In this document: in pieces, positions 1 through 35,808 of the stretch
How positions within the stretch are numbered: the stretch's first letter is position 1
Layout of the letters: each line of letters starts with the position of its first letter
Assembly: GCA_031275325.1 (NCBI GenBank)
Contig: JAISOX010000069.1
Location: 1 to 35,808, forward strand
Length of the DNA: 35,808 bases
DNA from: Treponema sp.
GTDB taxonomy: Bacteria > Spirochaetota > Spirochaetia > Treponematales > Breznakiellaceae
Direction: 5' to 3'
Program-made: the position numbers and the translations under genes
The notes under the pieces: generated by a model
What the model saw: only the letters and a program-made list of their open reading frames with translations
What the model was told of the DNA's origin: nothing
Databases searched by the model: none

Positions 1-72
1 TATCTTGAGGCATAGTATAACCGGATTCGTATGCATTCGGTACTTGACTATGTGGCGCCTAATGTGTTTAAC

Positions 73-381
73 TCAGGGCAAGTCGCTTAACAGTGTCCAC
101 CCAACGGGGTAAAGTCCATCCATTTGTGCCCGTATCCAGGTATCCGACGGCAGAGCCGTAACCCCCAATACCGTCTCCAGATTACTCCGCCCCCGTCGCT
201 CCTTCATCCTCCGCTGGTAATCCAGCATCGACCGGTACTGAAAGAAAAACACGCCGAAAGTGCTTTTCACGAAATCAGCTGTCCGGTAGCGTTCAGTATG
301 TCCGGGCCGCCGCTTGTCCGGTAGCTGCCCGCACATCCGCCCAAAATTGTCAATCAATTGCTTGAATAATTCCCTGCCCAT
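73..381 (-). pseudogene. Truncated IS transposase, N-terminal part
   Basis: The reading frame encodes 102 residues. The block with SMLDYQRRMKERRGRSNLE followed by LPSDTWIRAQMD is typical of the N-terminal region of a family of DDE transposases in which a 'PSDTQIR'-like motif precedes the catalytic core. After that motif the frame runs into an unrelated tail (YPVGWTLLSDLP) and stops, so no catalytic core is present. A full-length enzyme would be several hundred residues. A 12-bp palindrome (CATGGTACCATG, 387-398) lies just upstream of the start. No full element ends can be defined because the downstream side runs out of the window. The exact IS family is not certain. I read this as a dead remnant. 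Confidence 0.7.
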
Positions 382-386
382 GCTTC

Positions 387-398
387 CATGGTACCATG
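387..398. repeat. 12-bp perfect palindrome next to transposase remnant
   Basis: CATGGTACCATG reads the same on both strands and lies directly upstream of the transposase remnant. It could be part of an element end or chance. No matching copy was seen elsewhere in the window. Confidence 0.35.
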
Positions 399-464
399 AT
401 TTTTTGATACTTTGAATTCCTGGATGTTACTGCCTACTAGTTGACAGCGCGAACGTACCTATAG

Positions 465-722
465 TGTTGGAGAATACCTAGAGCCAACCGGCACGAGGTA
501 TCCCCGTTTGAAACCCTCCTTGATTCTATGTTTATCCAGCGGCCCGATATAGTTGAGAACCTGCAACACCTCTGTATTACCGCAGGGAGTGATTTCCATG
601 GCGAAACCCGACCTGACAGGAAATTGGGGATCACCGCAGGAAATATAAAAATCGACGATGCGGTTTTAGCCGCCATACCAGCCTTGGGAGCGGGAGGAGC
701 GGCGCGTCAAAGGGCAACCTAA
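465..722 (+). pseudogene. C-terminal remnant of a PHP-domain phosphoesterase
   Basis: From the in-frame stop at 462-464 to the TAA at 720-722 the frame stays open. It carries ITAGSDFHGETRPDRKLG, the hallmark C-terminal motif of PHP-domain metal-dependent phosphoesterases (the TrpH/YciV type has an AGSDFHG motif whose Asp and His bind metal). About 200 residues of N-terminal domain are missing and there is no convincing start codon or ribosome binding site. It lies in the same degraded stretch as the transposase fragment, so it is best read as the tail of a gene truncated by rearrangement. The PHP identity is fairly secure. The claim that it is non-functional rests on the missing N-terminus. 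Confidence 0.65.
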
Positions 723-832
723 AGGGTTAGCATCTTAATGTTTTTTCAGGAACCCAGGAATTAAAAAGCCTCTCTTTAATTGACCCAGTTCCAAAATGCC
801 CTCTATCTGGAATCGTCTCTAAGGTAAATTAT

Positions 833-868
833 ATAGAGAGAAAAAATTGGTTTTTCTCTCTATTTTTT
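833..868 (+). terminator. A/U-rich hairpin with T-run before the thioesterase gene
   Basis: A perfect 13-bp inverted repeat (arms 833-845 and 851-863, 5-nt loop) is followed by a T-run at 863-868. The stem holds only four G-C pairs. It ends about 27 nt before the thioesterase ATG, so it could terminate upstream transcription or act as a leader/attenuator of the gene that follows. Confidence 0.55.
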
Positions 869-894
869 CTATATTTATTACAGGGAGTATCTGC

Positions 895-1305
895 ATGTTT
901 ACCACTACAGTAAGTCCCCGATTCGGCGATATAGACGGCTTGGGGCATATCAATAATACGGTTTTAGCCATCTGGTTTGAACTGGCCCGGAATCCCCTCT
1001 TTAGAATTTTTAATCCCAACTTGGATATTTCTTTCCAACACTGGCCCCTCATCATGGCTCACACCGACTATGATTTTGTGGGAGAGCTTTTTTTATCCTA
1101 TGATGTGGAGATTCGTACCTTCATCAGCCATATCGGCACCAAGTCTTTTACCCTGTTCCACCAAGCCTGGCAGCAAGGCAGGCTCTGCGTCACTGGGAAG
1201 GCGGTACTGGTTCATTATGATTTTATCAAAAAACAAAGTACTCCCCTTCCCGAAGATAAGAAACTACTCCTCGCTGAACACCTCCTTGACCCTGCTAAAG
1301 GGTAA
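895..1305 (+). CDS. Acyl-CoA thioesterase, 4HBT hot-dog family
   Basis: This is a 136-residue hot-dog fold protein. Near the N-terminus RFGDIDGLGHINNTVLAIWF matches the 4HBT/YbgC-FcbC signature, in which the Asp of the D-x-x-x-H-x-N-N stretch is the usual catalytic residue. Such enzymes hydrolyse acyl-CoA or acyl-ACP thioesters in the cytoplasm, and the substrate cannot be told from sequence. The ATG at 895 is chosen because GGGAG lies 7 nt upstream and the domain begins immediately. The open frame extends back to 847, but those residues (hydrophobic, derived from the T-rich hairpin arm) look non-coding. The gene converges on the sigma-factor gene with 23 nt between stop codons. Confidence 0.8.
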   Translation: MFTTTVSPRFGDIDGLGHINNTVLAIWFELARNPLFRIFNPNLDISFQHWPLIMAHTDYDFVGELFLSYDVEIRTFISHIGTKSFTLFHQAWQQGRLCVTGKAVLVHYDFIKKQSTPLPEDKKLLLAEHLLDPAKG

Positions 1306-1328
1306 TACCTTCGAAGGTTACCGGTCTA

Positions 1329-2210
1329 TCATGCTACATAACTTTCCAGCAACCGCTGACACGAGGGATGCTGCAGGCGTTTAAGCGCTTTCTTTTCAAT
1401 CTGACGGATCCGCTCTTTGGTCAGATTAAAGTAATCCCCTATTTCTTTTAAAGACATAGGTGCCTTATTCCCTAACCCAAAGCGAAACCGAATAATTTCC
1501 GCTTCTTTAGGATTGAGCGTACGCAGTACGGTTTCAATGTCATCATGAAGCGCGCTGGTTACCGCATGTTCGTCTGGGGAGCGATACTGTTCATCTTCAA
1601 TAAAATCACCCAAAAGAGAAGAATCTTTATCCGCGTAGACCGGGTTTTCCAGGGATATAAGATCCCGGCTAATGTTGACCAGGTCCTTTACATGAGCGGC
1701 ATCCATATCCAGCAAGCGGGCTATTTCGGTGATCTCTGCCTCTGCGCCATGGCCATCCTGGACCAGCTTCCGAGCCTTTTCAATCTGGACCAATTCATTG
1801 GCCCGGTTAAGGGGAAGCCGGATCATCCGGGATTTTTCACAAATCGCTTTCAGAATGGCCTGACGGATCCACCACACCGCATAGGAAATGAAATGATACC
1901 CTTTATTGACATCGTACCGTTCGATAGCATTTAAGAGTCCTATATTGCCTTCACTGATAAGGTCTGACAGGGGAAGTCCCTGACCTTGATATTTCTTAGC
2001 CACATTGACTACAAATCGAAGATTCGCATTAGCCAGCTTATCCTGAGCAAGCTTACTGCCCTGGGCTGCGGCCCGGGCGATCTGATCTTCTTCTTCTTTG
2101 GTAAGTAAAGGAATCCGGTTAATTTCTTTTAAATACAAGGAAAGAATATTTTCATCGGAATTACAATTTCCCGCGGGGGTATTCTTTTTTTTGGTTTTTA
2201 CGCTTGTCAT
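1329..2210 (-). CDS. RNA polymerase sigma factor, sigma-70 group 2 (RpoD/RpoS-like)
   Basis: This 293-residue sigma factor starts at the ATG at 2210, which is preceded by AGGAGGT at good spacing. The frame extends upstream to 2279 but without support. Region 1.2 is near residues 20-50 (LYLKEINRIPLLTKEEE). Region 2 is near 61-130, with DLISEGNIGLLNAIERYD and YAVWWIRQAI for core binding and -10 recognition and melting. Region 3 follows, and region 4 with the LKEIGDYFNLTKERIRQIE helix-turn-helix is near the C-terminus. Region 1.1 of the housekeeping factor is absent and the protein is half the length of RpoD, so it is an alternative group-2 factor. In gut treponemes it could direct stationary-phase or stress genes, but its regulon cannot be deduced here. 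Confidence 0.9.
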   Translation of the reverse strand: MTSVKTKKKNTPAGNCNSDENILSLYLKEINRIPLLTKEEEDQIARAAAQGSKLAQDKLANANLRFVVNVAKKYQGQGLPLSDLISEGNIGLLNAIERYDVNKGYHFISYAVWWIRQAILKAICEKSRMIRLPLNRANELVQIEKARKLVQDGHGAEAEITEIARLLDMDAAHVKDLVNISRDLISLENPVYADKDSSLLGDFIEDEQYRSPDEHAVTSALHDDIETVLRTLNPKEAEIIRFRFGLGNKAPMSLKEIGDYFNLTKERIRQIEKKALKRLQHPSCQRLLESYVA

Positions 2211-2601
2211 TGTTGTACCTCCTCGTAGCGTGAATGTATATATAAGATATATGCAAAAACCATACCAACTTGTAAACAATATCGATTTTATGTAATAAAA
2301 TCAAGTATTATCTGATAAAGTACGGTATACTACTGCATCAAAGAAGTCATAAGGGAAACTTTAACCTGGGTTTTTCCAAGAGCAGAAGGACTTTGTTCTA
2401 TACTTCCCGATAGTAATCGTTCCATAATGACCCGCTTTCTCTAAATTCATTGAAAAGTGTATCAAATTGACTCTCTCTTTGATTCGACTCGATACATACT
2501 ATAAGCAGCATCTCAATAATCCTTGACCTTTGGAAGGATTTTTCGTATATTTTATTTATCCAAATATTCAACAATTATTATTAAGATAATGGAGGAGACT
2601 T
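2211..2601. other. 391-bp intergenic region between divergent sigma-factor and groES genes
   Basis: This AT-rich stretch separates two divergent genes. On the plus strand it holds the groES promoter. On the minus strand only weak promoter candidates exist for the sigma gene: TTTACA at 2271-2276 and TATATC at 2246-2251 are 19 bp apart, which is longer than ideal. No open frame or RNA gene was recognised. Confidence 0.6.
2523..2551 (+). promoter_or_regulatory. Sigma-70-type promoter of groES
   Basis: TTGACC (2523-2528) and TATATT (2546-2551) are separated by exactly 17 bp, close to the vegetative consensus. The predicted transcript start is near 2558, giving a leader of about 44 nt to the groES ATG. 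No CIRCE-type inverted repeat is visible, so HrcA control is not indicated. Confidence 0.75.
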
Positions 2602-2868
2602 ATGAAAGTAAAGCCCTTAGCAGACCGGGTCATGGTTAAACTGGAAAAAAACGAAGCTAAGACCGCGGGGGGGATTATTATTCCCGATACGGCCCAAGAA
2701 AAAACCCAGACCGGTGTGGTGGTGGAAATTGGCGATGACAATGAGGTGATCAAAGTAAAAGCGGGCCAAAAGGTGATGTACGATAAGTATGCCGGGACCC
2801 AGATAAAAATCGACGGGGTAGAGCATCTGATTCTTAAGATGTCGGACATTATCGCGGTTATCGAGTAG
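2602..2868 (+). CDS. groES: Co-chaperonin GroES (10 kDa chaperonin)
   Basis: The 88-residue protein shows all GroES features. PLADRVMVKLEKNEAKTAGGIIIPDTAQ includes the mobile loop (residues about 16-30) that binds the GroEL apical domain, and VMYDKYAGTQIKIDGVEHLILKMSDIIAVIE is the standard C-terminal strand set. It caps the GroEL folding chamber in the cytosol. GGAGG lies 6 nt before the ATG. There is no groEL next to it: the gene is followed directly by a terminator and then by a convergent operon. Stand-alone groES is also the arrangement I recall for T. pallidum (TP1013). Confidence 0.97.
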   Translation: MKVKPLADRVMVKLEKNEAKTAGGIIIPDTAQEKTQTGVVVEIGDDNEVIKVKAGQKVMYDKYAGTQIKIDGVEHLILKMSDIIAVIE

Positions 2869-2914
2869 GGTATTGCCTGCAAATCTTATTACTTTTGATA
2901 AGTGCGGCATCCAC

Positions 2915-2945
2915 AAAAAACCCGGTTAGTATGACCGGGTTTTTT
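2915..2945 (+). terminator. Rho-independent terminator of groES
   Basis: CCCGGT (2921-2926) pairs with ACCGGG (2934-2939) around a 7-nt loop. The stem is flanked by A6 (2915-2920) and T6 (2940-2945), which extend it and supply the U-tract. Because the A-run precedes the stem it could also serve the convergent minus-strand operon. Confidence 0.9.
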
Positions 2946-3107
2946 ATTTCAAACCATTGCCGGTATCCCAATCCATCGTGATGCCTTTGGTAAGTTTACA
3001 GCCATTGGGGGCGAGGGGATGGGAAACCAGAGGATTAAAATCTCATAGTTTAAAGGCCCATTTCTTCACCATAATGCCTTCAGAATGCCCCGCCAAGAGG
3101 GAGTAAC
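2946..3107 (-). other. Intergenic stretch with possible decayed coding sequence
   Basis: On the minus strand one frame reads through most of this gap with a single internal TGA (near 3041). It gives protein-like segments such as GHSEGIMVKKWAFKL before the stop and LVSHPLAPNGCKLTKG after it, ending at a TAA next to the terminator. I do not recognise a family. It may be the tail of a broken gene or chance. Confidence 0.2.
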
Positions 3108-4907
3108 TTAAAAAATTGTATCCAGACGCTGGAGTTCTAATCGGGCATTCAGGAAATAGGGATTGAGTTCCAGGGTTCGTTCAAAGGCCTGCCGGCTTTC
3201 CCGGTCCCGGCCAAGAATACGCAGACAATGACCGATTCTAAATTGTACCTTCGCAGCAGCTTCTGTTTCAGTAACCAACGTAGCGGCCTGTTGGTAATAT
3301 TCCAGGGCAGCCACAGGAGCACGGCGGGCTTCCAAAATCAGACCTAGATTGGCAGGAACCTGCCAGATAGGATCCACAGAAAGAATCGAGGTAAGCCGCT
3401 CCTCAGCTTCCTCTAGATGGCCTTCCATGAGCAGATGAAGGCTATCATGGATGGGGATCCAAGAACCCTGTACCTGATAGGACCTTGCGTTTTTGATAAG
3501 GAGGGCAGTTTCGGTATACCGCCGCTGGTAATCAAAAAAATAAGCTCCCCAACGGTAGAGCCGTTCATCGGTAGGGTATCGGTTCAGGAGCAGCCATGTT
3601 TCCGCGATGGCCTGATTGAGGGATAATCCGGTCCGGCGGCGGCGTAGTAGTTCCAGATCGATGAGCGGCTGATTCCGTCCCTGCTCCTTTTCAAGGATCC
3701 TGATACTCTGGGGGGTATCCAAAAGCCGGGTATACCGAAGGATGCCATAAACCCTAAAGGCATGGGAATCCGGCGCTTCTGCCAAAAGACGTTCCAGATA
3801 GCCTATCCCTTCCTCGGGGGTTTGAGCAGTAACGGCAAGGTTGTATAGACTGGCAATCTTAATTTCCGGCGAAGCATCAGGACCTTCCTTACCGGCTTGA
3901 TTTGGGGAGACGAGTACGGTCCAGAGGTTCTGGGCTCCGGAACTGTGCCCGGCAACCCAGAGGGCATCAGCCTGACGGGACATGGATTTTTCATCAGAGA
4001 ACTGGGAAAACAGTTCCGCGGCCCGAAGGGGATTACCATAATCATAGAAGAACTCCCCGGCATACTGAACCAGTTCCGAAGTCAAGTCCTGGGCCTTGGC
4101 TGTTTGGAGCAGTTCCTGTATCTGGACCGTCGCTCTGGGGATATCTCCTTGGAGGATCCGGATCAATATCCCATCTTTTGCCAGAGCAACCTGGAGGTCC
4201 TCATAGGTCCTTTCTCCGGGCAGGACCGGTAAAGGAACGGAAAAAAGGGATAGGATATGAGGAATTGCGGCAACCTTGAGGGGATCCTGGAAAGTTCCCG
4301 CCACGATATAGAGACTTAAAGCCACTGGTTTGAGATCCGTTTCCGCGATCCGGGAAGCGTAGCCGGTGAGCTTCAGCGCAGTCTCTTCAGTGATAGGGGC
4401 ATCCCGAAAAAGCAGTTCCTCTGCCGCAAGCGCGGCAATAGGTTCGGAAAAGGGGAATGCTTCAAGGGCGATGCGCAGTGCTTTTTGATAAGGTTCTAAA
4501 AATCGAGGGTTTTTGTAGGCCAAGAACCTGCGGCGTTTGAGCAGTGAAAGGGAGGTTTCAAACCCAAAGGATTTTTTCCCCAGGGCATCCAGGGCGCGGT
4601 TCAGGCGCAGGGAAACATCAGGCTGATCAAGATCGGCGTTCTGGTCGAACAGCTCATCAAAGTCCGCTAATCCCTGATAAAACCCCTCTCCTCCTTGGGC
4701 GCCTGGGAGGGAGAACAAACCCACCCCCTGGTGGGGGAAGATAAACACCAAACAGATTCCCCCTGCAACGAGTAAAACCAGCAAACCCAGGATACCCCAT
4801 ATATGGAACCTGGACAGCCGGAAGGACTTTCGTGGCGGATCCTTTTGAGCCGGATCCAATGGCGATTCCGGGCCTTTAAGGGCTTTCCCCTTTGATTGAA
4901 AGTCCAC
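3108..4907 (-). CDS. Membrane-anchored TPR protein (T. pallidum TP1014-type)
   Basis: This is a 599-residue protein with a short basic N-terminus, one transmembrane segment at about 35-57 (IWGILGLLVLLVAGGICLVFIF) and a long alpha-helical region outside. The C-terminal part holds recognisable tetratricopeptide units, for example the last 80 residues ending in FERTLELNPYFLNARLELQRL. Such proteins act as protein-protein scaffolds at the cell envelope, and no enzymatic motif is visible. The start is GTG at 4907, with AAGGAG 7 nt upstream. It is the last gene of the alaS-ppiC-nusB-TPR operon, with only 11 nt after the nusB stop. The position matches T. pallidum TP1014 by gene order (recalled, not searched). 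Its function is unknown. Confidence 0.85.
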   Translation of the reverse strand: MDFQSKGKALKGPESPLDPAQKDPPRKSFRLSRFHIWGILGLLVLLVAGGICLVFIFPHQGVGLFSLPGAQGGEGFYQGLADFDELFDQNADLDQPDVSLRLNRALDALGKKSFGFETSLSLLKRRRFLAYKNPRFLEPYQKALRIALEAFPFSEPIAALAAEELLFRDAPITEETALKLTGYASRIAETDLKPVALSLYIVAGTFQDPLKVAAIPHILSLFSVPLPVLPGERTYEDLQVALAKDGILIRILQGDIPRATVQIQELLQTAKAQDLTSELVQYAGEFFYDYGNPLRAAELFSQFSDEKSMSRQADALWVAGHSSGAQNLWTVLVSPNQAGKEGPDASPEIKIASLYNLAVTAQTPEEGIGYLERLLAEAPDSHAFRVYGILRYTRLLDTPQSIRILEKEQGRNQPLIDLELLRRRRTGLSLNQAIAETWLLLNRYPTDERLYRWGAYFFDYQRRYTETALLIKNARSYQVQGSWIPIHDSLHLLMEGHLEEAEERLTSILSVDPIWQVPANLGLILEARRAPVAALEYYQQAATLVTETEAAAKVQFRIGHCLRILGRDRESRQAFERTLELNPYFLNARLELQRLDTIF

Positions 4908-4918
4908 AGGTACACTCC

Positions 4919-5350
4919 TTATACAGAATGGGACTTTTGGAGGGTTTTTCGGATACTATCCAGAACGCCGTTGACAAAACGGTAGGAATCATCGGTGCCG
5001 AATTCTTTGGATATACCGATGGCCTCATTAATGACAATAGAAGCAGGAACCTCCTGTTGGTACATGAGGGTATAGGTACTCATCCTCAGCACCGCCAGAT
5101 CCACCCGGTTGACCCGGGAAAAGTCCCAATGTTCTAAATGAGAACGGATCATCCTATCTACCGCACCGATATGTTCAATGGTTCCCATCACTAGGAGCCG
5201 AGAAAAAGCAGCCAGATCCTCCCCCAGGGCAGCCTGCTTTTCCGCTTCCACCCAAGAGAAATCCAGCACTTTTTCTGGAGGAACCCGTAAAACCTCCCAG
5301 GAATAGAGGGCCTGAAATGCCAGGATCCGGGCTTTTCTACGGGATGCCAT
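4919..5350 (-). CDS. nusB: Transcription antitermination factor NusB
   Basis: The 143-residue all-helical protein begins SRRKARILAFQALYSWEV, the classical NusB N-terminus (RRxARexAlQaLYqwe). It ends with the PASIVINEAIGISKEFGTDDSYRFVNGVLD region, which is diagnostic (vaINEaVelAKkfg...faFVNGvLD). NusB with NusE binds boxA RNA and promotes antitermination of rRNA operons. It lies 12 nt downstream of ppiC and 11 nt upstream of the TPR gene, so it is co-transcribed. The ribosome binding site is weak. Confidence 0.95.
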   Translation of the reverse strand: MASRRKARILAFQALYSWEVLRVPPEKVLDFSWVEAEKQAALGEDLAAFSRLLVMGTIEHIGAVDRMIRSHLEHWDFSRVNRVDLAVLRMSTYTLMYQQEVPASIVINEAIGISKEFGTDDSYRFVNGVLDSIRKTLQKSHSV

Positions 5351-5362
5351 CTGCGTACCGTT

Positions 5363-6406
5363 TCACCACTTCAAGTTACTTTCAAAAATCTGAAAAGGAT
5401 TTCCGGTCCGCAGTTCCGTAACCAGCTCCTGGGTTGCCCGTTCAAAGACGGCCTGCTGCCGTTCCTGGAGCAACGCATTACCAATGTATTCCCGCACCGT
5501 CATACGGGTTCCCAACTGAAACACGTCATCCAACTCAAGGCTTTTTTGTTCATACGTTTCAGTAACCTTAATGATCTGGTAACCTCGTGCGCCTTCGATA
5601 AGTTTCGACACCTCTCCCTGTTTCAGGCTGAAAGCGGTATTGATGAAATCTGAGCCCACCACTTGCTGGGCTTCCAGGTTCCGGGGCAGATACCCCCCAT
5701 CTCCCGCCTGATAGCCTGCATTGGGACTCTGCCCCCGGATCACCGCTTCATCAAATTTCGCAGGATTGGATCCTATTTCCCGAATCAGCCGATCCGCCGC
5801 TTCCTTAGCTTTGGCCTTAGCCGCGGCGTCCGCTCCAAAAGGAACCTGAATCATGGAGAACCGGACCGTCTCAGGCCGAATAAATTGGGTTTTAGCCAGG
5901 GTGTAGGTGTTCAGGATTTCGGTCTCTGTGGGAGGGGTGATGGAATTAAAGAGGTTCTGCTTCTTGGATAGCAGGTATTTCTGGGTAATAAGCTGCCGGC
6001 GAAGCTGCTCCCGGAATGCCGGAATTTCAAGACCCGTCTCATTTCTGACGGCGATGGCAAATTCAGCGTCCGTAGGTTGCCGGCCTGCCCGCTGCGCCAG
6101 ACTAGCCCGGAGATTCTGAATCTGCTGATTAATCTCGTTATCCGATACGATTATCTTATCCCGTTCCGCGGCCTGAATAGCAAGTTTCTCATTGATCATC
6201 ACATCCAGCACCTGCCGCCGTTCCACGGTATCCAAAGGCCGGCCAGCCTGTTTTTCCATCCGCTCTACTTCAGTCCGGTATTGTTTAACGGTAATGGGCT
6301 CACTTTTGGTTAACCGTACGATAACCGCAGGCTGCAAATCAGATTGGGCAAAGCCCAAGGTCTCCAAGAGCATACCAAGCAGCATGACGCTTACAACTCG
6401 TTTCAT
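5363..6406 (-). CDS. Periplasmic peptidyl-prolyl cis-trans isomerase, SurA/PpiC type
   Basis: The 347-residue protein starts at the ATG at 6406, which is preceded by AAAGGA and begins a signal peptide (MKRVVSVMLLGMLLETLGFA, cleavage about residue 20). The longer open frame to 6643 overlaps alaS and is rejected. A SurA-like N-terminal chaperone domain follows, with 'VLDVMINEKLAIQAAERDKI' near residues 70-90. The parvulin PpiC domain is in the C-terminal half (FSMIQVPFGAD through GDGGYLPRNL to GYQIIKVTE). It is expected to help outer-membrane proteins fold in the periplasm. It is in an operon with alaS (43-nt gap) and nusB, matching TP1016 of T. pallidum by order. Confidence 0.9.
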   Translation of the reverse strand: MKRVVSVMLLGMLLETLGFAQSDLQPAVIVRLTKSEPITVKQYRTEVERMEKQAGRPLDTVERRQVLDVMINEKLAIQAAERDKIIVSDNEINQQIQNLRASLAQRAGRQPTDAEFAIAVRNETGLEIPAFREQLRRQLITQKYLLSKKQNLFNSITPPTETEILNTYTLAKTQFIRPETVRFSMIQVPFGADAAAKAKAKEAADRLIREIGSNPAKFDEAVIRGQSPNAGYQAGDGGYLPRNLEAQQVVGSDFINTAFSLKQGEVSKLIEGARGYQIIKVTETYEQKSLELDDVFQLGTRMTVREYIGNALLQERQQAVFERATQELVTELRTGNPFQIFESNLKW

Positions 6407-6449
6407 ATAGCTGTCCTTTGGGAAAGCGATCCATCCCCCTTTCCCCGCT

Positions 6450-8264
6450 TCATTCCAACACAGCCCTGATCCGGCGGACCCCCGCGGAGGAGGACTGTTC
6501 TTTTTGAATCTTGAAGGCTCCCAAGGTTCCCGTGTGTTCCACATGGGGACCGCCACAGACTTCTTTTGAAAATATCCCCCGGGCGTCATCCCCAATAGTA
6601 TACACCCGGACCTGGGATTCGTACTTCTCCCCGAACAGGGCAATCGCGCCGGCAGCCTTGGCTTCTTCCAGGCTCATCACGGTCATGGTAACCGGCAGAT
6701 CCCGCTGAATCTGTTCGTTCACGATAGCCTGAACCTGGGCTATTTCTTCGGCACTCAGCGGAGCCCCGTGGGAGAAATCGAAGCGCATCCGTTCCGCGGT
6801 GATGTTGGATCCTTTTTGAGCAACCTGATCCCCCAAAACTATCCGGAGGGCTTGGTGTAAAAGGTGGGTGGCAGTATGGTATTTGACGGCCATAAGCCCT
6901 TGATCAACCAAGCCCCCCTTAAAGAGCTGTTCGCTGCCTGCCCGGGAAAGGTCCTGATGTTTCTTGAAGGCTTCCTCGAATTCACCCCGGTTCACGGTCA
7001 TACCCTGTTCAGCAGCCAGCTCTTCGGTCAATTCGATGGGGAACCCATAGGTATCGTACAGCTTGAATGCCAAACGGCCGGACATGATCTGCCGGGGATC
7101 CTGCCGGAGCTTGGGAAGGAGTTTCTCGAATTCGTGCTCCCCCTTCTGCAGGGTTTCCAGGAACCTCCCTTCCTCCTTATCCAGTTCCGCCAGCACCCAA
7201 GCACGGTTTTCCTCAAGCTCCGGGTAGGGCCCCCTCATTTGGTCAATGATAACCTGGGCAATGGGCGAGAGCACCTTGCCGGTGATGCCAAGTTTGCGGC
7301 CATGCCGCATGGAACGGCGTATGAGCCGGCGCAGCACATACCCTGCGCCTCCATTAGCGGGGCTTATCCCCTTGGGATCTCCCAGAATAAAGGTGGACGC
7401 CCGGACATGGTCGCAGATAATCCGGACGGATCGGTCCTTTTCCCCATCCGAACCATAGCGATAGGCCGCGGCCTGCTCCACTGCCGCAATGATAGGGGTA
7501 AAAATCTCCGTATCGTATACGGATTGTTTGCCGTTAAGAATGGTAATCGTCCGTTCAATGCCCATACCGGTATCTACGCATTGACGGGCCAAGGGCTTAT
7601 ACTCCCCCTGGGCATCTTTGTTGTACTGCATGAACACATCATTCCAGATCTCCAGCCATTTCCCGCAGGAACAGCCCGGGGCGCATGCAGGACCGCAGGG
7701 TTCCTTTTCCATATCAATGAACATCTCTGAGTCCGGGCCGCAGGGACCGGTAGCCCCTGCAGGTCCCCACCAGTTATCCTCCCGGGGACGGTAGCTTATC
7801 CTTTGCTCGGGTATCCCGAGATCCTTCCAGACCGCCGCGGATTCTTCATCCCGGGGCACCCCGGCGTCTCCCTCAAACACGGTAACCCCGATCTTTTCTA
7901 CGGGTATCCCCAGCCATTCCGGAGAAGTGAGGAATTCAAAACTCATCCGTATGGCCCCTTCTTTAAAATAATCCCCCAGAGACCAGTTGCCAAGCATCTC
8001 AAAAAAGGTCAGGTGGCTCGTATCTCCTACCGCATCAATGTCGCCGGTGCGTATACATTTCTGATAATCTACCAGGCGCTTCCCCGCGGGATGCTCCTCT
8101 CCCAAGAGATAGGGTACCAGGGGGTGCATTCCTGCGGTGGTGAAGAGTACGGTAGGATCATTATCCGGCAACAGGGACTTACCCTGAATCTGGGCATGAT
8201 CCTGGGATTTAAAAAATGCAATGTATTTGGAACGAAGTTCATGGGCGCTGGTTGAAAAGTTCAT
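6450..8264 (-). CDS. alaS: Alanine--tRNA ligase (short spirochaete form)
   Basis: The 604-residue class II synthetase covers the catalytic core (LRSKYIAFF, LFTTAGMHPLVPYLLG, RTGDIDAVGDTSHLTFFEMLGNWS), the tRNA-recognition region with GYVLRRLIRRSMRHGR, and the editing domain with the zinc-type HxxxH motif (HTATHLLH) and CGGPHVEHTG. It ends right after the editing domain (RRIRAVLE). Bacterial AlaRS is usually about 875 residues, so the C-terminal oligomerisation/C-Ala part is missing. I recall that T. pallidum AlaRS is short in the same way. The ATG at 8264 is chosen because homologues begin at about this point. No good ribosome binding site is visible before it or before the alternative at 8291. 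It heads the operon with ppiC, nusB and the TPR gene. Confidence 0.95.
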   Translation of the reverse strand: MNFSTSAHELRSKYIAFFKSQDHAQIQGKSLLPDNDPTVLFTTAGMHPLVPYLLGEEHPAGKRLVDYQKCIRTGDIDAVGDTSHLTFFEMLGNWSLGDYFKEGAIRMSFEFLTSPEWLGIPVEKIGVTVFEGDAGVPRDEESAAVWKDLGIPEQRISYRPREDNWWGPAGATGPCGPDSEMFIDMEKEPCGPACAPGCSCGKWLEIWNDVFMQYNKDAQGEYKPLARQCVDTGMGIERTITILNGKQSVYDTEIFTPIIAAVEQAAAYRYGSDGEKDRSVRIICDHVRASTFILGDPKGISPANGGAGYVLRRLIRRSMRHGRKLGITGKVLSPIAQVIIDQMRGPYPELEENRAWVLAELDKEEGRFLETLQKGEHEFEKLLPKLRQDPRQIMSGRLAFKLYDTYGFPIELTEELAAEQGMTVNRGEFEEAFKKHQDLSRAGSEQLFKGGLVDQGLMAVKYHTATHLLHQALRIVLGDQVAQKGSNITAERMRFDFSHGAPLSAEEIAQVQAIVNEQIQRDLPVTMTVMSLEEAKAAGAIALFGEKYESQVRVYTIGDDARGIFSKEVCGGPHVEHTGTLGAFKIQKEQSSSAGVRRIRAVLE

Positions 8265-8302
8265 ATCAGCATAGTAAGGCACTGGAGCCATATAGTCAAG
8301 AA

Positions 8303-8340
8303 CCGGGGAAGAAGGCAGGTATGCCTGCCTTCTTCCCCGG
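8303..8340 (-). terminator. Perfect 17-bp stem-loop between the CsgG-like gene and alaS
   Basis: Arms 8303-8319 and 8324-8340 are perfectly complementary around a 4-nt loop. The stem lies 33 nt after the stop of the upstream minus-strand gene and about 40 nt before alaS. No T-run follows on the minus strand, so it may be a weak terminator, an RNA stabiliser, or an alaS leader element. Confidence 0.5.
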
Positions 8341-8372
8341 AAGATCCGGCAGGCATAGCGCTCAAGGAGGAA

Positions 8373-9560
8373 TTACAGCCACAGTTCATAGCCAAGGCTT
8401 ACTATAAAACCCCGGCGTCTGAACAGGCGGTCTTTGTCGTCGTTTGGCATGGTGATGGTGATTTCGTTGATATCATAGGTGTACCGTCCATCCAGGGCGA
8501 TATACCCTGGCCCCACTTTAACTCCCATGGTTATACCCCCTAGAACCCCATAACTTCCCATAAAACTCAACGCCGGCGCGATCTGATATTCTGCATCCGC
8601 CGCTCCGGACCTTTTATAGGTGAGCTTACTTAAAGGGATCGACATATAAGGGCCTGCGAAAAGGCTGAACATCCCTCCTCCGGCTACTCCCAGCCGGATC
8701 AATACCGGTATATCCACCGCGCTATAGGAAAATTTATAGGTGTTCTCATTATCGTCTTTTACCGTCATGCCGCTGTTCAAGCGGAAATTTCCTTCCACCT
8801 GGAAACCCATGAGGGAATTGAGGCTATTCGTCCCAAAATAAACCGAATAGGCCTGTTCTGGAAACAGCGGGCTTGCATCCCCTTCCACATATTCCGTTTG
8901 ATTACCCAGGGCGGGTATACCGCCGATACCGCCCCGGACCCCCAGGATCAACTTGGTGTTCCGTGCAGCTTGGGCGGCTTGTTGGGCCGCCTTTTTCCGA
9001 TCCGCTTCGGCTTTTTTCTGATCCGCCTCCGCTTTTTTCACGGCTTTTTGCTGTTCGGTTATCCCCAGCAAGGTATCGAGCTTTTTGTCGAGCTTCATAG
9101 GGGTCTGATAGACCAGTTCAATCGCCGCGGTTTCCACCCGGATGGTTTTAATGCTGAACTGGTACTGATCTCCCAGGGCGGTAAACTTACCGGAAGCAAT
9201 GGACTGGGCCCCGAATTTCTTCCCAATAGCCTGGGCCGATTCATCACTGACTTCGCCGGAAAGCTGGAAGGCCATTTCCGTATTGATGATGTCCATCTCT
9301 TTCCGCTCAACCACGGTCAGTTTTTTATTATTCACCAGTTTGGCGGTCAACTGGTCAATCACGTAATCGGACAATCGTTGGTCCGGGGCGGAGAAGTGAA
9401 GGACAATAATTTTAGTGCCTTGGGCTAACTCGCTTTCTATCTTGGCATGAGCCCCTTGAATAGCTTTATCCAGGGTAATCGGCTTGTCCTGGGCTGCCGC
9501 GGTTTTTAAGCCGAGGCTTCCCAAAACAAGCACGCACCATACCCCTATCCATTTTTTCAT
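8373..9560 (-). CDS. Secreted CsgG/LpoB-like domain fused to outer-membrane beta-barrel
   Basis: This is a 395-residue protein. A signal peptide (MKKWIGVWCVLVLGSLGLKTAAAQ) is followed by a domain at about 25-185. Its pattern (IIVLHFSAPDQRLSDYVIDQL, LTVVERKEMDII, GKKFGAQSIASGKF) resembles the CsgG/LpoB-type fold common in spirochaete lipoproteins. An Ala/Lys-rich linker with repeated ADQKKAEADRKKAA forms a likely coiled coil. The C-terminal 180 residues look like an outer-membrane barrel (alternating aromatic strands, GVRGGIGGIPALG to GYELWL with terminal aromatic-Leu). The ATG at 9560 is preceded by AAGGAGG at a long 12-nt spacing. The architecture suggests a periplasmic domain tethered to the outer membrane. 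Its exact role is unknown. Confidence 0.75.
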   Translation of the reverse strand: MKKWIGVWCVLVLGSLGLKTAAAQDKPITLDKAIQGAHAKIESELAQGTKIIVLHFSAPDQRLSDYVIDQLTAKLVNNKKLTVVERKEMDIINTEMAFQLSGEVSDESAQAIGKKFGAQSIASGKFTALGDQYQFSIKTIRVETAAIELVYQTPMKLDKKLDTLLGITEQQKAVKKAEADQKKAEADRKKAAQQAAQAARNTKLILGVRGGIGGIPALGNQTEYVEGDASPLFPEQAYSVYFGTNSLNSLMGFQVEGNFRLNSGMTVKDDNENTYKFSYSAVDIPVLIRLGVAGGGMFSLFAGPYMSIPLSKLTYKRSGAADAEYQIAPALSFMGSYGVLGGITMGVKVGPGYIALDGRYTYDINEITITMPNDDKDRLFRRRGFIVSLGYELWL

Positions 9561-9599
9561 ACGGTCTAAAATCCTCCTTATTATATTTCCCTGGGGAAT

Positions 9600-9629
9600 A
9601 GGATACGCTGGAAAGCGCCTGGTTGTCAA
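9600..9629 (-). promoter_or_regulatory. Sigma-70-type promoter of the CsgG/barrel gene
   Basis: On the minus strand a perfect TTGACA (9624-9629) is followed after 18 bp by TATCCT (9600-9605). The predicted transcript start is near 9593, 33 nt before the gene. It separates the gene from the minisatellite further upstream. Confidence 0.6.
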
Positions 9630-9957
9630 TCAAAGCGCGAGGGGATTGAAACAACAAAATCGCGATAGGGTGAACCTTCAAAGGGGGTCCCGCATGGGGT
9701 TCATGGGTTTGCCAGCCCCGGTACGGCCTTGCCCCACCCCTTGGTTCCTTGCAGCAACCGGATCCGGAGATCCCTTCTTGGGGCCTTGCGGGAGGAGGGA
9801 GCAGACATTCCACAAGGAGGAGCGGGGTAAACGGGCTGGTTCAGCCGGTGCGGAGAGAACCGCCGGGGGAATCAACGGCCCTGAGGCCTTATATGATGGG
9901 GTTTTAACCAGGGCCGGGACCCGTCTTCGAGGCTGAAACGAATCTTGACGGTTCCCG
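9630..9957. other. GC-rich non-coding spacer between promoter and minisatellite
   Basis: About 330 bp with several overlapping open frames on both strands but none with a start, ribosome binding site or family resemblance. I see no gene or clear structure in it. Confidence 0.5.
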
Positions 9958-10307
9958 GTCTTTTGGGAGCCCCTCATTGTCTTTTGGGAGCCCCTCCCGG
10001 TCTTTTGTAACCCCCTTATTTGTCTTTTATGAGTCCTTCATTGTCTTTTGGGAGCCGCTCCCGGTCTTTTGTAAACCCCTTATTGTCTTTTGGGAGCCGC
10101 TTATTGTCTTTTGTGAATCCCTCATTGTCTTTTGGGAGCCGCTTATTGTCTTTTGGGAGCCCCTCATTGTCTTTTGGGAGCCGCTTATTTGTCTTTTAAG
10201 AGCCCTTCATTGTCTTTTGGGAGCCGCCCATTGTCTTTTGGGAGCCGCTCATTGTCTTTTGGGAGCCGCCCATTGTCTTTTGGGAGCCGCTCCCGGTCTT
10301 TTGCGGA
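9958..10307. repeat. 21-bp tandem minisatellite, about 16.5 copies
   Basis: Each unit starts GTCTTTTGGGAGCC and ends in a variable 7-nt part (CTCATT, CTTATT, CTCCCG or CCCATT type). I count 16 units plus a partial one. Fourteen full units are exactly 21 bp, and the third and eleventh have an extra T (22 bp). Variant cores (TGTAA-, TGTGAA-, ATGAGT-, AAGAGC-containing) alternate with the main type, which implies block duplications. The period keeps a heptapeptide frame (on plus, LIVFWEP-like), but the 22-bp units break it and no start signal exists, so the array is best treated as non-coding. It lies 3' of the secreted TIM-barrel-like gene and upstream of the CsgG/barrel promoter. Confidence 0.95.
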
Positions 10308-10316
10308 AGGCGCCGG

Positions 10317-11333
10317 TTATTGATACATGATCACATAGGGCCGGGGATTGAGTTCATAGACCTGCTTGGGGGTAAGGAGGGGGTTGTCGTATCCTGCCCC
10401 CGGAATATTGAAGTTGTAGAACAGTTTGAACCCCTTAACCGGCATATTAACGGCCTGGGCATTGAAAGCATAGGAATCCCGTTTCAGGTGGGGAGGGCCG
10501 AAGCCGTCCGCGCAGTGTACCAGCCGGACCCGGCGGAAGTTGGTTCTTACCTGTTCCCGGTTCTGGATCATCCGCCAGTTAAACTGATGGATCACCAGCA
10601 TCCGTTCTCCGGGAATCTGGTGTGCCGTAAGGTACTCTTCCATAACTTTTTGCACCTGGTTAAGCTCCTCCGCCGTAACCGTACCGATCTCCTGCATGGG
10701 CTTGGTAGTCCGCCATTCAGGGTCCAGGGCAAGGTGGACATTGGGATACTGGAGAAAGGGCAGCATCCTCTTAACCGCGTCCGCCGGATTATACCGGCCT
10801 ATCTGGTGATCAATAAAAACCAATATATCGTGGCTCAACCCATAGTTTATATAGTTCATGAGGAGTTGTTCATTGATGATCCCGATTTCCCCTTGGGGCC
10901 ATACCGTACCAAAGATGATATAAAAGGCCTTACGGACGCCCCGCCCCCCGTTCACCGCCCGGTATTCCGCGGCCAGTTTAGTAAGCCGGGCGTCTAACGC
11001 TTCAATGGAGTACCTGCCGAGGATGCCCATCTTTACCGAATTGGGATGCCCATAAAAGGCAAGCACATCATTATTGAGCAGGATCGAGAGGTCCCGCTCA
11101 AAGGGAGGCGGTTCCCCTTCCTGGGGAACCGCATAGTTCGCTCCCCCGGTCCCCAGGGAACGGACCGTATCCATAAAGTACAGGGCTGGAAACCGGAAAG
11201 GCGTTTGAGCTGAAACTTCCTGGGCGCTTAACGCCAAGGGCAGGAGCCAAAAGACCCCATACCGCCGCCATAACCTTACAACCCCCCCGTTCCAAAGTTT
11301 AGAAACACTCCGCGCCGCTTTCATCATCATCAT
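10317..11333 (-). CDS. Secreted protein of unknown function, TIM-barrel-like
   Basis: The 338-residue protein begins with a run of Met codons at 11333 (exact start unsure, no clear ribosome binding site). It has a basic N-terminus and signal sequence (RRYGVFWLLPLALSAQEVSAQ). The mature part has a beta/alpha pattern with conserved-looking motifs: FYGHPNSVKMGILG, ILVFIDHQIGRYNPADAV, VHLALDPEW, RMLVIHQFNW and VHCADGFG. From memory this set resembles a family of secreted or lipoprotein-like proteins in actinobacteria with ALDPEWH and VHQF motifs and a predicted TIM-barrel fold. Asp/Glu in LDPEW and His in IHQF could be active-site residues, so a hydrolase is possible but unproven. It is last in the MBL-rlmB operon, 63 nt after rlmB. 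Confidence 0.65.
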   Translation of the reverse strand: MMMMKAARSVSKLWNGGVVRLWRRYGVFWLLPLALSAQEVSAQTPFRFPALYFMDTVRSLGTGGANYAVPQEGEPPPFERDLSILLNNDVLAFYGHPNSVKMGILGRYSIEALDARLTKLAAEYRAVNGGRGVRKAFYIIFGTVWPQGEIGIINEQLLMNYINYGLSHDILVFIDHQIGRYNPADAVKRMLPFLQYPNVHLALDPEWRTTKPMQEIGTVTAEELNQVQKVMEEYLTAHQIPGERMLVIHQFNWRMIQNREQVRTNFRRVRLVHCADGFGPPHLKRDSYAFNAQAVNMPVKGFKLFYNFNIPGAGYDNPLLTPKQVYELNPRPYVIMYQ

Positions 11334-11396
11334 ATCGTATACTAGCTTGAATTGGCAAACATTTCCAGGAAGCCCGAAGCCCCAGGCCATACCGCT

Positions 11397-12134
11397 TCAT
11401 GCGGAGCCTGGGGTTCCGCTTCGCTGCCGCAGGACCTCATAGCAGACAATACCCGCAGCCACTGAAACATTGAGCGAATCGACCCTGCCCTTACGGGGGA
11501 TCCCCACCAGCCCGTCACAGCGTTCCCGGAGCAGCCGGGATATCCCGGCCCCTTCGCCGCCCAGGATAAGGGCGATGCGGCCCCGGAGGTCCTGTTCATA
11601 TATCGGGACCCCCTTCATGTCAGCCCCATAAATCCAGAAACGGGCCTCCTGTAGATCCTGTATTGCCCGGGGCAGGTTGGGCGCTTCCAGCGCCGGGACC
11701 CAGGATACCGCGCCTGCGGAAGTTTGGGAGATACTCTGGGCATGTTTGGCAATACGCCGGTGCCGGGTAATGACCATATCCACGCCGAACTGATCGCAGG
11801 AACGAAGGATCGCGCCGTAGTTGTGGGGGTCCGTGATTTCATCCAGGATCATGACCAGCGCGTCCTGCCGTTCCCCTAGATCCGCGATGAATCCATCCAG
11901 GGTGATTGGGCCGGCCTGGGGGGAATCCGTCGTTTGCAAGGCCATTCCCCGGTGATCCGGGGTGAGCCGGTCCAGCTCGTAGGTCCCTACCCGGTGGATA
12001 GGGACCTTATGTTCCTGCGCCAAGGCGATACTTTCCTTGGCCCGGGGGCCCGCTTTCGCGATCAGCAGGGGCCCTCGGGCCTTTCCCGACTTGAGCGCTT
12101 CTTCTATGGCATGAAATCCCGTAAGATACCCCAT
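11397..12134 (-). CDS. rlmB: 23S rRNA (guanosine-2'-O)-methyltransferase RlmB, SpoU family
   Basis: This 245-residue protein has an N-terminal substrate-binding domain (GFHAIEEALKSGKA) and a C-terminal SPOUT fold. The three SpoU motifs are intact: motif 1 LDEITDPHNYGAILRSCDQF with the catalytic-region Asn and Arg, motif 2 LILGGEGAGISRLLRERCD, and motif 3 IPRKGRVDSLNVSVAAGI, which forms the SAM-binding knot. It is expected to methylate the ribose of a conserved 23S guanosine in the peptidyl-transferase region. AAGGAGGGAGT lies before the ATG. The gene begins 10 nt after the MBL RNase stop, so the two RNA-processing enzymes are co-transcribed. A paralogous SpoU role (e.g. TrmH) is less likely given the N-terminal domain. 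Confidence 0.9.
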   Translation of the reverse strand: MGYLTGFHAIEEALKSGKARGPLLIAKAGPRAKESIALAQEHKVPIHRVGTYELDRLTPDHRGMALQTTDSPQAGPITLDGFIADLGERQDALVMILDEITDPHNYGAILRSCDQFGVDMVITRHRRIAKHAQSISQTSAGAVSWVPALEAPNLPRAIQDLQEARFWIYGADMKGVPIYEQDLRGRIALILGGEGAGISRLLRERCDGLVGIPRKGRVDSLNVSVAAGIVCYEVLRQRSGTPGSA

Positions 12135-12144
12135 ACTCCCTCCT

Positions 12145-13557
12145 TCATTCGTTCATATCGTAGGTTTTGCCGTATTGGACAATCGCTGTGTCAGGATAGC
12201 CCTTCTCGATGAGGTATTGCTTAAAGGCCCGCTGGGCCTTGGGTTCCCCGTGAACCAGCAGCACCTGTTTTAACCGGGACGTATCCAGGGATCCCAGCCA
12301 TTCCGCGGCTTCCCCATAATCCGCGTGCGCGCTGAAGGCGTGGATCTCCTCCACCTCGGCTTTCCGCTTAAACCATTGGCCGTGGATCTTCACCTCCGCC
12401 TCCCGGTTACGAATCCGCCTGCCCAGGGTATTCTGGGCCATATACCCTACGGTCAGAATGGTGGTGTTCGGGTCCCCGATGTGGTGGATCAGGTGATGCT
12501 GGATCCGGCCAGCCTCGCACATGCCGTCTGCGGAAATGATGATCAACGGCCCTGGATGATCGTTTAATGCCTTGGATTCGCTCACGCTGGTGGTAAAATG
12601 AAGGGCGTTGAACCCGAAGGGATTTTTATGGTGTTTGATAAAGGCTTCATGAATCGCTTCATCGTAACATTCTGGATGTACCTGGAAGATGGTCGTGGCG
12701 TTGGCGGCCATAGGAGAATCCACATAAATAGGAATCTCCGGGATACGGCCCTCATCCGCCAGGAGGTGAAAATAGTACACCAGCTCCTGGGTCCGCTCTA
12801 TGGCAAAGGCGGGGATGAGGATCTTCCCCTTGGTTTTTACGGTCCGCTGGGCAACCGCGGCGAGCTTCTCTATGGCGTCATCGGTGCTGCCGTGCCGCCG
12901 GTCTCCGTAGGTGCTTTCCAGAATGATATAATCCGGCGCGGGGACCTGGTCGGGATCCCTGATGATGGGCTTTCCCTTACGCCCCAGATCGCCGGAACAG
13001 AGGATACGGGTCTCTTTGCCCCGCTTTTTGACGGTAATGAAAGCCATGGCGGAACCCAAGATATGGCCGGCGTCGTAGAATTCCAGCGTAATCCCATCGC
13101 CGATGAAAACCGGCCGCTTATAGGATATGCCCACTATTTGGTTCGTAGCCTGAATCGCGTCCTGTTCCTGATAGAGCGGGGTCCAGGTAAAGGTTTCCCC
13201 TTTTTTCTCAGCCAGCTTGCGTAAGTACATCGCGTCCCGGGCTTGTATAGAAGCGGAATCCATCATGATGAGATTGGAAATATCCCTGGTTGCAGGGGTC
13301 GCGTAGATATTCCCCTGATAGCCCTGTTTCGTGAGCAAGGGCAGGAGGCCGCAATGATCATGGTGGCCGTGGGTTAAAACCACCGACTCGATCCGGTCAG
13401 CGGCGATACCGAAGTCCCGGTTTTTCCGATCCGCCTCAGCCCGGGATCCCTGAAACGCGCCGCAATCCACCAGGTAGGATTTCCCGTCTATCTCGATCAC
13501 GTGTTTGGAACCGGTTACCTCCTCGGCAGCGCCGAGGGAATAGAAATTGATATCCAT
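12145..13557 (-). CDS. MBL-fold / beta-CASP RNA nuclease (CPSF73/YSH1-like)
   Basis: The 470-residue protein carries the zinc-binding HGHHDH motif at residues 63-68, a DCG strand near 31, GHILGSAMA and CSGDLGRKG (further metal ligands). The beta-CASP insert has YVDSPMA and ISADGMCEAGRIQHH, and the C-terminal FSAHAD is the beta-CASP motif C region. Family members are RNA endo/exonucleases with the eukaryotic CPSF73 architecture and no KH domain. The ATG at 13557 is chosen because the conserved fold (INFYSLGAAEEVTGSKH) begins there. The frame is open from a GTG at 13641, but that extension lacks family resemblance and a strong ribosome binding site. It heads the operon with rlmB and a secreted protein, downstream of a sigma-28-type site. 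Confidence 0.9.
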   Translation of the reverse strand: MDINFYSLGAAEEVTGSKHVIEIDGKSYLVDCGAFQGSRAEADRKNRDFGIAADRIESVVLTHGHHDHCGLLPLLTKQGYQGNIYATPATRDISNLIMMDSASIQARDAMYLRKLAEKKGETFTWTPLYQEQDAIQATNQIVGISYKRPVFIGDGITLEFYDAGHILGSAMAFITVKKRGKETRILCSGDLGRKGKPIIRDPDQVPAPDYIILESTYGDRRHGSTDDAIEKLAAVAQRTVKTKGKILIPAFAIERTQELVYYFHLLADEGRIPEIPIYVDSPMAANATTIFQVHPECYDEAIHEAFIKHHKNPFGFNALHFTTSVSESKALNDHPGPLIIISADGMCEAGRIQHHLIHHIGDPNTTILTVGYMAQNTLGRRIRNREAEVKIHGQWFKRKAEVEEIHAFSAHADYGEAAEWLGSLDTSRLKQVLLVHGEPKAQRAFKQYLIEKGYPDTAIVQYGKTYDMNE

Positions 13558-13764
13558 GAGAAATAGGATACCGCATTTTTCGATCTCCGCACATACCCTA
13601 GGCAGGCGCAGGGTTTTCATGCCGACATCCGCCTTCACCACTGAAAGAGCGGCTGCCTGCGGGGGAAGGTTGTTCTGTCTGCGAAATCAGGGGACAACGC
13701 GCTCAATGCAGTAACGGTTGGATGCTTGGAATGGGCTGTATATGAAGGGTATGGAGAAATAGTT

Positions 13765-13791
13765 TTATCGGTGATTTATCTTGGTTTCTTA
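13765..13791 (-). promoter_or_regulatory. Sigma-28 (FliA/WhiG)-type promoter upstream of the MBL RNase operon
   Basis: On the minus strand TAAG (13788-13791) is followed after exactly 15 bp by ACCGATAA (13765-13772). The known sigma-28 consensus is TAAA-N15-GCCGATAA, so 10 of 12 positions match. The predicted start near 13758 gives a leader of about 200 nt before the chosen ATG. Confidence 0.6.
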
Positions 13792-13850
13792 AGTATTTTA
13801 TCATTTAGCACTTGCCCGGATGGGTCTCATCACCTATACTGAAAGGCATC

Positions 13851-14897
13851 ATGGGTGGTTCTATTTTTACCCTTGCGTGCGTTGTTTTCCTTGGAATAGG
13901 GGTTCCCTGGTTTTTACCCGGACAAGATACCGAGGCGCCCGGGGCGCTTGAAACCCTCAAGGATGCTCCCTATCCTTTGGGGCCGGTTCTGTTGACTGGC
14001 ATACAAAAAGACATTGCCTGGCGTCCGGATTGGGCGATAACCGTACCGCCCGATGCTTTTACCCTTACTGCGGGCAAGGCGGCGGCTATTACCCTGGTCC
14101 TTGAAGGAGCGGAGTATAGGGTCTGCTGGAAAAACGGTTCCTTAGTGGAATTTCCGGTTTGCTTACAGGGATCCTTTGCTCAGATCCAGAGGGTTTTGCG
14201 GGATTCAAAAAAAATAAAAAGCCTTACCATCAGGAAGGATCTTTCTTGGAATCTTGAGGTTATCCACTATGAGAATCCCTACCGGTTTTTGGCACGCCTT
14301 ACGGGGGGGGAACAGGTCTATTTTCTAGCCTTCCAATCGGATCATACCGGCATTTCCGAAACCTGGTATGATCCAGAGGGAAATGCCCTGGGGTTCTTTA
14401 GCTCCCGTTTTCGATATGCCGGCGAAGACCTGCGTATCGGGAGTTTGGTGAGCTACACCGGGGGGGATGAAACCAGCGAATGGTATGAGTACGATAGTTT
14501 CGGCAATGTTTCAGAAATCCTTGCTGCTCGGGGCAGCTTTTCAGCCCTCTATTATCAAAATAATCAAAAAAATCAGCAAAAAAGTTATCCCCGATATTGG
14601 GAACGTCAGGTCCTTGAAGAGCCTTCCCCAGATTCAGGAGGGGAGGATCCCCCCATAACCGGGGGTATTCAAAACTACACCTTCCAATGGGATGAAAAAG
14701 GATTCCTCGTGGGTATGCTCGAAGGATCCGATCGTCATGCTGAACCAGCAGCGGCCTCTCGATATGAGTATACCTTGGACAGGCGGGGGAATTGGATAGA
14801 GCGGCAGGAAATACGGATGGTTCCGCGCTTAGGGGTTCTGATACCGAGTCCGGGGTTGACCATAAAGCGGCTCATTACCTATGAACCAGGAGGATGA
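13851..14897 (+). CDS. Secreted protein with YD-like repeats, unknown function
   Basis: The protein has 348 residues from the ATG at 13851. GAAAGG lies just upstream, and the earlier TTG at 13812 adds residues with no support. The N-terminus (SIFTLACVVFLGIGVPWFLPGQ) is a signal or anchor sequence. In the second half there are loosely repeated units of the YD type (WYDPEGNALGFF, YEYDSFGNVSEI, FQWDEKGFLVGM, YEYTLDRRGNWIERQE), like degenerate RHS/YD beta-strand repeats that build shells or fibres outside the cell. No toxin domain or catalytic motif is visible. Its stop overlaps the next gene's start by four bases (ATGA), so the two are translationally coupled. Confidence 0.65.
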   Translation: MGGSIFTLACVVFLGIGVPWFLPGQDTEAPGALETLKDAPYPLGPVLLTGIQKDIAWRPDWAITVPPDAFTLTAGKAAAITLVLEGAEYRVCWKNGSLVEFPVCLQGSFAQIQRVLRDSKKIKSLTIRKDLSWNLEVIHYENPYRFLARLTGGEQVYFLAFQSDHTGISETWYDPEGNALGFFSSRFRYAGEDLRIGSLVSYTGGDETSEWYEYDSFGNVSEILAARGSFSALYYQNNQKNQQKSYPRYWERQVLEEPSPDSGGEDPPITGGIQNYTFQWDEKGFLVGMLEGSDRHAEPAAASRYEYTLDRRGNWIERQEIRMVPRLGVLIPSPGLTIKRLITYEPGG

Positions 14898-15148
14898 GCA
14901 TGGGCGTATCCGTTGATTGGCGGGATATAAAATACGAGGAAACCTTTGAAGCGGAAGTCCGGGGTCTTCAGCGCCGAAGAGCATCGGATCCAGGCTGTAC
15001 CGCAGCGGATTTAGAGGGAGTCTTACAGCACCTCTACCACATGGATGGCGCTGACTGGGGAGGCAGGGGTGAAGTCCAGGATATTACCTTGGCAGCCACC
15101 ATTGCCGCCTATGAACATACTATTGCCCAATGGAAGGGGGCGAAGTAG
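14894..15148 (+). CDS. Small acidic protein of unknown function
   Basis: This 84-residue soluble protein starts at the ATG that overlaps the previous stop codon (ATGA), with AGGAGG close upstream. I do not recognise the family. It is mostly helical, with Asp/Glu-rich stretches (EETFEAEVRGLQRRR, LEGVLQHLYHMDGADWGG), and has no signal peptide or transmembrane segment. The coupling suggests it works with, or is co-regulated with, the secreted YD-like protein, although one is cytoplasmic and the other exported. A hairpin terminator follows at 15312. Confidence 0.6.
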   Translation: MSMGVSVDWRDIKYEETFEAEVRGLQRRRASDPGCTAADLEGVLQHLYHMDGADWGGRGEVQDITLAATIAAYEHTIAQWKGAK

Positions 15149-15247
15149 TGTTTATGGGCCAAGCTGGTTCAACCGGTCAGGTTGTGAAAAAGCCGCCCGT
15201 ATATTATTGATGATAAAATCAGCGCGGCTTGTTACTTTTCAGTTTTT

Positions 15248-15266
15248 CTATTGTTATTAACAATAG
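15248..15266. promoter_or_regulatory. 19-bp perfect palindrome
   Basis: CTATTGTTA, one central T and TAACAATAG form 9-bp arms around a 1-nt centre. This is the form of a dimeric repressor site, and an RNA hairpin would have an impossibly small loop. It lies between two convergent genes, where no promoter is expected. Confidence 0.4.
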
Positions 15267-15311
15267 GTACAGCTTTGTACTGTTTCATATTCCTCCTTCC
15301 TTTATGATTGC

Positions 15312-15345
15312 GCCCCGGGGTTACTCCTTTCTCCGGGGCCTTTTT
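15312..15345 (+). terminator. Rho-independent terminator after the small acidic gene
   Basis: GCCCCGG (15312-15318) pairs with CCGGGGC (15333-15339) around a 14-nt loop, followed by CTTTTT. Orientation of the T-run shows it acts on plus-strand transcripts. It sits 14 nt beyond the stop of the convergent PUR gene. Confidence 0.75.
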
Positions 15346-15359
15346 ATACGCGGTCAGGT

Positions 15360-15782
15360 TCAGTAGTCCTTCCGTCGTACTACTCGAACAGCAGCGGGTT
15401 TCCCCCGGGGAGATGCGTCGCCTCGGGAAGGACGGGCTTCCTTTTTCACCAGTACCCGTTTACCCCCTGGATGATCCGGAGATTTCCCTCCCCCCGGATG
15501 CCCCGGGTCCCGGTCTACCCGGGGCTTGGGCGGCCCGCTTCGTTTCCGCTCCCGATTCGCCTTTTCCAGTACCCGCAGGGATTCGTCAAAGCCCCCGAGA
15601 AACGCCTGAATATCATCCGCAAAGAGAATCACCGATTGGCGTTCAAAGCCCTCGGTTTCCCGATTCTTACTTTCCACGATATTGAGGTACAAGTCTCCCA
15701 TGCGGTTTTCTTTCACGTTAAAGAAGTAGGTTCTGTTTTGCAACAGCACCTTTTTTGAAAATAATTCTCCCCGTATACCCAT
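15360..15782 (-). CDS. PUR-domain single-stranded nucleic-acid-binding protein (DUF3276)
   Basis: The 140-residue protein has an N-terminal PUR (Pur-alpha-like) domain over about residues 1-78: GELFSKKVLLQNRTYFFNVKENRMGDLYLNIVESKNR, then RQSVILFADDIQAFLGGFDESLRVLEKA. Family members, described in Borrelia, fold as Whirly-like dimers and bind single-stranded DNA or RNA. A basic, Pro/Gly/Arg-rich low-complexity tail (residues about 80-140) is likely disordered and would add nonspecific nucleic-acid affinity. It follows the phosphohexomutase gene by 9 nt and is co-transcribed with it. The role in the cell is unknown, with RNA-binding regulation likely. Confidence 0.88.
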   Translation of the reverse strand: MGIRGELFSKKVLLQNRTYFFNVKENRMGDLYLNIVESKNRETEGFERQSVILFADDIQAFLGGFDESLRVLEKANRERKRSGPPKPRVDRDPGHPGGGKSPDHPGGKRVLVKKEARPSRGDASPRGKPAAVRVVRRKDY

Positions 15783-15791
15783 TTTCCTCTC

Positions 15792-17741
15792 CTAATCAGC
15801 TGCTTGATCCGCTTCCATAACCATACGCCGCTGCCACTGGATGAGATCCCCTTCCATTCCTGGATCGGTCCCTGCCGCGTCAGCCATAACCCGGAATACC
15901 GGTTCGGTTGCAGAACCGCGCATCCAGATCGATGCGATCTGCTGATCCTTATGGTTGGTAAAGGTGATTTTCAATCCCCCCCGGCGGGCTTCTCCAAAAC
16001 GGGTAATCCCCCGCTTTTCTTCTATACCATTATAACAAGCCGCATCCCAGCCTGAAATACCGTACCGGGTTTTAAGCTGTTCTTTCCGGCTCTCCCATTC
16101 TCGGAGAAATACCCGCTCATACCGGGTTTTAAGCGCTGCATGATCCCGGGTCTTAACCTGCAAGAGCGCTTCCGGGGTATAGGAACCGGTAGTTACAAAG
16201 GCCGGGAGGGACGCGATAATAGCTGAAAGGGAAAAATCCCCTTGATACATCCCGGCCTGATCCGACCGATCCAGCCAGAGCTTAAAGAATCCCGGCTTTT
16301 CCCCCTGATTCCTAATGGTAAGCAGTTTGATGATGGCCATTACCGTATTGATAGGATCCCGTACTGCTGAGGGATGGGTGATGTTGCCTCCTGCGGAACC
16401 TTCGCCGAGGATCCGCACCGTATACCCCTGTTCCCGGAGCTTCCGGGCCAGTCCCACCACATTGGCTTCCCCCACTTCAACCCGGAAAAGCGCAACATCA
16501 AATGCCTGGGCGATCCGGTCAATCCGCAGAGAGGTAGGATCGTTTACCACCACCCCTACCTTCTGCAACGCATGTCCCTGGCTATCATACCTGAGTTCTC
16601 CGGTCCAAACCAGATGGGAAAGTTCAGCAACACAGGCTAAGGCAAAGACCTCCTGGGCATCAAGACACCGGGCGCGTTGGGTTCCCGCATCCCAGATCAC
16701 CAGGTTTCCCCGGTCTCCATCACAGTCCGGTACATAAGCCGCCAGTGCAGAGGGTTCCTTCTGGTGAAGTTCCTCCAGAAACTGCCGGCATGGTTCCAGA
16801 GATGCTCCTTCGGGGACGATACGATGGGCAATACGCCCGGGGGTATCATTAAAACTATAGTAGCCTATTCCCAGGGACGTAAAAAAACCCCGGTCAATGG
16901 ACAGGGTTCGAGCGGACCCGTTGAGATCCGCAGCAATGCTCAAGGGGGCAGCTTGTAGACCCTGGACCACTGCTTCCAGAATACTCCCTGATCCTGGGCT
17001 TACCAGAGGGCCGCTCACCACTTCCCTGGTGAAACTAAGATAAGCCTCATAGGCTTCCGCCTTGATCCGAGGGGCAGCAGCATACACCTGAGCCATAGTC
17101 TCGGAATCGGCCTGGAGGACCAGCGCTTTCACCCGGGCGATCCGGTCTGGAGCGGCCATGAAGGATCGAAACTCCTCAATCAGGATATTCGCCTCGTGGG
17201 CGGGTAATACCCCGCCATCGGTAAGGCCGAATTTGAGGCCGTTATGGCCGATAGGGTTATGGCTCGCAGAAATATACACGAAACCCGCTGCGGTACCATG
17301 AACCCCGCAGGCCCGTGCATAAGCCATGATCTCAGGCGCGGCAGTAATAAAGGCAAAGCGGACCCCGCAGCCTTCAGCTACCAAGGCCCGGATCAACAGA
17401 TCCGCTATGGCCCTCCCGCTAGGCCGGGTATCCATACCCACAATGATCACCGGCCCGGGGGTATTCCTGTTTTGCGGGAGGCTATGGGCTTTTATATACG
17501 CGGCAAACACCTGTGCCCCTGCGGCAAGGATTATGTTATGAGCCGCGGAAATGGTTTCACCGGCATACTCCTCATCTCCTCCGGGGGCAAAGATCCCCCG
17601 CCATCCTGAAGGGGAGAGGATCATATCCTGCAGGGCGGTCTCTACCAGGGTTTCTGATAACCCCTCATCAGCTTCTGAGAAAGGGAATTGCTCGGGATCT
17701 CCTATTATCAACCCTGAATCAGGATGCCGTATCACTGCCAT
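15792..17741 (-). CDS. Phosphohexomutase (phosphoglucomutase/phosphomannomutase family)
   Basis: The 649-residue protein has the alpha-D-phosphohexomutase hallmarks: the phospho-serine loop ISASHNP with Ser160, a metal-binding DCDGDRG loop at 339-345, the sugar-specificity region around VGEANVVG and GEGSAGGN, and the C-terminal phosphate-binding MRGSATEPVFRV. It interconverts hexose 1- and 6-phosphates. Whether glucose or mannose is preferred cannot be decided. It is longer than typical enzymes (450-600 residues), with an extended N-terminus of about 90 residues. AAGGAG lies 8 nt before the ATG. It heads a two-gene unit with the PUR protein and is divergent from the oxidoreductase gene. Confidence 0.92.
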   Translation of the reverse strand: MAVIRHPDSGLIIGDPEQFPFSEADEGLSETLVETALQDMILSPSGWRGIFAPGGDEEYAGETISAAHNIILAAGAQVFAAYIKAHSLPQNRNTPGPVIIVGMDTRPSGRAIADLLIRALVAEGCGVRFAFITAAPEIMAYARACGVHGTAAGFVYISASHNPIGHNGLKFGLTDGGVLPAHEANILIEEFRSFMAAPDRIARVKALVLQADSETMAQVYAAAPRIKAEAYEAYLSFTREVVSGPLVSPGSGSILEAVVQGLQAAPLSIAADLNGSARTLSIDRGFFTSLGIGYYSFNDTPGRIAHRIVPEGASLEPCRQFLEELHQKEPSALAAYVPDCDGDRGNLVIWDAGTQRARCLDAQEVFALACVAELSHLVWTGELRYDSQGHALQKVGVVVNDPTSLRIDRIAQAFDVALFRVEVGEANVVGLARKLREQGYTVRILGEGSAGGNITHPSAVRDPINTVMAIIKLLTIRNQGEKPGFFKLWLDRSDQAGMYQGDFSLSAIIASLPAFVTTGSYTPEALLQVKTRDHAALKTRYERVFLREWESRKEQLKTRYGISGWDAACYNGIEEKRGITRFGEARRGGLKITFTNHKDQQIASIWMRGSATEPVFRVMADAAGTDPGMEGDLIQWQRRMVMEADQAAD

Positions 17742-17916
17742 AGGCTACACTCCTTCGTACATCCCATAGCAATAACCATGGGAAGATCAGTATATCCTAG
17801 TTTGGCTTCCAAGGGCTAGAGCCAGACCTTCCAGGGCTTCTCCGTTTCTTGTTGGGTTTAAGCGGATACCCCATCCCACGCCTTGATTTACCCCTCGCCG
17901 CTGCCGACTATAAAAT

Positions 17917-18945
17917 ATGTATACCATTCCCGTTGCTATCGTGGGATTAGGGAGGATAGCCAGTCTCCTAGAGACGGATCCCCTCCGGGAGAAGCCTTGT
18001 ACCCATGCGGGAGCAGTGCAGGCCAACGCTGAGACGGTCTTGGTTGCCGGTGCGGATCAGGATCCGAAAAAACGCGTTTGTTTTGCAGAAACCTGGCAGT
18101 GTCCGGTCTACGCTGAAGCGGAAGAGATGCTCCAGACCCATGCCCCCCGGATAGTAATTATTGCCACCCATCCTGATAGCCATGCCCGCTACTGCCGAAT
18201 GGCCGCAGCCTACCAGGTTCCCGTGGGGATCTGCGAGAAGCCCCTGGCAGATACCCTTCAGCGTGCCCGGGAGATTGCAGCCCTGCACCGAAGCGGTACG
18301 ATACGCATCCTCACCAACCATGAACGGCGTTATGGAGCGGACTATATCCAGGCCAAGGCCATTCTTGATGCAGGGCGGCTGGGTCCGATCCTCAGTCTCA
18401 AAGCAACGCTGTATATGGGGCGAACCCAGCGTATCCTGGATGTGCTCTGGCATGATGGTACCCACCTGGCAGACGCCATCATGTTTTTAAGCGGTTCCGT
18501 GATGCGCCATCAGCGGATCTGGGGGGCCCGGCTCAATCAACGGCATGGAACCGCCTGCCTTTCGGGATACCTTGATCCGGGAACTGGCCGCTGGAGCAGG
18601 GGAAAACCGATCAAAGGCCCTCCCTTTCTGCTGGAGATCGGTGCAGAACGGGATCACCTGGTTTTTGAGTTGGAATTTTCCTGTACCCAAGGACGCGTGC
18701 GGATCGGCAATGGGATATTTGAAGTCTGGGAAAGCGCTGAAAGTCCCTATGCCGAAGGATTCAGGTCCCTCCGCAAAACCCAGGATACTTTTGAGGGTCC
18801 TACTGGTTATTTTGCCAATATGCTACAAGATGCGGCCGCCTGTGTCCGGGAACCGGATCGTCAGCCTCGTTCCAGCGCCTTAGATGGCCTTAGGGTTATC
18901 CAATACCTTAATTCAGTACAGCCCTGGAGAAACCCCTGCGGATAA
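17917..18945 (+). CDS. Gfo/Idh/MocA-family NAD(P)-dependent oxidoreductase
   Basis: The 342-residue protein begins with a Rossmann dinucleotide-binding motif (VAIVGLGRIA, residues 6-15). It has the family signature EKP at 107-109 and a likely catalytic DGTHLAD stretch near 175. The second domain is the usual beta-sheet substrate-binding fold. Such enzymes oxidise or reduce sugars, inositols or their derivatives, and the substrate is unknown. No Shine-Dalgarno sequence is visible before the ATG. A TATAAAAT string directly precedes it but is too close to serve as the -10 box for this start. The CPBP protease gene follows after 34 nt. Confidence 0.88.
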   Translation: MYTIPVAIVGLGRIASLLETDPLREKPCTHAGAVQANAETVLVAGADQDPKKRVCFAETWQCPVYAEAEEMLQTHAPRIVIIATHPDSHARYCRMAAAYQVPVGICEKPLADTLQRAREIAALHRSGTIRILTNHERRYGADYIQAKAILDAGRLGPILSLKATLYMGRTQRILDVLWHDGTHLADAIMFLSGSVMRHQRIWGARLNQRHGTACLSGYLDPGTGRWSRGKPIKGPPFLLEIGAERDHLVFELEFSCTQGRVRIGNGIFEVWESAESPYAEGFRSLRKTQDTFEGPTGYFANMLQDAAACVREPDRQPRSSALDGLRVIQYLNSVQPWRNPCG

Positions 18946-18979
18946 ACCCTAAGACAAACCGGGGAAAGGAGATGATCTG

Positions 18980-19699
18980 GTGCGGGTCCCTGACAACAAC
19001 ATAAACCCCGGAACGTGCGTGCTAAAAAGCCTGGGGAAGCCGCTCATCCTCTATCTCCTGCTCTTTGCATCTGGGCTTGTTTCCCAGGGACCATACCCTG
19101 CTATCATCCCCTTTTCTGCACGCCGGGAACTCATCCGCATCTTCGCCTATACCATCCCGTCCCTGGGGATCATCTGGTATCTGCTCTACCGGGATACTCC
19201 GGCGCTCCATAGGCCCTGGGTACAGGGAATTCTAAAACCCCGGATCCAGGACCTCACGGCCTTAGGGGGCGCCCTTCTTGGGTTAGGCTGTATCGGGTTC
19301 TGTATTGCCCAGGCAGGCCCCTTGCTGAACAGCCTGCTTGCTCACTATATCAAGATTCCACCCGGCCCAGGGCTGGAAGCGCCTCCTGGCCTCCTGGCAT
19401 GGGCGGTCATCCTCGGCTCCTGTTTGGGTACGGGGTATCTGGAAGAAAGCTATTTTAGACTGTATCTTTTATTGCGGCTGGAAGCAGCCGGTATAGGCAT
19501 ACGAAGGAGGGTGTTCCTTTCCTGCCTCCTCTTTTCCCTCTGCCATCGGTATGAGGGGCCCTGGGGAGTTTTACAGGCAGCTCTGGCGGGAATCGTCCTG
19601 TCCCTGGTGTTTATACGGTACCGTACTTTCCACGGCATTGCCTGGGCTCATGGGGCATACAATGGCTTACTATACCTCATCACCTCTGTGAACCGGTAA
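18980..19699 (+). CDS. CPBP-family intramembrane (CAAX/Abi-type) protease
   Basis: The 239-residue integral membrane protein has about six hydrophobic helices and the three CPBP motifs: EESYFR (Glu155-Glu156 and Arg160), the His in SLCHRYEG (His189), and the His in AWAHGAYN (His224). These form the glutamate-type active site of ABI/CAAX proteases. The start is GTG at 18980, chosen because AAAGGAG lies 8 nt upstream. Substrates are unknown, and relatives act in prenyl-protein processing, bacteriocin immunity or signal proteolysis. The last 20 nt overlap the 3' end of the convergent flgJ gene. Confidence 0.88.
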   Translation: MRVPDNNINPGTCVLKSLGKPLILYLLLFASGLVSQGPYPAIIPFSARRELIRIFAYTIPSLGIIWYLLYRDTPALHRPWVQGILKPRIQDLTALGGALLGLGCIGFCIAQAGPLLNSLLAHYIKIPPGPGLEAPPGLLAWAVILGSCLGTGYLEESYFRLYLLLRLEAAGIGIRRRVFLSCLLFSLCHRYEGPWGVLQAALAGIVLSLVFIRYRTFHGIAWAHGAYNGLLYLITSVNR

Positions 19700-20111
19700 G
19701 TTCCCGATAGGCTAATTCCGCCAGGCCGAAGTTCGCTTGTTTGGTGAAATCTTCAGCGTATACATCGTAGAGCATATCTTCGTACATTTTTCCCGCAAAA
19801 CCCTCATCGATCAACCCTGTTTTTTGCACGGTAGCCCGCATACTGTTAAGCAAATTCTTGATCAAAAAGGTTTCCAGCGCTTCGCATTGTTCATAGAGTT
19901 TATCGGTTTTGTCCACCGCCGGTTTCTTGGAAGAACCCTTTGCGTTACGAGGGGGCCCTTCCTCATGGGTCTTGGCTCTTTCCAGCGCCTCGGCAAAAAC
20001 CCGGCCCTTGCTTGCTTCTGCATCACCCTCGATCCGGGCGTCCCGCCTACGGGTAATCGGCTCAAGTCCTGCACTGGCATAATACAAAGAACCAAGCTGT
20101 TCTATGGCCAT
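19680..20111 (-). CDS. flgJ: Flagellar rod-binding protein FlgJ (no muramidase domain)
   Basis: The 143-residue protein has a Lys/Arg-rich N-terminal half and a C-terminal rod-binding domain at about 75-140 (ALETFLIKNLLNSMRATV, GFAGKMYEDMLYDVYAEDFTKQANFGLAELAYREL). This matches the N-terminal half of FlgJ, which caps the growing rod. The peptidoglycan hydrolase domain of enterobacterial FlgJ is absent, as in other spirochaetes with periplasmic flagella. It follows flgG by 14 nt in the same operon. The 3' end overlaps the convergent CPBP gene by 20 nt. Confidence 0.9.
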   Translation of the reverse strand: MAIEQLGSLYYASAGLEPITRRRDARIEGDAEASKGRVFAEALERAKTHEEGPPRNAKGSSKKPAVDKTDKLYEQCEALETFLIKNLLNSMRATVQKTGLIDEGFAGKMYEDMLYDVYAEDFTKQANFGLAELAYRELTGSQR

Positions 20112-20125
20112 TTCCCCCTCCTATG

Positions 20126-20926
20126 CTAACGTTTCAGATTCGTGGCAGTACCCAACATACTGTCGCTGGTCTGGATGGTTTTAGAGTTGAATTCATAGGC
20201 CCGCTGCGCCACGATGAGATCCACCATCTCCCGGACCACCGACACATTGGACATCTCCAGGAACTTATGGTAGATCTGGCCCATCCCTTCATAGCCTGGC
20301 CGTCCGGGAATCGGGTCGCCTGAGGCTTCGGTAACCTTAAACAGATTTTCCCCTACCGCGGTAAGCCCTACGGGATTGGGGAACCGGTACAGTTCGATTT
20401 GCCCTACAGGGATGGGCTCGTTTTCGTTGATCTGGGGGACGATAACCGAGACCCGGCCATCCTTGGAAACGGTGATCTTCTCAGGAAGAAAGCCTTCAGG
20501 CATGACAATATCCGGGAGTAACCAATACCCGTTGGAGGTTACCATGCGGCCATTGGAATCTACCTCAAAGGCGCCGTTCCGGGTATAGGCATAACTGCCG
20601 TCATAGGTCTGGATCCGGAAAAAACCGTCTCCTACAATGGCCATGTCCGTAACATTTTCCGTATTCTGGGGAGAACCCTGGGTAAACATACGCTGGGTAT
20701 CGGCGATCTTCACCCCATGCCCCATTTGTACCCCCACGGGCAATACCGTGTCCTCGGTAGCAGGGGTTCCCGCGGTCTTAATGGTTTGGTAGAGGAGGTC
20801 CTCAAAATCAACCCGCATCCGTTTATACCCCGAGGTATTCACATTGGCCAGATTATTAGAAATCGTATCAATATTGGCCTGTTGGCCAATCATGCCGGAA
20901 GCGCCGGTCCATAAACTTCGTACCAC
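20126..20926 (-). CDS. flgG: Flagellar distal rod protein FlgG
   Basis: The 266-residue protein begins VRSLWTGASGMIGQQANID with the TISNNLANVNTSGYK rod signature. It has the central GDGFFRIQTYDGSYAYTRNGAF block and the C-terminal SVVREMVDLIVAQRAYEFNS helix shared by rod/hook proteins. It forms the distal rod of the periplasmic flagellum. The start codon is GTG at 20926 with AAAGGAG 5 nt upstream. It lies 28 nt downstream of flgF and 14 nt upstream of flgJ. Confidence 0.95.
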   Translation of the reverse strand: MVRSLWTGASGMIGQQANIDTISNNLANVNTSGYKRMRVDFEDLLYQTIKTAGTPATEDTVLPVGVQMGHGVKIADTQRMFTQGSPQNTENVTDMAIVGDGFFRIQTYDGSYAYTRNGAFEVDSNGRMVTSNGYWLLPDIVMPEGFLPEKITVSKDGRVSVIVPQINENEPIPVGQIELYRFPNPVGLTAVGENLFKVTEASGDPIPGRPGYEGMGQIYHKFLEMSNVSVVREMVDLIVAQRAYEFNSKTIQTSDSMLGTATNLKR

Positions 20927-20954
20927 GATAACTCCTTTAACGCATGGTCCCTAT

Positions 20955-21809
20955 TTAGCTGGTTACTCTGCCCGCTTGATTTATCAAGGTCCCCAGCATA
21001 GCATCTTCGGTTTGAATCACCTTCTGATTGGCCTCATACGCGCGGTTTACTTCGATCATGTGCACCATCTCCAGAACCGGATCCACATTGGAAGATTCGG
21101 TGAAACCCTGAACCACCCGGGGCCGGTTTTCCCCATCCATAACCCGGGCCTCTCCAGAAATATCCGTGGAACGGTACAGGCTGGAACCTTGTTTTTGCAG
21201 ATACCGGTCCACATCGAATTCTACCAGCTTCAGCGTATCCAGCAAGGCCGCCGCTTCCCAGGAGTTGTCTTCTTTGGAAATCATACGGCCCGGATCCTCA
21301 GTATACGCGGCATTGACCCACACCCGGCCTTGCTTATCCACCTGAAAATTATTGGCCTGGACTTTGATAGGCCCCTTTTCTCCCAGGACCGGATACCCTT
21401 CCTTGGTTTCCAGATACCCCTCTTTCCCCAACTGAAAGGAGCCGTTCCGGGTATACCGCTCACCCCAGGGGGTAGCCACGGCCATGAAACCCTTTCCGTC
21501 CAAGGCAAGGTCGAAATCGCTTTGGGTTTCCTTCATAGCTCCCTGTTCAAAGCTGGTATACAGTTCATTCAGTTCGACTCCAGTACCGAGTTTTCCAATC
21601 ACCGGCGCCATATCAGCAGATCCAAAGGGATGCTGATATACCCCGTCATCCTCCATCCGGCGCAGCAAGAGTTCTGGAAAGGCTTTAAATGAGGTTATAT
21701 CTTTCTTGTACCCGTCTGCATCGACATTTGCCAGGTTATTCGCCACGGCATCCAAACGCCATTGTTGAGCCCGCATCCCGCTCGCGCCGGTATACCATCC
21801 TCTAATCAA
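20955..21809 (-). CDS. flgF: Flagellar proximal rod protein FlgF, with a TTG start
   Basis: This is a rod/hook family protein of 284 residues with AVANNLANVDADGYKK, the GKGFMAVATPWGERYTRNGSF block and the C-terminal VDPVLEMVHMIEVNRAYEANQ helix. It is a FlgG paralogue placed first in the operon, so FlgF is the likely identity. An ATG exists at 21815, but GGGAGG (21816-21821) would then touch the start codon. From the TTG at 21809 the spacing is an ideal 6 nt and the protein begins MIRGWYTGASGM, aligning residue for residue with FlgG's MVRSLWTGASGM. A sigma-28-type promoter lies just upstream. Confidence 0.9.
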   Translation of the reverse strand: MIRGWYTGASGMRAQQWRLDAVANNLANVDADGYKKDITSFKAFPELLLRRMEDDGVYQHPFGSADMAPVIGKLGTGVELNELYTSFEQGAMKETQSDFDLALDGKGFMAVATPWGERYTRNGSFQLGKEGYLETKEGYPVLGEKGPIKVQANNFQVDKQGRVWVNAAYTEDPGRMISKEDNSWEAAALLDTLKLVEFDVDRYLQKQGSSLYRSTDISGEARVMDGENRPRVVQGFTESSNVDPVLEMVHMIEVNRAYEANQKVIQTEDAMLGTLINQAGRVTS

Positions 21810-21815
21810 TTGCAT

Positions 21816-21821
21816 CCTCCC
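21816..21821 (-). promoter_or_regulatory. Shine-Dalgarno that decides the flgF start
   Basis: GGGAGG on the minus strand abuts the upstream ATG with no spacer but is 6 nt from the TTG two codons later, favouring TTG initiation. Confidence 0.7.
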
Positions 21822-21833
21822 GCATTGCCTTGA

Positions 21834-21860
21834 ATATCGGTAGCTATCGAAGGTCTCTTA
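21834..21860 (-). promoter_or_regulatory. Sigma-28-type promoter of flgF-flgG-flgJ
   Basis: On the minus strand TAAG (21857-21860), 15 bp, then ACCGATAT (21834-21841) match TAAA-N15-GCCGATAA at 9 of 12 positions. The predicted start near 21827 leaves a short leader that contains the GGGAGG site. Location before flagellar rod genes supports it. Confidence 0.75.
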
Positions 21861-21869
21861 AATAGAATA

Positions 21870-21906
21870 GGGGGCGTTTCAAAACTTCACGGCTTGAAAC
21901 GCCCCC
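21870..21906 (-). terminator. Terminator-like hairpin between the FGDGDPN gene and flgF
   Basis: A perfect 13-bp stem (21870-21882 with 21894-21906, 11-nt loop) is followed on the minus strand by a U-rich stretch (TATTCTATTT). It probably ends the upstream operon and insulates the flgF promoter, which begins about 10 bp later. Confidence 0.65.
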
Positions 21907-22048
21907 TCTAAGCAGGAGGCCGGTATTTTTTCCTCTTTTTCCTCTGTTTTTAGTCCAGGGCAAAAAAACAGCGCTATCCCCCCAAGAAACGCATGGTTTT
22001 CCGCTCCGGATGGTTCACCAGGTTCCCGAACCGAGGAAAAAACGTCCC

Positions 22049-23569
22049 CTAGGCGTTGCTGTCGAAGACCGTACTCCCCAGGGAAGACGCCTCCGGGTTT
22101 ATAGAAGCCCGGTATGTGCGCAGGGCTTGTTTTTCCCGTTCCAGTTCAGGGAAGGTATAGACCGGGTTTCCGCCCGTATCCAGGCCCACCTCAGGAATCG
22201 AATAGGAACCCATCTCCTTGATCACCTGGTTTTGGGCCGCGCTCAGGTTTTTGGGCTGGCATTCGGGCCTATCCGCGTTGAGGTCCTGCAGGGTAATCCC
22301 CTGGGGCTTTGACCACATAGCGTTGTACCCGATCTTTCTCAGGTTCTCCTGTTTAATGGTCTCGTTCTCTTGTTTCGTTAAAAAGTACCGCAGGCTGGGA
22401 ATGAACCAAAACAACAGGGAAAAGATAAGGGGAACCACCCCTAAGCCCACTAAGATGAGCGGAAGGGGATTATCCACCACGACCTGGGATAAGGCATAGG
22501 TGATTTTATACAGATATGAAGCGGCCTTGAACTGCTCCGGCGTGGTAATGGGGCCGGTGCTCAGGGCGTTGAACAGGAAATACCCGCCGAAGATCAGGTT
22601 CACCCCATTGATGAGGCTGAACCACAGGTTCATCTTCTTGGGGTTGGAGGAAAACTGCTTGAGCCGTTTTAAGGGGGAAGAACCGCCAAAAGAACGATCC
22701 CGTCGATCCGCACGCAGCAGGAGGTCGTCGAAGCGGTATACCAGGGTTCCTTCTTCCGTAACTTCTGGAAGCCCGCCGAATTCCACGCAGCACGCGCTCA
22801 ACCCTTGCTCGGCTTCCGTTGGGGTGGAGCCGGTGAGGACCATGTATTCCGGGAGGGAGATGACCCCTTGGTTGGCCTGAATATAGGCGATGACCCCCTG
22901 CTTTTCTTTCGCGGTCCAATCCCCATTAGGATCCCCGTCGCCGAAGACAAACGAGAAGATCGCCTTGTATAGGGGCTTGCCTTTAGGCCGGGAGTTCCTG
23001 CCGGTATAGTACCGGCCGTTAAAGGAACGGTCCACTGCTTTGGTCAATTCCGAGTAAAACCAGATCCGGATGATGAGGTCAAAGATGCTTCCCGCGAGGA
23101 ACAAGCCTCCGCCTCCGCGGCCTTCCGAGCGGTTATCCGAACTGGAGGAGTTCGACACCACTGAAACCGCCAAGGCAGCCAAGGCGATGAGCATGAAAAG
23201 GGCAAAGTACCCGACCAGCATCACCATGATCCATACCTTAAACGCCAGGGCCCCCGCGATTTTTATCCCCTCCAGGGCCTTGGAGGTGAATCTCCGCAGG
23301 CCCGCGCGGAAACCCCGGTATTTACTGGTAAACCCCTGAGGAAAGGAATAGAGGATTTCCCCGGATTCGGTTACTTCAAGGCGTCCTGAATACTCATCCG
23401 CTGCAACCGGGACCAGTTCCCGGATCTTGTTCAGGGGTAAGGCCGTTTGAGCCGCTATATCCGCGACGGTGGCGCCTTTCCGCTGCTTTTTGAACGCGTC
23501 GGTGATCTTCCGGTATGCGGCTTTGTCTTTTATGGAGCAAGAGAAAGCGGTTTTATTGGTAAATCCCAT
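22049..23569 (-). CDS. Polytopic membrane protein with repeated winged-helix domains and FGDGDPN motif
   Basis: This 506-residue protein has three similar soluble domains of about 60 residues (17-77, 221-281 and 405-475). Each reads like a winged-helix domain ending in a 'VTEeGxLVYxF' wing (LEVTESGEILYSFP, PEVTEEGTLVYRF, VGLDTGGNPVYTFP). They alternate with hydrophobic helices near 108-138, 155-175, 313-336 and 367-392. Before the second domain is SFVFGDGDPNGDW. From memory an FGDGDPN motif occurs in a plastid/cyanobacterial family annotated as related to iron-sulfur cluster biogenesis (At5g03900-like). GAGGAG precedes the ATG. It lies 36 nt downstream of an IscR-like regulator in one operon, which fits an iron-sulfur or redox role. 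Direct function is unknown. Confidence 0.7.
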   Translation of the reverse strand: MGFTNKTAFSCSIKDKAAYRKITDAFKKQRKGATVADIAAQTALPLNKIRELVPVAADEYSGRLEVTESGEILYSFPQGFTSKYRGFRAGLRRFTSKALEGIKIAGALAFKVWIMVMLVGYFALFMLIALAALAVSVVSNSSSSDNRSEGRGGGGLFLAGSIFDLIIRIWFYSELTKAVDRSFNGRYYTGRNSRPKGKPLYKAIFSFVFGDGDPNGDWTAKEKQGVIAYIQANQGVISLPEYMVLTGSTPTEAEQGLSACCVEFGGLPEVTEEGTLVYRFDDLLLRADRRDRSFGGSSPLKRLKQFSSNPKKMNLWFSLINGVNLIFGGYFLFNALSTGPITTPEQFKAASYLYKITYALSQVVVDNPLPLILVGLGVVPLIFSLLFWFIPSLRYFLTKQENETIKQENLRKIGYNAMWSKPQGITLQDLNADRPECQPKNLSAAQNQVIKEMGSYSIPEVGLDTGGNPVYTFPELEREKQALRTYRASINPEASSLGSTVFDSNA

Positions 23570-23605
23570 GGATAGTACTCCTCTATAATTGACATGAGGG
23601 ACCCT

Positions 23606-24118
23606 TCAGCATCCAGACCCCTGGATGTTAAAAGAACGCTCTTGGGCCGCTCCCTGGTCCGCCCCATCCTGTTCCCGGCCAGGATGGTCCGGTTCGGCCT
23701 GTTCCGGCAGGGTATTTTTTTCAAGAATCGACGCCAAGGTAACATTCTTAAAAAAATCATTCACCAGACTGGTTACATCGGTCCACACCTCATGGCTGAG
23801 ACAGGCTCCGATCCGGTCGCAGGTTTCCTGGCGCTTGTCGCAGGAGATACTCTCCAGCTCTTCTCCTGCCGCGTCCAGAATCGCCTTGATCGTGAGCTTA
23901 TCCAGGGGTTGGGCAAAATAAAAGCCCCCCCCGGGTCCCCGGACGGATGAAACAATCCCCGCCTTGCGGAGCTTAAAAAAAATCTGTTCCAAAAACACCG
24001 ATGAGATATGCTCCTGTTCCGATAAGTGATTGATGGAAACCGGGGCGCCGTCTTTTCCCATTTTTGCCAGCGCCAAGGATGCCCGCAGCGCATACCGGCC
24101 CCGTGTGGTGATCCGCAT
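23606..24118 (-). CDS. Rrf2-family regulator, IscR-like with Fe-S ligand cysteines
   Basis: The 170-residue protein starts at the ATG at 24118, where MRITTRGRYALRA is the usual Rrf2 N-terminus and AAGGGGG lies upstream. It has an N-terminal winged helix (QEHISSVFLEQIFFKLRKAG, then SVRGPGGGFYFA). Cys93, Cys100, Cys106 and His109 follow in the spacing C-x6-C-x5-C-x2-H, nearly the C92/C98/C104/H107 set that holds the [2Fe-2S] cluster of E. coli IscR. An acidic, Gln-rich tail (about 140-170) ending in Cys is unusual. It likely senses iron-sulfur status, nitric oxide or oxidants and controls its own operon. No isc or suf genes are adjacent. Confidence 0.88.
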   Translation of the reverse strand: MRITTRGRYALRASLALAKMGKDGAPVSINHLSEQEHISSVFLEQIFFKLRKAGIVSSVRGPGGGFYFAQPLDKLTIKAILDAAGEELESISCDKRQETCDRIGACLSHEVWTDVTSLVNDFFKNVTLASILEKNTLPEQAEPDHPGREQDGADQGAAQERSFNIQGSGC

Positions 24119-24165
24119 TAAAAAACCCCCTTCCCTCTCTTTCGCTTTTTTCAGTATGAAGCTGT

Positions 24166-24187
24166 TTTCAAACGTCCTGTTTTGAAA
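24166..24187. promoter_or_regulatory. Inverted repeat in the Rrf2 gene leader, candidate operator
   Basis: TTTCAAA (24166-24172) and TTTGAAA (24181-24187) form 7-bp arms with an 8-nt spacer. They lie just downstream of the predicted promoter start and 48-69 nt upstream of the Rrf2 ATG. The position suits autoregulation; no experimental basis. Confidence 0.4.
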
Positions 24188-24199
24188 CCGCCTCACCTG

Positions 24200-24228
24200 A
24201 CTATAGGGTATTTTGCGGCAAATGAAAA
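24200..24228 (-). promoter_or_regulatory. Sigma-70-type promoter of the Rrf2 operon
   Basis: On the minus strand TTTTCA (24223-24228) and TATAGT (24200-24205) are 17 bp apart. The -10 is near consensus and the -35 is moderate. The predicted start near 24193 gives a 75-nt leader. Confidence 0.5.
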
Positions 24229-24337
24229 GACCGTCCCCGGAGCGGCTGCCCCAGGAGCGCTTTCCCGCGGCGCGGCTCCATCACCGCATCAACCGCCCGG
24301 ACAGCCCCGTGCGGTCAGGGCGGATCCATGCTGGAAA
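24229..24337. other. GC-rich spacer before the second minisatellite
   Basis: This is non-coding by appearance. The frame open through it on the plus strand continues through the array into the barrel gene, but it lacks a proper start codon and ribosome binding site. Confidence 0.45.
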
Positions 24338-24563
24338 GAAAATGGATCATGCTCAACAGAAAACGATCCATTCTCAATAGAAAATGGATCATGCTCAACA
24401 GAAAATGGATCATGCTCAATTGAAAATGGATCATTCTCAACAGAAAATGGATCATTCTCAATTGAAAATGGATCATTCTCGATAGGAAATGGATCATTCT
24501 CAATAGGAAATGGATCATTCTCAATTGAAAATGGATCATGCTCAACAGAAAATGATCCGTTCT
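24338..24563. repeat. 21-bp tandem minisatellite, about 10.8 copies
   Basis: Units run GAAAATGGATCATGCTCA plus a 3-nt end (ACA, ATT or ATA). Ten units are exactly 21 bp and an eleventh is partial. Internal variation is limited to a few positions: GCTC/TTCT, the last 3 nt, and GGAAAT or GAAAAC starts. A GATC is in every unit. All frames but one or two are free of stops, giving ENGSFSI/ENDPFSI heptapeptides on either strand. No start signal supports translation. The array ends 144 bp upstream of the -35 box of the barrel gene, so it is not in that transcript. Confidence 0.95.
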
Positions 24564-24706
24564 TGCCGGGGGATGCGCCTGCCCCCTTTTCGTTTTCCGG
24601 TCTGCCTGCCGGTACGGGGAAGCATACGCAAGCCCGGCGCGTCCGCCTAATCCCTGAATTTTTCTCTAAAAATATGCCAAAGGCCCTAAAAATCACCCTG
24701 CCGCGC

Positions 24707-24735
24707 TTGACTAAAAAATTCATTGAAAATATAGT
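24707..24735 (+). promoter_or_regulatory. Sigma-70-type promoter of the outer-membrane barrel gene
   Basis: TTGACT (24707-24712) and TATAGT (24730-24735) are exactly 17 bp apart, with an A/T-rich spacer. The predicted start is near 24742, about 37 nt before the ATG. This is strong evidence that the gene starts at 24779 and not in the upstream repeat. Confidence 0.8.
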
Positions 24736-24778
24736 GGGTACAATTTTCATCTTCATCAAACATTTTGGAGGCTTTCAC

Positions 24779-25258
24779 ATGAAGAAGTTAGTGGCGGTTT
24801 GTATTATTGGTCTGTCCCTGGGCGCTGCCGGGGCATTTGCAGAACACCCCGACGGGTGGGGCCTGGGTATTGTGGGCCGCGGCGGTTATGGCGGTTCGGG
24901 TCCGAACTTATCCCTCAAGGCTCCGTCCTTGCCCATATATTGGGGAATCGGTCTGGGAATTTGGGAGGGTGCTTTTAGCATGGGGGTAAGTGGTGATTAT
25001 TATATTATCGACACCGCCCTGGTTCCTGATATTAACCTGGACTGGTATTTTGGAGTGGGGGGTTACGTCTCCTTAGGTATCAGCGACGGGTTTGGTTTAG
25101 CCCTGGGCGCCCGTGTTCCCTTGGGGCTTTCCTGGGAATTCCTGGAACACTTTGAACTTTTTGGCAACATCTTCGCGGGTCTCGGTATTGGGATTTCACC
25201 CCTCTATTTCCCAGACTGGAAAGGGGGGGGGGAACTAGGGATCCGGTACTGGCTCTGA
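24779..25258 (+). CDS. Small outer-membrane beta-barrel protein (BAPKO_0422/DUF3996-like)
   Basis: The 159-residue protein has a signal peptide (MKKLVAVCIIGLSLGAAGAFA) and a mature part of eight or so amphipathic strands. They are rich in Gly and aromatics (HPDGWGLGIVGRGGYGG, PIYWGIGLGIW, GVSGDYYIIDTALVPDINLDWYFGVG, the final GIRYWL). The motifs GVSGDYYxID.ALVPDI and a terminal aromatic-Leu match a family I recall from Treponema and Borrelia as outer-membrane barrels. GGAGG lies 7 nt before the ATG. It forms a single-gene unit between a promoter and a terminator. Export and barrel fold are inferred from sequence pattern; channel activity is unknown. Confidence 0.85.
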   Translation: MKKLVAVCIIGLSLGAAGAFAEHPDGWGLGIVGRGGYGGSGPNLSLKAPSLPIYWGIGLGIWEGAFSMGVSGDYYIIDTALVPDINLDWYFGVGGYVSLGISDGFGLALGARVPLGLSWEFLEHFELFGNIFAGLGIGISPLYFPDWKGGGELGIRYWL

Positions 25259-25291
25259 TGCGGGCCGGGGAGTACCGCGGGTGAACATACC

Positions 25292-25320
25292 ACACCTCCC
25301 TAAAGGGGAGGTGTTTTTTT
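25292..25320 (+). terminator. Rho-independent terminator of the barrel gene
   Basis: ACACCTCCC (25292-25300) pairs with GGGAGGTGT (25306-25314) around a 5-nt loop, followed by seven T's. Strong intrinsic terminator 33 nt after the stop codon. Confidence 0.9.
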
Positions 25321-25349
25321 GCGTGAACCGATCACTAAGGAGGACGCGC

Positions 25350-26354
25350 GTGAACGGCAGGGTCCTGGGGCTTGCGGGGTACGGCATGGTTTTTTCTTTT
25401 TTTATTGCCTGCGCGGGCCTGGGTTACCGGGCTTCCGCAGAAGAGTACTATGCCCTTGGTATGGCCTACTTGGAACTGGGGAAATATACCGAAGCCGAGC
25501 AATGGCTTAACCGGGCAAAAGCAGTGGACAAAACCAAGGCGGCTTCAGAATACAATCTTGGCAGGATTGCCTTTGAAACCAAACAGTATGCGGAAGCCCT
25601 CAGGTATTTTGAAAAGCTCCTCAAAAAGGACCCGGTGAACCTCATCGTCCTCAAAGCCGCAGCCTATACCCACATTAAGATGGGAAATATTGAGGAAGCC
25701 GAGGCCCTATACCAGCGGGTATTGGACTTGACCCCGGAAAGCGCGGATGACGGGTACAATTACGCCCTGGTTCTCTATGCCATGGAGAAGTACGGGCAAA
25801 GCGAACAGGTCTTGGCCGGCTATCCCTTTGCCTTGCAGGAGAATCAGGAGGCCCTCCTCCTCTTTGCCCGGGCTCAGAAAGCCCAGCAAAAGCCCGAGGC
25901 AGCGGACAGCTATGCCCGATGGATCGAGGCTCATGGAGAAAAGCAGGATCCCCAGGTCCGCTATGAGTATGCCTCGGTTCTGGAAGCGGGCGGGTTCTAT
26001 GCCCGGGCCGTGGAAGCGTACCAAACCCTCCTCAAAGAGCTTGCGCAGGAGACCCAGTTCCCCAAGGATCTTTCCCCTTCCCAGGTCCGCTATACCCTGG
26101 CGCGGCTGCTCTTGATCGCGGATCCTGAAAATGACGAAGGCATCGCCGAGCTTACCACGGCCCTGAAAGAAGGGTTTAACGACCAGGACGCCCTGGAGTC
26201 CCTCATGGGGGAAGCGGGGATCTCTGAGGCCCATAAAGAGGCAATCCGCCGGCTCATTGACGAAGGCCCTCTACTTCAGGAAACCGGGACTGATCCTGAA
26301 GCGCCTCCTGCTTCAGAGGAAGCGCCTGCGGGTTCCTTAGATGACGCGGCGTGA
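25350..26354 (+). CDS. TPR lipoprotein
   Basis: The 334-residue protein starts at GTG 25350, preceded by AAGGAGG at 6 nt. The longer frame from 25281 would read through the terminator. The N-terminus (GYGMVFSFFIAC) ends in a lipobox-like FIAC, so lipidation and periplasmic tethering are likely. At least six tetratricopeptide units follow (EEYYALGMAYLELGKYTEAEQWLNRAK, SEYNLGRIAFETKQYAEALRYFEKLLKKDP, AYTHIKMGNIEEAEALYQRVLDLTP and others). The tail is Pro/Glu/Ala-rich and disordered. It is probably a scaffold in an envelope complex. The partner is not evident from the neighbours. Confidence 0.85.
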   Translation: MNGRVLGLAGYGMVFSFFIACAGLGYRASAEEYYALGMAYLELGKYTEAEQWLNRAKAVDKTKAASEYNLGRIAFETKQYAEALRYFEKLLKKDPVNLIVLKAAAYTHIKMGNIEEAEALYQRVLDLTPESADDGYNYALVLYAMEKYGQSEQVLAGYPFALQENQEALLLFARAQKAQQKPEAADSYARWIEAHGEKQDPQVRYEYASVLEAGGFYARAVEAYQTLLKELAQETQFPKDLSPSQVRYTLARLLLIADPENDEGIAELTTALKEGFNDQDALESLMGEAGISEAHKEAIRRLIDEGPLLQETGTDPEAPPASEEAPAGSLDDAA

Positions 26355-26487
26355 ACCGCCCGGTCCGTCTCTTGGGTATGGCAGGAACAGGGGGATGGTA
26401 TTGCTGGGCAGGTACGAAATATACTTGATTAAAGAAAGAAACCCCTGGTCTTACGCCCCATGAGCGGTAAGAGAAGAAAGAGCGGCC

Positions 26488-26775
26488 ATGATTGTTTCGA
26501 TGATACAGATACTTTTTGCGGTTCCTGATGCGGATACCATCAAGGAAAAACGGCGGATCCTCCGGTCAGTAAAGGATAAGCTCCAGCGCCGGTTTCATTT
26601 GAGCGTTGCGGAAGTGGACCTCCAGGATTCCCTTGCCTTTGCCCAAATTGGGGGGGCCTTGGTATCCAATTCTAAAGACTTTGGCGAAACCGTGCTGCAT
26701 AAGGCGCTGGCCATGATAGAAAAGGAGGTGCCGGTTCGTATTCAGGATGTGCGTATTTATTCGGAAGAGGTGTGA
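26488..26775 (+). CDS. DUF503 (YlxP-like) protein
   Basis: This 95-residue protein has the DUF503 pattern: short beta start (MIVSMIQILFAVPDADTIKEKRRILRSVKDKLQRRFHLSVAEV), then the LQDSLAFAQIGGALVSNS middle and a helix with an IEKEVPVRIQDVRIYSEEV end. Family members often sit in ribosome-factor operons (nusA-infB-rbfA). Here it stands apart from those genes. Function is not established. A cytoplasmic ferredoxin-like fold is expected. Confidence 0.85.
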   Translation: MIVSMIQILFAVPDADTIKEKRRILRSVKDKLQRRFHLSVAEVDLQDSLAFAQIGGALVSNSKDFGETVLHKALAMIEKEVPVRIQDVRIYSEEV

Positions 26776-26928
26776 TGCTTGTATTGGATTGGGCTTGTTC
26801 GAGCGTCCGGCTGGTTGACCTTGGTCCCGCCGCAAGGCTCCTAAAAAACAGGGAGTTCTTAATAGACCTGTTCGGAAATGCCCGTTTCCGAACCAAGGTA
26901 TTGTTTTTCAAGAAAGAAGGAATTATAG

Positions 26929-27591
26929 ATGAAACAGATTAAAGGGGATCTGAGTATCCTCATGGCCCTTACGCTCCTGTTGAGTTCCTGTATCGGGGTC
27001 CAGGCGGATATTTCCCTGCGCCCGGACGGTTCGGGGACCATGGTTCTGGAGTACCGTTTTTCCCGCATGTTAGCATCTTTGGGGGAATTGGACGGTAATG
27101 AACGGCGGCTCCCGGTTCCCCTGGGGAAGGCTGATTTTGAGCGTACCCAGGAGCGGGTACCCGGGCTTCGGCTGGTGTCTTTTTCCTCACAGGAGGATGA
27201 AACGGATCGGTATCATCAGGTCAAGATGGAATTCGCGGATCCTGCGGTATTGGTTCGTTTTCTCGACGCCACTGGGCAACGGGCTTCTCTGGTCCAGGAA
27301 CAGGGAAAGTACCGGCTTACCCTGGCCTTCACCCAAGGCATGGACAAGCCGGATCCGGATCTGCTGGCCCTTTTGGAGGCGGCGGCTGCGGGGTATGACC
27401 TCACGGTGAACCTGTCCTTCTCTGGCGAAGGGTCCTTGCGGGTGTATGACCGGGAGGGAAGGCCCTGGGATGCCGTGCCCGGAATGATCCTGGTTTCCCA
27501 GGGAAAACAGGTTTCCTTCACGGCTCCCCTGGGAGCGGTGCTGACCCGTAACCAGGGGTTGTATATGGAAATAGGGTGGCAGCCCCGGTAA
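26929..27591 (+). CDS. Lipoprotein of unknown function
   Basis: This 220-residue lipoprotein has a signal sequence ending in the lipobox LLSSC (residues about 17-21). The mature part is beta-rich (ADISLRPDGSGTMVLEYRFSRML, YHQVKMEFADPAVLVRFLDA, YDLTVNLSFSGEGSLRVYDREG) and resembles small spirochaete and actinobacterial lipoproteins built on repeated beta-strand/helix units. I do not recognise a named family. AAGGA precedes the ATG. A 7-bp GC stem (27581-27587 with 27597-27603) spans the stop codon without a T-run. Confidence 0.7.
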   Translation: MKQIKGDLSILMALTLLLSSCIGVQADISLRPDGSGTMVLEYRFSRMLASLGELDGNERRLPVPLGKADFERTQERVPGLRLVSFSSQEDETDRYHQVKMEFADPAVLVRFLDATGQRASLVQEQGKYRLTLAFTQGMDKPDPDLLALLEAAAAGYDLTVNLSFSGEGSLRVYDREGRPWDAVPGMILVSQGKQVSFTAPLGAVLTRNQGLYMEIGWQPR

Positions 27592-27621
27592 AGCCGCGGG
27601 GCTATCCGGGTTCGCCAGGTT

Positions 27622-27648
27622 TAAGAAACCGGTCCATAAGGCCGATAA
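27622..27648 (+). promoter_or_regulatory. Near-perfect sigma-28-type promoter
   Basis: TAAG (27622-27625), 15 bp, then GCCGATAA (27641-27648): 11 of 12 positions match the FliA-type consensus TAAA-N15-GCCGATAA. The predicted start is near 27655. It lies in the 322-bp gap upstream of the TPR/Mrr-like gene. Confidence 0.7.
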
Positions 27649-27684
27649 CTTCATAGTAAGCAACAACATAAAGCGTGTAAAAGC

Positions 27685-27849
27685 GTGTATCTGGAGCTTT
27701 TCAAAGCCGGGGATGAGGTTCCAGGGTCGTATACATCCCTGGAAGACCGGGTTTCGGTTCTTGGGGATCTGGTAAGAGGGGATGTACCGGGCCCGGGTTT
27801 CCCGAAAATACAGAAAAACCCGGGGGACCCTAAGGGCCCGGAAGTGTAG
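27685..27849 (+). CDS. Possible small protein (54 aa) in the leader after the sigma-28 site
   Basis: From GTG 27685 to TAG 27847-27849 one frame encodes 54 residues starting VYLELFKAGDEVPGSYTSLE and ending in a Gly/Pro/Lys-rich tail. Codon choice looks like that of neighbouring genes and the predicted sigma-28 transcript start is 30 nt upstream. Against it: no strong Shine-Dalgarno sequence, a GC-rich region in which open frames are common, and a 9-bp inverted repeat (27792-27800 with 27816-27824) inside the frame that might instead be an RNA structure. No family recognised. An alternative is that the whole region is an untranslated leader or small RNA. Confidence 0.35.
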   Translation: MYLELFKAGDEVPGSYTSLEDRVSVLGDLVRGDVPGPGFPKIQKNPGDPKGPEV

Positions 27850-27913
27850 TGGAGGCAGCAAGGAAGGACTGGCGTTTTGAATCTTCATATTGAGGTTGTA
27901 TAGGCAGACAAGT

Positions 27914-29266
27914 ATGGATGAACTAATCATTGGCATATTAATCATAAGTAATACCTGCTTAATCTTTTTTGTGGTGAAATATCTGGTAGCCCCCAAACGG
28001 ATCGAGGCGCTGCCGAAACTCTTGCAAGAGGGGAACACCCAGGGGGTGATCAAAGCAGCCACCGCTATTATTGCGAAACAACCTAAGAACGTAGAAGCCC
28101 ATTATTACCTGGGGATGGCCTATCTGGCGGAAAATAGAACCTCCGTTGCCTTGATTGAGCTTAAACTCGTATCGCAAATGGGGGTCATAGGAAGGGCGAT
28201 TCCTGAAATAGACTTCAGACAGACCATAGCCCAGCTTTTCATCCGCTGTAATCAGCCGGACGAAGCCATTAAAGAGTACCTTTTATTGCTGAAATTAGCC
28301 CCTGAAAACGCTGAATTCTATTACCAAGCAGGGAAACTCTTTGTGGAGCGGAACCGCATTGATACCGCCAAGCATTATTTCTATAAAGCCGCGGAACTCA
28401 ACCCGCATGACGGCCGGATCCACTGTGAACTGGGTTCCCTTTTATATAAAGAACAAAGGACCCAGGAAGCGAAAGCGGAATTGGAAAAGGCCATACAGTC
28501 TTCCGGGCACCATGACCAGGCCTATTTTTATCTGGGTAAGCTCCTCAAGGACGCGCAAGATTATGCCGCGGCGCTGCAGACCTTTGAACGGGCCCTGCGG
28601 AGTAAAGAGTATCGAATCAAGGCCCTGATAGAACGGGGGATCTGTTATACCGCCCTGAACGCCGCGGATAAGGCCATAGGTGAATTGGAATTGGCGGTCA
28701 AGACTATCGGCGATGAAGCGCACCCGGATAGTCTCTATGCCCGGTATTTTATGGGCGCCTGTTATGAACGATCCAATCAAATTGATAAGGCCATCGCCCA
28801 ATGGGATAAGATCTATGCGATAAAGAAGAATTTTCAAGATGTAGGGAGCAAACTGGCCCAATATGAGGATTACCGTTATGATATCCTCAAGGACTACCTA
28901 AACTATGGGGACGAGGAATTTTTGGCCCTCTGTAAGGATATGGCCGCTAAGGGCATGGGCTTCAAAGTTAAGGAGATGAAGATGATTCCCAATGGCAGTG
29001 AACTCATAGTTCTCGAAGGGAATTCCGTTATAGATGAAAATAACCGGGATCTATACTGCATCATGCGCTTTTATCGTATCCATGAACTGCTGCATGAGCA
29101 TACCGTCTATACCATGCTGGAAGACTTAAAACGGCAAAATATACACCGGGGTATCATCGTAACCAATTCCGGCTTTGCCCAAGACGCCATAGACTACGCA
29201 AAGGCCAGATCCGTGGAACTATTTGATAAGGAAAAACTGCTGAAGTTACTTCAAGACATCCAATAA
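27914..29266 (+). CDS. Membrane-anchored TPR protein with Mrr/REase-like C-terminal domain
   Basis: The 450-residue protein has an N-terminal membrane anchor (residues about 3-25, LIIGILIISNTCLIFFVVKYLVA) and a long TPR array (about 40-330, e.g. AHYYLGMAYLAENRTSVALIELK, AEFYYQAGKLFVERNRIDTAKHYFYKAAELNP). The final 100 residues end GIIVTNSGFAQDAIDYAKARSVELFDKEKLLKLL. That ending closely resembles the C-terminal half of the Mrr-type restriction-endonuclease fold (GIIVTsgxFTxxAxxxAxxxxIxLIDxxxL). The expected D-x(n)-(Q/E)-x-K site is not intact (around NRDLYCIMRF), so a non-catalytic binding domain is likely. The ATG at 27914 starts the anchor directly. A sigma-28-type promoter lies about 270 bp upstream. 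Confidence 0.8.
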   Translation: MDELIIGILIISNTCLIFFVVKYLVAPKRIEALPKLLQEGNTQGVIKAATAIIAKQPKNVEAHYYLGMAYLAENRTSVALIELKLVSQMGVIGRAIPEIDFRQTIAQLFIRCNQPDEAIKEYLLLLKLAPENAEFYYQAGKLFVERNRIDTAKHYFYKAAELNPHDGRIHCELGSLLYKEQRTQEAKAELEKAIQSSGHHDQAYFYLGKLLKDAQDYAAALQTFERALRSKEYRIKALIERGICYTALNAADKAIGELELAVKTIGDEAHPDSLYARYFMGACYERSNQIDKAIAQWDKIYAIKKNFQDVGSKLAQYEDYRYDILKDYLNYGDEEFLALCKDMAAKGMGFKVKEMKMIPNGSELIVLEGNSVIDENNRDLYCIMRFYRIHELLHEHTVYTMLEDLKRQNIHRGIIVTNSGFAQDAIDYAKARSVELFDKEKLLKLLQDIQ

Positions 29267-29321
29267 ACCATCCTCTGGGGCGTGCAGCCCTAGGGGCGTG
29301 GGTTCAACAAGGAGCAGAATC

Positions 29322-29693
29322 ATGTATGATGAAAAAAATAAAGCCTATACCTCAACTAACGTATTGGCGAAACAGGGAGTCGCTGCAGTGGGCGGCATCA
29401 TCGGCGGGGCCGGCCTCTTGCTCATGGGCAGCCTTCCCCCTATAGCGGGTATACTCGTAGGGGGGCTTGCGGGGATGCTGGGCATAGGAGCGCTCCTTTC
29501 CAAAGACCCGGAGGAAAAGAAGCCGGGAGCCATCATCACCGCGGCAGGCTGCTTGGCGGTCCTCTCGCGGCTCGGCATTCCGGTGATTAAACCCTTAGCC
29601 GGAGCCTTTCTGGGCTTGGGAGCTTTGGGCTTTCTCGCTATGGGTATCTGGAACGGCATCAAATTTTTCAAAGGGCTCAAGCGCAGAAGGTGA
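29322..29693 (+). CDS. Small membrane protein, glycine-rich helices
   Basis: The protein has 123 residues from the ATG at 29322, with AAGGAG 7 nt upstream. The earlier GTG at 29298 lacks a site. Three or four hydrophobic helices are rich in Gly/Ala/Leu (VGGIIGGAGLLLMGSLPPIAGILVGGLAGMLGIGALL, then GAIITAAGCLAVLSRLGIPV, LAGAFLGLGALGFLAMGIW), with a basic C-terminus (KGLKRRR). No known family recognised. Its stop codon overlaps the GTG start of miaB (GTGA), so the two are translationally coupled. Confidence 0.75.
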   Translation: MYDEKNKAYTSTNVLAKQGVAAVGGIIGGAGLLLMGSLPPIAGILVGGLAGMLGIGALLSKDPEEKKPGAIITAAGCLAVLSRLGIPVIKPLAGAFLGLGALGFLAMGIWNGIKFFKGLKRRR

Positions 29694-31066
29694 AATACTT
29701 TTTTGAAACCTATGGCTGCCAGATGAACACTGCAGAATCCGCGGCTTTCAAGCGGGTACTGCGGGAACGGGGCTGGTCTGAAGCGCAAGACGGAGCGGAC
29801 GCGGACCTCGTGGTCCTGCATACCTGCTCGGTGAGAATCGGCGCGGAAACCCGGGTCTTGGGGAGACTCGCCCAGTATGAAGCCCTCAAAAAAAAACGCC
29901 GCGGCTTGCACCGCCCTTTTACCCTGGTGGTAGCCGGTTGTATGGCTTCCCGTTTAGGGGAAACCCTGAAAGTACAAGCCCCCGCAGTGGACCAGGTGTT
30001 GGGAACTACCGAAGCGGCCTTGTTTCCTCGTATCTTAGCGTCCCTGGAGCAGGGCATTCCGCTGCAAGCCCTAACCACGGAACAGGAGGAAAAACCGGCC
30101 TTTTCCTTTGCCCCCTTCCACGGGGAGGAAGGGCAGTTCCGCAGTTTTATCCCCATCATGCACGGGTGTAACAACTTCTGTTCCTACTGTATCGTGCCTT
30201 ATGTGCGGGGCCGGGAAGTATCCCGGGATCCCCGTTCCATTCGGGAAGAGATCCAGACCGCTGCTAAGCGGGGGATCCGGGAGATCACCCTCTTAGGGCA
30301 AAACGTCAATTCCTATCAATGGAAATCCGGAAACCCTGGGGAAACCCTTGATTTTCCCGGACTCTTGGAAGTAGTCGCCTATGAAGCGGAAAAAAACGCC
30401 ATTCCCTGGGTCCGGTTTTTATCGAGTCATCCCAAGGATCTGTCTTCTGAGGCTATCCGGGTCATGGCGGCCCACCGGGTGTTTTGCCGGCATCTGCATC
30501 TCTGCGTTCAGCATGGTTCCAATACCATCCTGGCTGCCATGAACCGGGGCTATACCCGGGAAGCCTACCTGGAATTAGTAGCTGAAATCCGGGAAGCCAT
30601 GCCGGATATGAGCCTTTCCACGGATATACTCATCGGCTTCCCTGGCGAAACCCAAGGGGATATGGAACAGACCCTGGCATTGATGGAATCGGTGAAATTC
30701 CTCTACGCCTATATGTACCATTACAACCCCCGGGAGGGTACTGCAGCCTTTACCTTCCCAGACCGCGTTAGTGAAGCGACTAAACGGAAACGGCTTGCCC
30801 AAGTTATTGCATTGCAAAAGGGGCATACGCTAGAATTATTACAGTCACGTATTGGCTGCCGGGTAAAGGTCTTGATTGAAGGGATCTCCCGGAAAAATGC
30901 CAATGAATTATTGACCCGCACGGAACGGGATGAAATGGCGGTTGTTCCCGGCAGTCCTTCTCTGATAGGATCCTTCGCGGAACTACGCCTCAGCTCCCTC
31001 CGGGGAAATACCTTCCGTGCAAAGGAGTTATCGGTATGCCCTTGCGATTACTCGGATTCATTATAA
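29690..31066 (+). CDS. miaB: tRNA-2-methylthio-N6-dimethylallyladenosine synthase MiaB
   Basis: The 458-residue radical-SAM methylthiotransferase has an N-terminal UPF0004 domain with three cluster cysteines (Cys10 in YGCQMN, Cys46 in HTCSVR, Cys84 in AGCMASR). The radical-SAM motif C160-x3-C164-x2-C167 (GCNNFCSYCIVPYVRGRE) and the following LGQNVNSY and DILIGFPGET motifs are present, with a C-terminal TRAM-like domain. It adds a methylthio group to i6A37 of tRNAs in the cytoplasm. LGQNVNSY fits MiaB better than MtaB or RimO. GTG start at 29690 overlaps the previous stop. The next gene starts inside its 3' end. Confidence 0.95.
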   Translation: MKYFFETYGCQMNTAESAAFKRVLRERGWSEAQDGADADLVVLHTCSVRIGAETRVLGRLAQYEALKKKRRGLHRPFTLVVAGCMASRLGETLKVQAPAVDQVLGTTEAALFPRILASLEQGIPLQALTTEQEEKPAFSFAPFHGEEGQFRSFIPIMHGCNNFCSYCIVPYVRGREVSRDPRSIREEIQTAAKRGIREITLLGQNVNSYQWKSGNPGETLDFPGLLEVVAYEAEKNAIPWVRFLSSHPKDLSSEAIRVMAAHRVFCRHLHLCVQHGSNTILAAMNRGYTREAYLELVAEIREAMPDMSLSTDILIGFPGETQGDMEQTLALMESVKFLYAYMYHYNPREGTAAFTFPDRVSEATKRKRLAQVIALQKGHTLELLQSRIGCRVKVLIEGISRKNANELLTRTERDEMAVVPGSPSLIGSFAELRLSSLRGNTFRAKELSVCPCDYSDSL

Positions 31067-31341
31067 TCCTGGTTGCTTTTCTGCTGTTCATTACCTTGAA
31101 TTTGGAAAACCGCTGTGATATCCGGTTTTGGATTAATGAGACCGCGATCCTGCAGGATGTGCCGGTGTATGTAACCGCTTTTTCGGCTTTTGTGGCAGGT
31201 ATGCTCTGCGCGTTCCCCATCATGTTTTTAGTGCATTTTAAGCGAAAGAAACGGGAAAAAGACCCTGCCGGGGAGCGCAAAAAGAAACGGGGAAAGTCCC
31301 GCAGCCCTGAAGGGGAGGACGGTACTCCTGGAACGTACTAG
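31036..31341 (+). CDS. LapA-domain (DUF1049) membrane protein
   Basis: The 101-residue protein has two transmembrane helices (LLGFIIILVAFLLFITLNLENRCDIRFW and VYVTAFSAFVAGMLCAFPIMFLVHF) and a strongly basic cytoplasmic tail (KRKKREKD... KKKRGK). This is the LapA/DUF1049 layout, a family linked to lipopolysaccharide assembly in E. coli. Treponemes lack classic LPS, so its role here is open. AAGGAG precedes the ATG. The gene overlaps the last 31 nt of miaB in another frame. Confidence 0.85.
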   Translation: MPLRLLGFIIILVAFLLFITLNLENRCDIRFWINETAILQDVPVYVTAFSAFVAGMLCAFPIMFLVHFKRKKREKDPAGERKKKRGKSRSPEGEDGTPGTY

Positions 31342-31350
31342 GAGCCTGCC

Positions 31351-31380
31351 ATGAGCTGTATAGCGCGAAGATGGGTATGA
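31351..31380 (+). CDS. Possible 9-codon leader ORF before the SPOR gene
   Basis: ATG at 31351 has GGAG at suitable spacing (31341-31344) and encodes nine residues, MSCIARRWV. Its TGA (31378-31380) overlaps the ATG at 31377 of the SPOR protein. The SPOR start itself has no ribosome binding site, so translational coupling through this mini-ORF is plausible. Confidence 0.4.
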   Translation: MSCIARRWV

Positions 31381-32351
31381 AGGCGCTTTACCGGGTCAAG
31401 ATCCGGTCAATAGCGGGGAAGGGCAGGATACTTTTCCTGTGGGGACTCTTATTGGGGGTAATGGGAAGGTGGGAAGCCGGACTGTATGCCCAAAGTCCCG
31501 CGCAGATCCTCTTGGCGGATGAAATGCGGCGGCTTGAAGAAACCGTAAAAATTGCCAAAGGCTCCTCCGGGGAGCGGCAGGAAGCCTTCATACGTCTGGC
31601 CCAGCTCTTCCAGCTTACCGGGAACCTTGAGGGCGCGGCCAAGGCCTGGAACGATGCGGCTCTGGCAGATCCGCAAAACCAGCATGACCCGGCCTTATTG
31701 GAGGGGGCTTTCTGCTTGGTCGCCCTGGGAGAAATGGACCAGGCGGAAACCCAGGTAACACCCCTCTTGCAGAGCCCCCACCCCGGAACCCGGCTTAAAG
31801 CCCGCTATTTACACGCCCAGATACAAGCCTTTCGATCCGGAGAACTAGCGCCCCTGCGTGCCCTTTTGGAAGATCCTGACTATGAGCGTTATATGCCGGG
31901 GATATACTATACCCTTTGGAAACTATCCGCTATAGAACTATACAAAACCAGGCTCCTTTCCCTCTATCCCCAAAGCCCGGAAGCCCGGATTGTTACCCCC
32001 GGGGCTTCCCCCGGCGGAACGGTAAGCCCCTGGCCCTTGGCCTTATGGCTGCTTTTTCCCGGGCGCGAGCAGGTAACCTTGACCGCGGCAGTACAGGATG
32101 CAGGGGAAAACTCCCCCCCTGCCGCTACGGATAAAGAAGCCCAGGTATTGCAGGCCGGTCTTTTCAGCAAGGAAGCGAATGCCCAGGCAATGGCCGCGCA
32201 GCTTAAAGACGCGGGTTTTGACGCCGCGGTTGTCCCGCGGACGGTAAAGGGAACGGCTTATTGGGTGGTAACCGTGCTTCCCGGGCCGGATATACAAAAG
32301 ACCATGGTCCAATTACAAGAAAAAGGCTTTGCATCCTTTCCGGTTTTTTAG
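31377..32351 (+). CDS. Secreted protein with SPOR domain and TPR-like repeats
   Basis: This 324-residue protein (two residues longer if the ATG at 31371 is used) has a signal or anchor sequence (ILFLWGLLLGVMGRWEAGLYAQ). A helical TPR-like region follows (RLAQLFQLTGNLEGAAKAWNDAALADP, LEGAFCLVALGEMDQAETQV). A C-terminal SPOR domain occupies the last 75 residues (VLQAGLFSKEANAQAMAAQL, FDAAVVPRTVKGTAYWVVTV). SPOR domains bind denuded peptidoglycan strands, usually at division sites. Thus it likely acts in cell-wall turnover or division in the periplasm. A short ORF with its own ribosome binding site overlaps the start. Confidence 0.85.
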   Translation: MKALYRVKIRSIAGKGRILFLWGLLLGVMGRWEAGLYAQSPAQILLADEMRRLEETVKIAKGSSGERQEAFIRLAQLFQLTGNLEGAAKAWNDAALADPQNQHDPALLEGAFCLVALGEMDQAETQVTPLLQSPHPGTRLKARYLHAQIQAFRSGELAPLRALLEDPDYERYMPGIYYTLWKLSAIELYKTRLLSLYPQSPEARIVTPGASPGGTVSPWPLALWLLFPGREQVTLTAAVQDAGENSPPAATDKEAQVLQAGLFSKEANAQAMAAQLKDAGFDAAVVPRTVKGTAYWVVTVLPGPDIQKTMVQLQEKGFASFPVF

Positions 32352-32474
32352 GAGTCCAGATCGAACCGTAGGGTTTCATGGGGGAGGTTCCTGGAAGTTT
32401 TTATGCTTATCCTGCATGACCCTACCCTGAATCGAGCGGCTTAGGGTATACTGGACGCATAAGGAGCAGTTACC

Positions 32475-34130
32475 ATGCATGAAATACAGGTTGCCTTTGC
32501 TGATGGCCATTCCCTTACCTGTCCTATCGGAACCCCGGCGGAAACCCTGATCGAACATTTTGGCATAGCCTCTGGGAAATTAGCCGCGGTTAAAGTCAAC
32601 AACGAAATCCTCCCCCTTTCTGTACCGCTTGAGGTAAATTCCCAGGTGGAACCGGTGTCTTTGGAAACGCCTGAAGGGATGATGATATACCGGCGTTCTC
32701 TGGCCTTCCTGCTTGCCATGGCAGCACACCGATTATTTCCCGAACGAAAACTCTATGTCGGCCATTCCCTGGGTAACAGTTATTACTATACCTTCCTGGT
32801 GGGAATCCCCGCGAAAAAAGACATTGAATCCCTGAAGCTGGAAATGAAGGCCTTAGTTGAGGCAGACCTTCCCATAACCGTGCATCTTATGGCCTATACC
32901 GAAGCCTTGCATCTTTTTGTAAAAAACGGCCAGACCGATACCGCGCTGCTCCTGGAGGAACGGAGCGATTCCAAAGTACAGATCAATGGATGCAGGGAAT
33001 TTACCGACCTCTACATCGAAGCCCTGGTCCCCCGTACAGGGCTGCTTGCGGTCTTTGATCTCATCTCCTACCATGGGGGCTTTCTCCTCTGTTTTCCCGG
33101 AATCGGACAGGGCATTACCCTGACGGCCTTTGAAGACAATCCGATCATTTTTTCGGTGTATAACGAATATAAGAAATGGGGCCGCATCGTGGGACTCCAT
33201 GCAGTGGGGCATCTTAACCGGATCATCCGGGAACGGACCATTAAAGACTATATCAGGATCGCCGAAGCGTTCCAGGCAAAAAAATTATCGGACATTGCGG
33301 ATCTCATTTATACCCGAAAAGAAACCGTGAAAATAGTGTTTATTGCCGGGCCTTCCAGTTCCGGGAAAACCACTACGGCCAAGCGGCTTTCCATTGAGCT
33401 TAAAGTAATGGGCATTGAACCTATCGCTATTGGACTGGATGATTATTATGTGAATACCGATAAAACGCCCCGGGATGAGAAAGGCGAACCGGATTACGAA
33501 TGTCTCGAAGCCCTGGATATCCCCTATTTTAATCAACAGCTTCTGGACCTCTTTAATGGGGAGGAAGTAACCCTTCCACTCTATGATTTTAAGACCGGCC
33601 GCCGCCGGGACTCAGGAGGCAGGAAGATTCGTCTTGGAAGGCGGACCGTACTGATTATCGAGGGTATCCATAGCCTTAACGACGGCCTTACCCCTCAGAT
33701 CGATAGGGATACCCAATTTAAGCTGTATGTTTCTGCGTTGACCCAGCTTAACCTGGATGATCACAACCGGATCCCCACCAGCGACCACCGGCTTCTGCGG
33801 CGCATGGTCCGGGATTACCAGTTCCGGGGCACCAATGCGATAAACACCATTAATATGTGGCCCAGTGTACAGCGGGGAGAACGGCGGTATATCTTTCCCT
33901 TCCAGAACGAGGCGGATGCGGCCTTTAACTCCGCGTTGAGTTATGAGCTGTCGGTATTGAAATTCTACGCGGAGCCGCTGCTCCATTCGGTGAAACCTCA
34001 TAACCCTGAATATGCCGAAGCAGTACGGCTCCTCTCCTTCCTCAAAAACTTCGCTCCCATTCCTCCGCAATATGTACCGGGACAGAGCGTCCTGAGAGAG
34101 TTTATTGGGGAAAGTGAGTTTAAGTATTAA
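32475..34130 (+). CDS. TGS-domain P-loop kinase, uridine-kinase-like (TP0667-type)
   Basis: The 551-residue protein has a TGS domain at 1-62 (a ubiquitin-like RNA/nucleotide-binding module). A region at 70-200 resembles the second additional domain of threonyl-tRNA synthetase (HSLGNSYYYTF). A C-terminal PRK/uridine-kinase domain has Walker A GPSSSGKT at 292-299, then IGLDDYYVNTDKTPRDEKGE and RTVLIIEGIHSLN. Such fused kinases occur in clostridia, thermotogas and spirochaetes and are annotated as uridine kinase or nucleoside kinase. The substrate is not proven. AAGGAG precedes the ATG. The stop codon shares one base with the next gene's start. Confidence 0.9.
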   Translation: MHEIQVAFADGHSLTCPIGTPAETLIEHFGIASGKLAAVKVNNEILPLSVPLEVNSQVEPVSLETPEGMMIYRRSLAFLLAMAAHRLFPERKLYVGHSLGNSYYYTFLVGIPAKKDIESLKLEMKALVEADLPITVHLMAYTEALHLFVKNGQTDTALLLEERSDSKVQINGCREFTDLYIEALVPRTGLLAVFDLISYHGGFLLCFPGIGQGITLTAFEDNPIIFSVYNEYKKWGRIVGLHAVGHLNRIIRERTIKDYIRIAEAFQAKKLSDIADLIYTRKETVKIVFIAGPSSSGKTTTAKRLSIELKVMGIEPIAIGLDDYYVNTDKTPRDEKGEPDYECLEALDIPYFNQQLLDLFNGEEVTLPLYDFKTGRRRDSGGRKIRLGRRTVLIIEGIHSLNDGLTPQIDRDTQFKLYVSALTQLNLDDHNRIPTSDHRLLRRMVRDYQFRGTNAINTINMWPSVQRGERRYIFPFQNEADAAFNSALSYELSVLKFYAEPLLHSVKPHNPEYAEAVRLLSFLKNFAPIPPQYVPGQSVLREFIGESEFKY

Positions 34131-35620
34131 TGGATACGGAAATCCAGGGGGCCGGACCCAGGAAACCGGATCCCCCCAGCCCCAGGCTCATCCTGGACGA
34201 AGCAAGCGGTATAGCCGCGCTGGCCTTTGATACCGGCCTTGATGCGCACGCCTTCGCCCAGTTAAAGCTGGCCCGCCTTATCGCCGCATCAGGGTATATG
34301 GTTGCCCCGGATGGTTCATGGACGCCCTGGAAACCCTTAGGCGTACGGGAACAGCACGGAACCATAGGTATCTGGGGACCGGCCTTTACGGGAGAAAGGC
34401 TGGATACCCTTATTACGGATGATACCCGAAAGGACCAGGCCCTGGATGCCCTGCGGTATTGGATCCGGGCGTGCCGCCTCTTGGACGCCCAGCAGCGTCT
34501 TCCTGCGCCCTGGCCTGCCGGGGCCATTATTGCCCCTTCAGGCAGGATCCTGTTCCCTCCAGAAGAACTCCTCCAGTACAGTATCAAAGCCGCGGGACCG
34601 GACGCATGGTTTCACGGGGTCCAGCAGTATGTGCATCCGGATTGCTCAGGCATGGGGGGGATCGCATTTACCGCGGGGGCCATGCTGTACCGGATATTCT
34701 GCGGTTCACCGCCCTTCCCCAATACGAATGAGGAGACCCTCCATAAGGACATTCGGGAAGGGGTCTTTCTCCCCCCCAGGCTGGCGGTTCCCGGATTAGA
34801 CCCCAGCCTGGCCGCGCTCATAAACCGGACCCTGAGGCTCCTTCAGGAAAAGCAGGCGGCCCAAGCTCCCCTGGTTCTCGGCGCCCTAGAAGACCTGCTT
34901 GGCCCTCCAGGTTCCGCTCCCGCCGCATCCTACCTGCATGAGATCACGTCCGCGGAACAGGCGCGGCTTACCCTTGAGAAAGAGCGGTTTACCAAACAGC
35001 TTAACCTCCGGGTAAAAGCCGCACGGTTTATCCGCCGGAACATCCCGGCCCTCGCGGGGGTATCCATTGCCCTGGTGAGTCTGGTTCTGGTGATCGCCAG
35101 CGTGATTTCCGACCGGGCAAAGCGGCCCACCACCCAAGGGATGGCTCCCCTAGAAGTGGTGGAGACCTATTATCAGGCCATGGGAGCCCTGGATCATCTG
35201 CAGATGGACGCCTGCGTTATGCCCAAGGCCGGAAAAGAGGACATTGATATGGTTACCAATTTCTTTGTAATCACCCGGGTTCGCCAAGTCTATGAGGGGA
35301 ATATACCCGCGATCCTCTCTGCCCAGGAATGGATCAATGCAGGTTCCCCGCCTACGGAATCCACGGTTTTTGGCGTTTCGGATCTTCGGCTTGAGGGGAT
35401 TGACCAGGACGAAACAGATGGGGAAGTATCCTTTGCAGCTTCGTACCTGCTCTGGCTTCCGGGAACCTTCCGGGAGCCGGATGATCCAGAACGGGGGGAG
35501 GCCGGTTCTGAAACCGCTGAAGCGGCGGGGCTTCCCTGGAGCGTTTCCCGGCGGGATCTGATTCGGCTTACCCAGCGCCAGGGAGCGTGGCGTATCGCGG
35601 CAATTCAACGTAACCCCTAG
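34130..35620 (+). CDS. Transmembrane pseudokinase-like protein
   Basis: The 496-residue protein has a cytoplasmic part (1-300) that follows the layout of a Ser/Thr kinase C-lobe. A helix (ALDALRYWIRACRLLDAQ) is followed by the catalytic-loop position reading GAIIAPSGRILFPPEELL, without HRD or DFG. Then GGIAFTAGAMLYRIFCGSPPFPNTNEETLHKDIREG and LDPSLAALINRTLRL match the F-to-H helix region (normally DxWSxGxxLYExLxGxxPF). The transmembrane helix is at about 307-326, and the outer domain (MAPLEVVETYYQAMGALDH...) may be NTF2-like. Lacking catalytic residues, it is predicted to bind rather than phosphorylate. The ATG overlaps the kinase stop (TAATG), showing tight coupling. Confidence 0.7.
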   Translation: MDTEIQGAGPRKPDPPSPRLILDEASGIAALAFDTGLDAHAFAQLKLARLIAASGYMVAPDGSWTPWKPLGVREQHGTIGIWGPAFTGERLDTLITDDTRKDQALDALRYWIRACRLLDAQQRLPAPWPAGAIIAPSGRILFPPEELLQYSIKAAGPDAWFHGVQQYVHPDCSGMGGIAFTAGAMLYRIFCGSPPFPNTNEETLHKDIREGVFLPPRLAVPGLDPSLAALINRTLRLLQEKQAAQAPLVLGALEDLLGPPGSAPAASYLHEITSAEQARLTLEKERFTKQLNLRVKAARFIRRNIPALAGVSIALVSLVLVIASVISDRAKRPTTQGMAPLEVVETYYQAMGALDHLQMDACVMPKAGKEDIDMVTNFFVITRVRQVYEGNIPAILSAQEWINAGSPPTESTVFGVSDLRLEGIDQDETDGEVSFAASYLLWLPGTFREPDDPERGEAGSETAEAAGLPWSVSRRDLIRLTQRQGAWRIAAIQRNP

Positions 35621-35642
35621 GGCCTATGCGGATACATGAGGG

Positions 35643-35680
35643 GCCATTCGGGTAATGGCGGACTAAGGTCCGGCGGACCT
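35643..35680 (+). other. Two tandem small hairpins before the caspase-like gene
   Basis: GCCATT/AATGGC (35643-35659, 5-nt loop) is followed by AGGTCC/GGACCT (35666-35680, 3-nt loop). No T-run follows. They could be processing or stabilising elements, or chance. Confidence 0.3.
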
Positions 35681-35701
35681 GTAGTATTTAAGGAGGAAGC
35701 T

Positions 35702-35808
35702 ATGAAGAAACTGGCAGCGCTGCTCTTGGCAATGGTATCTCTGGCAGGGCTTAGGGCCCAGCAGAAATACGCGCTGGTCATCGGGAACGGGGCCTATACC
35801 AGCGTTAC
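35702..35808 (+). CDS. Secreted caspase-like (peptidase C14) protein, 5' end only
   Basis: The window ends after 35 codons. The ATG has AAGGAGG upstream at 5 nt. Residues 1-20 are a signal peptide (MKKLAALLLAMVSLAGLRAQ). The mature start, KYALVIGNGAYTSV, is the beta-1 strand motif of bacterial caspase/metacaspase-like proteins (RxALVIGNxxY). Whether the His-Cys dyad exists cannot be seen. It follows the pseudokinase gene by 81 nt, on the same strand. Confidence 0.75.
   Translation, partial: MKKLAALLLAMVSLAGLRAQQKYALVIGNGAYTSV

What the first reader, a model, noticed from the sequence alone, without database searches (positions are those of the whole stretch)
22049..24118. IscR-like regulator paired with a multi-winged-helix membrane protein carrying FGDGDPN
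The Rrf2 protein keeps the ligand pattern C-x6-C-x5-C-x2-H. The coupled gene encodes a membrane protein with three similar winged-helix-like domains and the FGDGDPN motif, which I recall from a plastid/cyanobacterial family linked by annotation to Fe-S biogenesis. Together they may be an uncharacterised membrane system for Fe-S or redox stress.
Basis: partly seen in the sequence, partly recalled or inferred. Interest (0 to 1): 0.7.

Follow-up and report, generated by a model that had tools for sequence, protein, structure and literature searches.

The report
Redox-type regulator with membrane winged-helix protein
In termite-gut Treponema, a gene for an iron-sulfur-type (Rrf2) regulator sits in a conserved two-gene unit with a membrane protein of a cyanobacterial family of unknown function; the pairing is real, but nothing found here ties the membrane protein to iron-sulfur assembly.

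Summary
23606-24118 (-) encodes a 170-aa Rrf2 regulator with C93-x6-C-x5-C-x2-H109. 36 bp downstream, 22049-23569 (-) encodes a 506-aa membrane protein with FGDGDPN. The recalled cyanobacterial link is correct: profile-profile comparison with the cyanobacterial FGDG(D/N)PN family gives 100% probability, E 1.6e-50, over 377 columns. Two winged helices are clearly duplicated (E 1e-14); the third is partial and missing from the cyanobacterial model. The pair is conserved (18 of 21 loci) but only in the window's own GTDB family. Outside it, 0 of 16 spirochaete homologues have the regulator next door: glgA is the upstream neighbour in two other families (12 of 12), and an OPT transporter in Melainabacteria-type genomes. 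The membrane protein has no conserved Cys, and its winged helices are mostly acidic. In related families the isc operon has a different Rrf2 of its own. I read it as a regulator-controlled operon for a membrane-anchored winged-helix scaffold, probably protein-binding. The Fe-S/redox part rests on the regulator alone. The Arabidopsis relative could not be tested; a 2013 proteome paper says its function remains to be explored.

The parts
23606..24118 (-). Rrf2-family regulator, 170 aa, first gene of the unit
   Evidence: Pfam Rrf2 105 bits (cut-off 30); best NCBIfam hit IscR, below cut-off
23792..23842 (-). C93-x6-C100-x5-C106-x2-H109 putative Fe-S cluster ligands
   Evidence: three Cys conserved in all 25 orthologues read, His in 21
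24200..24228 (-). predicted promoter TTTTCA-N17-TATAGT whose -10 overlaps the conserved box ATAGTCA
   Evidence: consensus scan; box upstream of 7 of 8 rrf2 genes of the window group and 6 of 17 outside it versus 4 of 153 control genes, motif chosen after looking
22049..23569 (-). FGDGDPN membrane protein, 506 aa, second gene, 36 bp after rrf2
   Evidence: ORF; homologues across Spirochaetes and Cyanobacteriota
23342..23533 (-). winged helix 1 (residues 13-76)
   Evidence: AlphaFold model; VIA Z 9.3, rmsd 1.9 over 65 residues to the Zur wHTH
23156..23254 (-). predicted membrane helix 1, FKxWIxxMLVGYF signature (residues about 106-138)
   Evidence: invariant columns, model helix 87-141
23045..23107 (-). 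hydrophobic helix 2 (residues about 155-175), low confidence
   Evidence: model pLDDT about 50-67
22925..22945 (-). FGDGDPN motif (residues 209-215)
   Evidence: sequence; GDG(D/N)PN also in 42 of 45 full-length cyanobacterial homologues found by profile rather than by motif
22730..22918 (-). winged helix 2 (residues 218-280), duplicate of winged helix 1
   Evidence: hhalign 98.3%, E 1e-14
22556..22639 (-). predicted membrane helix 3 (residues 311-338)
   Evidence: model
22376..22465 (-). predicted membrane helix 4 (residues about 369-398 of helix 369-420)
   Evidence: model
22151..22291 (-). partial winged helix 3 (residues 427-473), spirochaete form
   Evidence: model, hhalign wing match; not present in the cyanobacterial model

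Best explanation
A two-gene operon of the termite-gut Treponema family. Gene 1 is an Rrf2 repressor of the Fe-S-cluster-binding type. Gene 2 is a member of an old, uncharacterised membrane-protein family shared with Cyanobacteriota. Proposed working: cluster-loaded Rrf2 binds near the -10 region of its own promoter and keeps the operon low; loss or oxidation of the cluster (O2, NO, iron shortage) lifts repression. The induced protein sits in the inner membrane with its winged helices in the cytoplasm, where they bind protein partners rather than DNA, acting as a membrane scaffold or adaptor. Shown by computation: gene pair, family homology, domain plan, mostly acidic winged helices, conserved Cys ligands. 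Inferred: co-transcription, autoregulation, cluster sensing, scaffold role. The coupling to Rrf2 is a wiring peculiar to this lineage, not the family's defining function.
For: Adjacent and co-directional in 18 of 21 loci of the window's GTDB family, 11-126 bp between tblastn match ends, down to 51% identity of gene 2. Three Cys conserved. The Rrf2 winged helix is basic (+6, pI 10.2), while winged helices 1 and 2 of gene 2 have median pI 6.8 and 4.6 in spirochaetes (4.6 and 4.6 in cyanobacteria), their recognition helices pI 4.4 and 4.3, and the TM1 flank is +7, i.e. positive-inside. Homology to the cyanobacterial family: hhalign 100%, E 1.6e-50. Conserved promoter-overlapping box upstream of rrf2. 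Neighbours change between lineages.
Against: No experiment. The promoter box was chosen after inspection. Three FGDGDPN-positive genomes of the same family lack the Rrf2 orthologue and one has Rrf2 without FGDGDPN, so neither strictly needs the other. A protein-binding role for the winged helices is an inference from charge; some winged helices of such pI could still bind DNA.
Confidence: 0.55

Rival explanations
1. One reading: a membrane system for Fe-S cluster assembly or Fe-S/redox stress, with the membrane protein acting directly in that pathway.
For: Rrf2 partner with cluster ligands; annotation of the Arabidopsis relative as 'Iron-sulfur cluster biosynthesis family protein' in a chloroplast envelope list (PMC3565376).
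Against: No conserved Cys or His; no Fe-S Pfam family among the shown matches for 53 members; neighbours elsewhere are glgA, OPT, SpoIID-domain genes, not isc/suf; the isc loci of the window's family that were read (11) have no FGDGDPN gene or Rrf2 beside them. PMC3565376 itself says the function of these envelope proteins remains to be explored.
Confidence: 0.1
2. The membrane protein serves storage-polysaccharide or carbon metabolism (glycogen/starch), and Rrf2 ties it to redox state in the termite treponemes.
For: glgA directly upstream and co-directional, gap 51-185 bp, in 12 of 12 loci of families f4 and f5; divergent glgA beside it in one cyanobacterium, L148; a plastid relative would sit where starch is made (inference).
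Against: Not beside glgA in any f1, f2, f8 or f9 locus examined; f3 genomes keep glgA without the membrane protein; Melainabacteria-type genomes pair it with an OPT transporter.
Confidence: 0.15
3. The adjacency is only inherited synteny: Rrf2 regulates distant genes and the membrane protein is a passenger.
For: Rrf2 orthologues in f4/f5 lie beside rex-like and pyrF-like genes without this partner; G012 keeps Rrf2 beside the dinG-like gene with the membrane gene gone.
Against: The pair survives rearrangement of both flanks (flagellar genes, dinG-like gene or others downstream) with short intergenic gaps.
Confidence: 0.2

Closest known systems
Cyanobacterial FGDG(D/N)PN membrane protein family (unnamed here; no Pfam or NCBIfam model reached its cut-off)
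   Same: Same order winged helix 1 - membrane helix - FxFGDGxPN - winged helix 2 - two membrane helices; hhalign E 1.6e-50
   Different: Spirochaete form is about 70 aa longer, with a partial third winged helix and a C-terminal GxxxFD end; about 20-25% identity
Arabidopsis At5g03900, chloroplast inner-envelope protein annotated 'Iron-sulfur cluster biosynthesis family protein'
   Same: Recalled motif and membrane location; the paper lists 2 alpha-helical membrane helices and unexplored function (PMC3565376)
   Different: Sequence not available here, so homology untested; the Fe-S label has no support in the bacterial relatives
IscR ([2Fe-2S] Rrf2 regulator, three Cys and one His; PMC11138216)
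   Same: Rrf2 family, three Cys plus His in the window protein
   Different: Below the IscR equivalog cut-off; one residue more between Cys 1 and 2 than in E. coli IscR (from memory); His replaced in four relatives; not next to isc genes
Small cyanobacterial membrane proteins ending in a similar winged helix
   Same: Weak profile matches to winged helix 1 next to hydrophobic helices
   Different: Single winged helix, no FGDGDPN

Membership tests
Rrf2 superfamily | Pfam PF02082 above gathering score | tested here: met
   105.3 bits vs 30
IscR | NCBIfam IscR equivalog cut-off | tested here: not met
   131.6 bits vs 207.55
IscR | three Cys and one His ligands | tested here: met
   present in the window; His not kept in L014, L018, L020, L153
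IscR | gene linked to isc/suf genes | tested here: not met
   linked to the FGDGDPN gene in f1, to rex/pyrF-like genes in f4/f5; a different Rrf2 accompanies iscU in f4/f5
IscR | binds a [2Fe-2S] cluster | not testable with these tools
   needs purified protein
Cyanobacterial FGDG(D/N)PN family | full-length profile similarity | tested here: met
   hhalign 100%, E 1.6e-50, 377 columns
Cyanobacterial FGDG(D/N)PN family | motif and two winged helices around membrane helices | tested here: met
Plant At5g03900 family | sequence homology | not testable with these tools
   no plant sequence held; only literature mention
Fe-S assembly proteins | conserved Cys ligands | tested here: not met
   best Cys column 40% in spirochaetes, 28% overall
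Fe-S assembly proteins | match to an Fe-S biogenesis Pfam model | tested here: inconclusive
   none for the window protein; none among the 25 shown of 59 families matched by 53 members

The most novel reading that the evidence does not exclude
The FGDGDPN proteins are a previously unnamed family of membrane-tethered, protein-binding winged-helix scaffolds running from Cyanobacteriota (and possibly plastids) to free-living and termite-gut spirochaetes. In the termite treponemes one has been placed under an Fe-S-sensing Rrf2, so membrane-scaffold dose follows the redox or Fe-S state of the cell.
Probability: 0.3. Interest if true: 0.65.

Novelty: new variant of a known kind. Interest (0 to 1): 0.42.

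Why it matters
A plastid-envelope protein annotated as Fe-S biosynthesis has had no explored function. Placing spirochaetes and Melainabacteria-type genomes in the (bacterial) family shows that it is not tied to photosynthesis. The lack of conserved Cys argues that the Fe-S label should not be carried over to the bacterial members. The glgA, OPT and Rrf2 pairings give concrete, testable partners.

Tried and rejected
Pfam/NCBIfam for gene 2: nothing above cut-off. PDB sequence search with both profiles: only weak hits, best E 0.008 over the last membrane helix and beyond to an ATP synthase b-delta subunit, read as helix/coiled-coil noise. Foldseek on PDB: no match at E 0.001; VIA gave generic winged helices for residues 7-85 only, so the other parts are barely tested. 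Plasmid collection: none. Weak second matches in G030 and G032: the G030 one is a spurious hit in a transporter-like ORF, the G032 one was not read. L118 rejected as a uracil-DNA glycosylase. isc operons of the window's family read for an Rrf2 neighbour or the ATAGTCA box: none convincing. Horizontal transfer between cyanobacteria and spirochaetes: tree shows two clean groups, unrooted, so direction cannot be told. Literature for the motif: none in the held library.

Full report
Setting. The window is contig C88 of a 2.15-Mb, 66%-complete genome. Two members of its genus have contigs of the same lengths as public 'Treponema sp.' MAG records (G009:C85 = 15147 bases as JAIRLU010000272.1; G007:C169 = 27255 as JAISBK010000201.1); that these MAGs are from termite guts is my recollection of the isolate names. 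Complete genomes G192 and G276 have the lengths I remember for T. primitia ZAS-2 and T. azotonutricium ZAS-9 (memory, not tested).

The observation. Gene 1 (23606-24118, -) is an Rrf2 regulator. Gene 2 (22049-23569, -) starts 36 bp after gene 1 stops, with a GAGGAG ribosome-binding-site-like run upstream. C93-x6-C100-x5-C106-x2-H109 is as described. In 25 orthologues the three Cys never vary; the His is F or Y in four. A fourth ligand that differs between Rrf2 types is known (IscR uses His; RisR's fourth ligand is unknown; PMC11138216).

Gene 2 is a member of a real, wide family. 28 of 40 relatives and 28 of 295 genomes drawn evenly from the phylum carry it; it is absent from the f3 genomes listed. 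A motif scan of the species-genome collection gave Cyanobacteriota, Melainabacteria-type genomes and spirochaetes. Because that set is selected by the motif, I repeated the search with a profile over 244 Cyanobacteriota genomes: 92 have a match, about 89 of them full-length. Of 45 full-length genes read, 42 carry GDG(D/N)PN and three close variants (GEGNPN, GDGYPN, GCGNPN). In spirochaetes outside the window's family only FxFxFG is invariant (FGDPDP, FGVEEA, FGTSDV occur). Spirochaete and cyanobacterial profiles align at 100% probability, E 1.6e-50. The tree separates the two groups cleanly (100/100) but has no root.

Architecture. The spirochaete model (pLDDT 82.4, pTM 0.76) reads winged helix 1, long membrane helix, second hydrophobic helix, FGDGDPN, winged helix 2, two membrane helices, partial winged helix 3. 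The cyanobacterial model (pLDDT 79.4) has the same plan with a disordered linker in place of the second hydrophobic helix, and ends in helices without a wing. Winged helices 1 and 2 are duplicates (E 1e-14). Their recognition helices are acidic in spirochaetes (pI 4.4, 4.3) while the neighbouring Rrf2 winged helix is basic; the flank before membrane helix 1 is strongly positive. Hence my reading: winged helices on the cytoplasmic side, probably protein-binding. Similar lone winged helices occur at the ends of small cyanobacterial membrane proteins.

Neighbourhood. In the window's family f1, 18 of 21 loci have Rrf2 directly upstream on the same strand; outside f1, 0 of 16. Families f4 and f5 have glycogen synthase glgA directly upstream, 12 of 12 loci. 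Most Melainabacteria/Obscuribacterales loci have an OPT transporter upstream (six with gaps of 12-84 bp, a seventh 1.9 kb away). Cyanobacteria show no constant co-directional neighbour; the commonest is a convergent SpoIID-domain gene (34 loci), and a CAAD-domain gene precedes it in some. So the partner changes by lineage, and none of the recurrent partners annotated here is an Fe-S assembly gene.

The regulator. Its orthologues in f4/f5 (40-54% identical) mostly lie beside rex-like and pyrF-like genes, not beside gene 2. Those genomes carry a second Rrf2 (24-31% identical to the window's) about 1.6 kb from iscU, the better candidate for an isc regulator. In f1 the iscS-iscU loci read (11) have no adjacent Rrf2, so gene 1 could have taken over isc control there; I found no shared promoter box to support it. 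SufB/D is missing from most f1 genomes. The other two Rrf2 genes of the window genome sit by a PLP-enzyme gene that reads like cystathionine synthase/lyase, a CymR-like setting. In G012 Rrf2 faces the dinG-like gene with gene 2 missing between them, so the pair can be broken.

Promoter. A sigma-70-like promoter TTTTCA-17-TATAGT lies at 24228-24200. Its -10 region overlaps ATAGTCA, found upstream of 7 of 8 rrf2 genes of the window's close group and 6 of 17 outside, versus 4 of 153 control genes (Fisher p 7e-5, post hoc, relatedness not corrected). It may be a repressor site or merely a shared -10.

Verdict. The homology claim stands for cyanobacteria and is untested for plants. The Fe-S function does not follow: the only Fe-S evidence is the regulator's own ligands, and the gene pair is a local wiring of one bacterial family. 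The likeliest working is redox or Fe-S-status control of a membrane scaffold protein.

Noticed in passing
window 24337-24554 and 9958-10303: Two intergenic tandem arrays of 21-bp units (10 and 16 copies) with unrelated unit sequences.
   Followed up: no
L040 541-700: A further array of roughly 22-bp units (TAACCTACGGGTTAGA...) in the same genome, near the CymR-like Rrf2 pair.
   Followed up: no
window 21873-21903: Hairpin GGGGGCGTTTCAA/TTGAAACGCCCCC downstream of gene 2; similar pieces are seen upstream of rrf2 in L007 and the window.
   Followed up: partly
L167-L175, L181, L185, L186: glgA and the FGDGDPN gene form a conserved co-directional pair in two other spirochaete families.
   Followed up: partly
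L053, L068, L077, L078, L098, L131: OPT-family transporter gene 12-84 bp upstream of the FGDGDPN gene in Melainabacteria-type genomes.
   Followed up: partly
L322-L326: Small cyanobacterial membrane proteins ending in a winged helix similar to winged helix 1; no family name sought.
   Followed up: partly
L038: Divergent second copy of the family in G028, 27% identical, with the motif degraded to FGGARDPEA.
   Followed up: no
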